Source: Salinisphaera sp. T31B1
GTDB taxonomy: Bacteria; Pseudomonadota; Gammaproteobacteria; Nevskiales; Salinisphaeraceae
Assembly (NCBI RefSeq): GCF_040361275.1
Contig: NZ_APNH01000001.1
Span: forward strand, 1,089,001-1,153,000
Direction of reading: 5' to 3'
Length of the DNA: 64,000 nucleotides
Shown here: one piece after another, positions 1 to 64,000 of the stretch
Numbering within the stretch: the stretch's first letter is position 1
Layout: every line of letters begins with the position of its first letter
Made by a program: the position numbers and the translations under genes
Notes under the pieces: model-generated
Databases searched by the model: none
What the model saw: only the letters and a program-made list of their open reading frames with translations
Told to the model about the DNA's origin: nothing

Positions 1-98
1 GATGCGTTCTTACAAGTCCTCCTTCGGCGAGTAGCGGCATAACGGGGCGCGTGTCTCACGCGCGCTCCGTTGGTTCGTATTGCACGGGAGTGAACGGC

Positions 99-536
99 AT
101 GCACAAAGAGAGAACGGCGAGTGCGCTGGTGGTACCGGTGCTGATGCTGGTCTTCGCCATCGTCTACGGCTGGAGCAATCGCAGCGTTCCGGCATCGGAT
201 ATGCGCTTTGCTATGCCGGTTACGCTGCTGCTGGCTGTGTTGTCGCTGGTATTGATCGTATCGATCATGCGCAAGCGTGTACCGGTCGGGCCAGCGCTTA
301 CCGCCGCCCGGCTCAAACGGCCGGTGATGCTGCTGGTCTGTTCTGCGGTCCTGCTGTTCGGCGCGGCCTGGGATTTCATGCTCGCGACGGCGGCCTTTTT
401 GGCTATCGCCATTCCGGCACTGGGTGTTCGACGAGTAGCGGTCGTCGTGCCCACGGCGATCGGATTGCCCATCGCGCTGTATTTCGGTTTTTCGATGCTC
501 GGTGTGCCTTTGAATTCTATCTGGTTCGGGGGCTGA
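99..536 (+). CDS. tctB: TctB-type small membrane subunit of a tripartite tricarboxylate transporter
   Basis: This encodes about 145 residues with four predicted hydrophobic helices and little else, typical of TctB, the small integral-membrane subunit of TTT transporters. Those systems use a periplasmic binding protein (TctC) to import tri- or dicarboxylates with an ion gradient. The ATG at 99 was chosen because GGGAG lies at 86-90 with 8-nt spacing; an upstream in-frame ATG at 51 has no such site. It ends 3 bp before tctA, so the two form one operon. The sequence is poorly conserved, so the call rests on topology and on the partner gene. The substrate is unknown. Confidence 0.85.
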   Translation: MHKERTASALVVPVLMLVFAIVYGWSNRSVPASDMRFAMPVTLLLAVLSLVLIVSIMRKRVPVGPALTAARLKRPVMLLVCSAVLLFGAAWDFMLATAAFLAIAIPALGVRRVAVVVPTAIGLPIALYFGFSMLGVPLNSIWFGG

Positions 537-539
537 GCC

Positions 540-2042
540 ATGGATACGCTGATCGCGGCGGTCACACCGCTGGCCGATGTCTGGATCGTGGCCTATATGC
601 TGATCGGGTTGTTTCTCGGCGTGGTGTTCGGTGCCATCCCGGGTTTGAATGCCGGTATCGGCATCGCCCTCATGCTGCCAGTCACCTACGGCATGGATGC
701 GCTGAGTTCGCTGGTGTTTCTGACTTCTATCTATACCGGCGGCGTGTTCGGTGGCGCGATCACGGCCATCCTGATCAACGCGCCGGGCTCGCCGTCGGCG
801 GTCGCGACCACGCTCGATGGCTATCCGATGGCCATGAATGGACAGGCCAACGAAGCACTTGGTATTTCGCTGGGCGCTTCTGCGCTCGGCGGCTTTCTGG
901 GCATGATCTTTCTATGCATCATCATCCAGCCGTTGGCCAGCTTCGCACTGCAGTTCGGCCCGGCCGAGACGTTCCTGCTGGTCATTTTCGCGTTGACCTC
1001 GATCGCGTCGCTATCGGCGGGCAGTTTCATGAAAGGGCTTGTCGCCGGGCTGTTCGGTCTGATGCTTGGCACGATCGGTTTCACGGCGTCGGGCTCGATG
1101 CGGTTTACCTTCGGGTCGATGTATCTGATCGACGGCATGCCGATCATTCCCGCGCTGATCGGGTTCCTGGCCTTGTCCGAGCTGCTCTACAAGCTGGAAT
1201 TGCCGGATGAAAGTCTGCCCAAGGCCGGGCGGCTCAATTTTGGCCGGATATTCAAGGGTTTGTTGATGGCGCCACGGCGCCTGTTCACGCTGGTCCGTTC
1301 GTCGGTCATCGGCATATTCATCGGCGCGATACCCGGCGTTGGCGCGACGGTGGGCAGCCTTATTTCCTATGAAACGGCGCGTCGGAGCAGCCGCACGCCG
1401 GAGAAGTTCGGTCAGGGCGAACCGGACGGCGTGATCGCCGCCGAGGCGGCGAACAATGCCTCAGAGGGCGGGGCTATGGCGACGATGCTGGCCCTGGGCA
1501 TTCCGGGCGGGGCGGCCACGGCCATACTGATCGGCGCATTGACGTTGCAGGGCATCGTGCCTGGTCCACGTCTGATTTATGAGCATGGCGATGTGATCTA
1601 CGGCCTGCTCGCTGCCGAGATGTTGGAACAGATTCTGCTGATCGTTGTGGGTTTCGGCGTTGCCGCGCTGTTCCTGCGCGTGATCTATATCCCTTACTCG
1701 GTTCTCGTGCCGATCGTTTTGACCATGTGCTATATCGGTGCGTTCTCCGTGCGCAACGCCGGCTTTGACGCCGGATTGCTGGTGGCCTGCGGCATTCTCG
1801 GCTGGCTGATGAAGCGCGAGGGTTATCCGGTCGTCGCCGTAGTGATCGGCCTCATGCTGGGCAAGACCGCGGATTCAGAATTGATCCGTTTTTTCCAGTT
1901 GCACGGAACCGATCTATCGGTTTTCTGGACCAATCCGATCTGTATCGTTCTGATACTGGCAACCTGCGCGAGCCTGGCCGCGCCGTGGTTTCAGGGGCGG
2001 CGGCTCAAACGCGAGCAATCCGAATCCGGCGAGGGTCTCTGA
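540..2042 (+). CDS. tctA: TctA-type large permease subunit of a tripartite tricarboxylate transporter
   Basis: The product is 500 residues, the usual TctA length, and is hydrophobic throughout, with about a dozen predicted membrane helices. The family's glycine-rich segments are visible: FGAIPGLNAGIGIAL near residues 30-45 and GAIPGVGATVG near 262-272. Both are conserved in the two TctA repeats. It forms the substrate channel with TctB in the inner membrane and is fed by a periplasmic TctC protein. The tctC gene, often upstream in this family, would lie outside the window. The substrate (citrate, tricarballylate, an aromatic acid or other) cannot be read from the sequence. Confidence 0.95.
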   Translation: MDTLIAAVTPLADVWIVAYMLIGLFLGVVFGAIPGLNAGIGIALMLPVTYGMDALSSLVFLTSIYTGGVFGGAITAILINAPGSPSAVATTLDGYPMAMNGQANEALGISLGASALGGFLGMIFLCIIIQPLASFALQFGPAETFLLVIFALTSIASLSAGSFMKGLVAGLFGLMLGTIGFTASGSMRFTFGSMYLIDGMPIIPALIGFLALSELLYKLELPDESLPKAGRLNFGRIFKGLLMAPRRLFTLVRSSVIGIFIGAIPGVGATVGSLISYETARRSSRTPEKFGQGEPDGVIAAEAANNASEGGAMATMLALGIPGGAATAILIGALTLQGIVPGPRLIYEHGDVIYGLLAAEMLEQILLIVVGFGVAALFLRVIYIPYSVLVPIVLTMCYIGAFSVRNAGFDAGLLVACGILGWLMKREGYPVVAVVIGLMLGKTADSELIRFFQLHGTDLSVFWTNPICIVLILATCASLAAPWFQGRRLKREQSESGEGL

Positions 2043-2237
2043 GCGTCTGCGGCGATATCGCAGCGGCCGTGCCCGAATCGGAAGCCTGTGAGACCGGTCA
2101 TGTACATCCGCGCCCGGTCATGGTGGCGGGCACCGGACGCCCGCGGGTCTCGCCGGCCTTAAGAGTCGGCGATCGGCTTGATACGGGGTTAACGCGCCGC
2201 CGTTTAGACTGAGGGCCGGTTTTTAGACGGCGTCGTC

Positions 2238-3032
2238 ATGATCGCGCTGATCCATATCAAGAAGACTGCGGGCAAGAGCCTCAAGCACATCATGCGCTGT
2301 GCGTTCGGCGTCGCACACTGCGACGTCAAGCGATGGCAGCCGCAAGACGAATGCTTCGGTGCAGAGGATCTGCGCCGGCTGCGCCGCATTCATCCGGGGC
2401 TGGTCAGCATCGCCGGACACAGTATTCGCAGTCATTCGGACCTGCAGACGGCAGAGCCGGCGCTGCGCTATTACACCTTCATGCGTGATCCCATCAAGCG
2501 CTGTATTTCCGAATACCAGTATTCGGTCCACCAGGGGCGCTGCGCACCGGATTCGTTCGCCGAGTGGATCCAGCGGCCGGTGTTCCGCAACGTCCAGACC
2601 CGTAGCCTGGCCGGCTGCGACGACGCCGCTCGGGCGATACGCGAGCTCGACGAAAGGATCGCGTTCGTGGGCCTAATGGAGCGATTCGACGAGTCGCTGG
2701 CCATGATGCAACCGCTGTTGAATTTGCCGCGGTTCACGCCGCTGCAGCGGCGAGTCAATGCCGCATCCGATCATCGTATTCGAGATGCGGTGCTCGCCGA
2801 TCCGCAGGCGATGGCCGAGGTGGCAGCGGCCAACGAGGCCGATAGCGCGGTGTTCGAGTATGTTCAGCGCGAGCTTTATCCGCGCCAGCAGCGACTCGCC
2901 GGGCGTACGCAGGTCGCCGTGTCCGCGGCCGACCGGCCGCGCCAGTTCAACGCCCGTTTCTTTGCCAATGGCGCTTACCGGTATCTGGTCTACAAGCCGG
3001 CGGTCTCGGCCTACCGGCTGATGGCCGGCTGA
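2238..3032 (+). CDS. Sulfotransferase-family protein
   Basis: This is a soluble protein of 264 residues. The N-terminal HIKKTAGKSL motif (residues 6-15) matches the 5'-phosphosulfate loop of cytosolic or Golgi-type sulfotransferases. The segment YYTFMRDPIKRCISEY (about residues 76-91) matches the 3'-phosphate PAPS-binding motif with its conserved Arg and Ser. It therefore probably moves sulfate from PAPS to a carbohydrate or lipid acceptor, as in bacterial sulfotransferase family 2. It stands alone, about 195 bp after tctA and facing the next gene. No glycan-synthesis genes are adjacent, so the acceptor is unknown. Confidence 0.75.
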   Translation: MIALIHIKKTAGKSLKHIMRCAFGVAHCDVKRWQPQDECFGAEDLRRLRRIHPGLVSIAGHSIRSHSDLQTAEPALRYYTFMRDPIKRCISEYQYSVHQGRCAPDSFAEWIQRPVFRNVQTRSLAGCDDAARAIRELDERIAFVGLMERFDESLAMMQPLLNLPRFTPLQRRVNAASDHRIRDAVLADPQAMAEVAAANEADSAVFEYVQRELYPRQQRLAGRTQVAVSAADRPRQFNARFFANGAYRYLVYKPAVSAYRLMAG

Positions 3033-3042
3033 GCCGGGTGGT

Positions 3043-3594
3043 CTAGTCCCGATCTTCGCAGCGGTTGGACAACAGACGCTGACCCAATGCCTCGGGCTCA
3101 TCCACACCGAGCAACACGTCGAATCGGATATCGGTGGTCACGTGCAGCAAGCGCGCGCCCGCCGCGCGCAAGACGAACAGCTTGCGCCCGTCGGCGGTTT
3201 CGAACCAGCCCACGCGAAAGCCGGGCAGCGCAATCCCGTTGCGCCGCCGGGCACGGGCCAGATCGGGACGGTCGGCGACGTCGACGACCCGTGCGTCGAC
3301 GACGGCCTCCAGTGGCACTCGCTCATGAAACTCGCCGCCCTTCAGGTGCATGGTGCCGCCGCGAATGGTGATCTCGTTGCGGGTGGCGACATACAACGCG
3401 AGCACCACGAGTGCGAAGTTCACCGCCAGCAGCCAGGCGAGCGCCGTGGCCAGTGCCAGAATGAACAGCCAGTCGGGCAGGGCAGCGGAGCCTATCAGCG
3501 CCGCGGCGGCGATGAGCAGCGGCAGGCCAATGGTCAGCGCACTGGCCGCGGCCAGTGCGCGCCAGGGATAGGTGGTGATCGGAAATACATGCAT
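3043..3594 (-). CDS. Two-helix membrane protein with a PH-like domain, function unknown
   Basis: I start this at the ATG at 3594, giving 183 residues; the open frame continues upstream but is arginine-rich and unlike protein. Two hydrophobic helices (about residues 12-35 and 42-65) are followed by a soluble region with the pattern of a bacterial pleckstrin-homology-like domain: an NEITIRGG strand, repeated beta strands and a FRVGWFETADGRKLFVL stretch. Such proteins are common but mostly uncharacterised. It lies 17 bp downstream of the kinase-like gene on the same strand, so the two are probably co-transcribed. It converges with the sulfotransferase gene, with 10 bp between the stops. Confidence 0.6.
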   Translation of the reverse strand: MHVFPITTYPWRALAAASALTIGLPLLIAAAALIGSAALPDWLFILALATALAWLLAVNFALVVLALYVATRNEITIRGGTMHLKGGEFHERVPLEAVVDARVVDVADRPDLARARRRNGIALPGFRVGWFETADGRKLFVLRAAGARLLHVTTDIRFDVLLGVDEPEALGQRLLSNRCEDRD

Positions 3595-3611
3595 GATCGA
3601 TTGCGCCGGCG

Positions 3612-4460
3612 CTAGAGCGTGTCGAGCAGCCCGGTGAGCCGCTGGCGCTTGAAACCGCGCCGACGAACGCGGCGATGGAGTTTCAGGTCCCGCTCGGCTT
3701 TGCGCATCACGCGTGACGTGCGCTCGTAGAGCGTGATGAAGGCAAAGCTCGACTCGATATCTGCCAGACCGAGCGCGCGCAGGTGGTCGAACACGTAGGC
3801 GCGGCGATCGGCATGCAGCCATCGATCGCTGGCCTTTGCGAGCCCTTCGCCGACCAGCGTGTCCTGATGCAGATTCTTGACGTCGATTGCGCAGATGCTC
3901 CCGCAGCCGTCTCGATGGAGCAGATTCGGGCCGATCGGATCACGATAATCGAACCCGACTCGGATGAAGTCGGGCCGAGCATGGTGCGACCGAGTCAGCA
4001 GCTCGTCGTGCAACCGGGCGTCGATCACGCCGTGGGTTCGCAGCTCGGCCAGGTGGGCGAGATGGGTCTGCCAATACGGTGTGCTCGCCAGCGGCCGCAT
4101 ACGCGAGCCACGCCCGGCGAAGCGGCCGAAACAGCGTGCGATCTCGGGCATCATGCGATCGTCGACCGTCGCGCACGGCCGCCCGTGGACATAGTCCACC
4201 CAGAGCACGTTGGCCCGCTGGTCGTGGAGCGCGGGCAGATGGCGTGTACGCCCGTAATGGCGCAGGTTCGAGGCCACGCGGTGCGCGTGACCTTCGCTTT
4301 TGAACGTGATCTTCTTGTAGCGAGGCTGATCGTTCTCCAGCACGATCTCGACATCGTAGTGCTCGCGCGACCATAGCCCGAGCGCGCGCAGCATGCTCCG
4401 TCGAATCCGCTTGCCGGTGCTGTAGATAGGCCGGTGATGGCGGCGGTGGATATCAACCAT
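3612..4460 (-). CDS. Kinase-fold (APH/RIO/WaaP-like) protein, substrate unknown
   Basis: The product is 282 residues. The central region contains YRDPIGPNLLHRDG followed by ICAIDVKNL. This spacing resembles the catalytic loop (with its Asn) and the metal-binding Asp segment of aminoglycoside-phosphotransferase and WaaP-type kinase-fold proteins. The N-terminal half has alternating strands consistent with a nucleotide-binding lobe (YKKITFKSEGHAHRVASNL), and the C-terminus is strongly basic. It may phosphorylate a sugar or envelope component, but I could not identify a subfamily. The canonical catalytic Asp is replaced or shifted, so it could also be inactive. The next gene on the strand is a PH-like membrane protein. 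Confidence 0.45.
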   Translation of the reverse strand: MVDIHRRHHRPIYSTGKRIRRSMLRALGLWSREHYDVEIVLENDQPRYKKITFKSEGHAHRVASNLRHYGRTRHLPALHDQRANVLWVDYVHGRPCATVDDRMMPEIARCFGRFAGRGSRMRPLASTPYWQTHLAHLAELRTHGVIDARLHDELLTRSHHARPDFIRVGFDYRDPIGPNLLHRDGCGSICAIDVKNLHQDTLVGEGLAKASDRWLHADRRAYVFDHLRALGLADIESSFAFITLYERTSRVMRKAERDLKLHRRVRRRGFKRQRLTGLLDTL

Positions 4461-4602
4461 ACAAAGATGACCGCATGGGAACGCCGTCGGAAACTAGCAG
4501 GAATAAAAATGCCGGTTGTTAGCATTTTGTAAGCGCTATGTCGTTGGCGCGTGGACGTCCGGCTGTCAGACTGACCGTTCGGACCAAGTCGGACGGCCAC
4601 CC

Positions 4603-5205
4603 ATGAGCGAACTGACGACACGGCGGTGCCGGGGCGACGAGATCGCCGCACACGTGCCGGCTCTCGCGGATCTGCGGATCTCGGTGTTTCGGGATTTTCC
4701 CTATCTTTACAACGGCGATCAGGCCTACGAGCGGGAGTATCTGGCGACCTATGTCGATGCACCGGCGTCGTTGGCGTTTCTGGTCTACGACGACGACGTA
4801 CTGGTCGGTGCGACCACTGCCTTGCCGATGGCCGACGAGGAGCCGGCTTTTCGAGTTCCTTTGGCGCAGGCCGGGTTTGCTATCGATCGGCTGTTCTATT
4901 TCGGGGAATCGCTGCTGTTGCCCGGCTATCGCGGGCGCGGCCTGGGGCATGTCTTTTTCGATGAGCGCGAGGCTTGGGCACGAGCTGCCGGCGACTTCGA
5001 TCACGCCTGCTTCTGTTCTGTCCAGCGGCCGTCCGATCACGCGCTCCGCCCGGCCGGTTACCAGCCGCTGGACGCATTCTGGCGCCGGCGCGGCTACACG
5101 CGACGGCCGGACATCACGACCACCTACCGATGGCAGGATATCGACCAGCCGGAGGAAACCGCCAAACAGCTGGTGTTCTGGGTGCGGCAGCTGGCCGAAG
5201 GTTAG
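4603..5205 (+). CDS. GNAT-family N-acetyltransferase
   Basis: The ATG at 4603 gives 200 residues. The acetyl-CoA-binding signature of the GNAT fold is visible as LLLPGYRGRGLGHVFFD (about residues 104-120), with Arg/Gly-x-Gly-x-Gly/Ala spacing. Upstream beta strands include FLVYDDDVLVGATTALPM. The acceptor cannot be predicted: GNAT enzymes modify small amines, antibiotics or proteins. It sits about 95 bp before proV on the same strand and could read into the betaine operon, but the gap leaves room for a separate promoter. Confidence 0.8.
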   Translation: MSELTTRRCRGDEIAAHVPALADLRISVFRDFPYLYNGDQAYEREYLATYVDAPASLAFLVYDDDVLVGATTALPMADEEPAFRVPLAQAGFAIDRLFYFGESLLLPGYRGRGLGHVFFDEREAWARAAGDFDHACFCSVQRPSDHALRPAGYQPLDAFWRRRGYTRRPDITTTYRWQDIDQPEETAKQLVFWVRQLAEG

Positions 5206-5300
5206 CCGCGTGCCGGGGCAGGAACGTCGGCGGCGGGCGACAGTGGTCCGATCTTTGCGTTAGGGTTGGCATCCGGGCAACGGGCGTCGGGGGGACGCGG

Positions 5301-6515
5301 TTGAGCACGAAACTATCCATAGAAAACCTGTTCAAGGTATTCGGACCGCGGCCGCAGGCGGCCATCGAGCGCGTGCGTGCCGGCCAGACCAAGGACCAGA
5401 TATTCGCCGATACCGGCATGACCGTCGGTGTTTCGGATGCCAGCTTCGAGGTGCGCGAAGGCGAGATCTTCGTGGTGATGGGGCTGTCCGGGTCGGGTAA
5501 GTCCACGCTGGTGCGCATGCTCAACCGGCTGATCGATCCGAGTGCGGGCACGGTGCATATCGACGGTCAGGACATCACGCGCATGAGTCGCAGCCAGCTG
5601 ATCGCGTTGCGCCGCCGCGAGATCAGCATGGTGTTCCAGTCGTTCGCGCTCATGCCGCACCAGAGCGTGCTCGACAACGCCGCGTTCGGGCTCGAGGTGG
5701 CGGGTACGACCCGTGCCGAACGTCGCGAGCGGGCTCTGGCGGCGCTGGACGCGGTCGGGCTCAAGGCCAATGCCGACAGTTATCCGGACGAGTTGTCCGG
5801 CGGCATGAAGCAACGCGTGGGCTTAGCGCGTGCACTGGCGGTCAATCCAGGCATTCTGTTGATGGACGAGGCATTTTCGGCGCTCGACCCGTTGATTCGT
5901 ACAGAGATGCAGGACGAGCTGCTGCGATTGCAGTCCGAGCAGGCGCGCACCGTGGTGTTCATCACCCACGACCTTGACGAGGCCATGCGGGTGGGTGATC
6001 GCATCGCCATCATGCAGGGCGGTCGGGTGATCCAGGTGGGCACGCCCGAGGAAATCGTGCGCTCACCGGCCAATGAGTATGTCCGCTCGTTCTTCCGCGA
6101 TGTGGATGTCAGTCACGTGTTCAGCGCCGGCGACATCGCACGGCGCGATCAGGTCACGGTCATCGAACGGGTGGGCGTGAGCCTGCATGCCGCGTTGTCG
6201 CGGCTTGAAGAACACGACCGCTCGGCCGCCGTGGTCCACGACCGCGCGCGGCGCTATCAGGGCATGGTCAGCGCGGACTCCCTGGCGGCGGCCATGAAGC
6301 GTCTGAGCCCCGGCGAGGAGGGGCGTATCGAGGATGCGCTACTGGCCGAGGTCAGCCCGATCACCGCGGATACGGCACTGACCGATCTGATGGCACATGT
6401 CGCAGAAAGCCCCTGGCCGCTGCCCGTGGTGGACGCCGAGGGCCGCTATTGCGGGGCCATCTCACGCGCGACCCTGTTGCATACACTCAACCGCAGCGAA
6501 CAGGTGCAGTCGTGA
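5301..6515 (+). CDS. proV: Glycine/proline betaine ABC transporter, ATP-binding subunit ProV
   Basis: I start this at TTG 5301, preceded by a G-rich Shine-Dalgarno at 5289-5294; no nearer ATG fits the family N-terminus. The 404 residues contain the ProV extension before the ABC domain, Walker A GLSGSGKST (about 61-69), the VFQSFALMPH Q-loop, signature LSGGMKQR, Walker B ILLMDEAF and the switch HDLDEA. A C-terminal CBS pair (about 280-400) follows; in OpuA-type ATPases this region senses ionic strength. With ProW and ProX it imports compatible solutes under osmotic stress. Confidence 0.95.
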   Translation: MSTKLSIENLFKVFGPRPQAAIERVRAGQTKDQIFADTGMTVGVSDASFEVREGEIFVVMGLSGSGKSTLVRMLNRLIDPSAGTVHIDGQDITRMSRSQLIALRRREISMVFQSFALMPHQSVLDNAAFGLEVAGTTRAERRERALAALDAVGLKANADSYPDELSGGMKQRVGLARALAVNPGILLMDEAFSALDPLIRTEMQDELLRLQSEQARTVVFITHDLDEAMRVGDRIAIMQGGRVIQVGTPEEIVRSPANEYVRSFFRDVDVSHVFSAGDIARRDQVTVIERVGVSLHAALSRLEEHDRSAAVVHDRARRYQGMVSADSLAAAMKRLSPGEEGRIEDALLAEVSPITADTALTDLMAHVAESPWPLPVVDAEGRYCGAISRATLLHTLNRSEQVQS

Positions 6516-6561
6516 GCTTGGCCCGCGGTTGCGCTGGCATTGATCCGGTCCGGAGTCGTAC

Positions 6562-7455
6562 ATGATCGATCTGCATATCGGGGAAGGTTTCAGCGCGGTG
6601 GTCGAATACATGAAGGACCACTTCGGCGTGTTCTTCGACGCGGTGTCGGCCACCATCAGCTTCGTGGCCGACAACCTCACCGAGTTCTTCAACTGGCTGC
6701 CGCCGACGCTGGTCTTCGGCATTCTGGCGATCGTTGCGCTGTGGCGGGTCGGCTGGCTGTTCGCCGGTTTCGTGCTGGTCGGGCTGTTCGTGGTCCAGGG
6801 CATGGACTTGTGGTCGGAGTCGATGGACACGCTCGGGCTGGTGGTCGCCGCCACGCTCGCCGCACTGGGCATCGGGTTGCCGATCGGAGTGATCATGGCC
6901 AAGAGCAATATCCTCCAGGCGGTGGTCCGGCCCGTGCTCGATTTCATGCAGACACTGCCGGCGTTCGTCTATCTCATCCCGGCGGTCATCTTCTTCGGCA
7001 CCGGCCGGGTGCCGGGTACGATCGCCACCGTGATCTTCTCCATGCCGCCCGCGGTGCGGCTGGTCAATCTGGGCATCCGCCAGGTGCCCACCGAAAACGT
7101 CGAAGCCGGTCGCGCGTTCGGCTGTAATGCGCTCCAGCTGTTGTTCAAGGTCGAGCTGCCTCTGGCCTTGCCGTCGATCATGGCCGGCATCAACCAGACC
7201 ATCATGCTGGCATTGTCCATGGTCGTGATCGCCTCGATGATCGGCGCCGGCGGCCTGGGCGATCCGGTATTGGCGGGCATCCAGCAGCTGCGTCTGGGCA
7301 CCGGCTTCGAAGGCGGGCTCGGGGTCGTGATCCTGGCGATCATTCTGGATCGGCTCACCCAGAGCTTTGCCCTGCCGGGGCGCGGACGCGAAAGCGCGCT
7401 GACCCGGCTCAAGCGATGGTTCACGCGCGACCGCACGGGTGAGCGACATTCCTGA
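6562..7455 (+). CDS. proW: Glycine/proline betaine ABC transporter, permease ProW
   Basis: This 297-residue membrane protein has the ProW/OpuAB layout. An amphipathic N-terminus is followed by about six helices and a cytoplasmic coupling loop (GRAFGCNALQLLFKVELPLALPSIMAGINQ is the EAA-type region, residues about 193-222). The binding-protein-dependent transport motif continues into MVVIASMIGAGGLGDPVL. It forms the dimeric inner-membrane channel energised by ProV. It lies 46 bp after proV and 52 bp before proX, in the standard proVWX order. Confidence 0.95.
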   Translation: MIDLHIGEGFSAVVEYMKDHFGVFFDAVSATISFVADNLTEFFNWLPPTLVFGILAIVALWRVGWLFAGFVLVGLFVVQGMDLWSESMDTLGLVVAATLAALGIGLPIGVIMAKSNILQAVVRPVLDFMQTLPAFVYLIPAVIFFGTGRVPGTIATVIFSMPPAVRLVNLGIRQVPTENVEAGRAFGCNALQLLFKVELPLALPSIMAGINQTIMLALSMVVIASMIGAGGLGDPVLAGIQQLRLGTGFEGGLGVVILAIILDRLTQSFALPGRGRESALTRLKRWFTRDRTGERHS

Positions 7456-7507
7456 GCGCGGCCCGGCGTCGTCCGCCTACACGAGTTCATACGAAGGGAG
7501 ACCACTG

Positions 7508-8389
7508 ATGACACATCGAATCAAACGGGTATTCGGCATCGCGGCGATGGCCGCGGGTCTGGTGATGGGCAGCATGGGTTCGGCCCAGGCCGCCGACGAC
7601 ACGATCGAATTCGGCTGGACCGCCTGGTCGGACGCAGAGTTCGTCACCAAGCTCGCCAAGACCCTGATCGAAGAACACACCGACTACAACGTCAAGCTCA
7701 CCATGGCTGCCATCGGCGTTCAGTACCAAGGGGTGGCCAACGGCGATCTGGACGGCATGCTCATGGCCTGGCTGCCCAAGACCCATGCCGATTACTGGAA
7801 GCGCTTCAAGGACGACGTGGTCGACCTCGGCCCGCTTTACGAGGGCGCGCAGCTGGGCTGGGTCGTGCCGGACTACATCCCCGAGGACCAGCTGTCCTCG
7901 ATCGAGGACATGAAAAAGGCCGAGGTGGTCGACAAGCTGGGCGGCAAGGTCCAGGGCATCGACCCCGGCGCCGGGCTGATGCAGGCCTCGGAAAAGGCCA
8001 TGGATGCCTACGGGCTCGACGACGATTACCGGCTGGTCTCGGCCAGCGGTGCGGCCATGACGGCCGCCCTGGCGCGGGCCGAAGACAACCAGGACTGGAT
8101 CGTGGTGACCGGCTGGACGCCGCACTGGATGTTCGGGCGCTGGAACCTGCGTTTCCTGAAGGATCCGAAGGGCTCGCTGGGCGGCGCCGAGCATATCGAC
8201 GCGGTCGTGCGTCAGGGCTTCGAGGCAGACTACCCCAAGGTCGCGGAGTTTCTGACCAACATGCATCTGCCGCTGGACGAGTTGCAGGCAGCAATGTACG
8301 ACGCCCAGCAGACCAGCTACGACGAGGCGATCAAAAAGTTCATCGAATCGCATCCGGACGAAATCAAGGAATGGTTCGGCGAAAGCTGA
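7508..8389 (+). CDS. proX: Glycine/proline betaine ABC transporter, periplasmic binding protein ProX
   Basis: The ATG at 7508 follows a GGGAG site at 7497-7501. The 293-residue product begins with a Sec signal peptide (basic n-region, hydrophobic core, cleavage after AQA near residue 28). The mature part starts ADDTIEFGWTAWSDAEF, the OpuAC-type fold, and is rich in Trp and Tyr that form the aromatic cage for the quaternary amine (for example GWTPHWMFGRWNLRF). It delivers betaine-type osmolytes to ProW. A strong intrinsic terminator follows 38 bp after the stop, closing the operon. Confidence 0.95.
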   Translation: MTHRIKRVFGIAAMAAGLVMGSMGSAQAADDTIEFGWTAWSDAEFVTKLAKTLIEEHTDYNVKLTMAAIGVQYQGVANGDLDGMLMAWLPKTHADYWKRFKDDVVDLGPLYEGAQLGWVVPDYIPEDQLSSIEDMKKAEVVDKLGGKVQGIDPGAGLMQASEKAMDAYGLDDDYRLVSASGAAMTAALARAEDNQDWIVVTGWTPHWMFGRWNLRFLKDPKGSLGGAEHIDAVVRQGFEADYPKVAEFLTNMHLPLDELQAAMYDAQQTSYDEAIKKFIESHPDEIKEWFGES

Positions 8390-8427
8390 TACGCACCGGG
8401 CGCCCCCGGGTGTCCACGGCGATATCG

Positions 8428-8456
8428 GGCCCGGCAGATCGCCGGGCCTTTTTTTT
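8428..8456 (+). terminator. Rho-independent terminator of proVWX
   Basis: A perfect 8-bp stem GGCCCGGC/GCCGGGCC (8428-8435 with 8441-8448) with loop AGATC is followed by eight T residues (8449-8456). It lies directly downstream of proX and before the MFS gene. Confidence 0.93.
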
Positions 8457-8576
8457 GGAGGGGCGCTTTCACCGGGACGCTAGGTTGTTGCATCATCGCG
8501 CCAGTTTCCATTCCGGCGGCATGCGGCCCGGCTGCAAGGTCCGCGCGTGCCGCCGCCATACGGCAGGATCCGTCGC

Positions 8577-9761
8577 ATGACCACAGACACGCGCAACCGA
8601 GCCGTATTCATCGGCGTGGCGCTGACCTTTGCCCTGAACATGATGGGCACGACCCTGCCCACACCGCTGTACCCGATCTATCAGCAGCAGATGGGTTTTT
8701 CCGAGCTGATCGTTACAGTCATCTTCGCGGCCTATGCCGTGGGCGTGATCGGAGCGCTGATCGTCACGGGCAGCTGGTCCGATCAGCTCGGCCGTCGGCC
8801 GATGCTGCTGGCCGGCCTGGCATTTTCGGCGGCCAGTGCCGCCGTCTTCCTGGTGGCCGATGGCCTGGGCATGTTGTTGCTCGGGCGTGTGCTGTCGGGT
8901 ATCTCCGCTGGAATCTTCACCGGTACTGCAACGGTCGCCGTAGTCGAACTCGCGCCGGCCGCCTGGGCCGGCGTGGCCACGTTAGTGGCCACGGCCGCCA
9001 ACATGGGCGGTCTGGGCATGGGGCCTCTGGTGGCCGGTGTGCTGTCGCAGTATCTGCCGGCGCCTCTGACGGTCTGCTATGCCCTCGACCTGGTGCTGGT
9101 GGCCTTGGTGGCCGTGGTCGTCTGGCGGGCGCCGGAGACGGCAGAGCTGCCGAGCCGGGCTCGGCTCGGCCTGCAACCGCTGAGCGTGCCGCCCGACGTG
9201 CGAGCGGCGTTCATACCGGCGGCCATCGCCGGATTTGCGGGCTTTGCCGTCCTGGGGCTGTTCACCGCGGTAGCGCCGGCCGTGATGGGCAAGATACTGC
9301 ATCTGTCGAATCATGCCTTGACCGGCCTGGTGGTCTTCCTGCTCTTCCTGGCGTCCACGCTCGGCCAGCTCGGCCAAGCGCGCCTGGCGGAACGGTTTCG
9401 GCTGCCGATCGGCTGCGTGGTTCTGATCCTGGGCATCCTGTGTGTGGCGCTGGCGATTGCCCAGATCTCGCTCGCGCTGCTGGTGATCGGCGCGCTGATC
9501 TCCGGTGTTGGCCAGGGCGTTGCCTTTCGGGCCGGGTTGGGCGCGATCGCAGCCGCCAGCCCACCCACACGACGAGCCGAGGTGGCCTCGACATTCTTCG
9601 TGGTCGCCTATGTGGCGATTTCGATCCCGGTGGTCGGCATCGGGCTGGTGGCCGGCTGGGCCGGGCTGGCGGCCGCCGGCATCGGTTTTTCTCTGGCCGT
9701 GGCGGTGCTGGCCGCTATCGCGCTGGTGAGCCTGGTGGTGTTACGCCGACGCCGGCGTTGA
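8577..9761 (+). CDS. Major facilitator superfamily exporter
   Basis: From the ATG at 8577 this encodes 394 residues with twelve predicted helices. The MFS loop 2-3 motif is visible as GSWSDQLGRRPMLL (about residues 63-76). The N-terminus carries the TPLYPIYQ segment common in drug:H+ antiporter-like carriers. It probably exports a small molecule, but the substrate is unknown. Its last 21 bp overlap the end of the convergent ABC exporter gene, an unusually tight tail-to-tail arrangement with no room for a terminator. Confidence 0.85.
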   Translation: MTTDTRNRAVFIGVALTFALNMMGTTLPTPLYPIYQQQMGFSELIVTVIFAAYAVGVIGALIVTGSWSDQLGRRPMLLAGLAFSAASAAVFLVADGLGMLLLGRVLSGISAGIFTGTATVAVVELAPAAWAGVATLVATAANMGGLGMGPLVAGVLSQYLPAPLTVCYALDLVLVALVAVVVWRAPETAELPSRARLGLQPLSVPPDVRAAFIPAAIAGFAGFAVLGLFTAVAPAVMGKILHLSNHALTGLVVFLLFLASTLGQLGQARLAERFRLPIGCVVLILGILCVALAIAQISLALLVIGALISGVGQGVAFRAGLGAIAAASPPTRRAEVASTFFVVAYVAISIPVVGIGLVAGWAGLAAAGIGFSLAVAVLAAIALVSLVVLRRRRR

Positions 9762-11555
9762 TGTCCGGTCGTCGCGGGTTTGTTGCTGTAGGCGCCACAT
9801 CGCGGCATAACGGCCGTTCGCGGCGAGCAGGCCGGCATGTCGACCACGTTCGACGACGCGGCCTCCGTTGAGGACCAGAATCTCATCGGCATCGACCACC
9901 GTGGACAGGCGATGGGCGATGACCAGGGTCGTGTGATCGGCCGCGAGTTCGGCCAGCGCGGTATTGATCGCCTGCTCGGCGTGGCTGTCCAGCGAAGACG
10001 TCGCCTCATCGAAGATCAGGATCGCGGGATTCTTGAGAATCGCCCGCGCGATGGCGATCCGTTGTTTCTCCCCGCCCGACAGCTTGAGCCCGCGTTCGCC
10101 GACCACGGTCGCCAGGCCCTCGGGCAGACGTCCGATCAGGCCGTCGAGATGAGCCAGACGCGCGGCACGGGCCACCGCTTCGTGGTCGGCGCCCGGCGCA
10201 CCGTAGGCGATGTTGTATTCGATGCTGTCGTTGAACAGCACGGTATCCTGGGGCACTACCCCGATGGCATTCCGCAGACTGTCGAGCGTCAGTTCGCGAA
10301 TATCGACATCGTCGATCCGGATATGGCCGGCGTTGACGTCATAGAAACGGAACAGCAGACGAGCCAGGGTCGACTTGCCCGCGCCGGAGGCGCCGACCAC
10401 GGCCACTTTCTTGCCCGGCGAGATCACGAAACTCACCTGTTCGAGTATCTGCCGGTCTGCGTGGTAACCGAAGTCGACCCGGTCGAACTCGATCCGCGGA
10501 CGCCGCCCGGCCAGTGGGCGGGCCCCCGGTTCGTCGGCAATGGCGGCCTCGATATCGAGCAGGGCAAACATGCGGGCCGTGTCGGCCATGGACTTCTTGA
10601 GTTCGCGATAGACGAAGCCGAGGAAGTTCAACGGCACGAAAAGCTGGATCATGTAGGCATTGACGAGCACGAGGTCGCCCAGCGTCATGGCACCGGCAAC
10701 GACCCGCTGGCTGGCCAGCGTCATCATGGCCGTGATCGCCACTGCGATCACGACCGCCTGGATCGTATTCAGCAGGCCCAACGAGCGGCGAGACCGGCGT
10801 AGCGCCGCCTCCCACGCACTCAGCTCACGGTCGTAGCGGCGGGCTTCATAGTGTTCGTTGCCGAAGTACTTGACCGTTTCGTAGTTGATCAGGCTATCGA
10901 CCGCGCGGGTGTTGGCGGAGGCGTCGAGCCGATTGGACTCGCGTACGTGCTGTGTGCGCCATTCGGTGAGCAGGGCAGTCGCCGTTACATAGATCACGAC
11001 GCTGACCAGCACGATCACGGCAAACCAGGCGCTGTAATAGATCATCAGAATGCCGGCGACCAGCGCGATCTCCAGAAACGTCGGCACGATATTGAACAGC
11101 ATGAATCGCAGCATGAAGCTGATACCACCAATGCCGCGTTCGATATCCCGCGACAGCCCGCCGGTACGGCGCGACAGGTGGAAATCCAGATCCAGTGCGT
11201 GCAGATGCTCGAACACGTTAAGCGCGATCTGGCGCATGGCGCGTTCGTTCACGCGCCCGAACACCAGATCCCGCAGCTGGCCGAACAGGACCGAGGCGAG
11301 CCGCAGCGCGCCGTAGGCCAGCAACAGGGCGACCGGCAGATAGACATGCGCATTCTCGCCGGCGTCGAGCGTATCGACGATATGCTTGAGTACGACCGGC
11401 AAGGCAACCGTCGCGCCCTTGGCGCCGATGAGCAGAGCCAGGGCGATGCCCACGCGCAAGCGATGCTGCCACAGATAAGGCCAGAGCTGGGCGAGCCGGT
11501 GCCACTCGCGCCGGGCCGAGTCCGATGGATGGTCGCGATGGGCGGCGCGGCTCAC
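9741..11555 (-). CDS. ABC exporter of the Atm1/HMT1 type (fused membrane and ATPase domains)
   Basis: The 604 residues form a half-transporter. Six predicted helices (about 30-320, with LPVVLKHIVDTLD near the first) precede an ABC domain with Walker A GASGAGKST, a GVVPQDTVLFNDSIEYNIAYG Q-loop region, signature LSGGEKQR, Walker B ILIFDEATSSLDS and IAHRLST. The NIAYG sequence and the TM1 region are typical of Atm1, HMT1 and Novosphingobium NaAtm1-type exporters. Those homodimerise in the inner membrane and export glutathione conjugates or metal-thiol complexes. No metal-resistance genes are adjacent, so the substrate is inferred from family only. Confidence 0.85.
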   Translation of the reverse strand: MSRAAHRDHPSDSARREWHRLAQLWPYLWQHRLRVGIALALLIGAKGATVALPVVLKHIVDTLDAGENAHVYLPVALLLAYGALRLASVLFGQLRDLVFGRVNERAMRQIALNVFEHLHALDLDFHLSRRTGGLSRDIERGIGGISFMLRFMLFNIVPTFLEIALVAGILMIYYSAWFAVIVLVSVVIYVTATALLTEWRTQHVRESNRLDASANTRAVDSLINYETVKYFGNEHYEARRYDRELSAWEAALRRSRRSLGLLNTIQAVVIAVAITAMMTLASQRVVAGAMTLGDLVLVNAYMIQLFVPLNFLGFVYRELKKSMADTARMFALLDIEAAIADEPGARPLAGRRPRIEFDRVDFGYHADRQILEQVSFVISPGKKVAVVGASGAGKSTLARLLFRFYDVNAGHIRIDDVDIRELTLDSLRNAIGVVPQDTVLFNDSIEYNIAYGAPGADHEAVARAARLAHLDGLIGRLPEGLATVVGERGLKLSGGEKQRIAIARAILKNPAILIFDEATSSLDSHAEQAINTALAELAADHTTLVIAHRLSTVVDADEILVLNGGRVVERGRHAGLLAANGRYAAMWRLQQQTRDDRTSTPASA

Positions 11556-11613
11556 GCCGCGGCTCGTTTCGGGCGTTCGCGCTGCTGGCCGTGGTCAGGA
11601 CGTCTCGCGGCCA

Positions 11614-12162
11614 TCAGCCGTCGCTGCGTTCGTCCAGCGGCTGTTGCGGGACACGACGCAGCTTGCTGGTGTCGTAGCCGAGGTCGCCGACGCGTTGTAC
11701 CAGCGTCTCGTAGGTGGTCTCGTCGATCTGCGGTGTACGGGCCATGATCCAGACATAGTCGCGCTTGTCGCGGGCCACGATCGTGGTCTGGTAGTCATCG
11801 TCCACATACGAGATGACGTATTGCATGCGCAATACCCAGTAGAAGCGCATCGCCCAGACCGAATTCCCGGTGTCGTCGATCACCGTTCCGACGGGCTTCA
11901 TTGTCTTCTGCTCGCCGTCGAAACCGCCTTCGCGGTAGGTGAAGGTGGTTTCGATCCGACCCGGCTCGGTCTGCCGGTAACGCTCGATGGAGTTGTATGA
12001 GTTCTTGGTCGGGCCCGGCGGAATATGGGCAATGACATACCATTTACCCATGTAGCGATCGATATCGACCTGTTCTTCCCGCGGGAAATCCTGCGGCGGC
12101 ATCACGCTGCAGGCGGTGAGAAGACAGGCCAGCGTGGCCATCAGCAATGAAGTTAAGCGCAT
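11614..12162 (-). CDS. blc: Outer-membrane lipocalin lipoprotein Blc
   Basis: The 182-residue precursor has a lipoprotein signal with lipobox LLTAC (Cys at residue 18). The lipocalin motif GKWYVIAHIPP (about residues 39-49) and the later strand VWIMARTPQID match bacterial Blc. Blc-type lipocalins bind lysophospholipids or fatty acids at the outer membrane and are often stress induced. It is transcribed on the same strand as, and about 58 bp upstream of, the ABC exporter, so the two may be co-expressed. Confidence 0.9.
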   Translation of the reverse strand: MRLTSLLMATLACLLTACSVMPPQDFPREEQVDIDRYMGKWYVIAHIPPGPTKNSYNSIERYRQTEPGRIETTFTYREGGFDGEQKTMKPVGTVIDDTGNSVWAMRFYWVLRMQYVISYVDDDYQTTIVARDKRDYVWIMARTPQIDETTYETLVQRVGDLGYDTSKLRRVPQQPLDERSDG

Positions 12163-12225
12163 GGGATGGGTGCGTTAGACAAGCGATGATTGCAGTCTAC
12201 GCCGAGCCGGGGTCCCCGGATTCGG

Positions 12226-14643
12226 CTAGGCCGAGGATCGGCCGGCGATCGTGTGCTGCTCACGGTCTGCCAGCAGGCCGGTGATCTGTTCGAACGGTAC
12301 CGGCCGGGCCACGTGATAGCCCTGGACATAATCCACGCCGATGCGACGCAGGGCCTCGAGCAGGGCCGCGGACTCGACGTGTTCGGCGACCGTGGACAGC
12401 CCCATCGCCTGTCCGACCCGGTTGATGGCTTCCACGATCGCGCATTCCACCGGCTCGTCGATGATGTTGCGTACCAGCTTGCCGTCGATCTTGATGAAAT
12501 CGGACGGCAAATGCTTGAGATAGGAGAACGAGCTCAGCCCGCTGCCGAAATCGTCCAGCGAGAAGCGACAGCCCAGTGCACGCAGCGTACGCATGAGCTC
12601 GCCGGCGCGCTGGGTGTTGGTCACCGCGGTCGTCTCGGTGATTTCGAACACCAGCACGCGCGGGTCGATCGCGTGCGAGGTGATCAACTCGCGGGCATAG
12701 TCGACGAAATGCTCGTCGGTAATCGATTGCCCGGAGATGTTGATGCTGTAGTGCTCGATCTCGGCGTGTTCGCTACGGGCGTCGGCGATCAGGCGCAGCG
12801 CGTGGCGCAGTACCCAGCGATCGATTCGTGAGGCTGCGTTGTAGCGTTCGGCGGTGAGCAGAAAATTCTGTGGGGCGACGATTTCGCCGTTGTCGCGGCG
12901 CATACGCAGCAGCAGTTCGACGCCGATACGCTCGTGTCGGCCTTTCGGATCGGCCGGCTCGATGATCTGGGCGAACAGCACGAACAGATCGTTGTCCAGC
13001 GCTTCGCTGATGAGCTGCATGCGCTGCATGTCGCCGTGGCGGGTACGGGTTTCGTCACTGTCGCCGCGATAGACATGTACCTGATTGCGGCCGGTCTCCT
13101 TGGCCAGATAGCAGGCAGTATCGGCACGCCGCAGCAGCTCGCTGGCGCTGACTGCGCTGCCGTCGATCGCGGCCACGCCGATACTCGCACTCAGGCGGAA
13201 CAGCTTGTCCTCCCAGCGAAAGCGGAACTGGTCGATCTCGGCGCGCAGCACTTCGGCCTTGGCCTTTGCATCGGCCAGAGACAGATTGCGCATCACCACG
13301 CCGAATTCGTCGCCGCCCAGTCGGGCCATGGTGTCGGCCGCGCGGAGTTTGCTGGCGAGCTGTGCGGTGAGCTGACGCAGCATCTCGTCGCCGGCGTTGT
13401 GTCCGCAGCTGTCGTTGACCAGCTTGAACTGGTCGAGATCGAGATAACACAGCGCATGCTCAATACTGCGAGTGCTCGAATCCTCGAGAAAACCGACCAG
13501 CAGTTTTTCGAAGGCGCGCCGATTGGGCAGCCCGGTGAGCATGTCGTGGTTGGCCTGGTAGTGCATCTCCCGCGAGATCTGCTGCAGTCGGCTGATATCG
13601 TGGAGCACGATCACGGCGCCGATTACGGCTTCCTGTGCGTCACGAATGGGCGCGATCGTCAGCTTGACCGCATCACCGCTGTCACGAAGCGTGCGGCTGT
13701 CGGCCCCGGGCGACTCGTTCCACTGGCGGGTTTCGCCGCCGGCCAGACAGTCGCGCAGCATCGTATGCGCCGAGATCCGGCTGGCCACATCGGCGAACTG
13801 GCACACCGCATCGAACGCTTGGCCGACGGCTTCGGCCGATGTGATCCCGAGCATCTGCTCGGCACGAGGATTCAAATAGTCGACTTCGCCCATTGCGTCG
13901 GTCGTGATCACGCCATCGCCGATCGAAGACAGCGTGACCTGCGCACGTTCCTTGGCCTGATTGAGCGCCTGCTGTGTCTCGATCAGGCGGGTCCCGTCGC
14001 GGCACACGGCTTCGCTGCCGATTGGCTGGCCATTGCTGTCGTCGATCCGGCGCGAGGAGATGAGCAGCCAGGCGATGCTGCCATCCTGGCGATAGCAGCG
14101 GGTGGGGTGGCGCGACAACTGCGGACTGAGCGTGAGCAGCTCGTAGTCGGCTTCGGGGTTGGCCAGGACCTCGCGCAGCGATCGGCCCTCAAGCGCGGCC
14201 GCGGTATAGCCGAGCATTTCGGTGACGGTATCGGTGACCCAGGTGATCCGCCCGTCGCGATCGGTATGGTAGAGCACGTCCGAGACACTGCGCAGCAGCC
14301 GTTGTACCCGCTGATGGCGTACCAACAGCTTTTCGCGGTAGCGATGAATCTGGTCGACGACGTCTTCGACCGCCGCGGCCACCTCGGCATCACCGCGGGC
14401 ATGGGTGGACAGTGCCGGTGGTGGTCGTTCGCCCGCCACATCGATCTGGCGAAGCCAGTTCACCACACGGCTGACCTCCGGCCCGGCCCTGGCCGGGTCT
14501 CGCAGACACAGCGCTAGCGACAGCCCTGCAATGATCACCGCGCTGAGCCCGAGCAGGGCCCCCGGGACCATGTGGGCATCGTCGGTGACCCACCAGGCGA
14601 GTACGAGCATGCACAACGCCAGCCCCAGAATCAGGGCGTGCAT
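12226..14643 (-). CDS. Membrane-anchored PAS-PAS-GGDEF-EAL cyclic-di-GMP enzyme
   Basis: I start at ATG 14643 (805 residues); GTG 14679 is an alternative and neither has a clear ribosome site. Two short hydrophobic helices near the N-terminus are followed by PAS domains (around residues 115-230 and 240-360). The GGDEF domain has an intact RLGGDEF and an upstream RAAD inhibitory site. The phosphodiesterase domain carries VELLLRM in place of the canonical EAL triad, keeping the Glu, and DDFGSGLSSF. Both activities look possible. It is divergent from the quorum-sensing kinase gene with 287 bp between the starts, suggesting a shared control region. Confidence 0.9.
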   Translation of the reverse strand: MHALILGLALCMLVLAWWVTDDAHMVPGALLGLSAVIIAGLSLALCLRDPARAGPEVSRVVNWLRQIDVAGERPPPALSTHARGDAEVAAAVEDVVDQIHRYREKLLVRHQRVQRLLRSVSDVLYHTDRDGRITWVTDTVTEMLGYTAAALEGRSLREVLANPEADYELLTLSPQLSRHPTRCYRQDGSIAWLLISSRRIDDSNGQPIGSEAVCRDGTRLIETQQALNQAKERAQVTLSSIGDGVITTDAMGEVDYLNPRAEQMLGITSAEAVGQAFDAVCQFADVASRISAHTMLRDCLAGGETRQWNESPGADSRTLRDSGDAVKLTIAPIRDAQEAVIGAVIVLHDISRLQQISREMHYQANHDMLTGLPNRRAFEKLLVGFLEDSSTRSIEHALCYLDLDQFKLVNDSCGHNAGDEMLRQLTAQLASKLRAADTMARLGGDEFGVVMRNLSLADAKAKAEVLRAEIDQFRFRWEDKLFRLSASIGVAAIDGSAVSASELLRRADTACYLAKETGRNQVHVYRGDSDETRTRHGDMQRMQLISEALDNDLFVLFAQIIEPADPKGRHERIGVELLLRMRRDNGEIVAPQNFLLTAERYNAASRIDRWVLRHALRLIADARSEHAEIEHYSINISGQSITDEHFVDYARELITSHAIDPRVLVFEITETTAVTNTQRAGELMRTLRALGCRFSLDDFGSGLSSFSYLKHLPSDFIKIDGKLVRNIIDEPVECAIVEAINRVGQAMGLSTVAEHVESAALLEALRRIGVDYVQGYHVARPVPFEQITGLLADREQHTIAGRSSA

Positions 14644-14930
14644 CGCCAGTTCACTTGAAGGCCGACGAATGCCGCTCACGACGGAGCCACGATCGGTTCG
14701 ACGACCGTTTCGTGGGTCAAAGACAGGCTGTGGCCTTGGCGTCGCATGGTCCCCGGATGCCGATAAGGCGAATGGCGCCCTACGAGTATACCGATCAGCA
14801 GCAATATGAGCGTGCCGGCGGCGCGATCGCACGCGGGTACCGGTGAACGGGATGACTGGCAGGTAGTATGCATGGCCAGATGTTCCATACTGAGACCATT
14901 GCACATGCCTGATCCGGAGCGAAAGTTTCG

Positions 14931-16301
14931 ATGAACTGGCCACGACTGACCGGCCGGCTCGGCTTTGGTCTGAAGGCCAGACTGCGCTGGCTTCGAGTGC
15001 GCGTGATCGCGGCCATGGAACAGAGCGCGGCCTATTCGCGCCCGAACATGCAACTTTTCGCGCTGGTAGCGGTGATCGCGCATCCGGTCTACTACCTCTG
15101 TTGGACCGAACTCAGCCCGCAGCCATTCGAAAGCGTCTGGCTGCGGGCATTCAGTATCGTGATCGCGCTGCCGATGCTGTTCGAGCCGTATGTATCCAAC
15201 GCCGGGCTATGGCGCGGACGCATCACGCTGTACTGGTTCCTGATCGTTGTCTATCAGCTGCCGTTCTTCTTCGTGTTCATGTCGTTGATGAACGGTTTCA
15301 GCACCGTCTGGGCGTTATCGACCATGGCCGCCTGTCTGTTCACCGTCCTGCTGGTTTTCGACTGGCTGATGGTCTTCGGCGTCGCTATTGCCGGCGCGGC
15401 TGCGGCGGCCGGCTGTTTCTGGGCGATCGGGGGATCGTTCGCTGACCAGGCCGACGAACTGATCGCATTGGCACCGATCTATCTGTTCGCCCTGATCGGC
15501 GGCAGCATCTTCAACTACAAGGCCGAAATCGTGGCTCGGGAAAAACTCGGCGCGATCACGTCGGCGGTCGGAACCATCGCCCACGAACTGCGAACGCCGC
15601 TGCTGAGTATCCGCAGCGGGGCGCGCGGTCTGCAGACCTATCTGCCGGCGCTGTTCGAAGGCTACGAACTGGCACGCGACAAGGGGCTCCCCGTGCCGCC
15701 GGTGCGTACTGCGCATCTGCGCCAGATGCACAGCGTACTCGAGCGCATCAACGGCGAGACCGAATACACCAACGTCATACTGGACATGCTGCTGATCAAT
15801 GCCAGCCGGACGACCATCGATACGAGCACGTTCGACGTGGTGCGTATCGGCGCGTGTGTCGAAGGCGCGCTCGCACGGTATCCGTTTCATTCGGATAGAG
15901 AGCGTACCCTTGTCTCTTGGGAGAAGGGCACAGATTTCGCTTTCCATGGATCCCAGCTGCTGATGATCCATCTGCTGTTCAACCTGCTGAAGAACGCATT
16001 GTACTTCCTTGCCCAGGCCGACCGCGGTGATATCCGGATCTGGACCGAACGCAGCCCGGCCGGCGCGCATCGTCTGCATTTTCGCGATACCGGGCCCGGC
16101 ATCGATCCGGATGTGTTGCCCCGTATCTTCGAACGGTTCTATTCGGCCATGCCGCGCGGGCAGGGTACCGGTATCGGGCTGGCCTTTGCGCGACTGGTAA
16201 TGGAGAGCTTTGGCGGCGATATTCGCTGTCATTCGGCGTTGGGACGCTACACTGAGTTCGTATTGAGCTTTCCGGCCCTGGAGAATCATGAGCACGGCTG
16301 A
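14931..16301 (+). CDS. lqsS: LqsS/CqsS-like quorum-sensing sensor histidine kinase
   Basis: This encodes 456 residues. About six membrane helices (residues 40-195) form the sensor, with no large periplasmic domain, as in CqsS and LqsS. A dimerisation/phosphoacceptor helix has the H-box AHELRTPLLSIRSG (His near 218). The ATPase has LLFNLLKNAL (N box), DTGPGID (G1) and GTGIGLAFARLVMESFGG (G2). Unlike Vibrio CqsS it has no receiver domain; that function is in the next gene, which overlaps it by 14 bp. Together with the downstream CqsA/LqsA homologue this argues for detection of an alpha-hydroxyketone. The symbol is by homology; the orthologue is not proven. Confidence 0.8.
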   Translation: MNWPRLTGRLGFGLKARLRWLRVRVIAAMEQSAAYSRPNMQLFALVAVIAHPVYYLCWTELSPQPFESVWLRAFSIVIALPMLFEPYVSNAGLWRGRITLYWFLIVVYQLPFFFVFMSLMNGFSTVWALSTMAACLFTVLLVFDWLMVFGVAIAGAAAAAGCFWAIGGSFADQADELIALAPIYLFALIGGSIFNYKAEIVAREKLGAITSAVGTIAHELRTPLLSIRSGARGLQTYLPALFEGYELARDKGLPVPPVRTAHLRQMHSVLERINGETEYTNVILDMLLINASRTTIDTSTFDVVRIGACVEGALARYPFHSDRERTLVSWEKGTDFAFHGSQLLMIHLLFNLLKNALYFLAQADRGDIRIWTERSPAGAHRLHFRDTGPGIDPDVLPRIFERFYSAMPRGQGTGIGLAFARLVMESFGGDIRCHSALGRYTEFVLSFPALENHEHG

Positions 16302-17307
16302 ACTGGCCCCGTATTTCCACCCCACCCAGATCGTGCTGGTGGATGACGATATCGACTTCCTGGGCAATCTCAGCCTGCAGTTGGAGGCCGATCTGCCCTA
16401 TCTGCTGTTCGACTCGACCACCAAGGCCCTGGGCTATATCAACGATCGGCAAATCGACGGCCGCTCGCGAGAGCGATTCTTTCGCGTCTGCGAAGGCGAG
16501 GGCGGCCAACGGGTGAGTCTGGATACCGATGCGATCGCTCGGGAAATGCATTACTCGAATCGCTTTTCCCAGATCTCGGTGGCCATGGTCGATTATGCGA
16601 TGCCGCAGATGAACGGGCTGGATTTCTGTCGTCGGATACAGAACCCGCATATCAAGAAAATCCTGTTCACCGGCGTCGCCAGCGAAAAAGCGGCGATCGA
16701 CGCATTCAACGATGGGGTGATCGACCGCTACATACGCAAGAGCGAGCATCTGGTCTACGACCATCTCAACAGCACTATTCGCGAGCTGCAGCAGGCCCAC
16801 ATCCGCGAGACGTTTTCTCATGCCAGCGACGTGTTCCATGTAGCCGCACCGTCGTGGCTCGAGGACCGGCACGTGATCGCGCTCATGGAAAACCTGCGCC
16901 GTCGCTATCACATCGTCGAATATTATCTGGTGAGCGATCCGGCCGGCTTCATGCTCGTCGATGGCGAGGGCAACCTCTACCGGCTGATGCTGATCACGCC
17001 CGAAGAGCGCGACGCCCAGATCGCGCTGATGCGTCGCGCCGGTGCGCCCCGCGACTGCCTGAAAGCGCTGGAGCGCGGCGAAGTCCTCATCGCGCCGTCG
17101 GTTGCGCAGCTGGTAGCTGCTGGCGAAAGTGACATTTTACGTCATTGGTCGCGTTATTCGCGGCCGTCGACCGCCTTGAACAGTCATCGCTACGCTTTCT
17201 GGGCCCTGTTCGATCAGCGCGATATGCCCGGTGCGCCGAGCCCGCCGGATGCGACTTTCTCCCGATATCTGGATTGGCTGGATACGGTCGGGTACTCGTT
17301 GATGTAA
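16288..17307 (+). CDS. lqsR: LqsR-like response regulator
   Basis: The product is 339 residues. The N-terminal half is a receiver domain with the acidic cluster VLVDDDID (residues 17-24), a phosphoacceptor Asp in AMVDYAMPQMNGLDF (about 102), and the switch Thr/Lys region ILFTGV and YIRKSEH. A charged insertion of roughly 40 residues (about 52-95) separates the acidic cluster from the Asp; this unusual spacing is what I recall for Legionella LqsR. The C-terminal half has no recognisable DNA-binding or enzymatic domain. It overlaps lqsS and precedes the autoinducer synthase gene, so it is the likely phosphorelay output. Confidence 0.75.
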   Translation: MSTAELAPYFHPTQIVLVDDDIDFLGNLSLQLEADLPYLLFDSTTKALGYINDRQIDGRSRERFFRVCEGEGGQRVSLDTDAIAREMHYSNRFSQISVAMVDYAMPQMNGLDFCRRIQNPHIKKILFTGVASEKAAIDAFNDGVIDRYIRKSEHLVYDHLNSTIRELQQAHIRETFSHASDVFHVAAPSWLEDRHVIALMENLRRRYHIVEYYLVSDPAGFMLVDGEGNLYRLMLITPEERDAQIALMRRAGAPRDCLKALERGEVLIAPSVAQLVAAGESDILRHWSRYSRPSTALNSHRYAFWALFDQRDMPGAPSPPDATFSRYLDWLDTVGYSLM

Positions 17308-17562
17308 TCCCCGCCGTCGGCCCACTGTTGCGGTCCATTTGCCAGCTGCTCGGCGGCGCCGGCATTAAGCCTCTGTTTCCATAAAAATTTTATTCCATCC
17401 GTCTGTGCTGGTCGGAGGAAAGCGCGCGCGAGATCGAAGTTGGCCTGCCCCGGACATGCGCCCGTAATCGCCTCCAGAAGTCGATAGGATTGCGCGCGCA
17501 ACACGCTGAGCGCCAAACGTAATTTGTATATCAGCGCCAGATGCGGTAAGTAAATATAGTAA

Positions 17563-17615
17563 TTATCAGCTTAAGTGACAAAAATTGTCAGTTTCGCTGA
17601 TAAATCGTATTTATC
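17563..17615 (+). promoter_or_regulatory. Nested and overlapping inverted repeats upstream of the autoinducer synthase gene
   Basis: TTATCAGC (17563-17570) and GCTGATAA (17596-17603) flank TGACAA-AAA-TTGTCA (17576-17590), and both pairs share the same centre, 17583. A third repeat, GATAAAT-CGT-ATTTATC (17599-17615), reuses the right outer arm. TTGTCA (17585-17590) can also be read as a -35 box with TATTTA 17 bp later, followed by the ribosome site at 17631. The region is markedly AT-rich compared with its neighbours. It looks like an operator overlapping the promoter, or a switchable RNA leader; which one is not known. Confidence 0.6.
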
Positions 17616-17642
17616 TATATGCTGCAAATTGGAGCGGTTCTC

Positions 17643-18914
17643 ATGAGTGTCGATAACAAATCCTTCCATGGCCCCGCGCTGCGTCCGCGCTCGAAGGCCG
17701 AGCCGGAATTTCTGCGCGAGCACGTGGACCACTATTTTCGCGAGCGGGTCGAAAAGACCTGGAAGGGCGGACACATCATGCACGGGCGTACGCCCGGCCC
17801 GGATGCGATCCTCATGGTCACCAATGACTATCTGGATCTGGCGAACAACCCGCAGATCCTGCAGGCGCAGATCGACAGCCTGCGCGGGTCGGACAACACC
17901 GTGGTGATGTCGGGTGTCTACCTGCACGGCGACAGTCCGCAGCTCGACCTGGAGCGGCGAATGGCCCGCTGGATGCGCATGGAATCCAGTCTGCTGTGCC
18001 AGTCCGGCTATGCCGCCAACGTCGGCCTGATTCAGGCGATCGGCGCACCGGGTACTCCGGTGTATGTGGACATGTTCGCTCATGCCTCGCTCTGGGAGGG
18101 TGTCCGCAGTGCGGGGCTGGAGTGGAAGCCGTTCCGTCATAACGATGCCTCGCATCTCGAGACCATGATCGAGCGCAATGGCCCGGGCATCGTCGTCATG
18201 GATTCGGTCTACAGCACGACCGGCAGCGTTGCACCGCTCAAGGCGCTGGTCGAGGTCGCCAATCGCCACGGCTGTGTGACCATCGTCGATGAATCGCACT
18301 CGCTCGGCACTCACGGGGATCAGGGCCGCGGTCTGGTCGCCGGGCTGGGGCTGCAGTCGGAAGTGCATTTCGTCACGGCGAGTCTGGCCAAGGCGTTTGC
18401 GGCGCGGGCCGGTCTGATCGCCTGCAGCGAGCGGCTGCGTCAGTTCATCAAGTACAACTCGTTTCCTGCCATCTTCAGCTCATCGTTGTTGCCGCACGAT
18501 ATTGCCGGGCTATCGCGCACGCTGGAGCTGATTCGCGCAGCCGACGCCGAACGGGAACGCCTGCATGCCAGCGCGGCTTATCTGCGCCGGCATCTTAGAG
18601 CGCTCGGCTATAACGTCGACACCGGTCAGGCGCAGATGATCGCGCTCGAGGCGGGGCCCGAGCAGAACACGATGGTGCTTCGCGACGCGCTCGAATCGCG
18701 CGGGGTGTTCGGTTCGGTATTCTGTGCACCGGCCACCGCAACCAAGCGATCGCTGATCCGTCTGTCGGTCAACACGAGCCATACCTATGCACAGATCAAC
18801 CGGGTGATCGAGGTCTGCGCCGAGATTCGCGACGAAGTGGATCTGGCCAACTGGCCGTCTACGCGTCGTGCGGCCAAGCGCGAACGCCCGGAGGACGCCG
18901 CCCGCGCGGCGTAG
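17643..18914 (+). CDS. lqsA: Alpha-hydroxyketone autoinducer synthase, CqsA/LqsA type
   Basis: From ATG 17643 (GGAG at 17631-17634) this encodes 423 residues of the PLP-dependent alpha-oxoamine synthase family. CqsA-specific segments are clear: NDYLDLANNPQI, VVMSGVYLHGDSPQ, SLLCQSGYAANVGL, FAHASLWEG, DESHSLGTHG and VFGSVFCAPAT. The PLP lysine is in TASLAKAFAARAG (about Lys250). CqsA and LqsA condense an acyl-CoA with an amino-acid-derived substrate, leading to CAI-1 or LAI-1 type hydroxyketones. These residues separate it from KBL or BioF. The upstream kinase and regulator supply the response half of the circuit. Confidence 0.92.
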   Translation: MSVDNKSFHGPALRPRSKAEPEFLREHVDHYFRERVEKTWKGGHIMHGRTPGPDAILMVTNDYLDLANNPQILQAQIDSLRGSDNTVVMSGVYLHGDSPQLDLERRMARWMRMESSLLCQSGYAANVGLIQAIGAPGTPVYVDMFAHASLWEGVRSAGLEWKPFRHNDASHLETMIERNGPGIVVMDSVYSTTGSVAPLKALVEVANRHGCVTIVDESHSLGTHGDQGRGLVAGLGLQSEVHFVTASLAKAFAARAGLIACSERLRQFIKYNSFPAIFSSSLLPHDIAGLSRTLELIRAADAERERLHASAAYLRRHLRALGYNVDTGQAQMIALEAGPEQNTMVLRDALESRGVFGSVFCAPATATKRSLIRLSVNTSHTYAQINRVIEVCAEIRDEVDLANWPSTRRAAKRERPEDAARAA

Positions 18915-18972
18915 TACCGGACAGGCCGGGGCAGCCAGTCATCGTGCCGTGCCCCGGCCGCCAGGTTGTCCA

Positions 18973-19004
18973 ATGCCGGCCGTCGATACGGCCGGCATTT
19001 TTTT
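18973..19004 (+). terminator. Rho-independent terminator after the autoinducer synthase gene
   Basis: A perfect 10-bp stem ATGCCGGCCG/CGGCCGGCAT (18973-18982 with 18989-18998) is followed by T residues through 19004. The convergent AGCS gene ends at 19006. On the minus strand the stem lacks a comparable U tract, so it mainly serves lqsA. Confidence 0.9.
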
Positions 19005-19005
19005 G

Positions 19006-20463
19006 CTAGTCCCAGATGCCCGGCTCGACCTGATCGGGGTTTTTCAGCACCTTGCGGTGGAAGACCGGTTCGTCGATGCCTTCGGCCCGCTGGCGCTCGT
19101 AGTCCTTGAGCACGCGCAGCGCGATCGGGAACAGGCACAGGATGGCAATGAGGTTGGTCGTGGCCATCAGGCCCATCGCCAGATCGGCAAAGTCCCAGAC
19201 GAAACTCAGGGTCGCCACCGAGCCGATCATCACCATAGCCAGCACGAGTGGGCGCAGGATCGCCACGGCCTTCTTGCCGTGCCGGCCGGCCAGATATTCG
19301 AGATTGATCTCGCTATAGGCGAAATTGGCCAGAATCGAGGTATAGGCGAAAAACAGGATCGCGACGGCGATGAAGCCGACGCCGAACATGCCCAGATGGT
19401 CGGCCATTGCATCCTGGGTCAGCTGGATGCCCTGCATCGAATCGCTGCCGCCGTGGGCGAGCATCCGGTCGTACACGCCGGACAACAGGATCACGACCGC
19501 CGTACAGCTGCAGATGATCAGCGTATCGATGACCACGCCGAACGCCTGCACCAGGCCCTGGGCTGCCGGATGATTGACCTCCGCGGTTGCCGCTGCGTTC
19601 GGCGTCGAGCCCATGCCGGCTTCGTTTGAAAACAGGCCGCGTTTGACGCCGTTCTCCATGGCCGCCTTGATGGTATAGCCCACGGCGCCGCCCACGGCCG
19701 GCCCGAAGCCGAACGCGCTCTTGACGATCAGTGCGAACATCGCCGGTACCTGGTCGTAGTTGACCACCAGCACGTACATCGCGACCAGGAAGTAACCGAT
19801 GGCCATCAGCGGCACGACTTTTTCGGCGGTTCGGGCAACCGATCTCAGGCCACCGTATATGACGATGCCGGCCAGAATCACCAGCGCGATGCCGGTCGCC
19901 CAGGTCGGTACGCCGAACGCGCCTTCCATGCCCTTGGCGATCGTGTTCGCCTGCGCGCCGGAAAAGGCGAACCCGTAGGCCAGAATCAAGAACACCGCGA
20001 ACAGGATGCTCATCCAGCGCTGACCGAGCGCGCGCTCGATATAGTAGGCCGGGCCGCCTCGATAGACGCCGTCGGCATAGTGGATCTTGTACACCTGCCC
20101 GAGCGTGCATTCGATGAACGTGGTGGCCAGTCCCACCAGCGCGGTCATCCACATCCAGAACACCGCCCCGGGCCCGCCGATCCACAGGGCCAGTGCTACG
20201 CCGGCCAGGTTGCCGGTGCCGACGCGGGCGGCCAGCGATGTCGCCAGTGCCTGGAACGAACTGATGCCGCTTTCACTGCTGCGACTGTCGAACGTGATCC
20301 GCACCATGTGAAAGAACAGCCGGAACTGCACGAAGCGCGTGGCAACGGTGAAGATGATGCCGGCGCCGAACAGCAGATAGAACAGAACGTACGACCAGAT
20401 GAAATCACTGATCGGCGTCATCACGGCATAGACCGCCTGCTCCAGCGTATTGATTAACTCCAT
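19006..20463 (-). CDS. Sodium/proton:alanine or glycine symporter, AGCS family
   Basis: The product is 485 residues with about eleven predicted helices and the AGCS signatures: RFVQFRLFFHMVR near the N-terminus, AARVGTGNLAGVALALWIGGPGAVFWMW (sodium/amino-acid signature, about 85-112), YRGGPAYYIERAL and VKRGLFSNEAGMGSTPNAAA. These carriers import alanine, glycine or related small amino acids with Na+ or H+. The start is preceded by a long untranslated region with hairpins (20464-20957). The exact substrate cannot be assigned. Confidence 0.92.
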   Translation of the reverse strand: MELINTLEQAVYAVMTPISDFIWSYVLFYLLFGAGIIFTVATRFVQFRLFFHMVRITFDSRSSESGISSFQALATSLAARVGTGNLAGVALALWIGGPGAVFWMWMTALVGLATTFIECTLGQVYKIHYADGVYRGGPAYYIERALGQRWMSILFAVFLILAYGFAFSGAQANTIAKGMEGAFGVPTWATGIALVILAGIVIYGGLRSVARTAEKVVPLMAIGYFLVAMYVLVVNYDQVPAMFALIVKSAFGFGPAVGGAVGYTIKAAMENGVKRGLFSNEAGMGSTPNAAATAEVNHPAAQGLVQAFGVVIDTLIICSCTAVVILLSGVYDRMLAHGGSDSMQGIQLTQDAMADHLGMFGVGFIAVAILFFAYTSILANFAYSEINLEYLAGRHGKKAVAILRPLVLAMVMIGSVATLSFVWDFADLAMGLMATTNLIAILCLFPIALRVLKDYERQRAEGIDEPVFHRKVLKNPDQVEPGIWD

Positions 20464-20957
20464 CGTTCAAGGCTCCCGGTGCTGGATTCGCTGGGTGAGT
20501 AGTCGAGCCGGTCGAAGACGGGCTCGGTAGAGGATGGGCGGCGGGCCATGCACGGCCGTGCAGGCAAAACGGCTGCCTGCGGCGGCCGCGTCGCGTCGAT
20601 GCCGTAGTCGGCTGTGGACCAGGCGCTTGCGCGATGGCCCGGGCCGATACGCCGATCATCGCCCGGCGTGCCCGTGGCAAGTGAGCCGTGGCGGTACCCT
20701 GTACCGCTCACGGCACCCGTGTGCACCGGTGAAAACACCGTGAATACCATACGCCGGCGGGTCCGCCGGTATGACCGCCACGCGGGGGCGTCGGGTTTGC
20801 CCGGAATCGTCTGCACGGCGGTCGGTCCCCCATGACCATGGTTGGCTGTGCCACACATCGTTGCTTTTTAAACCCTACGCCGTCGTTTCGACAATCGCCA
20901 GTCTGGCGCAACGCGGGGCGGACATGGTCGGGTACAGCCGATGGCCCCCGGCGCATG
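20464..20957 (-). promoter_or_regulatory. Long non-coding leader/promoter region of the AGCS gene
   Basis: No convincing gene lies here; the open frames are proline/arginine-rich shadows. On the minus strand TTGTCG (complement of 20889-20894) and TTTAAA (complement of 20867-20872), 16 bp apart, make a plausible promoter, which would give a leader of about 400 nt. Two strong hairpins follow: CCGGCGG/CCGCCGG (20754-20769), and a 13-bp stem with one bulge built from GCCGTGGCGGTAC and its complement (20685-20714). I looked for the glycine riboswitch core, common upstream of AGCS genes, and did not see it. Confidence 0.35.
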
Positions 20958-20992
20958 AAAAAGCCCGCCACGACACAGGCGTCGTGGCGGGC
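20958..20992 (-). terminator. Rho-independent terminator of the TRAP-type operon
   Basis: Read on the minus strand, a perfect 12-bp stem GCCCGCCACGAC/GTCGTGGCGGGC (20963-20974 with 20981-20992) is followed by five U residues (complement of 20958-20962). It lies 39 bp past the stop of the solute-binding protein gene. Confidence 0.88.
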
Positions 20993-21031
20993 GGAAAGGC
21001 CGGGCGCGGCCCCGGGAGTCGGTGGGCCGGA

Positions 21032-22084
21032 TCAGTTGACCGGGCCGCCCTCGCTGTCCTGGCTGCATTCGGCCAGACCGCTGTCGGTCGAGCAACGAAT
21101 TTTTTTCAGCAGATGCTGCATGCGATGGTTGTACCAGTTCTGATCCCACAGCTGCTGACGCGTGTTTCGGAACATTTCGCGGTAATCGGCATCGCGATCG
21201 CCGGAAATATGCACCCAGTACTTATCCGGGATCTCCTGATCAGCCGCTTTCACGCGGCGCAGGGTCGAATCGAACATGTTGTCGAACACCCAGCTGCGCG
21301 ACTTCTGGCCGAAGCCGTCCGGAAACTTGTCCTGATGCACGATCAGCTGGCCCGAGAGCATGCCGAGTACGAAGTCGGCGATCCCGCCGTTGTTGCCGAG
21401 GCCCTTGTAGAGTTCCAGCGCGTTGTAGGCGAACGACGGTGCATAGGCCAGGTCGACGCTGCCGTTGTTGAACATCGGCCCGAACGATGCGATGGACGCA
21501 CCGACCGGCGATGCGCCTGCCACGTTGGCCAGCGTGGAGGCCTGCTTGTCATAGGACATCACCGCAATCTTCTTGCCGGCGATGGTGTCCAGGCTTTCCA
21601 GATAGGACTTGTCACGCGCGAACAGGAATGCCTTGCCCAGCGGTACCACGCCCACGACCTCGTTGCCGTCCTGGACCATGTACTCGGCTGCCTTGGGGCT
21701 GGACATCACCTTGATGGCGGTCTTCTCCTGGTCGTAGGTCTGCAGCCCGCCCGCCATGTCCAGCGAACCGGAAAACTTCACGAAGTGAATCGCGCGGATG
21801 CCGGTAATGCCGACCATGTCGCACTTACCCGCCTTGAAATCGTTGGCGGCTACCGCCTCATCGGTATAGGCACGCGTGTTGAGCTTGATTCCCCAGCTAC
21901 GGGCCTGCACGACGTAATCCTGGAACGACTGGTAGATGAAGCCGTTCGCGCCGATCGGATCGTAGACACACAGTGAACGGGTTTCGGTCTGGGCGGCGGC
22001 GGGCTGCAGCGCGCCGCCCAGCAGCACGGCCGCACCGACGGCGAGCGGTCCCAGATACGAGGTGAGTAGATTTCGGGTCGACAT
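21032..22084 (-). CDS. Periplasmic solute-binding protein, AdeT/DUF6091-like
   Basis: ATG 22084 follows a perfect AAGGAGG (complement of 22092-22098). The 350-residue precursor has a Sec signal peptide ending PAAAQ near residue 32. The mature part has LCVYDPIGANGFIYQSFQDYV, FKAGKCDMVGITGIRA and HISGDRDADYREMFRNTRQQLWDQNWYN. This resembles the putative solute-binding family that includes the Acinetobacter AdeT proteins and is found beside TRAP-type permeases. The adjacent permease and lipoprotein support a binding-protein role. The ligand is unknown; the AdeT drug-efflux label in that family should not be taken as function here. Confidence 0.75.
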   Translation of the reverse strand: MSTRNLLTSYLGPLAVGAAVLLGGALQPAAAQTETRSLCVYDPIGANGFIYQSFQDYVVQARSWGIKLNTRAYTDEAVAANDFKAGKCDMVGITGIRAIHFVKFSGSLDMAGGLQTYDQEKTAIKVMSSPKAAEYMVQDGNEVVGVVPLGKAFLFARDKSYLESLDTIAGKKIAVMSYDKQASTLANVAGASPVGASIASFGPMFNNGSVDLAYAPSFAYNALELYKGLGNNGGIADFVLGMLSGQLIVHQDKFPDGFGQKSRSWVFDNMFDSTLRRVKAADQEIPDKYWVHISGDRDADYREMFRNTRQQLWDQNWYNHRMQHLLKKIRCSTDSGLAECSQDSEGGPVN

Positions 22085-22143
22085 GGGTTTTCCTCCTTGT
22101 GATTCGTTCTGCGTGCCCGGCTCGCGGCGGGCCGGCACCCAAG

Positions 22144-24273
22144 CTAGAACAGGTGCATGAAGATCAGCGGCACGAACGCGACCAGCAGCAACGAACTGGC
22201 CAGTACGGTGATCGGCAGCAGCAATGCCTCGTGGCGACGCCAGAAGCTCGGATCGTCGGCCACCTCGGCCTTGGCCAGCTGAATTTCGGCATCGCCGACC
22301 ACCTGGCGTGTGAGCAACTGGTTGAGCGCCACAGGCGGGCTGAGATAACCGAGCTCGAAGGCCACCAGCACCATCATCCAGAAATGCACCGGATCGATGC
22401 CGTTGTCGTAGGCCACCGGTGCGAGCGTCGCGCTGACCAGGATGATCGCTCCGTACGGATCCATGATCATGCCGATGATCACCAGCATCACCACCAGAAT
22501 AGCGGTGGCATACCAGACGTTGCCGAAGTGGTCCGGGAACAGTTCCATCACGCCGGAGCGCTCCATGACGCCGCCGAAGACGATCGACATGACCATCAGC
22601 GACAGCAACGCGCCCAGAAGCACGGCCGACTCGGCGGTCGATGCACGCAGTGCATTCCAGAAGCCTGCTGGTTCGTGGGCCGGCGCACGCGCCTCGCCGC
22701 GATCGGCCTTGTAGATGGCCGCAGCGTAGAGACGACGTGCACGCCATCGATCATAGGCCAGCAACGCCAGCATCATCAGCGGCAGGATCACCGGCGCCGA
22801 GAACTCGTTGAAGCTCTGGCCGAGCAGGTGCGAATAGATCATCACCACAGCGACCGCAATCACGATATAGGGCAGCGTCGGCCCGATCGCCCGCCGGAAA
22901 GCGGGTAACGCATCGTCTGGCGTCGCCAGGTAGGGTCGGCTCTTGCGGGTGAGATAGACAAAGCCCGTGAAGATGATTGCGGTCAGCAGGAACACGTACA
23001 CGCCCCAGCCGTAGAGCTGATCGGTGGTCACCTGCCGATTCAGTGCGGCGATGATCACCACCATCAGACACGGGTTGAGCACGACGCCCATGCTGCCCGA
23101 CATGGCCGTCGAGGCGATCGCGAGCTGGCGATAGGTGCCGGCGATACGCAGTTCCTGGTAGATCACCGCGCCAATTGCCAGCACGAAGATCCCGGATGCC
23201 CCGGTATAGGCGGTGGGCCAGGCAGAGGCCAGCACCACGAGAATCACGATGAACTCGGGCCGAAGTTCCCACGAACGGAACAGCCCGAACAACAGCTCGG
23301 CAATGCGAGTGTGTTTGAGCATCATGCCGACCCAGACGAAGAGCCCGATACCGGTGTACAGATCGGCGAACCGGATCATCTTGCTCAGCTGAATCGCCGG
23401 GCCGGCGATATAGCCTTCGCTGACGAAGAAATAGACCAGGCTGACCAGCGCCAGCCAGCAGTACAGCGGAATGGTCAGTGGCGCATAGGCCAGCGAACCG
23501 CCACTCGGCGCGTCCTCGGGCACGCGGATCATGCGATAGGCCGCCGCGGCGGCGAGCATGACAAAGCCGATGAGCCAGGCCAGGTTGAGCCAAGTATCGC
23601 CGCCGCCGTCCAGGCGCAGCCATACGAAGCCGCTGATCGCCATGGCGACATTCGCCGCTACCTGGGCGCCCGAACTGACCCGGATATCCAGGCGCGTCTT
23701 GGGCATGCGCAGGGCGATCTGCTCATTGAGCACGAGGGCGATGAAGCCGCCGAACATGATCAGCAGAACCAGGATATAGGCCTGCGCGCCCTGGCCGATC
23801 TGGTTGATACGGCCCATGCCCAGTTCGAGTGCGCGAAACGCCCTGAGCGTGGAGGTGTCAGTCCATTTCTGGTTGTACTCGTAGCGCTGGTAGTTCTCCT
23901 TGCACTGCGCCAGCTGCGACTCCAGCGAACGCCGCCGGGCCTCGGGATCGGCCGGCCCGGCATCGAACAGGCTGTCCTCGGCAGCGGCGCTGCCCTGCAT
24001 GTTGGCGATACGCGCGTCGATGTCCATGTTCGGGTCGCATGTCGGCTCCGACATGTCGACACGCAGCATGTTGTAGTTGTCCCAGAGAGTGCCGCCGAGG
24101 CTGAGCAACTGCCCATGGATGAAGGCGCTGGTACCGAACACGATCGCAAGCAGCAACAGGATCGCGATCGGAGCCGTGATCAGCCAGTTTCGTGCCTGGC
24201 TGTACTCAACGGCCACATCGCCGGCGTGCGGGTCAGCGTGCGCCGGCCCGTTGTCGAGTCGTGTGTCGGCCAT
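22144..24273 (-). CDS. TRAP-type transporter large permease with fused N-terminal (DctQ-like) region
   Basis: The 709 residues are longer than a standard DctM (about 430). The N-terminal third has a transmembrane helix, a charged extracytoplasmic loop of roughly 100 residues rich in Asp and Glu, and further helices, standing where a DctQ subunit would be. The remainder is a DctM-like domain with GASGIFVLAIGAVIYQEL, SMGVVLNPCLMVVIIAALN, MIMDPYGAIILVSATLAPVA and LSPPVALNQLL. It probably carries an organic anion using sodium. It lies 59 bp upstream of the binding-protein gene and 1 bp after the lipoprotein gene: one operon. Confidence 0.82.
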   Translation of the reverse strand: MADTRLDNGPAHADPHAGDVAVEYSQARNWLITAPIAILLLLAIVFGTSAFIHGQLLSLGGTLWDNYNMLRVDMSEPTCDPNMDIDARIANMQGSAAAEDSLFDAGPADPEARRRSLESQLAQCKENYQRYEYNQKWTDTSTLRAFRALELGMGRINQIGQGAQAYILVLLIMFGGFIALVLNEQIALRMPKTRLDIRVSSGAQVAANVAMAISGFVWLRLDGGGDTWLNLAWLIGFVMLAAAAAYRMIRVPEDAPSGGSLAYAPLTIPLYCWLALVSLVYFFVSEGYIAGPAIQLSKMIRFADLYTGIGLFVWVGMMLKHTRIAELLFGLFRSWELRPEFIVILVVLASAWPTAYTGASGIFVLAIGAVIYQELRIAGTYRQLAIASTAMSGSMGVVLNPCLMVVIIAALNRQVTTDQLYGWGVYVFLLTAIIFTGFVYLTRKSRPYLATPDDALPAFRRAIGPTLPYIVIAVAVVMIYSHLLGQSFNEFSAPVILPLMMLALLAYDRWRARRLYAAAIYKADRGEARAPAHEPAGFWNALRASTAESAVLLGALLSLMVMSIVFGGVMERSGVMELFPDHFGNVWYATAILVVMLVIIGMIMDPYGAIILVSATLAPVAYDNGIDPVHFWMMVLVAFELGYLSPPVALNQLLTRQVVGDAEIQLAKAEVADDPSFWRRHEALLLPITVLASSLLLVAFVPLIFMHLF

Positions 24274-24274
24274 T

Positions 24275-25303
24275 TCAGTTCAGGAAATCGTCGGCGTCGA
24301 AATCGGTGTCGTCTGCCGTAGCGCCGTCGTCTTCGCTGCCGGGAAAGTCGCCGAGCGCGAGAAACGGTGTGCGCTTGCCGGCTTCGCGGGTCCAGATGCG
24401 ATCGGAAAGAAACAGCGCCTGGTTGTACGCGACCTCGCCCAGGATCAGATATTCCTTGGGCGTCACGCCGTCGTTGTAGATTCGCGCGACCTGGGCGATG
24501 CCCGCTTTCTCCTTGGCTTCGTCGGACTGGCCGTAGCCGGCCACGGCATACAGCATCGCGGCCATGGGCATGCCCTTGGACTCGCCGTAGTCGGCAGCCT
24601 GTTTGAGTTGGCTCCACGGATCGGCACCGTCGGGCGCGGCCCCAGGCACGCTCAGCCAGACTACGGCCTGCAGGGCGTTCGGAATGCCCCACCATTTTTC
24701 GTTGTCCATGCACTCGGCTTCGCGGCCCGCCTTGGCGGCGACGTCCTGGGGTACACCGACGCTGCTCGAGGCCTGGATATCGCTGAGCAACGCCTGCACG
24801 GAGGTCAGCGTGCCGACCAGATGTTCGATCTCTTCGGTGTCGTTGCCCAGCGACGGACACTTGTCGTCGCCGAGTTCGCCGAAGGCATCCACCGTGTCCT
24901 TATATGTCTGGTAACGGCGCAGCGCGGTTCGTCGGTACAGGCGCTGGGCTTCGGTGCGGGCATCGCGAGCGCTGGCCGTATCGCCGGCGCGCAGCGCGCG
25001 CTGGAAGCGCAGATCGGCTTCCTGTGCCTGGCTTTCCGAACACAGGCCGGCAAGCAGGTTGGTGGTCAGCAATACGTTCGAGGGTCGGTCGATGACACGC
25101 GAGAACGACGACAGGAGCTGATTCTGGCCCATGCCGGTGCCGCAGGCGGACATGTCCATGTCGCCGCTGCCCATGACGTAAGGCACTACCTCGTCCTGGG
25201 AATAGTGGGCCAGGACATGACCGGTGGGCTTGTAGATCAAGCCGCAGCCGCTCAAACAGACGGCCAGGCCAGCCATGACAGGCAGTGACAGAGTCTTGAG
25301 CAT
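24275..25303 (-). CDS. Lipoprotein associated with the TRAP operon (possible T-component)
   Basis: The 342-residue precursor has lipobox CLSGC (Cys at about 20). The mature protein is largely helical. It contains RFQRALRAGDTASARDARTEAQRLYRRTALRRYQ, reminiscent of TPR-like helical pairs, and ends in a very acidic tail (EDDGATADDTDFDADD). TRAP-associated TatT lipoproteins are helical-repeat periplasmic proteins that pair with the binding protein, so this is a reasonable candidate; I see no decisive motif. It is first in the operon, one base before the permease gene, which itself precedes the binding-protein gene. Confidence 0.6.
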   Translation of the reverse strand: MLKTLSLPVMAGLAVCLSGCGLIYKPTGHVLAHYSQDEVVPYVMGSGDMDMSACGTGMGQNQLLSSFSRVIDRPSNVLLTTNLLAGLCSESQAQEADLRFQRALRAGDTASARDARTEAQRLYRRTALRRYQTYKDTVDAFGELGDDKCPSLGNDTEEIEHLVGTLTSVQALLSDIQASSSVGVPQDVAAKAGREAECMDNEKWWGIPNALQAVVWLSVPGAAPDGADPWSQLKQAADYGESKGMPMAAMLYAVAGYGQSDEAKEKAGIAQVARIYNDGVTPKEYLILGEVAYNQALFLSDRIWTREAGKRTPFLALGDFPGSEDDGATADDTDFDADDFLN

Positions 25304-25465
25304 CGTTATCAGCCTCCGAAGGGTTCTTGTCGTTCTAGCGTTATCGCACTTTAGACGCCGGGCTTTATACCGATGGCGCCTGGTCAGGGTCGTTCCGGTG
25401 AGTTGACCCGGTTGTCTGCGCCCGCTCGGGCGTCGTTGTCAGTAGGCGAACGGGCAATTTCGGAA

Positions 25466-25494
25466 AATATATCTTTTTCTGTCGGCCAATCCAA
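25466..25494 (-). promoter_or_regulatory. Predicted sigma-70 promoter of the TRAP operon
   Basis: On the minus strand TTGGAT (complement of 25489-25494), a 17-bp spacer, then TATATT (complement of 25466-25471). This is the only AT-rich patch in the 315-bp gap between the divergent lipoprotein and BaiN-like genes. It implies a 5' untranslated region of about 155 nt before ATG 25303. Confidence 0.6.
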
Positions 25495-25618
25495 GTCTGC
25501 GTCCTGGCCAGGCCCGGCCAAGCTCGTCGTGGTTCGTCGTCTCCGGGGCATTCGAAACATGGGACAATGCCCCCGGCCGGGCCCGTCCCGACGGTACGAA
25601 CGACCGGAAATTTGTCGC

Positions 25619-26821
25619 ATGGAAGAACGCCACAGCCCCGACGTACTGGTACTGGGGGGCGGTGCCGCCGGACTGATGTGTGCAGCGGTCGCTGGCGCAC
25701 GCGGACGGCGGGTGACGGTGCTCGAAGCAAGCAATCGCTGTGGCAAAAAGATTCTCATGTCCGGCGGCGGCCGCTGCAACTTCACCAATATGCACAGCAC
25801 GCCCGCGAACTTCGTTTCCGCCAACCCGCATTTCTGCAAGTCGGCACTGGCCCGGTATACGCCGGCCGATTTCATCGCCAAGGTGGAGGCGCGCGGAATC
25901 GCCTACCACGAAAAAGAGCGCGGCCAGCTGTTCTGCGACGAGTCTTCCAAGCACATCGTGGCCATGCTGCTGGATGACTGTGCGGCCGCTGGGGTCGACG
26001 TCCGCCTGCGATGCCCGGTGTATTCCGTAGTCCGTGACGATGAGGGGCGTTTCGAGGTTCGTGCTGAGGGCTTTCGCGCCCGCGCCGATGCGGTGGTCGT
26101 GGCCACGGGCGGGCTGTCCATTCCGAAGATGGGCGCCAGCGGCATCGGCTTCGATATCGCACGCGCATTCGGGCTGGCGGTACACACGCCGCGGCCCGGC
26201 CTAGTGCCCTTCGTTCTGTCAGGTGAGGCCCGGCAGCGCTTCGGCACGTTGTCGGGCATCGGTCTCGATGTCGAAGCCACCTGCGGCAATACCGTCTTCG
26301 ACGCCGGACTGCTGTTCACCCACCGCGGACTTAGTGGACCGGCCATGCTGCAGATCTCCTCCTACTGGCAGCCTGGCGATACCGTGCAGGTGGATTTCTA
26401 CAACGGCGAGGCAGCAGAATCCTGGCTTCGCGAACGCCGGGCAGCGCGGCCGAACGCGCGTCTGGCCAGTGTGCTGGCCGAACGCCTGCCGCGTCGGCTG
26501 GCGAGCTGTCTGTGCGAGGGGCCGGCCGACCAAGCCCTGGGCAATCCCCGGCTGAAACAGATCGACGAAGCCCGGCTGGCCGCGGTGGCTGCGCGATTGT
26601 CTGCCTGGCCGTTCCAGCCCGAGACGACCGAAGGCTATCGCACCGCCGAAGTCACGCTGGGTGGTGTCGACACCGAGGTGCTGTCGTCATCGACGCTGGC
26701 GGCCCGCGAGGTGCCGGGGTTGTACTTCATCGGTGAAGTCGTTGACGTCACCGGCCATCTGGGCGGTCACAACTTCCAGTGGGCCTGGGCCTCGGCACAA
26801 GCGGCCGGTGCCGTCGTATAG
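25619..26821 (+). CDS. BaiN/HI0933-family NAD(P)/FAD-dependent oxidoreductase
   Basis: ATG 25619 gives 400 residues. The FAD-binding Rossmann motif VLVLGGGAAGLMCAAVAG sits at about 10-27, followed by SNRCGKKILMSGGGRCNFTN, the family hallmark. An internal strand motif FTHRGLSGPAMLQIS and a C-terminal FAD loop GEVVDVTGHLGGHNFQWAWAS complete the HI0933 pattern. Members are flavoproteins of unclear reaction; one (BaiN) is linked to bile-acid metabolism in gut bacteria, unlikely here. It stands alone, 47 bp before the lytic transglycosylase gene. Confidence 0.88.
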   Translation: MEERHSPDVLVLGGGAAGLMCAAVAGARGRRVTVLEASNRCGKKILMSGGGRCNFTNMHSTPANFVSANPHFCKSALARYTPADFIAKVEARGIAYHEKERGQLFCDESSKHIVAMLLDDCAAAGVDVRLRCPVYSVVRDDEGRFEVRAEGFRARADAVVVATGGLSIPKMGASGIGFDIARAFGLAVHTPRPGLVPFVLSGEARQRFGTLSGIGLDVEATCGNTVFDAGLLFTHRGLSGPAMLQISSYWQPGDTVQVDFYNGEAAESWLRERRAARPNARLASVLAERLPRRLASCLCEGPADQALGNPRLKQIDEARLAAVAARLSAWPFQPETTEGYRTAEVTLGGVDTEVLSSSTLAAREVPGLYFIGEVVDVTGHLGGHNFQWAWASAQAAGAVV

Positions 26822-26867
26822 TAGCGGCCAGCGTCGTTCGGCCCACGCCCTCACAGGATTGATTCGT

Positions 26868-28196
26868 ATGCAGTTATCGGCCCGCTTGTCCATGCTGTCC
26901 TTCGTATCGCTCACGCTCGCCGCCTGCGCGTCGCAGCCGGTCGAGAGTGCGCCCGCGGCCTCGCCGTCGGCCCAGCGACCGGCCACTGCGGCCGATTCGA
27001 GCCCCGGGTCCTCGGCGTCGCCACCTGCGGCCGAGCCCGAAACGACGCCAGCGCCCACGGCGCGCGATGCAGCCGGCTTTGAAGCCTGGGTCACCGACTT
27101 CCGGCGCCGGGCCGCGGCACGCGGCGTGGCCTCGGACACCCTGTCGGTCGCCTTCGACGACGCCGAGTTCCAGCCGCGCATCATCGAGCTCGATAACCGG
27201 CAGCCGGAGTTCACCCGGGCGATCTGGGAGTATCTGGACAGCGCGGTGTCGGACACGCGTGTCCGGACCGGCCGCGATAAATTGGCCACCCATGCCGAAA
27301 CCGCCCGCACGGTGACTGCCCGCTACGGCGTGCCGGGTCCCGTGATCGGTGCAATCTGGGGCGTGGAAAGCAACTACGGCAGCAATTTCGGCAATTACGA
27401 AACCGTGGACGCGCTGGCCACGCTGGGCTACGACGGGCGGCGCGAAACTTTCGCCGAGCAGCAGCTGTATGCTGCGCTTGAGATTCTGGCCAGTGGTGAT
27501 ATCGACCGGGACCGCATGCGAGGCTCCTGGGCGGGGGCGATGGGTCATACCCAGTTCATCCCGACCAGTTTTCTGGCCTACGCCGTGGACGCCGACGGCG
27601 ATGGCCGGCGGGATATCTGGGGCAGCATTCCCGACGTGATGGCCTCGACCGCGAACTATCTGGAACACAGCGGCTGGAAGCGCGGCCAGCCGTGGGGGCG
27701 AGAAGTGGTGTTACCGGCCGACTTCGACTACGGCAGCGCCGACCCGGACATCCGTCGTTCCACAGCCGAGTGGCGGGCAAGTGGTGTTCGCCCGGTCGAC
27801 GAGCGAGGGCTCCCGGCGTTCGATTCAGCGGCGGTGATCGCCCCGGCCGGCGCTCACGGTCCGGCGTTCATGGTGGGGCCGAATTTCCGTGCGATCCTGC
27901 GCTACAACAACGCGACCAGTTATGCGCTGGCGGTCGGCCTGCTTTCCGATCGTCTGGCCGGCGAGCCGGGCGTACAGGGGCAGTGGCCTCGGACACTGGC
28001 CAGCCTGTCGCGTTCGGATCTCAAAGCCATGCAGCGTGGCCTCAACCGCCTGGGCTACGATACGGGTACACCGGACGGCATCATGGGCCCGAATACCCGG
28101 GCCGGTCTGCGGGCGTTCCAGCGCGCTCAGGGCCTCACCCCGGACGGCTATCCAACGTTCGAACTGCTGCGCCGAATCGAAGACGCTGGCAGCTGA
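26868..28196 (+). CDS. Lytic murein transglycosylase, MltB type, with peptidoglycan-binding domain
   Basis: ATG 26868 encodes 442 residues. A lipoprotein signal with LAAC (about residues 17-20) is followed by a Pro/Ala/Ser-rich linker to about residue 70. The SLT-type catalytic domain has the Glu in IWGVESNYGSNFGNYET, followed by SWAGAMGHTQFIPTSFLAYAVD, which matches the MltB family. The last 65 residues form a PG_binding_1 domain (LKAMQRGLNRLGYDTGTPDG). It cleaves the MurNAc-GlcNAc bond in the periplasm, anchored to the membrane. MltB itself usually lacks the C-terminal domain, so this is a longer family member. Confidence 0.9.
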   Translation: MQLSARLSMLSFVSLTLAACASQPVESAPAASPSAQRPATAADSSPGSSASPPAAEPETTPAPTARDAAGFEAWVTDFRRRAAARGVASDTLSVAFDDAEFQPRIIELDNRQPEFTRAIWEYLDSAVSDTRVRTGRDKLATHAETARTVTARYGVPGPVIGAIWGVESNYGSNFGNYETVDALATLGYDGRRETFAEQQLYAALEILASGDIDRDRMRGSWAGAMGHTQFIPTSFLAYAVDADGDGRRDIWGSIPDVMASTANYLEHSGWKRGQPWGREVVLPADFDYGSADPDIRRSTAEWRASGVRPVDERGLPAFDSAAVIAPAGAHGPAFMVGPNFRAILRYNNATSYALAVGLLSDRLAGEPGVQGQWPRTLASLSRSDLKAMQRGLNRLGYDTGTPDGIMGPNTRAGLRAFQRAQGLTPDGYPTFELLRRIEDAGS

Positions 28197-28241
28197 TATC
28201 CGAACCGGGCGTCGGTCGGCTGCCGGTTGCGTATTGCCTAT

Positions 28242-28279
28242 CCGCCCGGCGCGGCGTGTGGGAACGCCCCGCCGGGCGG
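28242..28279. terminator. Strong hairpin between convergent genes
   Basis: A 16-bp stem with one mismatch (28242-28257 with 28264-28279, core CCGCCCGGCG/CGCCGGGCGG) and a 6-nt loop lies between the ends of the transglycosylase and aldo/keto reductase genes. There is no U tract on either side, so it may slow rather than classically terminate transcription. Confidence 0.4.
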
Positions 28280-28324
28280 GAGTGGGATCGGACCGACGCC
28301 CGAGGGTGACCGGCCGTCTGCAAA

Positions 28325-29308
28325 TCAGCGGTGGCCGGCGACCGGGTGCGGTCGGTAGGGCGCTTCGAGCTTCGTCTTCTCCTCGTCGCTCAGGGTGATA
28401 TCCAGCGAGGCGATGGCTTCTTCCAGGTGGTGCGACTTGCTGGCCCCGATGATTGGTGCGGTCACTGCCGGGTTGGAACGCACCCACGCCAGAGCGACCT
28501 GTGCCATCGAGGCACCGCGGGCCTGGGCCACTTCGCGCAGCGCGTCGATGATCTGATCGTCGGCCTCGACCGCGCCCAGATTCCATTTCTTGGTGTTGGC
28601 ATCGGTCTGTGAGCGCGTCGACTCGCCCTCGGCGCCCTGTTTCTTGCCGGCGAGCACGCCGCGGGCCAGCGGGCTCCAGGGGATCACGCCGACGCCCTGG
28701 TCCATGCACTGGGGCAGCATTTCACGTTCTTCTTCGCGATAGACCAGGTTGTACATCGGCTGCATGGTCACGAACTTGGTCCAGCCATTGATCTCGGCGA
28801 TGTGCTGGCATTTGGCGAACTGCCAGGCATACATAGAAGACGCGCCGATATAGCGGGCCTTGCCGGCCTTGACCACGTCGTGCAGCGCTTCCATGAACTC
28901 CTCGATCGGGGTGTCGTAGTCGAAGCGGTGGATCTGGTAGAGATCCACGTGATCGGTGGTCAGGCGTGTCAGCGACGAGTCGATGGCATGCATGATGTGC
29001 TTGCGCGACAGACCGCGGTCGTTGGGCCCGTCGCCGATCGGGTTGTAGACCTTGGTCGCAAGCACGAAATCCTCGCGCGGCGCATAGTCGTTGAGCGCCT
29101 TGCCGACCACGCGTTCGGATTCGCCCAGCGAGTACATGTCGGCGGTATCGAAGAAATTGATACCGGCATCCAGCGCCTGTTTGATGAACGGCCGGCTGGC
29201 CTGTTCGTCGAGCACCCATTCGCGCCACTCGGGCGTGCCGTAGGTCATCGTGCCCAGACACAGCGGCGACACGCGTGTGCCGGTGGTTCCCAGACGTTTG
29301 TATTCCAT
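28325..29308 (-). CDS. Aldo/keto reductase
   Basis: ATG 29308 gives 327 residues. The TIM-barrel oxidoreductase pattern is clear: LCLGTMTYGTP, NFFDTADMYSLGESERVVGKAL (with catalytic Asp and Tyr), FVLATKVYNPIGDGPNDRGLSRKHI (catalytic Lys), and YQIHRFDYDTPIEE (catalytic His). The C-terminus has the NADPH-binding SNPAVTAPIIGASKSHHLEEA. It reduces aldehydes or ketones with NADPH; the substrate is unknown, though the sequence fits the YajO/Tas-like group. It stands alone, divergent from the ExoD-like gene. Confidence 0.9.
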   Translation of the reverse strand: MEYKRLGTTGTRVSPLCLGTMTYGTPEWREWVLDEQASRPFIKQALDAGINFFDTADMYSLGESERVVGKALNDYAPREDFVLATKVYNPIGDGPNDRGLSRKHIMHAIDSSLTRLTTDHVDLYQIHRFDYDTPIEEFMEALHDVVKAGKARYIGASSMYAWQFAKCQHIAEINGWTKFVTMQPMYNLVYREEEREMLPQCMDQGVGVIPWSPLARGVLAGKKQGAEGESTRSQTDANTKKWNLGAVEADDQIIDALREVAQARGASMAQVALAWVRSNPAVTAPIIGASKSHHLEEAIASLDITLSDEEKTKLEAPYRPHPVAGHR

Positions 29309-29471
29309 CGGTAGTCCTTGTGATTCGTGAGAGTTTTCGTGCGCGATACAATAACGCATCGTCAGGCATTCGGCTGGGCATGGCAGGTCAGTTGCCCGCA
29401 AGCCGCGGCGTGTTCTGCCGAGTCGCTCGTGCCGGCCGGCGCAATCCATCGAGACAACCGATCGCAGTTCC

Positions 29472-30050
29472 ATGAGCGACGCCACCACCCTGACAGAACT
29501 GCTCAAGACGCTCGAGTCGGACGGCGAGGGCGAACGCCTGACGCTGGGTGAGGTGCTCACCGTCATCGGCGAGCGTGGCTATGGGCCGCTCGTGCTCATT
29601 CTGGCGCTGATCGCGGCGCTGCCGACCGGGGCGGTGCCGGGCATCCCGAGTGTCTGCGGCATCTCGATCGCTCTGGTCTCGGCCCAGCTGGTCTTCGGCA
29701 AGGACTACCCATGGCTGCCGGCCCGGCTGCGCCGTATGTCCATCGACCGTCAGCACTACGCTTCCGTGGCCGATCGCATCATGCCCTGGACTCGCCGGCT
29801 CGATCGGCTCGTCCGTCCGCGCATGGGCTGGCTGACCGAAGGCGTGGCTACACGTGTCATCGGGTTGAGCTGGGTCGCGCTGGGCGCCTGCATGATCCCG
29901 CTCGAATTATTGCCCTTCGCCGCGGCCGCACCGGCCAGCGCGATCGCCATGATGGGCCTCGGTCTGACAGGCAAGGATGGCTACTGGGTGATTGCGGGCC
30001 TGGTCCCGGCCGCCGTCGGGGTCTGGTTTGTCGTCAAGCTGATCGGTTGA
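29472..30050 (+). CDS. ExoD-family exopolysaccharide-related membrane protein
   Basis: The 192 residues show the ExoD pattern. A soluble N-terminal helix (LTLGEVLTVIGERGYGPLVLILALIAALPTGAVPGIPSV, about 23-62) runs into the first hydrophobic stretch, and the PRMGWLTEGVATRVIGL segment precedes C-terminal helices. In Sinorhizobium exoD mutants are alkali sensitive and altered in exopolysaccharide, but the molecular role is not known. No polysaccharide genes are close by. It converges with nei, with a 12-bp gap. Confidence 0.82.
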   Translation: MSDATTLTELLKTLESDGEGERLTLGEVLTVIGERGYGPLVLILALIAALPTGAVPGIPSVCGISIALVSAQLVFGKDYPWLPARLRRMSIDRQHYASVADRIMPWTRRLDRLVRPRMGWLTEGVATRVIGLSWVALGACMIPLELLPFAAAAPASAIAMMGLGLTGKDGYWVIAGLVPAAVGVWFVVKLIG

Positions 30051-30062
30051 TCGCACGGTCGG

Positions 30063-30908
30063 TCACGCCGGGCACGGCTGGCAGACCGGGCACAGATACA
30101 ACCGGCGGCTGGCCACGGTCGTCCTGTCGATCGGTGTGCGGCATATATAGCAGGCATGCCCCGCGCGGTTGAAGACCATGTGCCGACGCTGGGCGAACCG
30201 CTGCCCTTGGCGCTTGAGCTCGGCGGCGCGCTCGGGGTCGTTGGTGATGCCTTTGAGCCGATAGGCGCGCTCGATCAGACACACAATGGCAGCCGCCAGG
30301 GCCGTACGTTCTTCGGCACCGAGCGTGCGCGGCTTGCGCAACGGATGCAGAGCGGCCTCGAACAGAATCTCCGAGCGCAGATAATTGCCGATACCGGCCA
30401 CGAAAGCCTGGTCGAGCAGCAGCCCGCCCAATGCACGCCCACGGAATCGCGGGTCGTCGAATTGCCGGTAAAGGCACGCGTGATCGATCGCAGCATCGTT
30501 GAGCGGGTCGGGGCCGAGCCGGGCCAGGTAGGGAATCTCGCCAAGGCTGTCGGGCCTGACCAGACGGATATCCGACGCGCTGTACAGCCGGGCGGCGCGT
30601 TCGGCACCGATGATCGCGAACCGCAGCTGGCGGGTGGTCGCCGGTGGCTTATCGGCGTGGCCGACGCGCCACTGGCCGTACAGCTGGTTGTGGCTGTAGA
30701 CACACCACTGGCCGTCGTCGCCACGCGCGGCGAAGGTCACCAGCACGGCCTTGCCACGCGCGGCCACACCGATCACACGGCGACCGGACAGCGCCGACTC
30801 GAACCCCTTGAGCCGCTCGAAGGCAAAGTGAACGGCGCGTGCCTCGCGCCCGCCGACGGCGGTATCGATGGCATCGACCATGCGTCGTATTTCCGGACCT
30901 TCGGGCAC
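30063..30908 (-). CDS. nei: Endonuclease VIII, base-excision repair glycosylase/AP lyase
   Basis: The 281 residues begin MPEGPEIRR, where Pro2 and Glu3 of the precursor are the catalytic pair of the Fpg/Nei family. The Nei-specific segments YSHNQLYGQWRV and LYSASDIRLV are present, then DPRFRGRALGGLLLDQAFVAGIGNYLRSEILF (helix-two-turn-helix). A C-terminal zinc finger holds CYIC and CPVC. These features separate it from Fpg (MutM). It removes oxidised pyrimidines from DNA and cleaves the strand. It is 43 bp downstream of gltS on the same strand. Confidence 0.93.
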   Translation of the reverse strand: MPEGPEIRRMVDAIDTAVGGREARAVHFAFERLKGFESALSGRRVIGVAARGKAVLVTFAARGDDGQWCVYSHNQLYGQWRVGHADKPPATTRQLRFAIIGAERAARLYSASDIRLVRPDSLGEIPYLARLGPDPLNDAAIDHACLYRQFDDPRFRGRALGGLLLDQAFVAGIGNYLRSEILFEAALHPLRKPRTLGAEERTALAAAIVCLIERAYRLKGITNDPERAAELKRQGQRFAQRRHMVFNRAGHACYICRTPIDRTTVASRRLYLCPVCQPCPA

Positions 30909-30951
30909 AGATCGTCTCTCGCGGCTATCGGAAAGACCTGTCTACGTGCGA

Positions 30952-32157
30952 TCAGAGGAAAGCGATGAAGCCCTTGATGATGAACGCGTTGGCAATATCG
31001 ATGAGAAAACCGCCCACCACCGGCACGATGATGAACGCCAGCCGCGACGGACCGTGCCGGTCGGTGACCGCCTGCATGTTGGCAATTGCGGTCGGCGTCG
31101 CGCCCATGCCGAAGCCGCAGTTGCCGGCCACCAGCACGGCAGCATCGTAGTTGCCGCCCATCGCACGAAACGTGATCTGGGTGGTGTAGACGAACACCAG
31201 CACCAGCTGTGCGACCAGGATCGCCAGAATCGGCAACGCCAGTCCAGCCAGCTCCCAGAGCTTGAGCGACATCAGCGCCAGGGCGAGAAACACCGACAGC
31301 GACAGGTAACCGATCTCGGAGACGCTCTCGCCGTGCGGACGGTAGATGCCGGTCATGCGTCCGAGGTTGCCGAGCACGATCGTGGTGAACAGTACCCAGA
31401 CGAAGGTGGGTAGATAAAACGCTGTGCCGTAGGTCAGATCGCGCAGCCCGTACCCGGCCGCGATACCGATCAGCAATACCAGCAGCGCGGGCAGTACGTT
31501 GGCCGTGGCCACGCCCTGGGTCTGTCCGTCGCCGCCGCCGGCAGCGATGGCTTCGGCCTCGGTCTCGGGTTCGCTGGTATGGACGGCCACGCCGTTTTTC
31601 TTCATTCGGCGGATCAGGAAATGTGCGGCTGGCCCGCCGACCAGCGAGCCGAACACCAGGCCGAAAGTGGCACAGGCCATGGCCAGTTCGAACGCGCCCT
31701 CGATGCCGTGCTGGTCGCCAAAGACCTTGGCCCAGGCGGCCCCGGTACCATGGCCGCCCGACATGGTGATCGAACCACCGAGCAGGCCCAGCAACGGGTC
31801 CAGTCCGAAGGCAGCGGCGATGCCTACGCCCAGCGCATCCTGCAGTACGAGCAGCACGGCCACGAGTACGAAAAACAGGATCAGCTTGCGGCCGCCGGCC
31901 GCGATCATGCGGAAATCCGCACCGAGGCCGATGCTGCCGAAGAAAAGCAGCATGAACGGCTCCTGCAGGCCGTCGAAGAAGCTGACGTTGAACCCCATCG
32001 GGCGCAGTGCGGTAATCACGATCGTCGCGATGAGCCCGCCGACCACCGGCACCGGGATATTGAATTCGCGGAGCAGCCCGATTCGCCGGACGGCGAGCTG
32101 GCCGATCACGAGTACGGCCACCGCTACGAGGAGCGTGAATATCGCGTTGAATTCCAT
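30952..32157 (-). CDS. gltS: Sodium/glutamate symporter GltS
   Basis: ATG 32157 gives 401 residues, the same length as E. coli GltS. It is hydrophobic throughout, with the paired re-entrant-loop segments expected of this family: GLLGGSITMSGGHGTGAAWAK (about residues 95-115) and VAGNCGFGMGATPTAIANM near the C-terminus. It imports glutamate with Na+ across the inner membrane. A short hydrophilic loop (about residues 220-245) separates the two repeats. It is divergent from the yceI gene and upstream of nei. Confidence 0.93.
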   Translation of the reverse strand: MEFNAIFTLLVAVAVLVIGQLAVRRIGLLREFNIPVPVVGGLIATIVITALRPMGFNVSFFDGLQEPFMLLFFGSIGLGADFRMIAAGGRKLILFFVLVAVLLVLQDALGVGIAAAFGLDPLLGLLGGSITMSGGHGTGAAWAKVFGDQHGIEGAFELAMACATFGLVFGSLVGGPAAHFLIRRMKKNGVAVHTSEPETEAEAIAAGGGDGQTQGVATANVLPALLVLLIGIAAGYGLRDLTYGTAFYLPTFVWVLFTTIVLGNLGRMTGIYRPHGESVSEIGYLSLSVFLALALMSLKLWELAGLALPILAILVAQLVLVFVYTTQITFRAMGGNYDAAVLVAGNCGFGMGATPTAIANMQAVTDRHGPSRLAFIIVPVVGGFLIDIANAFIIKGFIAFL

Positions 32158-32346
32158 GGAAAGGTTCGCCCCCGGGCATGCGCCAGCCAACCCCGCCGGG
32201 GCCGGCCGCAATATACGTCTGCAGATGCCTTCATCATGCAAGGCGAATAGTGTGGGCGCAAATAAGCGTGTTTACGCTAGACTCGAGCTCGCAGGCCCGG
32301 GCGTTGGCCAGGGCAGGTTCCCACCGTTTGAAACCAAAGGCAGAAC

Positions 32347-32940
32347 ATGACACTCCGCACCATGCGAACTCTTGCGGTACCGGCACTGCTGGCTTTGACC
32401 GGCGCGGCGTCCGCGGCTCAGACCTATACCATTGATCCCGGCCATACCTACGGCAACTTCGAGATCGGCCATATGGGCCTGTCGACGATGCACGGACGTA
32501 TCGACGTGACCGGCGGCGAGATCGTCATGGATCGCCAGGGCGATACCAGCCGTGTCGAAGTCACGCTCGACCCGGCAAGCGTCGATACCGGCCATGAAAA
32601 ACGCGACGAACACCTGCGCAACGAGAAAGGCTTTTTCGAAGTCGATCAGTACCCCGACATGCGTTTCGTCTCCAAGCGCGTGACTTTCGACGGCGACGAC
32701 GAGGCCACGGTCCAGGGCGAGTTGACCCTGCACGGCGTCACCCGGCCCGTCACCCTCGAGGTCGAGGACATCGTCTGCAAGACCAACCCGATGGAATCGT
32801 CGAAATACAGCTGTGGCTTTTCGGCCGAGACCACCATCCGACGCAGCGATTTCGGCATGGATGCGTTCATTCCGCTGGTGGCCGACGAAGTCGAGATTCA
32901 GATCGAAGCCGAGGCCAGCCGGCCGAACGAGGCGGCCTGA
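32347..32940 (+). CDS. Periplasmic YceI-family lipid-binding protein
   Basis: The 197-residue precursor carries a Sec signal peptide cleaved after SAA (about residue 24). The mature start QTYTIDPGHTYGNFEIGHMGLSTMHGRID is the YceI signature. The domain continues with DEHLRNEKGFFEVDQYPDMRFVS and LTLHGVTRPVTLEVE. YceI proteins form an extended lipocalin-like barrel binding isoprenoid chains and are often induced at high pH or osmolarity. No cytochrome b561 partner gene, common beside yceI, is present. Confidence 0.92.
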   Translation: MTLRTMRTLAVPALLALTGAASAAQTYTIDPGHTYGNFEIGHMGLSTMHGRIDVTGGEIVMDRQGDTSRVEVTLDPASVDTGHEKRDEHLRNEKGFFEVDQYPDMRFVSKRVTFDGDDEATVQGELTLHGVTRPVTLEVEDIVCKTNPMESSKYSCGFSAETTIRRSDFGMDAFIPLVADEVEIQIEAEASRPNEAA

Positions 32941-33207
32941 TTTTCATAGACAGGTCTTGGAGCGCCGGTGGTTCGAGAGAACTGCCGGCATTCTTGTGCG
33001 CGGTAGTTCTGTAGGGATTGGCCAGAGGCTGACCGTTTGTAGCCGGAGGTCACGAGTGTCTGCGTCGACGGTGCGGGTTGATTTTCCCCTAGGGTTTTGC
33101 ACTGCAGTGCGAAACAAAAGGTTCGATGAACTCGCGGGCCGATCTAGCACTCCGCGGCCCGGGAGTTAGTCGCTTCTACTGCAACGCGAGCTGGCCCTTG
33201 CTGGCCC

Positions 33208-35106
33208 TTATCCCTGACGCGCCTCCAACGCCTCCCAGCGCGCCAAGGCATCCTCGACCTCCCTCTGCGCCTTGCCGAGCTCTTCCGTCTTGCGCTTGAT
33301 CTCATCCGCGGGCCGGTCGTAGAAACCGGCCTTCGCGAACTCGGCCTCAAGGCCTCCGATCCGGGTTTCCAGCTTCTCGATCATATCCGGCAACGCGCGC
33401 AATTCCTTGCGCTCGGCGCTGGTCAGCGGATTGACGGGTTGCGCCTTGGGCTTCGGCGCGGCGGGCCCGGGTTTGGATGTAGTCTTAGGCTTGCTCATCG
33501 ATGTCGCCGGTGCGGCATCGCGCGGGCGCTGGCGCAGCCAGTCGCTGTAGCCGCCAACGTATTCGTTGACGTCGCCGTTACCTTCGAAGACCAGCGAGCT
33601 GGTCACCACGTTATCTAGGAACGCGCGGTCGTGCGATACCAGCAGCAGGGTGCCGTCGTAGTTCATCAGCCGTTCCTCGAGCAGTTCGAGGGTCTCGACG
33701 TCCAGGTCGTTGGTCGGCTCGTCCATGATCAGCAGGTTGGCCGGCCGGGTGAACAGCTTGGCCAGCAATAGTCGATTGCGTTCGCCGCCGGACAGCACGT
33801 GGGTCGGGCTGCGAGCACGCTTGGGCGAAAACAGGAAATCGCCCAGATAGCTCATCACATGCCGATCCTGGCCGTTGATGGTGATCGATAACCGCCCCTG
33901 GGCGACGTTGTCGAGCACGCTGATGGAATCGTCGAGCGCGGCCCGGTGCTGATCGAAATGTGCGATGTCGAGGTTGGTGCCCAGCTTGATATGACCCGCA
34001 TCCGGGGCGATCTGGCCCAGCAGCAGACGGATGAGCGTACTTTTGCCGCAGCCGTTGGGGCCGATGATGCCGACCTTGTCGCCACGCTGGATGATCGTCG
34101 ACAGGTTGTTGACGATCGGCTTGTCGCCCCAGCGATAGGCCAGATTCTCGGCGACCAGCACGTGCTTGCCGGAGCGCGAGGCGTCCTGGGTGACGATATT
34201 GGCGGTGCCGCTACGCTCGCGGCGCTGGGCGCGTTCGGCACGCATGGCCTTGAGCGCGCGTACGCGGCCCTCGTTACGGGTACGTCGGGCCTTGATGCCC
34301 TGGCGGATCCATACCTCTTCCTGGGCCAGACGCTTGTCGAACAAAGCGTTGGTCTTCTCCTCGTCGGCCAGCATCTTCTCCTTGCCTTCGATGAAGCGTT
34401 CGTAGTTGCCGGGCCAGGACGTCAGCACGCCACGGTCCAGGTCGATGATGCGGGTGGCCAGATTGCGCAAGAAGGCGCGGTCATGGGTGATGAACAGCAG
34501 CGCACCCGGCCACGCCATGAGCATTTCCTCGAGCTGGGCGATGGCTGCAATATCCAGGTGGTTGGTCGGTTCGTCGAGCAGCAGCAGGTCCGGATCCTGG
34601 ACCAGCGCCCGCGCCAGCAGCACGCGACGTTTCTGACCGCCCGACAGATCCTCGAACCGCCAGTCCGCGTCCAGATTCAGGCGCGACAGGGTCGATTCGA
34701 CCTGAGGCGCGAGCGTCCAGCCGTCGGCTGCCTCGACGGCGGCCTGGGCCTTTGAAAACGCGTCCATGACGTCTTCGCCCGCCGACAATCGCGCGGCCAG
34801 TTCGTGAAAACGCGCCAGCGCAGCGCCTACGTCGCCCAGACCGCCGGCGACCACATCGAAGACCGCGCCGGCGGTCCCTGCCGGGACTTCCTGTTCCAGA
34901 CGTGCCACGCGGACATCGGGTTTTTGTTCGCGCAGAACCTCGTCGGGCTCTATTTCGCTGGCAAGGATCCGCATGAGGGTCGATTTGCCGGTGCCGTTGC
35001 GGCCCACCAGCGCAACGCGTTCGCCGCGGTCGATGGCCAGTTCGGCGCCGTCGAGCAGCGGGTGGGTGCCATAGGCGAGTTTGAGATTACGCAGTTGAAT
35101 GAGCAT
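33208..35106 (-). CDS. uup: ABC-F ATPase Uup
   Basis: The 632 residues hold two ABC domains with Walker A GRNGTGKST (about 36-44) and GPNGCGKST (about 348-356), signatures LSGGQKRR and LSGGERNR, and a DEPTNDLD/DEPTNHLD pair. A linker of about 80 residues and a C-terminal coiled coil (about 570-632, Lys/Glu rich) match Uup rather than EttA or YheS. It is cytosolic. Uup acts on DNA or ribosomes, and its loss raises transposon excision in E. coli. No membrane domain is present. Confidence 0.93.
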   Translation of the reverse strand: MLIQLRNLKLAYGTHPLLDGAELAIDRGERVALVGRNGTGKSTLMRILASEIEPDEVLREQKPDVRVARLEQEVPAGTAGAVFDVVAGGLGDVGAALARFHELAARLSAGEDVMDAFSKAQAAVEAADGWTLAPQVESTLSRLNLDADWRFEDLSGGQKRRVLLARALVQDPDLLLLDEPTNHLDIAAIAQLEEMLMAWPGALLFITHDRAFLRNLATRIIDLDRGVLTSWPGNYERFIEGKEKMLADEEKTNALFDKRLAQEEVWIRQGIKARRTRNEGRVRALKAMRAERAQRRERSGTANIVTQDASRSGKHVLVAENLAYRWGDKPIVNNLSTIIQRGDKVGIIGPNGCGKSTLIRLLLGQIAPDAGHIKLGTNLDIAHFDQHRAALDDSISVLDNVAQGRLSITINGQDRHVMSYLGDFLFSPKRARSPTHVLSGGERNRLLLAKLFTRPANLLIMDEPTNDLDVETLELLEERLMNYDGTLLLVSHDRAFLDNVVTSSLVFEGNGDVNEYVGGYSDWLRQRPRDAAPATSMSKPKTTSKPGPAAPKPKAQPVNPLTSAERKELRALPDMIEKLETRIGGLEAEFAKAGFYDRPADEIKRKTEELGKAQREVEDALARWEALEARQG

Positions 35107-35450
35107 GGCGCCTGGGCATGGGAGTGGACGGATTCAGCGCAGGCATTGTACGCGCCGGCCGGGCCGGCGCGTGGACGATCGCACAGGCCGTCTGCCTGAG
35201 CGCCGGGTGGCCGGCCTGGCCGTGCCTGGGCCGAGCCGCGAATCACCGGCCTGGCTCTTCCCGGGCGGTGAAGGGGTAGGGCCGAACGGCGCGATCAGGG
35301 CATCGTGTCGTGCGCAACGACAGCGTTATCGCTCGGTCAGGCGCCCCGCGGCGTGACAGTCTGCCCGCGGGCCACGCACACGACGGGTCAGCGAGCGGCC
35401 ATCGGCTCGGCGTCGCGTGAAACCGCTACAGGCCCTAGAATGCGCGGGAT
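35107..35450. other. Intergenic region between divergent uup and rmuC
   Basis: The gap of 344 bp holds no convincing gene. A perfect inverted repeat CGCGCCGGC-CGG-GCCGGCGCG (35151-35171) lies about 45 bp upstream of the uup start; no U tract follows, so I read it as a palindrome of unknown role. The rest is GC-rich, and I see no clear promoter boxes. Confidence 0.4.
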
Positions 35451-36884
35451 ATGACCGATCCCACGACCTGGTTCGCCGCGCTGTCACCGTCGAGCCGTCT
35501 GTTGTTATCCGGTGTTGCCGCCGGGCTGGCCGGCCTGGGGCTGGGCGCGTTGATCGTTGGTCTGTGGGCGCGATCGACGCGGACCGGGCTGTTCGAACGG
35601 CTGTTCGCCGCTCGCCAGGCCCACGAATCCGCTGTGGCCGAGGCCCGCGAACTGCAGACGGCGCTTGCCGATGCGCGTGCCGACAAGGCGCGTCTGGAAA
35701 CGCGTCTGGAATCGGAGCGTCGCCACGCCGAGGGCCGGCTGGCCGACCTGCGCGAGGCGCGCGAGGCGCTGACTCATCAATTCAAGACGCTCTCGCAGGA
35801 GATTCTGGAGGAGAAGAGTCAGCGCTTCACCGAACACAGCCGGGCCAGCCTCGAGCCATTGCTGACGCCGCTGCGCGAGCATATCGGGCGCTTCGAGAAG
35901 CAGGTGCGTGAAGCCTATGACGCCGAGAACCGGCAGCGTTCGGCGCTGGCCGAGCAGGTCCGTCAGCTCGAGGCGTCCAACCGGGCGATCGCAGAGGATG
36001 CCACCCAGCTGACCCACGCACTCAAGGGCGAGTCCAAGACCCAGGGCAACTGGGGCGAAATGATTCTCGAGACCGTGCTCGAGCGCTCGGGCCTTGTTCA
36101 AGGCGTGCAATACGTAACCCAGTTCGCAGCCACCGACGACAGCGGCCGGCGCCAGCTGCCCGACGCGGTGGTGCACCTGCCTGGCGAGCGCGATCTGGTG
36201 ATCGATGCCAAGGTGTCGCTGACCGATTATCTGCGTGTTCACGAGGCCGGTGACCCGGCTGGCCGGCAGGCGGCACTCACCGCCCATATCGCCTCGGTCA
36301 GGCGTCATCTCAAACAGTTGTCGGCCAAGCGCTATCAGGGCATCGAATCGATCCGCTCGCTGGACTACGTGTTCATGTTCGTGCCCTCCGAAGCCGCCTA
36401 TGTCGAGGCGATGCGCGCCGATGCAGACCTCCAGCGCGAAGCGCTGGCATTGAATATCGCACTGGTCTCGCCGGCGACACTGATGCCCATGTTGCGCACG
36501 GTCGAGAATCTGTGGCGGCTGGACCGCCAGGAAAAGAATGCCGAGAAGATTGCCGAGCGGGCCGGCCTGCTACACGACAAGTTCGTCGGTTTTCTGGCCG
36601 ATCTGGACAAGGTCTCGCGCGGCCTGGATACCGTGACCCGTTCGTTCGGCGAGGCCCGCGGCAAGCTCGTCGACGGCCGCGGCAATCTCGTGCGACAGGC
36701 CGAGATGCTGCGCGAGATGGGCGCCAATACCGCCAAAACGATGCCCGATGACTGGCACGAGCGTGCCGCATTGGGCGAAGAGCGTTCGATGGCGCCAGGG
36801 CAGCCGGCCGGCCCGCGTGAGCCGGGCGCTGAGTCAAGCCGCCGCCCGTCATCCGCGCCGCCCTACAGCGAGAGTCGTTCATGA
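35451..36884 (+). CDS. rmuC: DNA recombination protein RmuC
   Basis: The 477 residues start with a membrane helix (about 17-40). A long coiled coil follows (about 50-180, heptads rich in Ala, Glu and Arg). The RmuC core has KTQGNWGEMILETVLERSGL, QLPDAVVHLPGERDLVIDAKVSL (nuclease-like Asp/Lys cluster) and YVFMFVPSEAAY. RmuC limits DNA inversions between short repeats and is thought to have a PD-(D/E)XK-type fold. The last 60 residues are Pro/Ser-rich and likely disordered. It overlaps the MoeB gene by 4 bp (ATGA). Confidence 0.92.
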   Translation: MTDPTTWFAALSPSSRLLLSGVAAGLAGLGLGALIVGLWARSTRTGLFERLFAARQAHESAVAEARELQTALADARADKARLETRLESERRHAEGRLADLREAREALTHQFKTLSQEILEEKSQRFTEHSRASLEPLLTPLREHIGRFEKQVREAYDAENRQRSALAEQVRQLEASNRAIAEDATQLTHALKGESKTQGNWGEMILETVLERSGLVQGVQYVTQFAATDDSGRRQLPDAVVHLPGERDLVIDAKVSLTDYLRVHEAGDPAGRQAALTAHIASVRRHLKQLSAKRYQGIESIRSLDYVFMFVPSEAAYVEAMRADADLQREALALNIALVSPATLMPMLRTVENLWRLDRQEKNAEKIAERAGLLHDKFVGFLADLDKVSRGLDTVTRSFGEARGKLVDGRGNLVRQAEMLREMGANTAKTMPDDWHERAALGEERSMAPGQPAGPREPGAESSRRPSSAPPYSESRS

Positions 36885-37993
36885 GCATATCCGTGACCCA
36901 ACGTCTGGCCGCCCTGCGCGAATCGATCCCGCCGGTCTCGGTGGCCGAAGCCGCCCGACGGGTCGAGGCCGGAGCCTGGCTGATCGATATCCGCGAGGCC
37001 GACGAGATCGCCCAGGGCACCCCGACCGCCGCCCGGGCGCTCGGGCGGGGTTTTCTTGAGATGCGCCTGGAAAGCGAGGGCGTGGCGGCCGACGATACCT
37101 TGTTGTTGTTGTGTGCTTCAGGCTCGCGTTCGTTGCTGGCTGCCGAGCAGTTGCGCGGGCTGGGCTATACCGATGTGCACTCGGTCGACGGCGGCTTCGA
37201 CGCCTGGAAGGACGCCGGACTGGCGTTCGTGACGCCCACCCTGCTCGATGGCGCCGATCGCGCCCGCTATGCGCGCCAGCTCACGCTGCCCGAGGTCGGC
37301 GAGGCCGGCCAGACGAAGCTGCGCGATGCCCGCGTGCTGATTGTCGGCGCCGGCGGGCTGGGCAGCCCGGCCGCGCTCTATCTGGCCGCGGCGGGCGTGG
37401 GACATCTGGCGATCGTCGATCACGACGTCGTCGACCGTTCCAATCTGCACCGCCAGATCCTGCACCGCGATGCCAGCGTGGGCCAGCCCAAGGTTCGCTC
37501 GGCGCTGGCCACCCTGACGGCGCTCAATCCGAGCATCGAGGTCGAGCCGATCCAGGCGCGCGTGGGCAGCGACAACGCCGCCGAGCTGGTGGCCGGTCAC
37601 GATCTGGTCGTCGACGGCTCGGATAACTTCGCAGCCCGCTATGCGATCAACGATGCCTGCGTGGCCGCGCGCATCGCCCTGGTCTATGGGGCGGTCGAAC
37701 GTTTTGCTGGCCAGGTCGGGGTGTTCCCGGCCGGCGGGCGGCCTTGCTATCGCTGTCTGTTCGCCAGCGCACCCCCGGCCGGGAGCGCGCCGACCTGTGC
37801 CGAGGCCGGCGTACTCGGCGTGGTCCCGGGCTTGGTGGGCACTCTGCAGGCGCTGGAGGCGATCAAGCAGATCATCGGTATGCCACAGACGCTCAGCGCG
37901 CGCGTGCTCACGCTGGACGTACGCAGCCAGCGCTGGCGCAGTCTCGAAGTGCCGGCCGATCCGTGTTGCGCCAGTTGTGGCGAGCGTGCGTGA
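36881..37993 (+). CDS. moeB: MoeB-like E1 adenylyltransferase with an N-terminal rhodanese domain
   Basis: The 370 residues have a rhodanese domain first (about 15-110: LIDIREADEIAQGT, active-site loop LCASGSRS, VDGGFDAWKDAG). A ThiF/MoeB domain follows with the nucleotide motif VLIVGAGGLGSPAALYLAAAGVG, DVVDRSNLHRQILH and VVDGSDNFAARYAIND. Two zinc-type Cys pairs are visible: CYRC and the C-terminal CASC. It would adenylate the C-terminal glycine of MoaD or ThiS and may pass sulfur from the rhodanese Cys. In eukaryotic MOCS3/Uba4 the rhodanese is C-terminal; here the order is reversed. Confidence 0.88.
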   Translation: MSISVTQRLAALRESIPPVSVAEAARRVEAGAWLIDIREADEIAQGTPTAARALGRGFLEMRLESEGVAADDTLLLLCASGSRSLLAAEQLRGLGYTDVHSVDGGFDAWKDAGLAFVTPTLLDGADRARYARQLTLPEVGEAGQTKLRDARVLIVGAGGLGSPAALYLAAAGVGHLAIVDHDVVDRSNLHRQILHRDASVGQPKVRSALATLTALNPSIEVEPIQARVGSDNAAELVAGHDLVVDGSDNFAARYAINDACVAARIALVYGAVERFAGQVGVFPAGGRPCYRCLFASAPPAGSAPTCAEAGVLGVVPGLVGTLQALEAIKQIIGMPQTLSARVLTLDVRSQRWRSLEVPADPCCASCGERA

Positions 37994-38071
37994 GACGTTG
38001 GTCGGATGGTGGTCAAACCTTGACCATTGCTAGCATCAGGCGGATTTGACAAGCGATTGCCCGGGGACGCC

Positions 38072-39772
38072 ATGCCAGCCTTTTTTCTGATCGTCATCGC
38101 TCTGGTGGCCTTCTATCTCGGTTACAAGTTCTATTCGCGCTATCTGGCCGAGAAGGTCTATGCGCTGGACCCGAACTTCGTCACGCCCGCCCACGAGTTG
38201 CGCGACGGCGTGGATTTCGTGCCCACCCACAAACACGTGCTGCTCGGTCACCACTTCACGTCGGTGGCGGGGGCGGCTCCCATCGTGGGCCCGGCGATCG
38301 CGGTCTACTGGGGCTGGCTGCCGGCGCTGACCTGGGTGGTGCTGGGCACCATCTTCGCGGCCGGCGTGCACGATTTCGGCTCGATCGTGGTGTCTGCCCG
38401 CAACCGTGGCCAGAACATCGGCACCCTGTCGGGCAAGGTCATCAGCGCTCGGGCAAGCACACTGTTCCTGCTGATCATCTTCTTCCTGCTGACGCTGGTG
38501 AACGCCGTGTTCGGCGTGGTCATGGCGATCCTGTTCATGAAAAACCCCGGGGCGGTGATCCCCGCGCTGATCGTCATCCCGATCGCGATCTTCATCGGTC
38601 AATGGGCCTATCGACTGGGCCGATCGATCATCATTCCCTCGATCGTGGGCCTGCTGATCCTGTATGTCGCGATCCCGGTGGGCCAGGCCTACCCGATTTA
38701 TGTCGACGGCCTGGCCGAGGCTGTAGGGCTGTCGGTCCGCACGACCTGGATCATCCTGATCTTCGCCTATACGTGGATCGCCTCGCGCCTGCCGGTGTGG
38801 GTGCTGCTGCAGCCGCGTGACTACATCAATGGTCAGCAGCTGCTGGTGGCCCTGGTAGTGATCTTTGCCGGCGTGCTCGTCGGCTGGGACAAGATCACCG
38901 CACCGGCGGTCAACGATGTGGCGGCCGGCTCGCCGCACTGGTTCCCCTATCTGTTCATCACCGTCGCCTGCGGCGCGATTTCCGGCTTCCACAGCATGGT
39001 GGCGTCGGGCACGACGTCCAAGCAGCTGGGCAACGAAACCGAAGCACGGTTCGTCGGCTATGGCGGTGCGCTGGGCGAGGGGGCACTGGCGCTGGCCGCA
39101 ATCCTGGCCTGTACCGCTGGTCTCGGTGCAGCGGGCGACTGGAACACCGCCTATGCCGATTTCGGCGCCGCGTCGGGCGGTGCACTCGGACATTTCGTCG
39201 ACGGCACCGGACATTTTTTGAGCAATCTGGGTATTCCGGCGACTCTGGGAGCAACCTTCGCGGCGGTGGTGGTGATCACCTTCGCCGGTACCACGATGGA
39301 TACCGGCGTGCGGCTGCAGCGCTATATTCTTGAAGAGATCAGTGAGCTGGCGGGTATCAAGGCGCTCGCCGGACGCGTGAACGTGCTGACCACGCTGGCC
39401 GTGCTGGTGCCGCTGGGGCTGGCCCTGGTGCCCGGCGGCGACGGCAAGGGCTTTGCCTTCGGCCGGCTGTGGACACTGTTCGGCACCACCAATCAGCTCA
39501 CGGCCGGGCTGGCGCTGTCTGTGATCGGCGTCTGGGTGCTGGCCCGCAACCGCAATCCGCTCGCCGCGCTCATCCCGCTGGTGTTCCTGCTGGTCATGAC
39601 CACCTGGGCGTTGATCCTCAACCTGTTCGATTTCTTCGCCAAGGGAGATTACCTCCTGTTGGTCATGGATGCGGCGATCTTCATACTGGCCGCCTGGCTT
39701 GCGGTCGAGGCGTTCACGGCGTTCAACCGGGAACGCCACAACGCCAGCCAGGCGCAGCCCGCCGAACGATGA
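38072..39772 (+). CDS. CstA-family pyruvate/peptide carrier
   Basis: ATG 38072 follows GGGGAC at 38062-38067. The 566 residues are hydrophobic with many helices and the CstA signatures: PTHKHVLLGHHFTSVAGAAPIVGPAIAVYWGWLPALTWV (about 50-88), GVHDFGSIVVSARNRGQNIG, ITVACGAISGFHSMVASGTTSKQL and FAGTTMDTGVRLQRYI. CstA and BtsT import pyruvate or peptides, typically under carbon limitation. It is shorter than E. coli CstA (about 700) and lacks the usual YbdD partner. Its stop overlaps the ATG of the next gene (ATGA). Confidence 0.9.
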   Translation: MPAFFLIVIALVAFYLGYKFYSRYLAEKVYALDPNFVTPAHELRDGVDFVPTHKHVLLGHHFTSVAGAAPIVGPAIAVYWGWLPALTWVVLGTIFAAGVHDFGSIVVSARNRGQNIGTLSGKVISARASTLFLLIIFFLLTLVNAVFGVVMAILFMKNPGAVIPALIVIPIAIFIGQWAYRLGRSIIIPSIVGLLILYVAIPVGQAYPIYVDGLAEAVGLSVRTTWIILIFAYTWIASRLPVWVLLQPRDYINGQQLLVALVVIFAGVLVGWDKITAPAVNDVAAGSPHWFPYLFITVACGAISGFHSMVASGTTSKQLGNETEARFVGYGGALGEGALALAAILACTAGLGAAGDWNTAYADFGAASGGALGHFVDGTGHFLSNLGIPATLGATFAAVVVITFAGTTMDTGVRLQRYILEEISELAGIKALAGRVNVLTTLAVLVPLGLALVPGGDGKGFAFGRLWTLFGTTNQLTAGLALSVIGVWVLARNRNPLAALIPLVFLLVMTTWALILNLFDFFAKGDYLLLVMDAAIFILAAWLAVEAFTAFNRERHNASQAQPAER

Positions 39773-40239
39773 CGCCGCGGCCCCGGCCGGTCGCCCCGCC
39801 GTCGATAGGCGGGGCACGCGCCGTGGGCGCCCATCAGGTGCTGCTGGTACGCGAGCAGGATGGGCAGCACAGCGGCTCGGGTTGCTGCGGCCGGCTCGGC
39901 GGATGTCATACCGAACTGGGCGCGGCAGCGGATTTCAGCCACAGCCGTGCGCGCATGCTGCAGATCGGTGAGGTCTACCGCGCGTTGCGGGCGTGTCGGC
40001 CGGCACTGGATGTGGTCGTGGTCGATCCGCGCAACGTGGTCTGGCTTTACCCGACGGTCTGGCGCAGCGCGCGCCGTGACGGTCTGGGCCGCTGGGCGGC
40101 GCTGCGCTCGATGGCTCGTGCCGGCTCGCCCATGGCCGTGGTCGTCGATGGCGATACCTTGTTCGCTGGCCGTCTGCCGCCGACCGAGCAGGTCGTCGGG
40201 CGCATTCTCGAGCGGATCGATCGGCGTTTCGACGCCTGA
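39769..40239 (+). CDS. ArsD-like thioredoxin-fold protein with a Cys-Cys...Cys cluster
   Basis: ATG 39769 overlaps the CstA stop codon, so translation is coupled; the product is 156 residues. After a short N-terminal extension, strand QVLLVREQDG leads to GSGCCGRLGGC (Cys39, Cys40, Cys46), comparable with the CC-x4-C arsenite site of ArsD. The C-terminal SPMAVVVDGDTLFAGRLPPTEQ resembles the end of the ArsD fold, with a cis-Pro-type loop. ArsD hands As(III) to ArsA, and an ArsA-type ATPase lies 0.4 kb downstream. The spacing between Cys40 and Cys46 is one residue longer than in ArsD. Family assignment is my inference from alignment by eye. Confidence 0.55.
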   Translation: MTPRPRPVAPPSIGGARAVGAHQVLLVREQDGQHSGSGCCGRLGGCHTELGAAADFSHSRARMLQIGEVYRALRACRPALDVVVVDPRNVVWLYPTVWRSARRDGLGRWAALRSMARAGSPMAVVVDGDTLFAGRLPPTEQVVGRILERIDRRFDA

Positions 40240-40297
40240 TGACCCGGCGTAGGCTGGGCCAGGCTCGTCCAAATACCACCCGTAATCGAGGTGCTTC

Positions 40298-40561
40298 ATG
40301 AGCCGTGACAAGAGCGTCTGGCAACGTATCAACGACTACCACGACGAATTGTTCATGGCCCCTTGGCGGGCCGGTATCGCACGTCAGGCTCGCGCCGAAG
40401 AGGACGCGCTGGTTGCACTGTTGTTTCTCGAAGCGCTCGGAATTCCGGGCCCGGCAGACTACTACGCGCTGGAACTCTATCCCGATCTGATCGAGGCGTT
40501 TCATCGCTGGCATCAGCGCATGGGCATGGACACCTTCCCCGAAGCCGGCGTTTGCTGCTGA
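40298..40561 (+). CDS. Small helical protein ending in Cys-Cys (cory-CC-star type)
   Basis: This 87-residue protein is preceded by GAGGTG (40288-40293) at 4-nt spacing. It is rich in aromatic and acidic residues, has no membrane helix, and ends in two cysteines (residues 86-87, followed directly by the stop). It looks like the small family that NCBI labels cory-CC-star, a name referring to that C-terminal CC. It sits between the ArsD-like gene and the ArsA-type ATPase gene on the same strand. Its biochemical function is unknown; a thiol or metal-binding tail is a guess from the sequence. Confidence 0.6.
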   Translation: MSRDKSVWQRINDYHDELFMAPWRAGIARQARAEEDALVALLFLEALGIPGPADYYALELYPDLIEAFHRWHQRMGMDTFPEAGVCC

Positions 40562-40621
40562 GCGGCGCGGTCACGACCGGTCTCCGTGCCGGCCGACACT
40601 TGTTTGCAATGGAGCCGCCCG

Positions 40622-41578
40622 ATGGCGCATACGCACGCCCACGACGAGCCGACCCGTTTCTATCTGTTCGGTGGCAAGGGCGGGGTCGGCAAGACCACGC
40701 TCGCGGCAGCCAATGCATTGCGTCTGGCCGCTGGCGGCAGCCGAACGTTGCTGGTTTCTACCGATCCCGCCCATTCGGTGTCGGATCTGCTGGGCCGGCG
40801 CCTGGGCGCCGAACCGAGCGCAGCCGGCGAGCATCTCTGGGCGATGGAGATCGATCCCGAGGCGGATGCGCGTGATTATGTCGAAGGAATTCGCGAGGAC
40901 GCGCGGGAGGCCGTCTCCAAGGCGGTGCTGCCGGCGCTGGATAGGCATCTGAAGCTGGCAGTACAGGCTCCGGGTACTGCCGAATCTGCTCTGTTCGACC
41001 GCTTCACCCGCATCATGACCTGGTGTCCAGAGCGTTTCGATGCGGTGGTCTTCGACACCGCCCCCAGTGGCCATACGCTACGCCTGCTGACGTTGCCGTC
41101 CATGCTCGGTGCCTGGGTCGAAGGTCTGGCCGGCCAGCGTGCCAAGGTCAACAAGCTCCAGGGCATGTGGCGCAACATGGCCGGGGTGTCCGAGCCCCAG
41201 CGCGAGGATCGTGTGTTGGCACGGTTGCGCCAGCGTGCCGATCGTTTTGCCACGGCGCGCCAGCGTCTGCATGCCGAAGCGGTGTTTCATCCGGTGATGC
41301 TTGCCGAACGGCTGCCGATCGAGGAGACCGCGCGCGTCGTCGAGCAACTGGCGGAGACCCGTATCCCCGTGGGGGCGATCTATGTCAACCGGCTATGGCC
41401 GGCCGAGCCCGCGAGTGCGTTCATCACCGAGCGCGTAGCCCAGCAGGATGCGTATCTCGACGAGATTCGGCGCCGCTTTGCCGATCATCGTCTGATCGAG
41501 GTCGCCCAGAGCGCCCGCGACGTGGTGGGCCGCGATCAGCTCGAAGCGCTGGCGGCCTGGCTGCCGGATAGCGCCTGA
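40622..41578 (+). CDS. ArsA/Get3-family ATPase (single domain)
   Basis: ATG 40622 has GGAG at 40611-40614. The 318 residues contain the deviant Walker A FGGKGGVGKTTLA (about 17-29), switch I DPAHSVSDLLG, the A-loop/switch II VVFDTAPSGHTLRLLTLPSML and YVNRLWPAEPAS. This is half the size of plasmid ArsA and lacks the Get3 CxxC dimer motif. Typical family roles are arsenite efflux with ArsB or insertion of tail-anchored proteins; no arsB is nearby. Its neighbours (ArsD-like, CC-terminal protein, CstA) suggest a dedicated complex, which is inference. Confidence 0.85.
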   Translation: MAHTHAHDEPTRFYLFGGKGGVGKTTLAAANALRLAAGGSRTLLVSTDPAHSVSDLLGRRLGAEPSAAGEHLWAMEIDPEADARDYVEGIREDAREAVSKAVLPALDRHLKLAVQAPGTAESALFDRFTRIMTWCPERFDAVVFDTAPSGHTLRLLTLPSMLGAWVEGLAGQRAKVNKLQGMWRNMAGVSEPQREDRVLARLRQRADRFATARQRLHAEAVFHPVMLAERLPIEETARVVEQLAETRIPVGAIYVNRLWPAEPASAFITERVAQQDAYLDEIRRRFADHRLIEVAQSARDVVGRDQLEALAAWLPDSA

Positions 41579-41675
41579 CGATGCGCCGGGACTGCGCCAA
41601 TAGGACAGGTTACCCCGGCCGCCGATCGTGCCATGATTGAACGAAGTGGCGCGGGACCGCGATGGCGTGGAGACC

Positions 41676-43415
41676 ATGGACCATATTGCAAGCAGGGTCA
41701 TCGAACGACACGGGCTCGGCGGAACCTGGTGGTACGACCTGGAGACCCGCCAGTTATGGTGGTCTGAAGGGATCTACCGGATCCACGATATCGAGCCCGA
41801 GGCCTATACGCCGAGCCCGGAAACGGTGGGGCAGTTCTACGAGCCCGAATCCCGTGCTCGTGTTCGCGAGGCGATCGACCGGGCGGTCCACGAACACATC
41901 GGCTGGAGCCTCACGCTGTTGCTACGTCGGCGCAACGGCGAGTTGCGCTATGTACACTCCGTAGCCGGCGTCGAGGTGCGCAGCGGCAAGGCGCCGCTGT
42001 TGGCCGGTGCATTCTTTGACATTCATGCGCCAACCGTCGAGCGTATCGAACGCGAAACCCGGCGGCATCGTCAGTCGGAGCAGCAGAGCCGCCGATGGCG
42101 CATTGCCGGCGAGAACGCCGGGCTGGCACTGATCGATTTCGACAGCCAGATCTACCGCGTCTCGGGGGCATTCGCACGTCATATCGGACTCAGCGATGGC
42201 GGAGAGGTCGAGATTGACGCCGAACAATGGCTGGCCTTCGTCCACCCCGAGGACCGTCTGGTTCGCCACCGTCGCCTGCTCGCCCATCTCGCCGGCGAGA
42301 GCGCGTTCTACGTCTGCGAATATCGGCTGCGGCTGGGCGGCGACCAGGACCTGTGGGTGCGAGAGGCCGGCCGTCGCGCCGCCGAAGACGAGGATGTCGG
42401 CGGCGACCGCATGATCGGCACATTGTCCGACATCACCGACCGCAAGCTGGCCGAGCGCGCGGTGTTCGACGCCAAGGAACTGGCCGAGGTGACTTTCGAG
42501 GCGATCGGCGAAGGCCTGATACGGGTCGACCGCGAGGGCCGTATCAGCGAAATCAATTCGGCCGGCTGCGCGCTGCTGGCGCGTGATGCGGCAAGCACCA
42601 TCGGCCAGCGCTTCGTCGACGTCGTGCAACTCTACGAGGCAGCCCGGGACCGGCTGCTGCCGGATCCGGTGGCCGAAGTGATCGAACACGGCGAGCGCGT
42701 GCGCGTGCCGATCTTCAGCCGGCTCCGACGGGCGGACGGCGCATTTCTGGCGATCGTCGACTCGGTTTCGCCGATCCACGACGAAGCCGGCGCCGTTCGG
42801 GGCGTGGTGTTCGTGTTCCAGGACATCAGCGAGGCCCGGCGCATGACCGAAGAGCTCGTGCATCAGGCCAGCCATGATCCGCTGACCGGCCTGCTCAACC
42901 GACGTGGCTTCGAAGAGGCGCTCGAACGCGCCTGGCACCAGGTCAACGCCGGTCAGCGCAAGGCCTGCGTGATGTATCTGGACCTGGATCATTTCAAGAC
43001 CATCAACGATCGCTTCGGCCACGCGATCGGCGACGCGCTGCTGCGCGAAGTCGCCGAGGCCTTTCGCCAGATCCTGCGCAGCTCCGACGTACTGGCGCGT
43101 CTGGGCGGTGACGAGTTCGCCGCGATCGTCGAGTCGGCCGCGCCGGAAGATGTCGATACCATCGCTCGCAAGCTCATAAAAGCTGCGCGCAAGATCCACG
43201 TAAAAGCCTGTCGACGCACGTTGCCGCTCGGTGTGAGCCTTGGCGTCGCGGTGATCGAGCCGGGCCTGATCTCCGGCGAGGCGGCCCTCAACAAGGCCGA
43301 TATCGCGCTATATCGGGCCAAGACGGCCGGCCGCGGCCGTTACCAGTTCCACGACGACTCTGCGGTCGATTCGCCCTGGGCGGACAATCAACTCGACGGA
43401 CGCATGCGCAAGTAA
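41676..43415 (+). CDS. PAS-domain diguanylate cyclase
   Basis: I start at ATG 41676; TTG 41637 in frame would add 13 Arg-rich residues and has no ribosome site, so the start is uncertain. The product is 579 residues with no membrane helix. Three PAS-like segments are seen (about 15-115, 125-250, 265-390; for example GTLSDITDRKLAE and VVFVFQDISEARRMTEEL). A GGDEF domain follows with intact RLGGDEF and an RSSD inhibitory I-site five residues before it. It synthesises c-di-GMP, presumably in response to a cytosolic signal. There is no EAL domain. Confidence 0.9.
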   Translation: MDHIASRVIERHGLGGTWWYDLETRQLWWSEGIYRIHDIEPEAYTPSPETVGQFYEPESRARVREAIDRAVHEHIGWSLTLLLRRRNGELRYVHSVAGVEVRSGKAPLLAGAFFDIHAPTVERIERETRRHRQSEQQSRRWRIAGENAGLALIDFDSQIYRVSGAFARHIGLSDGGEVEIDAEQWLAFVHPEDRLVRHRRLLAHLAGESAFYVCEYRLRLGGDQDLWVREAGRRAAEDEDVGGDRMIGTLSDITDRKLAERAVFDAKELAEVTFEAIGEGLIRVDREGRISEINSAGCALLARDAASTIGQRFVDVVQLYEAARDRLLPDPVAEVIEHGERVRVPIFSRLRRADGAFLAIVDSVSPIHDEAGAVRGVVFVFQDISEARRMTEELVHQASHDPLTGLLNRRGFEEALERAWHQVNAGQRKACVMYLDLDHFKTINDRFGHAIGDALLREVAEAFRQILRSSDVLARLGGDEFAAIVESAAPEDVDTIARKLIKAARKIHVKACRRTLPLGVSLGVAVIEPGLISGEAALNKADIALYRAKTAGRGRYQFHDDSAVDSPWADNQLDGRMRK

Positions 43416-43950
43416 ATCCGTACGTGCTGCGGTATCGGTCAACCCGCGCATCCGCGCTGGCGATATGCACGGCCTCGGGCCGGCATCGCAGCAGGCGCAT
43501 CGCGACAGGTGTCAGCGGGGTGGCCGCCAGACGGATCGCGCGATAGGCCGGACAGGCCACGCTGGCAAACAAGCCCGGGATGAATCACGAGTACATCTTG
43601 GCCGGCCCGCTCGAGTCGGCAACCCGCGCGGTGACCACGCCGTTCATCCGCGTCGCCAGGCATCGGACTGCAAGGCGATTCACCTGCCTCGGACTTTCAT
43701 CGGACCGGCGAGCCGTCGATGACAGCGCGTCTGTAGGGCAGCAATTACCGGGCGATGACCGTCGCAAGACGATTCGATGACGTCTGGCATGAGCACAGTC
43801 GTCGCCGGTGACCTTCGATGCAGACGCCAGCGCGGTTCTACGGGGCCGGTGCTCGACAAATGGCTGTCAGGCCCGTATTGACGCAGGCTCGGCCATCCCG
43901 CAGGATCCCGGGCCGGCGGACCGGCCCGGCAGCCTTTGGCAGGGCGTGAA
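43416..43950. other. 535-bp stretch without a recognisable gene
   Basis: Short open frames exist on both strands, but none has a ribosome site with protein-like composition. A perfect hairpin CGGGCCGG/CCGGCCCG (43909-43928) lies 22 bp beyond the stop of the minus-strand quinone oxidoreductase gene; no U tract follows, so it is at best a weak terminator. I see nothing else there. Confidence 0.4.
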
Positions 43951-44934
43951 TCAATCGTCGCGTGGCGTGATCACGACCTTGCCGGAGACCTTGCGCGAGG
44001 TCAGTGAGGCAATGGCTTCGCCGCCCCGTGACAGCGGGTAGGTGGCAGCGATATGCGGGCGAAGACGGCCTTCATTGAGCAGCTTGAACAGCGCGGCGAG
44101 ATCGGCGGCGTTGTTCTCGGGCTCTTTCTTGACGAACGCGCCCCAGAACACGCCCACGATCGAGCAGCCCTTGAGCAGGGCCAGGTTGAGCGGCGGTTTG
44201 GGAATGTCGCCAGCGGCAAAGCCGACCACCAGCAGACGACCGCGCCAGGCCGTGCCGCGCAGAGCGGCTTCGGTATACGGTCCGCCGACCGGATCATAGA
44301 CCACATCGACGCCGCGCCCGCCGGTTCGTTCCTTGATGGCGGTCTTCAGGTCCTCGTTGGCATAGTTGATCGTCTCGTCCGCGCCGTGTTCGACACAGAC
44401 AGCCAGCTTTTCGTCGCTGGAGGCCGCGGCGATCACGTGGGCGCCCATTGCCTTGCCCAGTTCCACGGCGGCCAGACCCACGCCGCCCGAGGCGCCCAGC
44501 ACGAGCAATGTTTCGCCTTCGGCCAGCGCGGCCCGGTCGGCCAGGGCGTGATACGTCGTGCCGTAGGTCATGACGAACGCCGAGGCGGTGACATAGTCCG
44601 CACCCTTGGGCATCGGAATGACGCGGTCGGCGTTGGTGGCGACCTGTTCGGCAAACGCGCCGTAGGTCGTGAACGCGATGACGTCGTCGCCGACCTTCAC
44701 ATGGCGAACGTTGTCGCCGATCGCGGCGACCACGCCGGCGAGTTCGCCGCCGGGCGCGAACGGCAGCTCCGGCTTGGTCTGATACTTGTCCTCGATGATC
44801 AGGCTGTCCGGGAAGTTCACAGCGGCTGCATGGACATCGATGAGTACCTGATCCGGGCCGATCTCGGGCGTCGGCATCTCTTCGACGACCAGCGTCTCGG
44901 GCGGACCGAACTGCTTGCACAGCAATGCTTTCAT
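43951..44934 (-). CDS. Quinone-oxidoreductase-like (zinc-independent MDR) NADPH dehydrogenase
   Basis: The 327 residues show the medium-chain dehydrogenase/reductase layout: a GroES-like domain (MKALLCKQFGPPETL, FPDSLIIEDKYQTKPELPFAPGGELAGVV) and a Rossmann domain with LGASGGVGLAAVELGKAMGA (about 145-164). No zinc-ligand Cys or His set is visible, as in QorA and crotonyl-CoA-reductase-like members. It reduces quinones or enones with NADPH. It is divergent from the AtuB-like SDR gene (190 bp), so it could belong to the terpene catabolic region. Confidence 0.88.
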   Translation of the reverse strand: MKALLCKQFGPPETLVVEEMPTPEIGPDQVLIDVHAAAVNFPDSLIIEDKYQTKPELPFAPGGELAGVVAAIGDNVRHVKVGDDVIAFTTYGAFAEQVATNADRVIPMPKGADYVTASAFVMTYGTTYHALADRAALAEGETLLVLGASGGVGLAAVELGKAMGAHVIAAASSDEKLAVCVEHGADETINYANEDLKTAIKERTGGRGVDVVYDPVGGPYTEAALRGTAWRGRLLVVGFAAGDIPKPPLNLALLKGCSIVGVFWGAFVKKEPENNAADLAALFKLLNEGRLRPHIAATYPLSRGGEAIASLTSRKVSGKVVITPRDD

Positions 44935-45123
44935 GCAAATTTCCTCGTGGTGGGTGGCGTCCGGCCGTGGCGGGTTCGGCCTGACTGGACGCTCGTGCTC
45001 GAACGATCGTTCGCCGTAGTGTGCCCGACGCGCGCGCCCGATGCGACGCGCGTACGCATCGCTTTCGCGGCCGCTGGCTTGTATGTTCTAGAACGTCATC
45101 AATCGCTGACAAGGTATGCCCGG

Positions 45124-46002
45124 ATGTATGGATCGGTCTTCCGTGATGAATTGTTCGCCGGCCAGACGATCCTGGTGACCGGTGGCGGCTCGGGCATCGG
45201 CCGCTGCACCGCACATGAGTTGGCTCGCCTGGGGGCGATGGTCATCGTCGCCGGGCGCCGGGCCGAACGTCTGGATGCCACGGCCGCCGAAATCGTTGCC
45301 GACGGCGGCCGGGCGGCCACCGCGGTTTTCGATATACGTGACGAGGACGCGGTGGCGGGCTCGATTGCCGAGCTGCTGGCGGCCCACGGCCCCATCTGCG
45401 GGCTGGTCAACAACGCCGGGGGCCAGTATCCGGCGCCCCTGGCCGAGATCGGCCGGAAAGGCTGGGATGCGGTGGTGGCCAGCAATCTGACCGGCGGTTT
45501 TCTGGTCGCGCGCGAGCTGTACAACCAGTGCATGGCCGCGGATGGCGGGGCGATCGTCAACATGCTCGCCGACATGTGGAACGGCATGCCCGGGATGGGT
45601 CACAGCGGCGCTGCGCGCGCCGGCATGCTCAATTTCACCGAATCCGCCGCGGTGGAATGGGCGGCCTCCGGCGTGCGAGTGAATGCGGTCGCACCCGGCT
45701 ACATCGCGTCCTCGGGCATGGATCATTACGATCCGGCCTTTGCCCGGGCGATGATGCCCCGTTGTGCGGCCGCCACGCCGCTCAAGCGAATGGGTGAAGA
45801 GGCCGAGGTAGCCGCGGCCATCGTGTTCCTGCTGTGCCCGGCGGCGGCCTACATCACGGGCGGCTGTATCAAGATCGACGGCGGTTCGAGTCTGGCATCG
45901 GGCCTGTTCGGGCTGGCTGATCACGATCGCAGTACACCGTTTCGAGGCTTCCACCGCGCCGCGCCGCCCAGGGCCGCCCAGGGGCTGGACAGGAACGACT
46001 AA
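45124..46002 (+). CDS. atuB: AtuB/PECR-like short-chain dehydrogenase/reductase
   Basis: ATG 45124 (AAGG at 45111-45114) gives 292 residues. NAD(P) motif LVTGGGSGIG (about 17-26), LVNNAGG and the C-terminal ITGGCIKIDGG are classical SDR. In place of YxxxK the sequence reads HSGAARAGM, so the usual Tyr and Lys are Ser and Arg. The same pattern occurs in PECR-type trans-2-enoyl-CoA reductases and, as I recall, in AtuB. The tail FRGFHRAAPP also looks AtuB-like. It lies before the TetR gene and the other atu genes and is probably part of citronellol/geraniol breakdown. The symbol is by resemblance. Confidence 0.75.
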   Translation: MYGSVFRDELFAGQTILVTGGGSGIGRCTAHELARLGAMVIVAGRRAERLDATAAEIVADGGRAATAVFDIRDEDAVAGSIAELLAAHGPICGLVNNAGGQYPAPLAEIGRKGWDAVVASNLTGGFLVARELYNQCMAADGGAIVNMLADMWNGMPGMGHSGAARAGMLNFTESAAVEWAASGVRVNAVAPGYIASSGMDHYDPAFARAMMPRCAAATPLKRMGEEAEVAAAIVFLLCPAAAYITGGCIKIDGGSSLASGLFGLADHDRSTPFRGFHRAAPPRAAQGLDRND

Positions 46003-46059
46003 GCAGAAGGCTCTACGCGAGCGCGCCGCTTGCCCGAGCCCGGGCAGGACAGACGGTGC

Positions 46060-46108
46060 CCGCAGACCGCAGACCGCAGACCGCAGACCGCAGACCGCAG
46101 ACCGCAGA
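46060..46108. repeat. Seven perfect tandem copies of a 7-bp unit (CCGCAGA)
   Basis: Seven uninterrupted copies of CCGCAGA span 46060-46108. They sit between the convergent ends of the SDR gene (stop at 46002) and the TetR gene (stop at 46125), so they do not encode protein in either. A 7-bp unit shifts frame with each copy change, but there is no gene here to switch. It is a likely variable-number locus; the last copy is followed by TGAGGCACAGACC. Confidence 0.95.
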
Positions 46109-46124
46109 TGAGGCACAGACCGGG

Positions 46125-46772
46125 TCAGCAGCCGGGCACCGTCGGTGGCGCATAGCGGGCGAGCACGGTTTTCGCTGCTTCCTCGCAGGTGCGCGCGATC
46201 TTGGCATCGGACGGCCGGCGTGCATCGTTAAGCATGCGCGGCCAGAACACGACGGCCGAGATCATGCCCAGAAACTGTTCCGCGGCCAGCCCGGGATCGA
46301 CCACGCTCAGCGAGCCGAGCGTGTCTTCGCGGGCGAAATATTCGCGTACTGCGGCCAGAAACGGCCCATGTCCGCGCTCTTCCAGCGCGTGGCCCATCTC
46401 CGGCGCCCGCAATGCTTCGGCGATCAGCGCTCGCACCAGCGGATGGAAATAGGGGGTGAGGATCCGCCGGGCGTACTGGTGCGCGATCGCCGGCAGCGTC
46501 TGAGCGGGCCGGCCGCCGGGCCAGTCCGTGGAGGCGTCGGGCGACTCGCCCAGAAACGGTCGCTCGATGATCTGGGCGAACAGCTCGTCCTTGGACGGGA
46601 AATGTCGATACAGCGTTGCGGTCGATACATCGGCGGCGCGAGCGATGCGTGCCAGGCTGGTACCGGCAAAGCCACGGGCGAGAAAGCATTCGAGCGCGGC
46701 GTCGAGGATCGCGTTGCGCTTGGCCGTGGATATCTGACGCTGATAGGCAGCGGCCGGACTGGCGCGGTTCAT
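46125..46772 (-). CDS. TetR-family transcriptional repressor, AtuR-like
   Basis: The 215 residues begin with a basic tail, then the TetR helix-turn-helix: KRNAILDAALECFLARGFAGTSLARIARAADVSTATLYRHFPSKDELF (about 18-65). The C-terminal ligand domain (about 75-215) is unlike well-known members. It is divergent from atuA with about 160 bp between, where an inverted repeat lies at 46831-46853, the expected place for a repressor that responds to a terpene or its CoA ester. In Pseudomonas the equivalent gene is atuR; orthology is inferred from position. Confidence 0.85.
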   Translation of the reverse strand: MNRASPAAAYQRQISTAKRNAILDAALECFLARGFAGTSLARIARAADVSTATLYRHFPSKDELFAQIIERPFLGESPDASTDWPGGRPAQTLPAIAHQYARRILTPYFHPLVRALIAEALRAPEMGHALEERGHGPFLAAVREYFAREDTLGSLSVVDPGLAAEQFLGMISAVVFWPRMLNDARRPSDAKIARTCEEAAKTVLARYAPPTVPGC

Positions 46773-46830
46773 GGCAGTGACTGTGAACGGGTCATCGCTG
46801 CAGTCTAGTACGGATCAGCTGTATCCTAAA

Positions 46831-46853
46831 CTGAGTCACTCGACTTGACTTAG
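46831..46853. promoter_or_regulatory. Candidate TetR operator overlapping the atu promoter
   Basis: CTNAGTCA (46831-46838) and TGACTNAG (46846-46853) form an imperfect palindrome around a 7-bp centre. TTGACT (46845-46850) within it could be the -35 box of the atuA promoter. It lies about midway between the divergent TetR and atuA starts. A clear -10 box for atuA was not found. Confidence 0.5.
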
Positions 46854-46935
46854 AATGTCCGGCGTTTCAATCTGAGAAGGGGCGCTCGGGCCGGTTGGCG
46901 GCACGGGTCCTTAAACGGCTATCGGGAGGTGAGCC

Positions 46936-48756
46936 ATCGCAGCTTCGGCCATACGTATCGGTTGTGCCTCGGCATTCTGGGGCGACAGCAATGCCGCCGC
47001 AGCGCAGCTGATCGCCAAGGGCGGGCTCGATTATCTGGTGTTCGACTATCTGTCGGAGATCACCTTGTCGATCCTGGCGGCCAAGCGCCAGCGCGACCCG
47101 ACGGCCGGCTACGCCGAGGACTTCGTCGACCACGCGATCGGGCCTTATCTGACCGATATCAAGGCCCAGGGACTACGGGTGATCAGCAACGCCGGCGGGA
47201 TCAATCCGGCAGCCTGTCGCGATGCGCTCGCCGCGGCGGCGGAGGCGGCGGGCGTGGCGCTTTCGATCGCCATCGTGACCGGCGACGACCTGCTGGCAGC
47301 CCGCGACACGCTGGCCGGCCTGATGCGTCCGGCCAAGGGCGACGGACCGTTGCCGGAGCGACTGGCCAGTCTCAATGCCTATGCCGGTGCACCGGCAATC
47401 GTTGCCGCGCTCGCGGCCGGTGCCGATGTCGTGATCACTGGCCGTTGTGTGGACAGCGCGGTCACGCTCGCGCCATTGGTGCATGCCTTCGGTTGGGCAT
47501 GGGACGACTATGACCGGTTGGCCGCCGGCAGTCTGGCCGGCCATCTGATCGAATGCGGCTGTCAGTGCACCGGGGGCAACTTCACCGACTGGCATCTTGT
47601 GGCCGACGGCTATGCCGATATGGGCTTTCCGATCGTCGAATGCCATGCAGATGGCGCGTGCTTCGTTACCAAGCCGGCCGAGACCGGCGGGCTCGTCAGC
47701 CCGCATACCGTGGGCGAACAGCTGCTTTATGAAATCGGCGATCCGGCGGCGTATCGACTGCCCGACGTGATCTGCGATTTCACCGAAGTAACCCTCGTCC
47801 AGGCCGGCGCCGATCGTGTTCGTGTGGAGGGCGCGCGTGGACGAGCGCCGAGCGGTGAATACAAGGTCTCGGCGACCTATCGGGATGGCTTCCGGGCGGT
47901 GGCCAGTTTTGTCGTCGCCGGTATCGATGCCCCGTACAAGGCGCGTGCGAACGCGCAGGCGATCATCACCCGTACCGAGCGGCTGTTTGCCGCACGGGGA
48001 TGGGGCGGCTATACCGCGATCGATATCGACACGCTCGGCGCCGAATCCACCTACGGCGCGCATGCCAGCCTCGGTGGTCGGTCCACGCGCGAGGTGGTGG
48101 TGAAGATCGCGGTGCGTCATCGCCACCGTGAGGCGCTGGCCCTGTTCACACGGGAACTCGCTCAGGCCGCAACCGGCATGGCGCCGGGCGTGACCGGATT
48201 TTTCGGCGGGCGCCCGCGTGTCAGCCCCGTGATCCGGCTGTATTCGGCGTTCGTGCCCAAGCATGCCGCGCCGCTGGCGATCGATGTCGCCGGGCGGACA
48301 CACGCCGTGGTGCTACCGCCCAGCTGTCCCTCGCGGTCGGCCGGCGAGCCGCCCAGAGCGCCCGGACCGGTCGCACGACCCGCCCAGGCGGCCGTGACCG
48401 TGCCGCTGGTCCGGCTTGCACTGGCTCGCAGTGGCGACAAGGGCAACGACGCCAATATCGGCGTCATCGCGCGCAAGCCGTCGTATCTGCCCTATCTGCG
48501 CGCGGCCCTTACCGATGCCGCGGTGGCCGGCTGGTTCGCCCATGTTCTGGACGGCGAGGTTCGCCACTGGGAATTGCCGGGTATCCACGCACTGAACTTC
48601 CTGCTGACCGACACGCTGGGCGGGGGCGGCATGGCCTCGCTTCGCAGCGATCCGCAGGGCAAATGTTTCGCCCAGATGCTGCTGTCCATGCCGGTGGCGG
48701 TGCCCACGTCGCTGCTCGAGGCACGGGCCGGCGACACGGCGTCGACATCGCACTGA
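46936..48756 (+). CDS. atuA: Acyclic terpene utilisation protein AtuA, apparent ATC start
   Basis: The 606-residue frame carries the AtuA N-terminal domain, recognisable from IRIGCASAFWGDSNAAAAQLI onward. The C-terminal ferredoxin-like domain (VPLVRLALARSGDKGNDANIGV, about 490-600) is fused to it. The first ATG in frame (47038) would remove the conserved first 34 residues. A stop (46930-46932) closes the frame upstream, and only ATC 46936 and ATA 46951 are plausible starts. A perfect GGAGGTGA (46925-46932) lies just before ATC, so I start there. The function is required for citronellol growth; its reaction is unclear. Confidence 0.8.
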   Translation: MAASAIRIGCASAFWGDSNAAAAQLIAKGGLDYLVFDYLSEITLSILAAKRQRDPTAGYAEDFVDHAIGPYLTDIKAQGLRVISNAGGINPAACRDALAAAAEAAGVALSIAIVTGDDLLAARDTLAGLMRPAKGDGPLPERLASLNAYAGAPAIVAALAAGADVVITGRCVDSAVTLAPLVHAFGWAWDDYDRLAAGSLAGHLIECGCQCTGGNFTDWHLVADGYADMGFPIVECHADGACFVTKPAETGGLVSPHTVGEQLLYEIGDPAAYRLPDVICDFTEVTLVQAGADRVRVEGARGRAPSGEYKVSATYRDGFRAVASFVVAGIDAPYKARANAQAIITRTERLFAARGWGGYTAIDIDTLGAESTYGAHASLGGRSTREVVVKIAVRHRHREALALFTRELAQAATGMAPGVTGFFGGRPRVSPVIRLYSAFVPKHAAPLAIDVAGRTHAVVLPPSCPSRSAGEPPRAPGPVARPAQAAVTVPLVRLALARSGDKGNDANIGVIARKPSYLPYLRAALTDAAVAGWFAHVLDGEVRHWELPGIHALNFLLTDTLGGGGMASLRSDPQGKCFAQMLLSMPVAVPTSLLEARAGDTASTSH

Positions 48757-48769
48757 ACGAGGTCTTGTC

Positions 48770-49942
48770 ATGCAGTTCACCGCCGAACACCGGGCCATTG
48801 CCGATACCGTCGCGCGCCTGGTCGATGAGCAGATCAATCCGTATGTCGACGCGTGGGAGGCCGAGCGGCAATTTCCTTCACATCAGCTGTTCCGCCAGAT
48901 GGGCGAGCTGGGGTTGTTGGGTATCAACAAGCCGACCGCGTTCGGAGGGCTGGGGCTGGATTATTCCTATGCCATGGTGGCCGCCGAGGAGCTTGGCCGT
49001 ATCCGCTGCGGCGGCGTGCCGATGGCCATCGGGGTGCAGACCGACATGGCCACGCCGGCGCTGGCGCGTTTCGGCTCGGATGCGCTGCGCGCCGAGTTTC
49101 TCGCCCCGGCGATCGCCGGCGAGGCGGTTGCCGCCATCGGCGTGTCCGAGCCGCAGGCGGGCTCGGATGTCGCCCGGTTGACCACCACGGCTCGCAGCGA
49201 CGGCGACGATTACGTCATCAATGGCTCGAAGATGTGGATCACCAACGGCATGCAGGCCGACTGGATCTGTCTGCTGGCCAACACATCGGATGATGCACCG
49301 CATCGCAACAAGTCGTTGATCGTCGTTCCCATGGATACGAAAGGGGTCACGCGGGCAACGAAGCTGCACAAGCTGGGGATGTGGTCGTCGGATACCGCTC
49401 AGCTGTTCTTCGACGACGTTCGTGTACCGCAGCGCTATCGCATCGGCGAGGCGGGCGCCGGCTTTGCGATGCAGATGCACCAGTTCCAGGAAGAGCGCCT
49501 GTTCGCGGCAGCTTCTGCCCTCAAGGGGCTGGAGCACATCATCGATACGACCATCGAGTACACCGGCTCGCGGCGCGCGTTCGGTGGACCGATTTTGGCC
49601 AATCAGGTCGTGCATTTCCGGCTGGCCGAACTGGCCACCGAGATCGAAGCACTTCGTGCGCTGGTCTATCGCGGCTGCGAGTGTCATATCGCCGATCCGG
49701 GCGGCAGTGAGGTAGTCAAGCTGGCCTCGATGGCCAAGCTCAAGACCGGTCGGCTGGTTCGCGAAGTCACCGACGCCTGTCTGCAGTACTGGGGCGGGCA
49801 GGGCTATATGTGGGAGGCCGACGTCGCCCGTGCCTTTCGCGACACCCGTCTGGTATCGATCGGCGGCGGGGCAGACGAAATCATGCTTGGCATCATCTGC
49901 AAGATGATGGGTATCCTGCCGAGTCAGCATAAAGGAGACTGA
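48770..49942 (+). CDS. Acyl-CoA dehydrogenase, first of two in the atu cluster
   Basis: The 390 residues have the acyl-CoA dehydrogenase fold: N-terminal helices, GVSEPQAGSDVARLTTTARSDGDDYVINGSKMWITNG (FAD/substrate strand region), FQEERLFAAASALKGLE and a C-terminal IGGGADEIMLGI. A Glu in the helix beginning FQEER is a candidate catalytic base by analogy with isovaleryl-type enzymes. It follows atuA by 13 bp. Together with a second dehydrogenase after atuC it could oxidise citronellyl-CoA or a downstream shortened acyl-CoA; which does which cannot be told from sequence. Confidence 0.9.
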   Translation: MQFTAEHRAIADTVARLVDEQINPYVDAWEAERQFPSHQLFRQMGELGLLGINKPTAFGGLGLDYSYAMVAAEELGRIRCGGVPMAIGVQTDMATPALARFGSDALRAEFLAPAIAGEAVAAIGVSEPQAGSDVARLTTTARSDGDDYVINGSKMWITNGMQADWICLLANTSDDAPHRNKSLIVVPMDTKGVTRATKLHKLGMWSSDTAQLFFDDVRVPQRYRIGEAGAGFAMQMHQFQEERLFAAASALKGLEHIIDTTIEYTGSRRAFGGPILANQVVHFRLAELATEIEALRALVYRGCECHIADPGGSEVVKLASMAKLKTGRLVREVTDACLQYWGGQGYMWEADVARAFRDTRLVSIGGGADEIMLGIICKMMGILPSQHKGD

Positions 49943-49943
49943 G

Positions 49944-51560
49944 GTGGGGATCATTGCAAGCCAGGTCTTGCCGAACAGCGAGACCTTCCAGGCCAATCGC
50001 GAGGGCATGCTCGCCGCGGTCGAGGCGCTGCGCAGCGTCGAGGCCTCGATCCACGCCACGGAAACGAGCAAGGCCGAGCGCTATGCCCAGCGCGAACAGT
50101 TGCTTCCGCGGGATCGCGTCAACCTGCTGCTCGATCCGGGTTCGCCGTTTCTGGAGTTGTCGACGTTGTGCGGCTACAAGCTGCACGACGATGTCGACGG
50201 CTCGCTTGCCGGCGGCAACAGCATCTGCGGGATCGGCTATATCGCCGGTACGCGCTGCATGATCAATGCCTCCAATAGCGCCATCAAGGGCGGCACGATG
50301 ACGCCCTGGGGCGTACAGAAGACGCTGCGCATTCAGGAAATCGCCCGTCTTCAGAAACTGCCCATCGTGTCGCTGATCGAGTCCGGCGGCGCCAATCTGC
50401 TCTACCAGGACGAAATGTTCATCGAGGGTGGGCGTACGTTCGCCAATCAGGCGCGACTGTCGGCCCAGGGGCTGCCGCAGATCACCGTCGTGCATGGCTC
50501 GTCCACGGCGGGCGGGGCCTACATGCCGGGGTTGTCCGATTACGTGATCATGGTTCGCGGTCGGGCCAAGGTGTTCCTCGCCGGCCCGCCGCTGCTCAAG
50601 GCGGCCACCGGCGAGATCGCCGACGACGAGGAACTCGGCGGTGCGGACATGCATGCAGGCACCGCCGGTACCTGTGAGTATCTGGCCGCCGACGATGCCG
50701 ATGCCATCCGCCAGGCCCGCGAGGTCGTGGCGAGGCTGGACTGGAATGCCCGTGCCGATTGCGCCGAGGCGCGCGACTTCAGCGCCCCGCGTTACGACAT
50801 CGACGAGTTGTGCGGCATCGTGTCGGCCGATCATCGCAAGCCCTACGACTGCCGCGAGGTGATCGCACGGCTGGTCGACGACTCCGACTTCGATGAGTTC
50901 AAGGCCGACTTCGACGCCCAGCTGATATGCGGGCATGCGGCCGTGGAAGGCCGTACCGTGGGTATCCTCGGCAACAACGGCCCGATCACCACCCACGGCG
51001 CCAACAAGGCCGCCCAGTTCATCCAGCTGTGCTGCCAGGCCGACATCCCGCTGTGTTTTCTGCAGAACATCACCGGCTACATGGTCGGCCGCGAGGCCGA
51101 ACAGGCCGGCATGGTCAAGCACGGGTCCAAGATGATCCAGGCGGTGGCCAACGCGCACGTGCCCAAGATCACCTTCGTCATCGGCGGATCGTTCGGGGCC
51201 GGCAACTACGGCATGTGCGGGCGCGGCTTCGCCCCTGATTTCATCTTCGCCTGGCCGAATTCGCGTACTGCGGTGATGGGCGGCGAGCAGGCCGCTGGCG
51301 TCATGCAGATCGTCACCGAAGCCAAGTACGCCGCACGCGGTGAACAACCGCCGCCCGGTATGGTCGACGAGCTCCACCACCGGATCACCAGCGCGTTCGA
51401 TGAACAGGGCCATGCCTTCTACGGCAGCGCGCGCCTGTTCGACGACGGCCTGATCGACCCGCGCGACACTCGTCGCGTGCTGGCGATGACGCTGTCGATC
51501 TGCCGCGAGGCGCGCTACCGCCGTCTGCAACCCAACGATTTCGGTGTCGCCCGTTTCTAG
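49944..51560 (+). CDS. atuC: Geranyl-CoA carboxylase-type beta (carboxyltransferase) subunit
   Basis: GTG 49944 follows AAAGGAG (49931-49937). The 538 residues match the acyl-CoA carboxylase beta subunit: N-domain PIVSLIESGGANLLYQDEMF and HGSSTAGGAYMPGLSDYVIMV, C-domain FLQNITGYMVGREAEQAGMVKHG and FVIGGSFGAGNYGMCGRGFAPDF. It transfers carboxyl from biotin (on AtuF) to geranyl-CoA or 3-methylcrotonyl-CoA, and homologues differ only in the acyl pocket. The neighbouring atuA, two dehydrogenases and hydratase favour the terpene enzyme over leucine breakdown. Confidence 0.88.
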   Translation: MGIIASQVLPNSETFQANREGMLAAVEALRSVEASIHATETSKAERYAQREQLLPRDRVNLLLDPGSPFLELSTLCGYKLHDDVDGSLAGGNSICGIGYIAGTRCMINASNSAIKGGTMTPWGVQKTLRIQEIARLQKLPIVSLIESGGANLLYQDEMFIEGGRTFANQARLSAQGLPQITVVHGSSTAGGAYMPGLSDYVIMVRGRAKVFLAGPPLLKAATGEIADDEELGGADMHAGTAGTCEYLAADDADAIRQAREVVARLDWNARADCAEARDFSAPRYDIDELCGIVSADHRKPYDCREVIARLVDDSDFDEFKADFDAQLICGHAAVEGRTVGILGNNGPITTHGANKAAQFIQLCCQADIPLCFLQNITGYMVGREAEQAGMVKHGSKMIQAVANAHVPKITFVIGGSFGAGNYGMCGRGFAPDFIFAWPNSRTAVMGGEQAAGVMQIVTEAKYAARGEQPPPGMVDELHHRITSAFDEQGHAFYGSARLFDDGLIDPRDTRRVLAMTLSICREARYRRLQPNDFGVARF

Positions 51561-51584
51561 CCGTGCGCGCCAAGGAGCACCGTG

Positions 51585-52757
51585 ATGTTCACGCATGAAC
51601 ACGAAGAAATAAAACGCACCACCGAGCGCTATATCGCCGATCGGGTCAATCCGCATGTTGCCGACTGGGAGGCCGCGGGGCTCTTTCCTGCCCACGAGCT
51701 GTTCAAGGGTCTCGGCGATCTCGGCCTGCTCGGCATCACCAAGCCCGTCGAATACGGTGGCTTGGGGCTCGATTATTCCTACCAGCTCGCTTTCGCCGAA
51801 AGCCTGGGCCGAATGAGCTGCGGCGGGATTCCGATGGCGGTGGGCGTACAGACCGATATGGCCACGCCGGCGTTGGCCCGCTATGGCAGTGACGAACTCA
51901 AGCGCGACTATCTCGCCCCCGCCATTGCCGGTGATCAGGTGGCCTGTATCGGGGTTTCGGAGCCGGGCGCCGGCTCGGATGTGGCCGCGATCCGCACGCA
52001 TGCGAAACGCGATGGCGGGGACTACCGGATCAACGGCCAGAAGATGTGGATCACCAACGGCACTCAGGGCGACTGGATCTGTCTGCTGTGTGTCACCGGC
52101 GCATCCGGTAGCGATCAGGGCCGGCACCACGACAAGTCGCTGATCGTGGTGCCGCTGGACGCGCCGGGCGTGGATCGACAGACACGGCTCGACAAACTCG
52201 GCCAGCGCAGCTCGGATACCGCGATCATCCATTTCGATGACGTACGGGTGCCCGCGGGCAACCTGATCGGCCAGGCCGGCGCCGGGTTTTCCTATCAGAT
52301 GCAGCAGTTCCAGGAAGAGCGGTTGTTTCTGGCGGCCAGCATCCTGCAGGCGATGGAACGCGTTTATGAAGACACCGTCGCCTACACCGGCGAACGCCAG
52401 GCCTTCGGATCGGCGGTACTGGACAACCAGTATGTCCAGTTCACGCTCGCCGAGCTCAAGACCGAGCTGGAAGCCGCCCGTGCGCTGACCTATCAGGCGA
52501 CCGCCGATCTGGTCGCCGGGCGTGACGTGACCCTGGCCGCCTCCATGGCCAAGCTCAAGACAAGCCGCCTGGCCCGCCAGCTGACCGATACCTGTCTGCA
52601 GTTCTGGGGCGGGCAGGGTTACATGGCCGATTCCTCTACCGCCCAGTTCTATCGCGATCTGCGTCTGCATTCGATCGGCGGCGGGGCCGACGAGATCATG
52701 CTGGGCATCATCGCCAAACGACTCGGCCTGCACGGCCGCAAGGCAAAGACTCCATGA
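51585..52757 (+). CDS. atuD: Citronellyl-CoA dehydrogenase-like acyl-CoA dehydrogenase
   Basis: I use ATG 51585 (AAGGAG at 51572-51577, 7-nt spacing) rather than GTG 51582. The 390 residues closely parallel the first dehydrogenase: GVSEPGAGSDVAAIRTHAKRDGGDYRINGQKMWITNG, FQEERLFLAASILQAME and IGGGADEIMLGI. The two are probably an old duplication. Its place between atuC and atuE is the atuD position in Pseudomonas, where the enzyme oxidises citronellyl-CoA to geranyl-CoA. The gene overlaps the hydratase start by 4 bp. Confidence 0.82.
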   Translation: MFTHEHEEIKRTTERYIADRVNPHVADWEAAGLFPAHELFKGLGDLGLLGITKPVEYGGLGLDYSYQLAFAESLGRMSCGGIPMAVGVQTDMATPALARYGSDELKRDYLAPAIAGDQVACIGVSEPGAGSDVAAIRTHAKRDGGDYRINGQKMWITNGTQGDWICLLCVTGASGSDQGRHHDKSLIVVPLDAPGVDRQTRLDKLGQRSSDTAIIHFDDVRVPAGNLIGQAGAGFSYQMQQFQEERLFLAASILQAMERVYEDTVAYTGERQAFGSAVLDNQYVQFTLAELKTELEAARALTYQATADLVAGRDVTLAASMAKLKTSRLARQLTDTCLQFWGGQGYMADSSTAQFYRDLRLHSIGGGADEIMLGIIAKRLGLHGRKAKTP

Positions 52758-53551
52758 GGCTTCCCGAAACAACGTGTCTTACGATCGAGCGCGAGCCAGG
52801 CGTGCTGCACGTCACCCTCGATCGCCCCGATGCCGGCAACGCCCTGAATGCGACGCTGATCGACGAGCTGATCGCCGTGTTCGAAGCGATCCGCGACGAC
52901 CGCTCGGTGCGCGCGGTGGTGCTGCGGGGCGCGGGCAAGCATTTCTGTGTGGGCGCGGATCTGCGCGAGGTCGGCGATCTTGACGCTGCCGACCGTCATG
53001 CCACGACCGCACACAACCGCCGCTTCGGACAACTGCTGGCGACCATCGACGGCGCGCCCCAGGCGGTGATCGTGCTGGCCACCAACGCCGCACTCGGCGG
53101 CGGCTTCGGGTTGCTGTGCGTGGCCGATGTCACGATCGTCACCACCGCCCTGAAGACCGGCATGCCCGAAGCCCGGCTGGGCCTGCCGGCGGCCCAGATC
53201 CTGCCGTTCGTGGTGGCCCGTCTGGGCATGGCCGAAGCACGTCGCCTGGGTGTGACCGCCGCCGATATCGACGCCGGGGAGGCATTGCGCCTGGGTATCG
53301 CGCATCATATCGTTGATCATCTCGACGACGGCGAAACGCAGCTCGCCGCGGTGGTTGCCAACGTGCTGCGCTGCGGGCCGGCTGCAATCGCCGAGACCAA
53401 GCGCATCATTGCCGATCAGCGCAACGTCGATATGGACCAAGTACTCGACCAGGGTGCGGCGGTGTTCACCGACTGTCTGTTCGACGGCGAAGGCGTCGAA
53501 GGCACGCGCGCGTTTCTCGACAAGCGCGCGCCGCGCTGGGCCGACACATGA
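52754..53551 (+). CDS. atuE: Isohexenylglutaconyl-CoA hydratase-like crotonase
   Basis: The 265 residues are a crotonase-fold protein: LDRPDAGNALNATLIDELIAVFEAI, VLRGAGKHFCVGADLREVGDL (oxyanion hole) and LGGGFGLLCVADVTIVTT, with the second oxyanion Gly region and AEARRLGVTAADIDAGEALRLG. The catalytic Glu expected after the second oxyanion loop is not obvious by eye. AtuE hydrates isohexenylglutaconyl-CoA, the product after carboxylation. It overlaps both neighbours by 4 bp (ATGA), so translation is coupled from atuD to atuF. Confidence 0.85.
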   Translation: MRLPETTCLTIEREPGVLHVTLDRPDAGNALNATLIDELIAVFEAIRDDRSVRAVVLRGAGKHFCVGADLREVGDLDAADRHATTAHNRRFGQLLATIDGAPQAVIVLATNAALGGGFGLLCVADVTIVTTALKTGMPEARLGLPAAQILPFVVARLGMAEARRLGVTAADIDAGEALRLGIAHHIVDHLDDGETQLAAVVANVLRCGPAAIAETKRIIADQRNVDMDQVLDQGAAVFTDCLFDGEGVEGTRAFLDKRAPRWADT

Positions 53552-55563
53552 GCCCGGGCCAGTCGAGCGGCCAACGCCCGATCGGCAAGCTGCTGGTTGC
53601 CAATCGTGGCGAGATCGCAGTGCGCATCATCGACGGTGCTCGATCGTTGGGTATCGCGACCGTGGCCGTATATTCCGATGCCGATGCGCAGGCGCTGCAC
53701 GTCACACACGCCGACGAGGCCGTCCATCTGGGCGCCTCGCCCGCGGGCGAATCCTATCTTTCGAGCCAGCGGCTGCTGGAGGCGGCCCGTGTCAGCGGCG
53801 CCGACGCGGTGCATCCCGGCTACGGCTTTCTCGCCGAGAACGCAGCCTTCGCTCAGGCAGTGGCCGATGCTGGGCTGATCTTCGTCGGACCGGACGCCTC
53901 GGCGATCGAGCTCATGGGCGCCAAGCGGGCGGCCAAGCAGCGCATGATCGCGGCCGGCGTGCCGTGCGTGCCCGGTTATGAAGACGCCGACCAGAGCGAT
54001 GAGGTACTGCTCGCCGAGGGCGAGCGCATCGGTTGCCCGCTCATGGTCAAGGCATCGGCCGGCGGAGGCGGACGAGGCATGCGTCTGGTCGAGCATATCG
54101 CCGACTTGGGCGAGGCATTGCGTTCGGCCCGCTCCGAGGCGGCCAGCGCTTTCGGTTCCGATGAACTGATTCTGGAAAAAGCGGTGCTCGGCGCGCGCCA
54201 TGTCGAAATCCAGGTGCTCGCCGACCACTACGGACACGTCATTCACCTTGGCGAGCGCGATTGTTCGGTACAGCGCCGTCATCAGAAAGTCGTCGAGGAA
54301 GCGCCGTCACCGGCGGTGGACGCACCGCTGCGCGAGCGCATGGGTCAGGCCGCCGTCGATGCGGCGGCGGCGATCGACTATCGCGGTGCGGGCACCGTCG
54401 AGTTCCTGCTCGAGCCGGGCGGTGCGTTCTATTTCATGGAAATGAACACGCGTCTTCAGGTCGAACATCCGGTGACCGAACAGGTGACCGGGATCGATCT
54501 GGTCGCCTGGCAGCTGCGTATCGCCGCCGGCGAGCCGCTGGCGCTGGAACAGACCGATATCCGGTTTTCCGGTCACGCCATCGAAGTGCGGTTGTGTCTG
54601 GAGGACGTGGCCCAGGACTTCATGCCCCAGACCGGCCGCGTGCTGCGCTGGGCCGCACCCGCCGGGCAGGGCATACGGGCCGACCACGGGCTGAAGAGCG
54701 GGCAGTGGATCTCGCCTCACTACGACTCCATGGTCGCCAAGCTCGTCGCCTGGGGCGAGAACCGCGATATCGCCCGTCGTCGTCTGATCGCTGCCTTGGC
54801 CGATACCGTCCTTTTCGGTCCCACCAGCAACCGCGATTTCCTCATCGGTATCCTGAAACACCAGGCGTTCGCGGGCGGCGAGTTCGATATCGGCTTCGTG
54901 GGTACGCATATGCCGGCGTACCTGGAGCAACGTACCGCGCCGGCAGTGCATCGCGCACTGGCGGCGGCGCTGAGCTATGACGCGCGTGCCCGGGAACTGG
55001 CCGAATCGGCGGGCCTGGCTCGCGAGCAGCTGGGCTGGCGCAGCGCCTATACCAGCCAGACGCCGGTGGTGTTGGACGACGGCGAGTCGCGGCATGCCAT
55101 GCGCCTGATCGTGGACGCGCCTGGCTGCTATCGCGTGCACCTTGACGAGCAATGGCGACAGATCGAAGTACTGGCGGTCGACGGTGTTGTCTGCACCGTG
55201 CGGATCGACGGGCTGCGGCAACACGCCCAGGCCCTGTGTGAGGCTGACCGGCTCTGGCTGTTTCACGACGGTGTGACCGCCCGCTATGTCGATGCGCTGC
55301 GCCAGCCGCCGGCCGATGCGCTCGGCGCCGGGGACGGCCGTGTTGCCGCGCGCATGGACGGGCGTATCCAGCGTATCGACGTGGCAGCGGGCGATCGAGT
55401 GGCCGTGGGTGATGCGCTGATCGTGCTCGAGGCGATGAAGATGGAATTCACGCTGAGCGCGGATATCGCGGGCACGGTGGAAACCGTCGCCTGTGCTCAG
55501 GGTGACCAGGTGGCCGCGCGTCAGTTGTTAGTCACGATCGCGGCCGATACATTGGCCGACTGA
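53548..55563 (+). CDS. atuF: Geranyl-CoA carboxylase-type alpha subunit (biotin carboxylase + BCCP)
   Basis: The 671 residues include biotin carboxylase: LLVANRGEIAVRIIDGARSLG (about 14-34), ATP-grasp Gly loop VKASAGGGGRGMRLVEH, and MEMNTRLQVEHPVTEQVTG. A linker precedes the C-terminal biotinyl domain with VLEAMKMEFTLSADIAGTV (Lys biotinylated). It carboxylates biotin with ATP and bicarbonate and works with AtuC. It is the last cluster gene; a lipoprotein gene follows 22 bp later. The alternative reading is 3-methylcrotonyl-CoA carboxylase LiuD, not excluded by sequence alone. Confidence 0.9.
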   Translation: MSPGQSSGQRPIGKLLVANRGEIAVRIIDGARSLGIATVAVYSDADAQALHVTHADEAVHLGASPAGESYLSSQRLLEAARVSGADAVHPGYGFLAENAAFAQAVADAGLIFVGPDASAIELMGAKRAAKQRMIAAGVPCVPGYEDADQSDEVLLAEGERIGCPLMVKASAGGGGRGMRLVEHIADLGEALRSARSEAASAFGSDELILEKAVLGARHVEIQVLADHYGHVIHLGERDCSVQRRHQKVVEEAPSPAVDAPLRERMGQAAVDAAAAIDYRGAGTVEFLLEPGGAFYFMEMNTRLQVEHPVTEQVTGIDLVAWQLRIAAGEPLALEQTDIRFSGHAIEVRLCLEDVAQDFMPQTGRVLRWAAPAGQGIRADHGLKSGQWISPHYDSMVAKLVAWGENRDIARRRLIAALADTVLFGPTSNRDFLIGILKHQAFAGGEFDIGFVGTHMPAYLEQRTAPAVHRALAAALSYDARARELAESAGLAREQLGWRSAYTSQTPVVLDDGESRHAMRLIVDAPGCYRVHLDEQWRQIEVLAVDGVVCTVRIDGLRQHAQALCEADRLWLFHDGVTARYVDALRQPPADALGAGDGRVAARMDGRIQRIDVAAGDRVAVGDALIVLEAMKMEFTLSADIAGTVETVACAQGDQVAARQLLVTIAADTLAD

Positions 55564-55585
55564 TCATCGCTACCGGATATCGTCG

Positions 55586-56125
55586 TTGCGTTGTCTCATC
55601 GCCTTGTTGAAACCCGGCGCGTGGCTAGGTGGTTTGTTGCTGCTGGGGTTGGCAGGCTGTGTCACCCGCCCGCCGGCCGATGCCATGCTCGATCCGGCGT
55701 TCGAGGACACACGCTATGACGGATTTCTGGTGTATGCCGCGTTCGACGATCTCGGCGCCGAGGCACGTTTCGAACGTGAGAGCTGCAAGCGCCTGATCGC
55801 GACCGGTCATGCCTGTACCACGCTGCTGGCGGCCGCGCCGCCCACGCGGGCGCAGAACGCCCGTTCCCGGCACGAGGCCAGCCGCCGCAGCGGCGCCCAG
55901 GCGATCATCGTGATCGAGCTGGCCGACCCCGACACCGCCTCGCGCCGGTTGCTGGCAGGCCGCGTGCCTGGTTTCGAAGTGACACTGATCGACAACGAAT
56001 CGCAACAGGTCGTGCTCGCTGCTGCGGTGTCCGCCGACCCGCACGACGCTACCCTGGCCGAACGTGCGCATACGCTCGCCGATTCGATCGTGGCGCTGCT
56101 CGAAGACCACGCATTTCTGCGCTGA
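55586..56125 (+). CDS. Lipoprotein of unknown function
   Basis: TTG 55586 is the best start: the 179-residue product begins with a signal peptide and lipobox LGLAGC (Cys at about 25). The mature part has a beta-alpha pattern (DGFLVYAAFDDLGAEARFE, AQAIIVIELADPD, FEVTLIDNESQQVVLAAAVSA) and no recognised domain. It is probably in the outer-membrane fraction. It lies 22 bp after atuF and 79 bp before the tRNA fragment that marks the integrated element, so it is the last host gene here. A perfect IR CGATGCAT-GG-ATGCATCG (56148-56165) follows it. Confidence 0.65.
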   Translation: MRCLIALLKPGAWLGGLLLLGLAGCVTRPPADAMLDPAFEDTRYDGFLVYAAFDDLGAEARFERESCKRLIATGHACTTLLAAAPPTRAQNARSRHEASRRSGAQAIIVIELADPDTASRRLLAGRVPGFEVTLIDNESQQVVLAAAVSADPHDATLAERAHTLADSIVALLEDHAFLR

Positions 56126-56204
56126 TTGATTGGCTCGCGTGGGCAATCGATGCATGGATGCATCGGCCCCGCCGCGTCGTATCCGCGGTATGCCGACAGA
56201 AGGA

Positions 56205-56252
56205 TGGAGCGGCAGACGAGATTCGAACTCGCGACCTCGACCGTGGGAGAGC
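56205..56252 (-). tRNA. 3' fragment of tRNA-Gly(CCC), attachment site of the element
   Basis: On the minus strand the last ~48 nt of a glycine tRNA are present: anticodon loop CTCCCAC (anticodon CCC, complement of 56245-56247), anticodon 3' stem GGTCG, T-arm GCGAG-TTCGAAT-CTCGT, and the acceptor 3' strand CTGCCGC-T-CCA ending at 56205. The 5' half is missing; the bases upstream do not fold into D or acceptor arms. So this is a truncated duplicate left at one end of an insertion, and the intact gene should be at the other end, outside the window. Confidence 0.85.
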
Positions 56253-56316
56253 GATTTCACAGTGCCGTTATACGGGCGTTTCCGGGGAGAAAGCCGCATG
56301 GATAAAGGAATCTTCT

Positions 56317-56349
56317 GTATCTGATTGTATCGGCCAGTATCGGCGAGTA
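56317..56349. repeat. Three GTATC repeats phased every 10 bp before the integrase gene
   Basis: GTATC occurs at 56317-56321, 56327-56331 and 56337-56341, exactly 10 bp apart; the last two copies extend to GTATCGGC, and a partial GTA continues the phase at 56347. One face of the helix is marked, as in arm-type integrase or excisionase/AlpA binding sites. It lies between the attachment site and the integrase start. Confidence 0.7.
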
Positions 56350-56354
56350 AGCTA

Positions 56355-56377
56355 TAAGTGCACTTAGGGAGCACTTA
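56355..56377. promoter_or_regulatory. Inverted repeat immediately upstream of the integrase start
   Basis: TAAGTGC (56355-56361) and GCACTTA (56371-56377) are perfect complements, and the left part is itself a palindrome AAGTGCACTT (56356-56365). The repeat ends 5 bp before ATG 56383, so a bound protein or the RNA hairpin would block expression of integrase. There is no other clear ribosome site than GGGAG at 56367-56371, inside the repeat. Confidence 0.6.
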
Positions 56378-56382
56378 CGCCG

Positions 56383-57588
56383 ATGAAGGCCAAGATCACG
56401 CAGCGCTCGGTCGAGGTCGCGAAGGCGGGCGCCAAGCCCTACGAGATTCGCGATACCACGCTGCCGGGCTTCCTCTGCCGCGTCCAGCCGTCCGGCCGAA
56501 AAAGCTACGTGATCGAGTACGCGCGCGGCAGGCGTATGACGATCGGCAACGCGGCTGTGCTCACGCCCGCCCAGGCACGCGAGAAGGCGAAAGAGGTGCT
56601 TGGCCAGGCGGCGGCCGGCGAGGATCCGGGTCAGGAGCGCCGGCGCGCGAAGGCGAGCACGCTTCGAGGCTTCATCGAGCACGAGTATCGGCCATGGGTG
56701 CGTGTTCACAGGAAGCACGGGGATGCTTGGTGCGATGTCATCATGCGCGTATTCGCTTCTCTGGCTGACGATCCGCTGGCCAGCATTACCCAGCACAAGG
56801 TCGAGAAGGTCCGCACCGCCCGGCTGAATGCCGGCATCAAGCCTGCGACCGTGAATCGCAACGTCACCTGCCTTCGGGGCGCGCTGACTCATGCTGTGCG
56901 CTCCGGCTATATCACCGAACACCCGCTGGCTGACATGGCGTCGGTCGATACCGATTCCAGCAGCAAGGTGCGCTATCTGACCGCGGACGAGGCCCGGCGC
57001 CTGCGCGCCGCGCTCCAAGCTCGAGACGACGAGGCTCGGACTGCCCGCGTTAGCGCGAATGCCTGGCGCAAGGCGCGCAGCCGGCCGGTACTGCCCGCTA
57101 TTCCCGTCGGAGGCTATGGCGACCACCTGACGCCGCTTGTGCTGGTATCGCTCAACACAGGTGCCCGCCGCGGCGAGATGTTCTCGCTTGAGTGGCCAGA
57201 CGTGGACTTCGACCTCAAGCAGATCACGATCCGCGGTGAGACATCGAAGAAGAACCGCACACGCCATGTGCCGCTGAATGCTGAGGCGCTAGGTGCCCTT
57301 CGCCAGTGGCGCGACCAGACAGGCGGCCAGGGGCTGGTATTCGCTGGGCGGGGCGGGGAGCGCCTCGACAACGTACGTAAGGCATGGGCCGGCGTCTTGG
57401 GCGATGCGAATATCACTGCGTTTCGGTGGCACGACCTGCGGCACACGTTCGCGAGCTGGCTGGTCATGCGCGGCGTAGATCTGAACACCGTCCGCGAACT
57501 GTTGGGCCACGGTGATATCAAGATGACGTTGCGATATGCGCACCTGGCGCCGCAGCACAAGGCGGATGCAGTGGCGAAGCTGGTATGA
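56383..57588 (+). CDS. int: Tyrosine-type integrase
   Basis: The 401 residues include an N-terminal arm-binding region (IRDTTLPGFLCRVQPSGRKSYVIEYARGRRMTIG, DUF4102/arm-like), a SAM-like core-binding domain (about 90-190), and a catalytic domain with Arg in LNTGARRGEMFSLEW, HDLRHTFASW (His-x-x-Arg), LGHGDIKMTLRYAHL (His and nucleophile Tyr). All catalytic residues R-H-R-H-Y are present, so it should be active. It integrates the element into tRNA-Gly(CCC). Its stop overlaps the next gene's ATG. Confidence 0.95.
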   Translation: MKAKITQRSVEVAKAGAKPYEIRDTTLPGFLCRVQPSGRKSYVIEYARGRRMTIGNAAVLTPAQAREKAKEVLGQAAAGEDPGQERRRAKASTLRGFIEHEYRPWVRVHRKHGDAWCDVIMRVFASLADDPLASITQHKVEKVRTARLNAGIKPATVNRNVTCLRGALTHAVRSGYITEHPLADMASVDTDSSSKVRYLTADEARRLRAALQARDDEARTARVSANAWRKARSRPVLPAIPVGGYGDHLTPLVLVSLNTGARRGEMFSLEWPDVDFDLKQITIRGETSKKNRTRHVPLNAEALGALRQWRDQTGGQGLVFAGRGGERLDNVRKAWAGVLGDANITAFRWHDLRHTFASWLVMRGVDLNTVRELLGHGDIKMTLRYAHLAPQHKADAVAKLV

Positions 57589-58094
57589 GTGACTTGAGTG
57601 AGAAAATCAAGATCGCCCTTGAAGCGGCGACCCCAGCCGCGCGAATCAAGCGAATCGAGTCTTGGATCGAATCAGCCAAGGCAGATGCCGAATATTCGAA
57701 AACTCGCCAGCTGTCCGAGCTTGAGGAGGAGCTTGAGTCTTGCAGGCATCTGCAAGCGAAGGGCGAAACCGACAGGCTGCACTGGGCGCTCACAAGGGCT
57801 GACATGCTCAGGCAATCGATTTCGATCGAGGCTGGGCAATTGAAGCACGAGGCTCAATCGAGCAAAGGCGGCCGGCGTGCTAAACGCAGTGCCTGGGCCG
57901 AGCGTGTCGGCGAACTTGTAAGCCGTTGGAATGATATTCCGGGGGCGGATAGACCGCTGACCTTTGAGCTCGGTATGCAGGCGTTCGAGGTCTACCGAGA
58001 CGGCGATACGCTTGTCGCGGTGGATGCCGATTCGAAGCAAGAACTGCGGCCGCAGAGCAAAAGTAATTTTCTGAAGCGATACCTGAAAAAATAA
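57585..58094 (+). CDS. Small coiled-coil-rich protein of unknown function
   Basis: ATG 57585 overlaps the integrase stop (ATGA), so the two are translated together. The 169 residues have a strongly helical N-terminal two thirds with Glu/Lys/Leu heptads (LSELEEELESCRHLQAKGETDRLHWALTRADMLRQ) and a C-terminal basic tail. I recognise no domain. Its place next to int suggests a role in integration or element maintenance, but nothing shows that directly. Confidence 0.55.
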   Translation: MSDLSEKIKIALEAATPAARIKRIESWIESAKADAEYSKTRQLSELEEELESCRHLQAKGETDRLHWALTRADMLRQSISIEAGQLKHEAQSSKGGRRAKRSAWAERVGELVSRWNDIPGADRPLTFELGMQAFEVYRDGDTLVAVDADSKQELRPQSKSNFLKRYLKK

Positions 58095-58102
58095 CCGAGC
58101 GA

Positions 58103-58123
58103 GACAGTTACCCCCTTACTGTC
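58103..58123. promoter_or_regulatory. Inverted repeat upstream of the AlpA-like gene
   Basis: GACAGT (58103-58108) and ACTGTC (58118-58123) are perfect complements with a 9-bp spacer. The repeat sits 50 bp before ATG 58174 in an otherwise gene-free gap, a typical operator position. Confidence 0.45.
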
Positions 58124-58173
58124 CAAGCTGCCTCCGTATTGTCGAGCCTGAAACACACAGAGCGGGTTAGACG

Positions 58174-58371
58174 ATGCCTGAACAAAGCTCCCCCGGCCGA
58201 AGCTGGCCTATAAAAGAATGGTGCCGCATGCGTGGCTGGTCCCGACCGACCGCCTATCGCCTGATTCGTGATGGCGAGCTGAAGACCATTAAGGTCCGCG
58301 GTCGCCGCTATGTCACTGAGGCCGAAGACCGAGCCTTCATCGCTCGCAAAGAGCAGGAGGCGACGGCGTGA
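58174..58371 (+). CDS. AlpA-like excisionase/activator (helix-turn-helix)
   Basis: The 65-residue product is one winged HTH of the MerR/excisionase class: SWPIKEWCRMRGWSRPTAYRLIRDGELKTIKVRGRRYVTEAEDRAFI (residues about 11-57). The WSRPTAYRLI and GRRYV parts are the recognition helix and wing. In P4-like satellites and PICIs AlpA drives integrase and excision. It overlaps the Ash-like gene by GTGA. The best-supported feature is the HTH; AlpA versus another Xis is not settled. Confidence 0.75.
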   Translation: MPEQSSPGRSWPIKEWCRMRGWSRPTAYRLIRDGELKTIKVRGRRYVTEAEDRAFIARKEQEATA

Positions 58372-58799
58372 GCGTGCTTGCAGCAACGCATCGGCGGCGC
58401 TATATTAAATCTGTCCCCGCAAAATCGGGGACCGGGTTTGGCGACCCGAATCATTCCAGGCGCACAAGCGCCACTACTCTGTCAGGCGCTTTTTTTGTGC
58501 CCGCTTTCAGTGGTGGTCGTGCGTGGGAGGCCTTCGGGCCTGCCGGGTTCCTGGAATACCGGTTCGCCAACCCGCGTACGGCCATCTCCTTTTACTGTTT
58601 GGCGACGGTAGGGGATGGCTCCAATATTCCAGGAGTCAGACCGATGCAAACCCCATTCCGCGCGACACGCGCATACGCCCACCGGCGCATGGCCTATGCC
58701 GCCTTGCGTTCCGATTCCAGCCTCGCCGTCCGGCTCGAGCGCTACAACCGCCATATGGCCGTAGCCCGCCGCCTAGATAGCCGGGAGGTGTCGGTATGA
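58368..58799 (+). CDS. Ash/Icd-like family protein overlapping a structured RNA
   Basis: GTG 58368 gives 143 residues; ATG 58644 (AGGAG at 58631-58635) would give a 51-residue product. Pieces AKSGTGFGDPN, WEAFGPAGFLEYRFANPR, GDGSNIPGV and a helical tail (HRRMAYAALRSDSSLAVRLERYNRHMAVARR) look like the Ash/host-division-inhibitor Icd-like family of P4-type phages and satellites. Its first third overlaps hairpins at 58413-58496. In P4 and P1 this region yields antisense RNAs and a small protein. It overlaps the neighbouring gene starts by 4 bp. Confidence 0.55.
   Translation: MSVLAATHRRRYIKSVPAKSGTGFGDPNHSRRTSATTLSGAFFVPAFSGGRAWEAFGPAGFLEYRFANPRTAISFYCLATVGDGSNIPGVRPMQTPFRATRAYAHRRMAYAALRSDSSLAVRLERYNRHMAVARRLDSREVSV
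58378..58406 (+). promoter_or_regulatory. Sigma-70-like promoter of the RNA/Ash region
   Basis: TTGCAG (58378-58383), a 17-bp spacer and TATATT (58401-58406) form a good consensus promoter inside the gene region. Transcription would begin near 58413, at the foot of the first RNA hairpin. Confidence 0.65.
58413..58496 (+). ncRNA. C4/P4-type structured leader or antisense RNA
   Basis: From a predicted start near 58413 the RNA folds as CCCCG-CAAAAT-CGGGG (58415-58430), CGGGT-TTGGCG-ACCCG (58433-58448) and GGCGC-ACAA-GCGCC (58459-58472). The GCGCC arm can alternatively pair with GGCGC (58485-58489), followed by seven T (58490-58496): an intrinsic terminator. The exclusive hairpins form a terminator/antiterminator pair. 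Such loops are recalled from P1/P4 C4-like RNAs; the family match is not verified. Confidence 0.6.
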
Positions 58800-59068
58800 G
58801 CAAGCTCGATAAATACACGATCGCTCTGAGCGATGTACAGCTCGACCGCCTGCAGGACGCCAGTATCGCGATCAGTGGCCTCACGTCGATAGCGGACATC
58901 GCTTGCAGCGATGAAGATCGGCCGGATTGGTGGGGCAACTATTACGACGGTGTCCTGATCGCCGCGCTGCGGTGTGCTGCCTCTCGCCTTGACGAGATTA
59001 CCGATCAGGTCGTCGATCAACGTGGTCAGCAAGATCGACAGGCCGACGGCGGCGAGGGGGCTGTATGA
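58796..59068 (+). CDS. Small phage-element protein of unknown function
   Basis: The 90 residues start at ATG 58796, overlapping the preceding stop (ATGA). The protein is acidic and helical, with the aromatic stretch DRPDWWGNYYDGVLIAALRC in its middle and a Gln/Gly-rich tail. I recognise no family. Its tight overlap with neighbours on both sides shows it is translated. Confidence 0.5.
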   Translation: MSKLDKYTIALSDVQLDRLQDASIAISGLTSIADIACSDEDRPDWWGNYYDGVLIAALRCAASRLDEITDQVVDQRGQQDRQADGGEGAV

Positions 59069-59373
59069 GCGATACAGCTGTCCGCCGATTCGAGTTCACA
59101 CGGCACGGCCACTCCTCCCGCCGCGATTCCGAAACCACGCCGCGCCGGCTGCTCATCGGCTTCGTCGAAGCGATGCGCACGATCGAGTACCACCAGGCAG
59201 GCGATAAGAACGTCAGCACGCGTCCCACGCTTGGCGTGATTGACGACGCCGAGTTCATCTCCGGGTTCACCCCATGCGACGCAGCGAGGATCGGCGCAGC
59301 CAGTGAACGGGTGCGTGCCGAGGCCGGCGCCGAGAAGGTGCGAAGTCTGCGACGAATCGTCGCGCGCGGATAA
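59065..59373 (+). CDS. Small basic phage-element protein of unknown function
   Basis: ATG 59065 overlaps the previous stop by 4 bp. The 102 residues are basic, with an Arg-rich first third (FTRHGHSSRRDSETTPRRLLIGFVEAMR) and a helical C-terminus rich in Ala/Arg. No domain is evident; nucleic-acid binding is possible from charge alone. The stop is followed at once by an A-run and hairpin acting on the other strand. Confidence 0.5.
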   Translation: MSDTAVRRFEFTRHGHSSRRDSETTPRRLLIGFVEAMRTIEYHQAGDKNVSTRPTLGVIDDAEFISGFTPCDAARIGAASERVRAEAGAEKVRSLRRIVARG

Positions 59374-59399
59374 AAAAACGCCGCTGTGCGAGAGCGGCG
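59372..59399 (-). terminator. Rho-independent terminator facing leftward within the element
   Basis: On the minus strand CGCCGCT-CTCGCAC-AGCGGCG (complement of 59379-59399) is followed by seven U (complement of 59372-59378). No minus-strand gene is evident upstream (to the right), so it would stop an antisense transcript. On the plus strand it is a hairpin without U tract. Confidence 0.7.
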
Positions 59400-59477
59400 C
59401 AATTCAATGGACGGCGGGCGCCCACAAGATGAGATTGAATAATAGCACGCGCTCATCGTCCCTGCGATGGAAATCGC

Positions 59478-60296
59478 ATGGAAAAAGAAAAAATACGACC
59501 GTATGTCGCCCGGTGGCGCGACGCGGTCCTGTCTGCCGGCGGTCCGCCCAAGCCCATGACGCGGCTCGTACTGCTCGCGCTGGCCAAATACATGGATGGC
59601 AGCGGCGGCAATTGCTGGCCATCGGTCGACATGATCGCTGTTGATACGGGGCTGAACCGCCGAAGCGTCTTGCGCCATCTGGCGGAAGCTGGCGTATCGG
59701 GATGGATATCAGTGCGAAGCCGCGGCACAAACGGGCAAGGATGGCGCCGCCATGCCTACACCCCGACGGTCCCGAATGGTGGTGACACAGAGTCACCGCG
59801 TCCGGCCGAAGGTAGTGACGCAGAGTCACCGCGCCACGTCGAAGGTGGTGACAATGACGACACGAAGGTGGTGACTCTGCGTCCAGAACGTGGTGACACA
59901 GAGTCACTTGAACAGGACCATAAACAGGACCACGAACAGGAAAGGCGCGCACGAGGCGCGCGGCGACCCCGACGCAAGCAACAAAATGACGACCCAGCCG
60001 GCCGGCCTGAGGGGCTGCCCGAATCCGTAGGCGACGAGCTGTGGTCTGACTTCGTGGATCACCGCAAAGCGATGAAGAAGCCGATGACCGGCAAGGCGGT
60101 GAGCATGCTGGTCGCCAAGCTGGCCGGCATGGAGCAGCAGGGCCATCACGCCGGTGGGGCGCTCCGAGAGTCCATCATCAACGGCTGGCAGGGGGTGTTC
60201 CCGCCGAAGGCCGGCGACCGCATGCCGCCACCAGCCGGCCGGCCCAGCCAGCGCAAAGCCTCACCCAGCGACTACGAGATCAGCAGCTATGACTGA
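59478..60296 (+). CDS. HTH replication-initiator-like protein with origin repeats inside its gene
   Basis: The 272 residues have a helix-turn-helix near the N-terminus: MTRLVLLALAKYMDGSGGNCWPSVDMIAVDTGLNRRSVLRHLAEAGVSGWI (about 27-77), the HTH_36 type of phage initiators. A polar region (about 95-160), encoded by the iteron repeats, is Glu/Asp-rich. A C-terminal segment (ELWSDFVDHRKAMKKPMTGKAVSMLVAKLA) resembles the part that recruits helicase. Lambda O has the same arrangement with the origin inside the gene. The start lies in the inverted repeat TGCGAT-GGAA-ATCGCA (59463-59478). Confidence 0.75.
   Translation: MEKEKIRPYVARWRDAVLSAGGPPKPMTRLVLLALAKYMDGSGGNCWPSVDMIAVDTGLNRRSVLRHLAEAGVSGWISVRSRGTNGQGWRRHAYTPTVPNGGDTESPRPAEGSDAESPRHVEGGDNDDTKVVTLRPERGDTESLEQDHKQDHEQERRARGARRPRRKQQNDDPAGRPEGLPESVGDELWSDFVDHRKAMKKPMTGKAVSMLVAKLAGMEQQGHHAGGALRESIINGWQGVFPPKAGDRMPPPAGRPSQRKASPSDYEISSYD
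59781..59907. repeat. Iteron-like repeats, predicted origin of the element
   Basis: GGTGACACAGAGTCACC (59781-59797), GTGACGCAGAGTCAC (59815-59829) and GTGACACAGAGTCAC (59893-59907) are near-identical, each with GTGAC/GTCAC arms around a RCAGA centre. A 13-bp copy in reverse orientation (GTGACTCTGCGTC) lies at 59871-59883. A half-copy GGTGGTGACAATGACG is at 59844-59859. They sit inside the initiator gene, as lambda ori does. Confidence 0.75.
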
Positions 60297-61587
60297 TCGC
60301 CATCCGCTATGGGACCAGACTGCCGAGCGGTCCATCGTGGGCGCCGTCGTCGCCGACGACCGCTGTATCGCTGACGTGGCCGCTATCGTGCAGCCGGAGG
60401 ATTTCCGCTATGCGCCGCATCGAGAGATATTCGCCTATGCGCTGAAGCTTCACGCTAGGGGCGAGCCCGTCGATCTCGTGACGTTGGGCAATGCCGTCCG
60501 CCAAGCCGGCCACACGCGGCTGCTGGGCGAGATCGCCATCGACGTGCCCGGCGCGGCGAACGTCGAAGCCTATGCGCGTGTCGTCGCGGACTGGTCGCGC
60601 CGGCGGGCCGTGGTCTCCGCTTGCCAGAAAGCCATCGATACGGCCGGCCGCACTGAATCCGGAGAGCTGGCCGCCGACCTGGCAAGCAGGCTTGAGGCCG
60701 CCAGTGAACGGACCATCGGCGAATCGCTGAACTGGCACGGCGTCATCACCCGGATGGTCGAAGAGGTCGAGCAGGCGGCCAACGTCGACGACGACGGCGT
60801 GACGGGCGTGCGCACCGGCATCCCGATGATCGACGGCGCCCTGGGCGGCCTGTGTCGGCAACGCCTGATCGTTCTCGCTGCGCGGCCGTCGATCGGCAAG
60901 ACCGCGCTCGCCAATCAGATCGCCGTGAATGCGGCGCGCGACGGCGTGCCGGGCGGTATCTGCAGCCTGGAGATGGGCGAAGCCGAGCTCGGCGCCCGGG
61001 CCATGGCCTACCACTGCCGAGCGAACTTCACCCGCCTATTGCGTGGCCGCGGTGACGCGCTCGACGCGATGGTCCGCGGCATGCGGCAGGGCGACCCGAA
61101 GACATGGCCGCTGCACCTCGATACGTCCACATACTCGCTGGCCGGCATCGAGGCGCGCATCACAAGTTGGAAGCGCAACCACGATATCCGATTCGCGATC
61201 GTCGACCATATCGGGCTGATCGAAGTCGAGGGCAACGTCAGTACCTACGACCGTGTGAGCCTGGTTTCCCGTCGCCTCAAGAAGCTCGCCAAGCGGCTCG
61301 ACATCGCAATCATCGCCGTGGCCCAGCTCAACCGCGCGCTTGAGAAGGAGCGCCGCAAGCCGACGCTCGCTGATCTGCGTGACTCCGGAAATATCGAGCA
61401 GGACATCGACGTCGGTGTGTTTCTGCACGTCGACCCGGATGACCTCGAGCAGCAGCCGACCCGCGTGCACATCGGCGTTTTGAAAAACCGCACCGGCCGC
61501 CGCGGCTGGGCGAAGCCGCTCATGTTCGACGGAGCGTGTCAGCGATTTTTCGAACCTACCCACTATGACGACGAGGATCTGAGATGA
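60289..61587 (+). CDS. DnaB-type replicative helicase of the element
   Basis: ATG 60289 overlaps the initiator gene by 8 bp. The 432 residues have the N-terminal DnaB domain (SIVGAVVADDRCIADVAAIVQPEDFRYAPHREIF, about 12-45) and a RecA-like domain with Walker A LAARPSIGKTALANQIA (about 200-216), Walker B FAIVDHIGLIE and the helicase motif DLRDSGNIEQDIDVGVFLH. It unwinds the element's DNA; having its own helicase reduces dependence on host DnaB. Initiator plus DnaB is a common phage replication pair. Confidence 0.9.
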   Translation: MTDRHPLWDQTAERSIVGAVVADDRCIADVAAIVQPEDFRYAPHREIFAYALKLHARGEPVDLVTLGNAVRQAGHTRLLGEIAIDVPGAANVEAYARVVADWSRRRAVVSACQKAIDTAGRTESGELAADLASRLEAASERTIGESLNWHGVITRMVEEVEQAANVDDDGVTGVRTGIPMIDGALGGLCRQRLIVLAARPSIGKTALANQIAVNAARDGVPGGICSLEMGEAELGARAMAYHCRANFTRLLRGRGDALDAMVRGMRQGDPKTWPLHLDTSTYSLAGIEARITSWKRNHDIRFAIVDHIGLIEVEGNVSTYDRVSLVSRRLKKLAKRLDIAIIAVAQLNRALEKERRKPTLADLRDSGNIEQDIDVGVFLHVDPDDLEQQPTRVHIGVLKNRTGRRGWAKPLMFDGACQRFFEPTHYDDEDLR

Positions 61588-61835
61588 GCACAGTCACCCA
61601 GAAAGAACTGAACGACGAATTCAACGCGCTCGCCGAGTTCTTCTCGGTGCGTGAGATCAGCCCCGAGGTGCAAGTCGCCATTTGCGGTGCTGCCATCGGC
61701 GGCATTATCGGGCGTAATCGCGAAGCCGGCTTGGTCGATGATTTGACCGCGAAACGGATGCTCAACGCTGCGTTTGCGCGTGCCCAGTACGTCGTATTCC
61801 CGCCGAAGCAGAATGCGGTTGACGGCGATGAGTAG
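61584..61835 (+). CDS. Small protein of unknown function
   Basis: ATG 61584 overlaps the helicase stop (ATGA). The 83-residue product is helical with a hydrophobic middle (VQVAICGAAIGGIIGRNREAGLVDD, about 28-52) that is too short for confident membrane assignment. No family recognised. Its stop is TAG, followed one codon later by an in-frame TGA. Confidence 0.5.
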   Translation: MSTVTQKELNDEFNALAEFFSVREISPEVQVAICGAAIGGIIGRNREAGLVDDLTAKRMLNAAFARAQYVVFPPKQNAVDGDE

Positions 61836-62178
61836 CTGTGAAAATATACAGGCATCCCACCGGCGCGGTGGCGACGTTCGAGACGAACGTGCCGACCACC
61901 AACCAGCGCCCGCTCGCGACGAGACGCAGGGAAACGGCCCCGATACCGGGGATGTTTCTGAAAGCGAGGTCGCGACGCATCCATCGAGCCCCGACATATT
62001 GTCGCCCAGGCGCATCGAGCAATCGCTGCGTGACGCGGGCTTATCCAACCGCCAGGCCCGTCGCCTGATGAGCGGCGGATATGCCGCATACGCGGGCAAT
62101 GTCGACCCCGAAGATCGTGAAGCGCTCCTCTCCGAACTGATCAATTTTCATCGACGTATTTCGGAGTTCGATCTATGA
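61828..62178 (+). CDS. Small protein upstream of the capsid gene, function unknown
   Basis: ATG 61828 overlaps the previous gene by 8 bp; the 116 residues have a polar, disordered-looking first half and a helical second half (PRRIEQSLRDAGLSNRQARRLMSGGYAAYAG, about 62-92). The ATGA overlap with the capsid gene implies coupled translation. A capsid assembly role is possible from position; the usual HK97 prohead protease is not visible in this sequence. Confidence 0.5.
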   Translation: MSSCENIQASHRRGGDVRDERADHQPAPARDETQGNGPDTGDVSESEVATHPSSPDILSPRRIEQSLRDAGLSNRQARRLMSGGYAAYAGNVDPEDREALLSELINFHRRISEFDL

Positions 62179-63290
62179 GCCAGCCAAAGAGCAGCGCGGA
62201 ATATCTGCGCGAAGCAACAGCCCAGCTTGAGCATGTCAGCAAGGAGGTGCGTGCGGACTATCAGAAGGTCGAAAGTCGCATGCACGATCTTGAGCAACAT
62301 GTCGCGACCATGGGCTCGTATGCGGGCGCCGGCGGCCGCGGTTTCGCGGGTCCGTCCGTTGCCAGTAGCTTCACCGCGAGCGATAGCTTCGCGGCGATGC
62401 AGAAGGGCGCGAACTCGACCGGGCGTGTCGAGATCCAGGCGCCTATGAACGCCATCACCAACACCGGCGAAGGCGGCACCGAGCACGACGTTCAGGCCGA
62501 TCGCGCGAGCACGATCTATAACGACCCGCGCCGCTCTCTGACGCTGCTTAATCTGATGCCCACGCTCCCGGTCACGAGCAAGACGTTCGAGTACCTTCGG
62601 CTGAATGGCTATCAGAACGCGGCGGCTTTCCAGATCAACGAAGGCGATCAGAAGGCGGAAGGCGACATGCCGACCGAACTGGTCGATACGCCGATCACGA
62701 CGATCGCGCATTTCGTCCGGGCATCCGCGCAGATCATCGACGACGCGCCGGCGCTGGAACAGCAGATCAACAGCCTGCTTCGTTATGGCCTGATGGCGAA
62801 GCTCGAGAACGCGCTGATCAACGGCACCGGGACGATCGGCACGATCGACGGGTTGCTGAATCAGGCGACGGCCTACACAGCCACGGCGGACGCTACGGCC
62901 GACAAGATCGGCTAGGCGATCACCGAGCTGGACTCGAACGGCTGGAGCGCCAATGCCGTGGTCATGAACCCGGCCGACTGGTTCACCGTGACGAGCGAGC
63001 GCGCAACGGACGGCCAGTACATTCTCGGCACGCCGCGTGCGTCGATGCCGGCGAGCCTGTGGAACCGCACGGTCGCTACCACGCCCAGCATCCCGGCCGG
63101 TCGCGTGCTGGTCATGGATACATCTCAGACCGCGGTGCTCGATCGTCAGCAGCCGGTGCTGATGGCCAGCCGTCTCGACGGCAACAACATGACGACCAAC
63201 ATGATCACGATCCTCGCCGAGATGCGCGCGGGCCTGGCTGTGTTCTCGACGGGTGCCGTGCTGTCGCTGGATCTGACAGCGAGCGGCTAA
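62175..63290 (+). pseudogene. HK97-type major capsid gene interrupted by an in-frame TAG
   Basis: The frame runs 372 codons from ATG 62175 to TAA 63288-63290, broken only by TAG at 62913-62915 (codon 247). Upstream: a coiled-coil N-arm (about 5-50), then VQADRASTIYNDPRRSLTLLNLMPTLPVTS and EGDQKAEGDMPTELVDTPITTIAHFVRASAQIIDD, typical HK97-fold capsid. Downstream: AITELDSNGWSANAVVMNPADWF continues the family sequence, so the reading frame is intact and the amber replaces one residue, probably Glu, Gln or Lys. A point mutation is the simplest explanation; suppression is discussed under findings. Confidence 0.85.
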
Positions 63291-63530
63291 CGCTTCGGTA
63301 GGAGGTTGGCCGCCTGGGGGGGCTTTGCTGTATTCGTCCCTCAAAACGCCCCACAAGTCGTGAGTGTGGTGACAACCGCGACGGCCGGCGGCGGGTTCTC
63401 CGGTACATGATGCCCGCGCGGCCGGCACCTCATCGATGGGGAGGGGTGGTTCGAGAGTTCAGAGCCTCCCCTCCGGACATCGCCTGCCTAATCAATTTTG
63501 CACGTCCACAGATCAGCATTTGAGGTCGCC

Positions 63531-63911
63531 ATGCCAACGCCGCGCAAGCCGACACATCTGAAAGTGATTCAGGGCACGGCCAAGAAGAACCCCGGCCGCC
63601 TGAATCCGAACGAGCCGGGCTTCAACGGCGAGATCGGCGAGCCGCCGGCGCACCTCGACGAATACACCGCGACCATCTGGCATGAACTGGTGCGCATCGC
63701 TTGCCCTGGCGTGCTGCAGAAGTCCGACCGCATCGCGGTCGAGCGTCTGGCCTGCCTGCTAGCGTTGTCACGCCGCGATCCTGAAGCCTTTACTGCGGCT
63801 CACGAATCCGCGCTGCGTGGCTATTTTCGCTCGCTGGGGCTCACGCCGGCCGATCGGTCGCGTGTCTCAGTTCCGAACGACCAATCTCGTAACCCATTCG
63901 AGGGGCTTTGA
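63531..63911 (+). CDS. terS: Phage terminase small subunit, P27 family
   Basis: ATG 63531 follows GAGG at 63522-63525. The 126 residues begin PTPRKPTHLKVIQGTAKKNPGRLNPNEP, the P27-type TerS signature, then a helical core (TATIWHELVRIACPGVLQKSDRIAVERLACLLALSRRDP). It recognises packaging sites on phage DNA. It lies 1 bp before the TerL start. A G-rich/C-rich hairpin (63438-63444 with 63465-63471) lies in the 240-bp gap before it; I see no gene in that gap. Confidence 0.85.
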   Translation: MPTPRKPTHLKVIQGTAKKNPGRLNPNEPGFNGEIGEPPAHLDEYTATIWHELVRIACPGVLQKSDRIAVERLACLLALSRRDPEAFTAAHESALRGYFRSLGLTPADRSRVSVPNDQSRNPFEGL

Positions 63912-63912
63912 T

Positions 63913-64000
63913 ATGGCCATACGGTTTACCAAAGACAGCGAGCCCGGGGCCGCCGACCGGGCGGATTACTTCTTCGCCGAGCCTGGACGGACGATCGCGG
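63913..64000 (+). CDS. terL: Phage terminase large subunit, N-terminus only (cut by window end)
   Basis: Translation from ATG 63913 begins MAIRFTKDSEPGAADRADYF and stays open for the 29 codons present. Position directly after P27-type terS and the FFAEPGRTI segment suggest TerL. The ATPase and nuclease domains lie beyond 64000, so this is a positional assignment. Confidence 0.6.
   Translation, partial: MAIRFTKDSEPGAADRADYFFAEPGRTIA

Follow-up and report, generated by a model that had tools for sequence, protein, structure and literature searches.

The stretch of DNA analysed here (the window) comprises 64,000 nt of Salinisphaera sp. T31B1 (GCF_040361275.1, NZ_APNH01000001.1, positions 1,089,001-1,153,000 of the forward strand). 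It harbors adjoining genes for a sensor kinase (S), a response regulator (R) and an autoinducer synthase (A), together with a divergent gene for a GGDEF-EAL protein (Table 1). The three open reading frames of the initial annotation were all found in place and intact, and the overlap it gave for the kinase and regulator genes is exactly 14 nt; the S and R frames overlap by 4, 8 or 14 nt in 11/11 Salinisphaera loci. The ATG at 17643 is a better start for A than the listed 17619, from which the frame is open, because a GGAG box lies upstream of it and similarity begins at a residue numbered at least 7 in 9/10 relatives. The start at 14643 is the probable one for the GGDEF-EAL gene, whose frame, with a start codon, is open to 14943.

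Table 1. Features of the locus, numbered from the first nucleotide of the window
Feature	Position	Strand	Evidence
S, LqsS/CqsS-type membrane sensor histidine kinase without receiver, 456 aa	14931..16301	+	HATPase_c, alignment with CqsS, orthologues
R, LqsR-type response regulator, phosphoacceptor D102, LqsR-type output domain, 339 aa	16288..17307	+	
A, CqsA/LqsA-type alpha-hydroxyketone autoinducer synthase	17643..18914	+	NF005526, PDB CqsA 3hqt, tree
S/R overlap, 14 nt, R ATG within the end of S	16288..16301	+	
Inverted repeat/hairpin 5' of A, core TGACA-AAAAT-TGTCA	17563..17603	+	Repeat scan, RNA fold, relatives, shuffle control
Intrinsic terminator-like hairpin 3' of A, 12 pairs, T tail	18972..18999	+	Pattern match only
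Divergent PAS-PAS-GGDEF-EAL protein, two hydrophobic N-terminal segments	12226..14643	-	Pfam, hydropathy

Family assignment of the synthase, sensor and regulator

A is a CqsA/LqsA-type synthase, as originally claimed. It scores 591.5 bits against NCBIfam NF005526, 163 bits above the curated cut-off of 428, and its closest PDB structure is CqsA (3hqt, E 4e-113). In a tree with one BioF (L003) and two SPT (L002, L025) rows of the same genus, A falls inside a 37-row CqsA-like group (support 100/99), and the 11 Salinisphaera synthase rows group together (support 100/100). The tree included one Vibrio campbellii CqsA (L093) and no named LqsA, JqsA, Kbl or HemA sequences; of the phylogeny proposed in the initial annotation it covers the relation to CqsA and to the BioF and SPT paralogues of the genus, and the grouping that would have refuted the claim is not seen. 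It is very improbable that A is a BioF-, Kbl-, HemA- or SPT-type enzyme of primary metabolism merely lying beside an unrelated two-component pair. A shares the PLP superfamily with these enzymes and reaches 240.5 bits with the bioF model, 218 with SPT, 197 with the Kbl-type and 179 with ALAS, but all of these scores are below the models' own cut-offs, whereas that of NF005526 is well exceeded. In addition, the genus has separate BioF (L003) and SPT (L002, L025) enzymes, each over its own model cut-off and separated from A in the tree, and A occurs in exactly those 11 genomes that also encode S and R.

S is a kinase without a receiver, in line with the earlier description. Pfam detects HATPase_c (E 3e-22), a HisKA match below the cut-off and no Response_reg. 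S aligns with V. campbellii CqsS across the sensor and His box, consistent with the kinship to LqsS/CqsS that had been suggested for it. Among NCBIfam models the top row for S is LuxN, at 112 bits far below the cut-off of 1550, and no CqsS or LqsS row is in the best 25 of 66. A simple hydropathy scan shows four hydrophobic peaks in the sensor at a strict setting and five at a loose one; the six helices attributed to S come from homology to CqsS. In the alignment with Vibrio CqsS, the places of W104, S107 and F162 are conserved in 11/11 Salinisphaera S rows, and the place of F166 has no conservation among these rows; the mapping of CqsS residue numbers to alignment columns of S is in part provisional. 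The residues of S at CqsS ligand positions suggest a receptor for a short-tailed CAI-1-like signal. A second LqsS-like kinase, comparable to LqsT, was sought in the same genome and discounted, as the sole other match at E<=1e-15 is to the kinase core alone, in a receiver-kinase protein.

R matches the solved LqsR of Legionella pneumophila (PDB 6sy9) by sequence and fold over most of its length. It carries a receiver domain (Pfam), D102 is invariant across the 11-sequence alignment, and an insertion occupies residues ~58-78, where structure-model confidence is low. The LqsR-like regulator of the initial annotation, with its insertion and a phosphoacceptor near residue 102, is therefore upheld, and the alignment, profile and fold comparisons used to check the kinship of kinase and regulator to LqsS and LqsR give matches to CqsS and LqsR. 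The output domain of LqsR has been discussed as a degenerate GGDEF-like fold (PMC10653808). With the output domain of R alone, LqsR is the only significant PDB match among the matches listed, and no GGDEF is present in the best 50 matches of Foldseek or in the best 50 of a VIA search. No DNA-binding domain was recognised there, as had been noted before.

Distribution and relation to known systems

Most work on alpha-hydroxyketone signalling concerns Vibrio, Legionella and a small number of betaproteobacteria from the environment. At the cut-offs used, A, S and R are present together in 11/14 Salinisphaera genomes, the number with S orthologues, and absent together in 3/14. The locus is unlikely to be a product of chance, since each protein matches its own family, the three co-occur in these genomes and dN/dS is ~0.09-0.21 for S, R and A (window versus two relatives, L004 and L013). 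It is highly probable that the locus encodes a working Lqs/Cqs-type alpha-hydroxyketone quorum-sensing system, a judgement that covers the Lqs/Cqs identification and excludes the c-di-GMP step discussed below. A LuxI profile matched in 0/14 Salinisphaera genomes, and a control set gave no match either; this profile matched in 11/114 genomes of the class, 8 of them over the cut-off. LuxS was sought in Salinisphaera and not found. With a full copy retained in most sampled members of a salt-loving environmental genus, and with no LuxI or LuxS found there, Salinisphaera provides a simple setting in which to study this signalling.

Like the Lqs system of L. pneumophila, the locus encodes the three protein kinds LqsA, LqsR and LqsS, with a kinase that lacks a receiver. 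Unlike in Legionella, S, R and A are co-directional, S and R overlap and a divergent GGDEF-EAL gene adjoins them; Legionella has hdeD between convergent lqsS and lqsR (PMC3376566). S also keeps tryptophan at the CqsS W104 place, whereas LqsS has serine there according to the literature. With Vibrio Cqs the locus shares a CqsA-family synthase and a CqsS-type sensor in which the W104, S107 and F162 places are kept. However, V. campbellii CqsS bears its own receiver, which bears out its description as a hybrid kinase, and has no LqsR adjoining, whereas in Salinisphaera the receiver is on R. Among other lqs/cqs loci, long CqsS-type kinases carry a receiver in 8/8 cases and have R beside them in 0/8, and short kinases adjoin R in 11/14. 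The S-R-A order seen in the window is not unique to Salinisphaera, as it recurs in one of the 10 other loci with all three genes. Janthinobacterium Jqs similarly has synthase (JqsA), kinase (JqsS) and LqsR-type regulator (JqsR) together (PMC3566124). PhcX of Ralstonia is an LqsR-family regulator like R, but, according to PMC10653808, it is decoupled from lqsA and lqsS and lies beside phcBSRQ, whereas R is within a full lqs locus.

Upstream region of the synthase gene and candidate output

The GGDEF-EAL neighbour, the hairpin/dyad before A and the signal proposed from receptor residues are new here, beyond the initial annotation. That annotation gave A its own control region, which is borne out to the extent that A follows R by 335 nt (measured to the revised start) and that a hairpin/dyad lies in between; a sigma-70 scan was uninformative, with 2 matches, both on the other strand, versus 1.6 expected. 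The dyad, with a GAC-GTC core centred 52-64 nt before the ATG of A, is present in 7/11 Salinisphaera species and was not found in 4/11. In the window its RNA fold has -17.8 kcal/mol (z -6.3). It probably sets synthase expression. We give slightly less than an even chance to the dyad being a DNA operator, bound by a regulator of A, and not an RNA hairpin. In favor of an operator, three species share the identical core TGACAAAAATTGTCA and its position is kept in seven, yet the outer arms vary among species while remaining largely complementary, as an RNA stem would (judged by eye, the MAFFT alignment being too gapped for pair counting). Also against an operator, TGACA-N5-TGTCA occurs at only 4 genome places, and none of the three besides that before A is clearly a promoter; a regulon was rejected, as only the copy before A is clearly upstream of a gene start. 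An Rfam scan of 14500-19300 gave a sole match, mir-1322 (E 0.19, 24 bits versus a gathering cut-off of 70), taken as chance.

Within an Lqs/Cqs-type system, A, a PLP enzyme, would convert acyl-CoA to a 3-amino/3-hydroxy-alkan-4-one-type signal, as expected from its family. S, a membrane kinase with a CqsS sensor, would bind this signal, judging from its residues. S and R, with overlapping frames, would act as a two-component pair, the signal altering phosphorylation of R at D102, as their families suggest. The LqsR-type output domain most likely works via a protein partner, for which the divergent conserved GGDEF-EAL protein is the best-placed candidate. Given that candidate, the likeliest single nameable output would be a change in c-di-GMP, a tentative proposal that, like the link of this protein to lqs, is positional and drawn from gene linkage only.

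It is possible, though rather unlikely, that Lqs is hard-wired to c-di-GMP, with LqsR acting on the GGDEF-EAL protein, as a dedicated membrane enzyme, by contact or through a shared divergent promoter region, and with the synthase also controlled by a leader hairpin. If so, the LqsR family would have a direct output in a c-di-GMP enzyme. The conserved neighbour offers a testable and concrete lead on the action of LqsR, a question for the LqsR/PhcX family. The PAS-GGDEF-EAL gene adjoins S in 10/10 other Salinisphaera loci, and the GGDEF and EAL catalytic motifs are intact in 10/10 copies covering them. The three lqs-less genomes are also without an orthologue (E<=1e-120); this co-absence may reflect one general loss, since a first look gave only 7 candidates in each of them versus 33-77 in the others. 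Common k-mers of the GGDEF-EAL gene and S were none clearly above shuffle maxima at three word lengths. Evenly balanced is the view that Lqs works and that the neighbour is inherited synteny only, R working through a different partner or regulator, as happens in Legionella, where traits are under Lqs and the transcription factor LvbR (PMC11237717). A related GGDEF-EAL gene stands at 0/24 other lqs/cqs loci tested, which favors this view. The genes agcS and lipocalin are each near 6/10 other Salinisphaera loci, some stretches ending before these genes. Against synteny only, the GGDEF-EAL gene is the one neighbour common to all four of the Salinisphaera loci that diverge more (L009, L049, L054, L057), where agcS is present in 0/4 and the lipocalin gene in 1/4, the L009 stretch being too short to hold the latter.

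Identity of the synthase and the sensor kinase

The synthase (A) of Salinisphaera sp. T31B1 belongs to the CqsA family. The NCBIfam model NF005526 (alpha-hydroxyketone-type quorum-sensing autoinducer synthase) matched A at 591.5 bits, its cut-off being 428; the bioF (240.5 bits), serine palmitoyltransferase (SPT; 218), glycine C-acetyltransferase (197) and ALAS (179) models each scored under their own cut-offs. The best solved-structure matches are to CAI-1 autoinducer synthase (3hqt, E 4.4e-113). In a tree of 40 rows, A lies inside a 37-row CqsA-like group (support 100/99) with Vibrio campbellii CqsA, separate from three paralogues of the genus that NCBIfam assigns to BioF (L003) or SPT (L002 and L025), which upholds the CqsA-type assignment of the initial annotation. 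The 11 Salinisphaera synthases form a single group (100/100), and the branching at several deeper forks among other CqsA-like lineages is tentative. A probably starts at ATG 17643 rather than at 17619, because a GGAG box lies upstream of that ATG and 9 of 10 relatives show no similarity to the first six residues of the longer ORF; the exception, L010, aligns from residue 1.

The SPT of this genome (L002) is a 409-aa ORF, compared with 801 aa at L025:1441-3846 and similar genus loci, where the last ~390 residues score as SPT and ~400 residues precede them. Genome G054 has two CqsA-family synthases (L073, L074); the second scores 371 bits (cut-off 428), has a long branch and lacks S or R in its stretch.

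Features of the quorum-sensing locus and its surroundings in the window
Feature	Position	Strand	Description
GGDEF-EAL gene	12226-14643	divergent from S	two hydrophobic N-terminal segments (hydropathy), PAS domains, GGDEF, EAL
Sensor kinase (S)	14931-16301	+	HATPase_c; HisKA match below cut-off; no receiver domain
Response regulator (R)	16288-17307	+	receiver domain
Inverted repeat before A	17556-17581 and 17585-17610		arms 77% complementary
Synthase (A)	17619-18914 as ORF; probable start 17643	+	class I/II PLP enzyme
TRAP-type transporter genes	21032-24273		DctM-family protein and AdeT1/2-like solute-binding protein

All three ORFs lie where they had been annotated, and S is, as claimed, a kinase without a receiver. 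Across the sensor and His box S can be aligned with CqsS of Vibrio campbellii and with further lqs/cqs kinases, in keeping with the proposed relation to LqsS/CqsS. Its top NCBIfam row is LuxN (112 bits over the kinase core, cut-off 1550), and no CqsS row occurs among the best 25 of 66. On a mapping of CqsS residue numbers onto alignment columns that is partly our assumption, the places of W104, S107 and F162 hold W, S and F in all 11 Salinisphaera rows, the C170 place holds F in nine rows, among them that of the window, but I in L009 and C in L057, and the F166 place holds other residues. W104 and S107 of V. cholerae CqsS determine head-group recognition, F160, F162 and F166 act as gatekeeper and C170 sets tail length (PMC3376566), and F at the tail position of V. 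harveyi CqsS limits that receptor to C8 tails (PMC3285556). By analogy, the receptor in the window is predicted to favour signals with a short (C8-type) tail and to tolerate an amino or enamine head group.

The closest S paralogue in the genome is the kinase core (42% identity) of a receiver-histidine kinase protein at L100:5717-8125 (G000:C4, ~258.7-261.1 kb); another receiver protein comes after it, according to a domain check that covered L100. A corresponding match lies at L101:5710-8118 (G001), giving 2 of 14 genomes at E<=1e-15. The L100 pair is reminiscent of Ralstonia PhcR-PhcQ, a likeness to the description in PMC10653808 only.

Gene arrangement and distribution

The S-R-A order first noted in the window recurs in the other Salinisphaera loci. 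The genes are co-directional in all 11 Salinisphaera loci, window included, and S and R overlap by 4, 8 or 14 nt in each, with exactly the 14 nt originally reported in the window. Among ten non-Salinisphaera loci with all three genes, only L076 shares this arrangement; A and R-S converge on each other in seven, A is divergent from S-R in L089, and L012 has another arrangement. Where the kinase is long (681-749 aa; eight loci), it always includes a receiver domain, and the stretch holds no R. R is present in 11 of 14 short-kinase non-Salinisphaera loci and absent from three. This pattern fits the idea that R may substitute for the built-in receiver. Comparison of the window with L004 and L013 gave dN/dS values of ~0.15-0.16 (S), 0.18-0.21 (R) and 0.09-0.11 (A), with synonymous change near saturation.

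A scored above cut-off in 11 of 14 Salinisphaera genomes, and S (E<=1e-15) and R (E<=1e-10) were found in exactly the same 11; co-occurrence, like family membership, gene linkage and the S/R overlap, is directly observed. All three are absent from G002, G006 and G008 (99, 87 and 81% complete). At E<=1e-90, a class-wide sample of 369 genomes held 8 with a synthase of this family, and a phylum-wide sample of 398 held 17, of which 16 scored over the cut-off; both samples include this genome. Neither LuxS (control positive) nor LuxI (control set silent; same profile positive in 11 of 114 class genomes) was detected in the 14 genus genomes. The record of L004 (NZ_JAGHQU010000003.1), named Endozoicomonas sp. 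G2_2, is probably mislabelled; its synthase, gene order and grouping fit Salinisphaera.

A literature search found no paper joining Salinisphaera with cqsA or with LqsR, and those pairing the genus with 'quorum sensing' are apparently, by titles and abstract starts, community studies or reviews; among the papers listed by a broader search none mentions the genus. The PhcX paper reports LqsR-family orthologues from 310 genomes of proteobacteria, including 87 of gammaproteobacteria; its main text does not name Salinisphaera, and its supplement may list the genus (PMC10653808). Since no Salinisphaera report was found and the family itself had been surveyed, the locus is a further case of an already known system class.

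The inverted repeat upstream of the synthase gene

The inverted repeat folds with -17.8 kcal/mol (z -6.3; none of 200 shuffles was as good). Seven of 11 species, namely those of the window, L004-L008 and L013, have a GAC-GTC core 52-64 nt upstream of the A ATG; it is absent at that distance in L009, L049, L054 and L057. A core 45-70 nt before the ATG was present in 6 of 10 species (L008 excluded) against a mean of 0.22 and a maximum of 3 in 5000 base shuffles, a post hoc control whose zone was picked from the data and whose species are related, so that the ratio is not a probability. The sequence TGACAAAAATTGTCA is identical in three species. The outer arms vary between species yet remain largely complementary, which tentatively favours an RNA stem. 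Fold scores of the relatives are only suggestive, because in L009 a different place reached z -4.8 in the best-fold scans. A genome search for the motif led to rejection of a genome-wide operator family.

The GGDEF-EAL neighbour and a candidate output

A GGDEF-EAL gene lies beside S in all 10 other Salinisphaera loci (the L005 copy is truncated where its contig ends). Further out, agcS and a lipocalin gene were each found in 6 of 10 loci, although several of the stretches examined are too short to reach them; the GGDEF-EAL gene is the only neighbour found in all four of L009, L049, L054 and L057. The GGDEF and E-N-E-DD-K-E-Q motifs, whose residues we take to be the important ones, are intact in all 10 copies covering them, window included. 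No relative was detected at E<=1e-6 in the stretches of 24 non-Salinisphaera loci. The orthologue (E<=1e-120) is also absent from the three genomes without lqs; this co-absence is weak evidence for a link, because those genomes yielded only 7 first-look candidates each versus 33-77 in the others.

In the proposed mechanism, A would synthesise the signal, S would sense it, and phosphotransfer would reach D102, the phosphoacceptor of R, whose phosphorylation would lead to an output step. For that output c-di-GMP is the best-placed, if doubtful, candidate.

In the G013 copy of the GGDEF-EAL gene a TGA was reported inside the matched span, yet the ORF is open over 865 aa. Downstream of A, L009 carries an additional EAL-domain gene (Pfam; L009:8366-9517), and a stretch in L049 (L049:2046-3032) is 29% identical to the EAL part.
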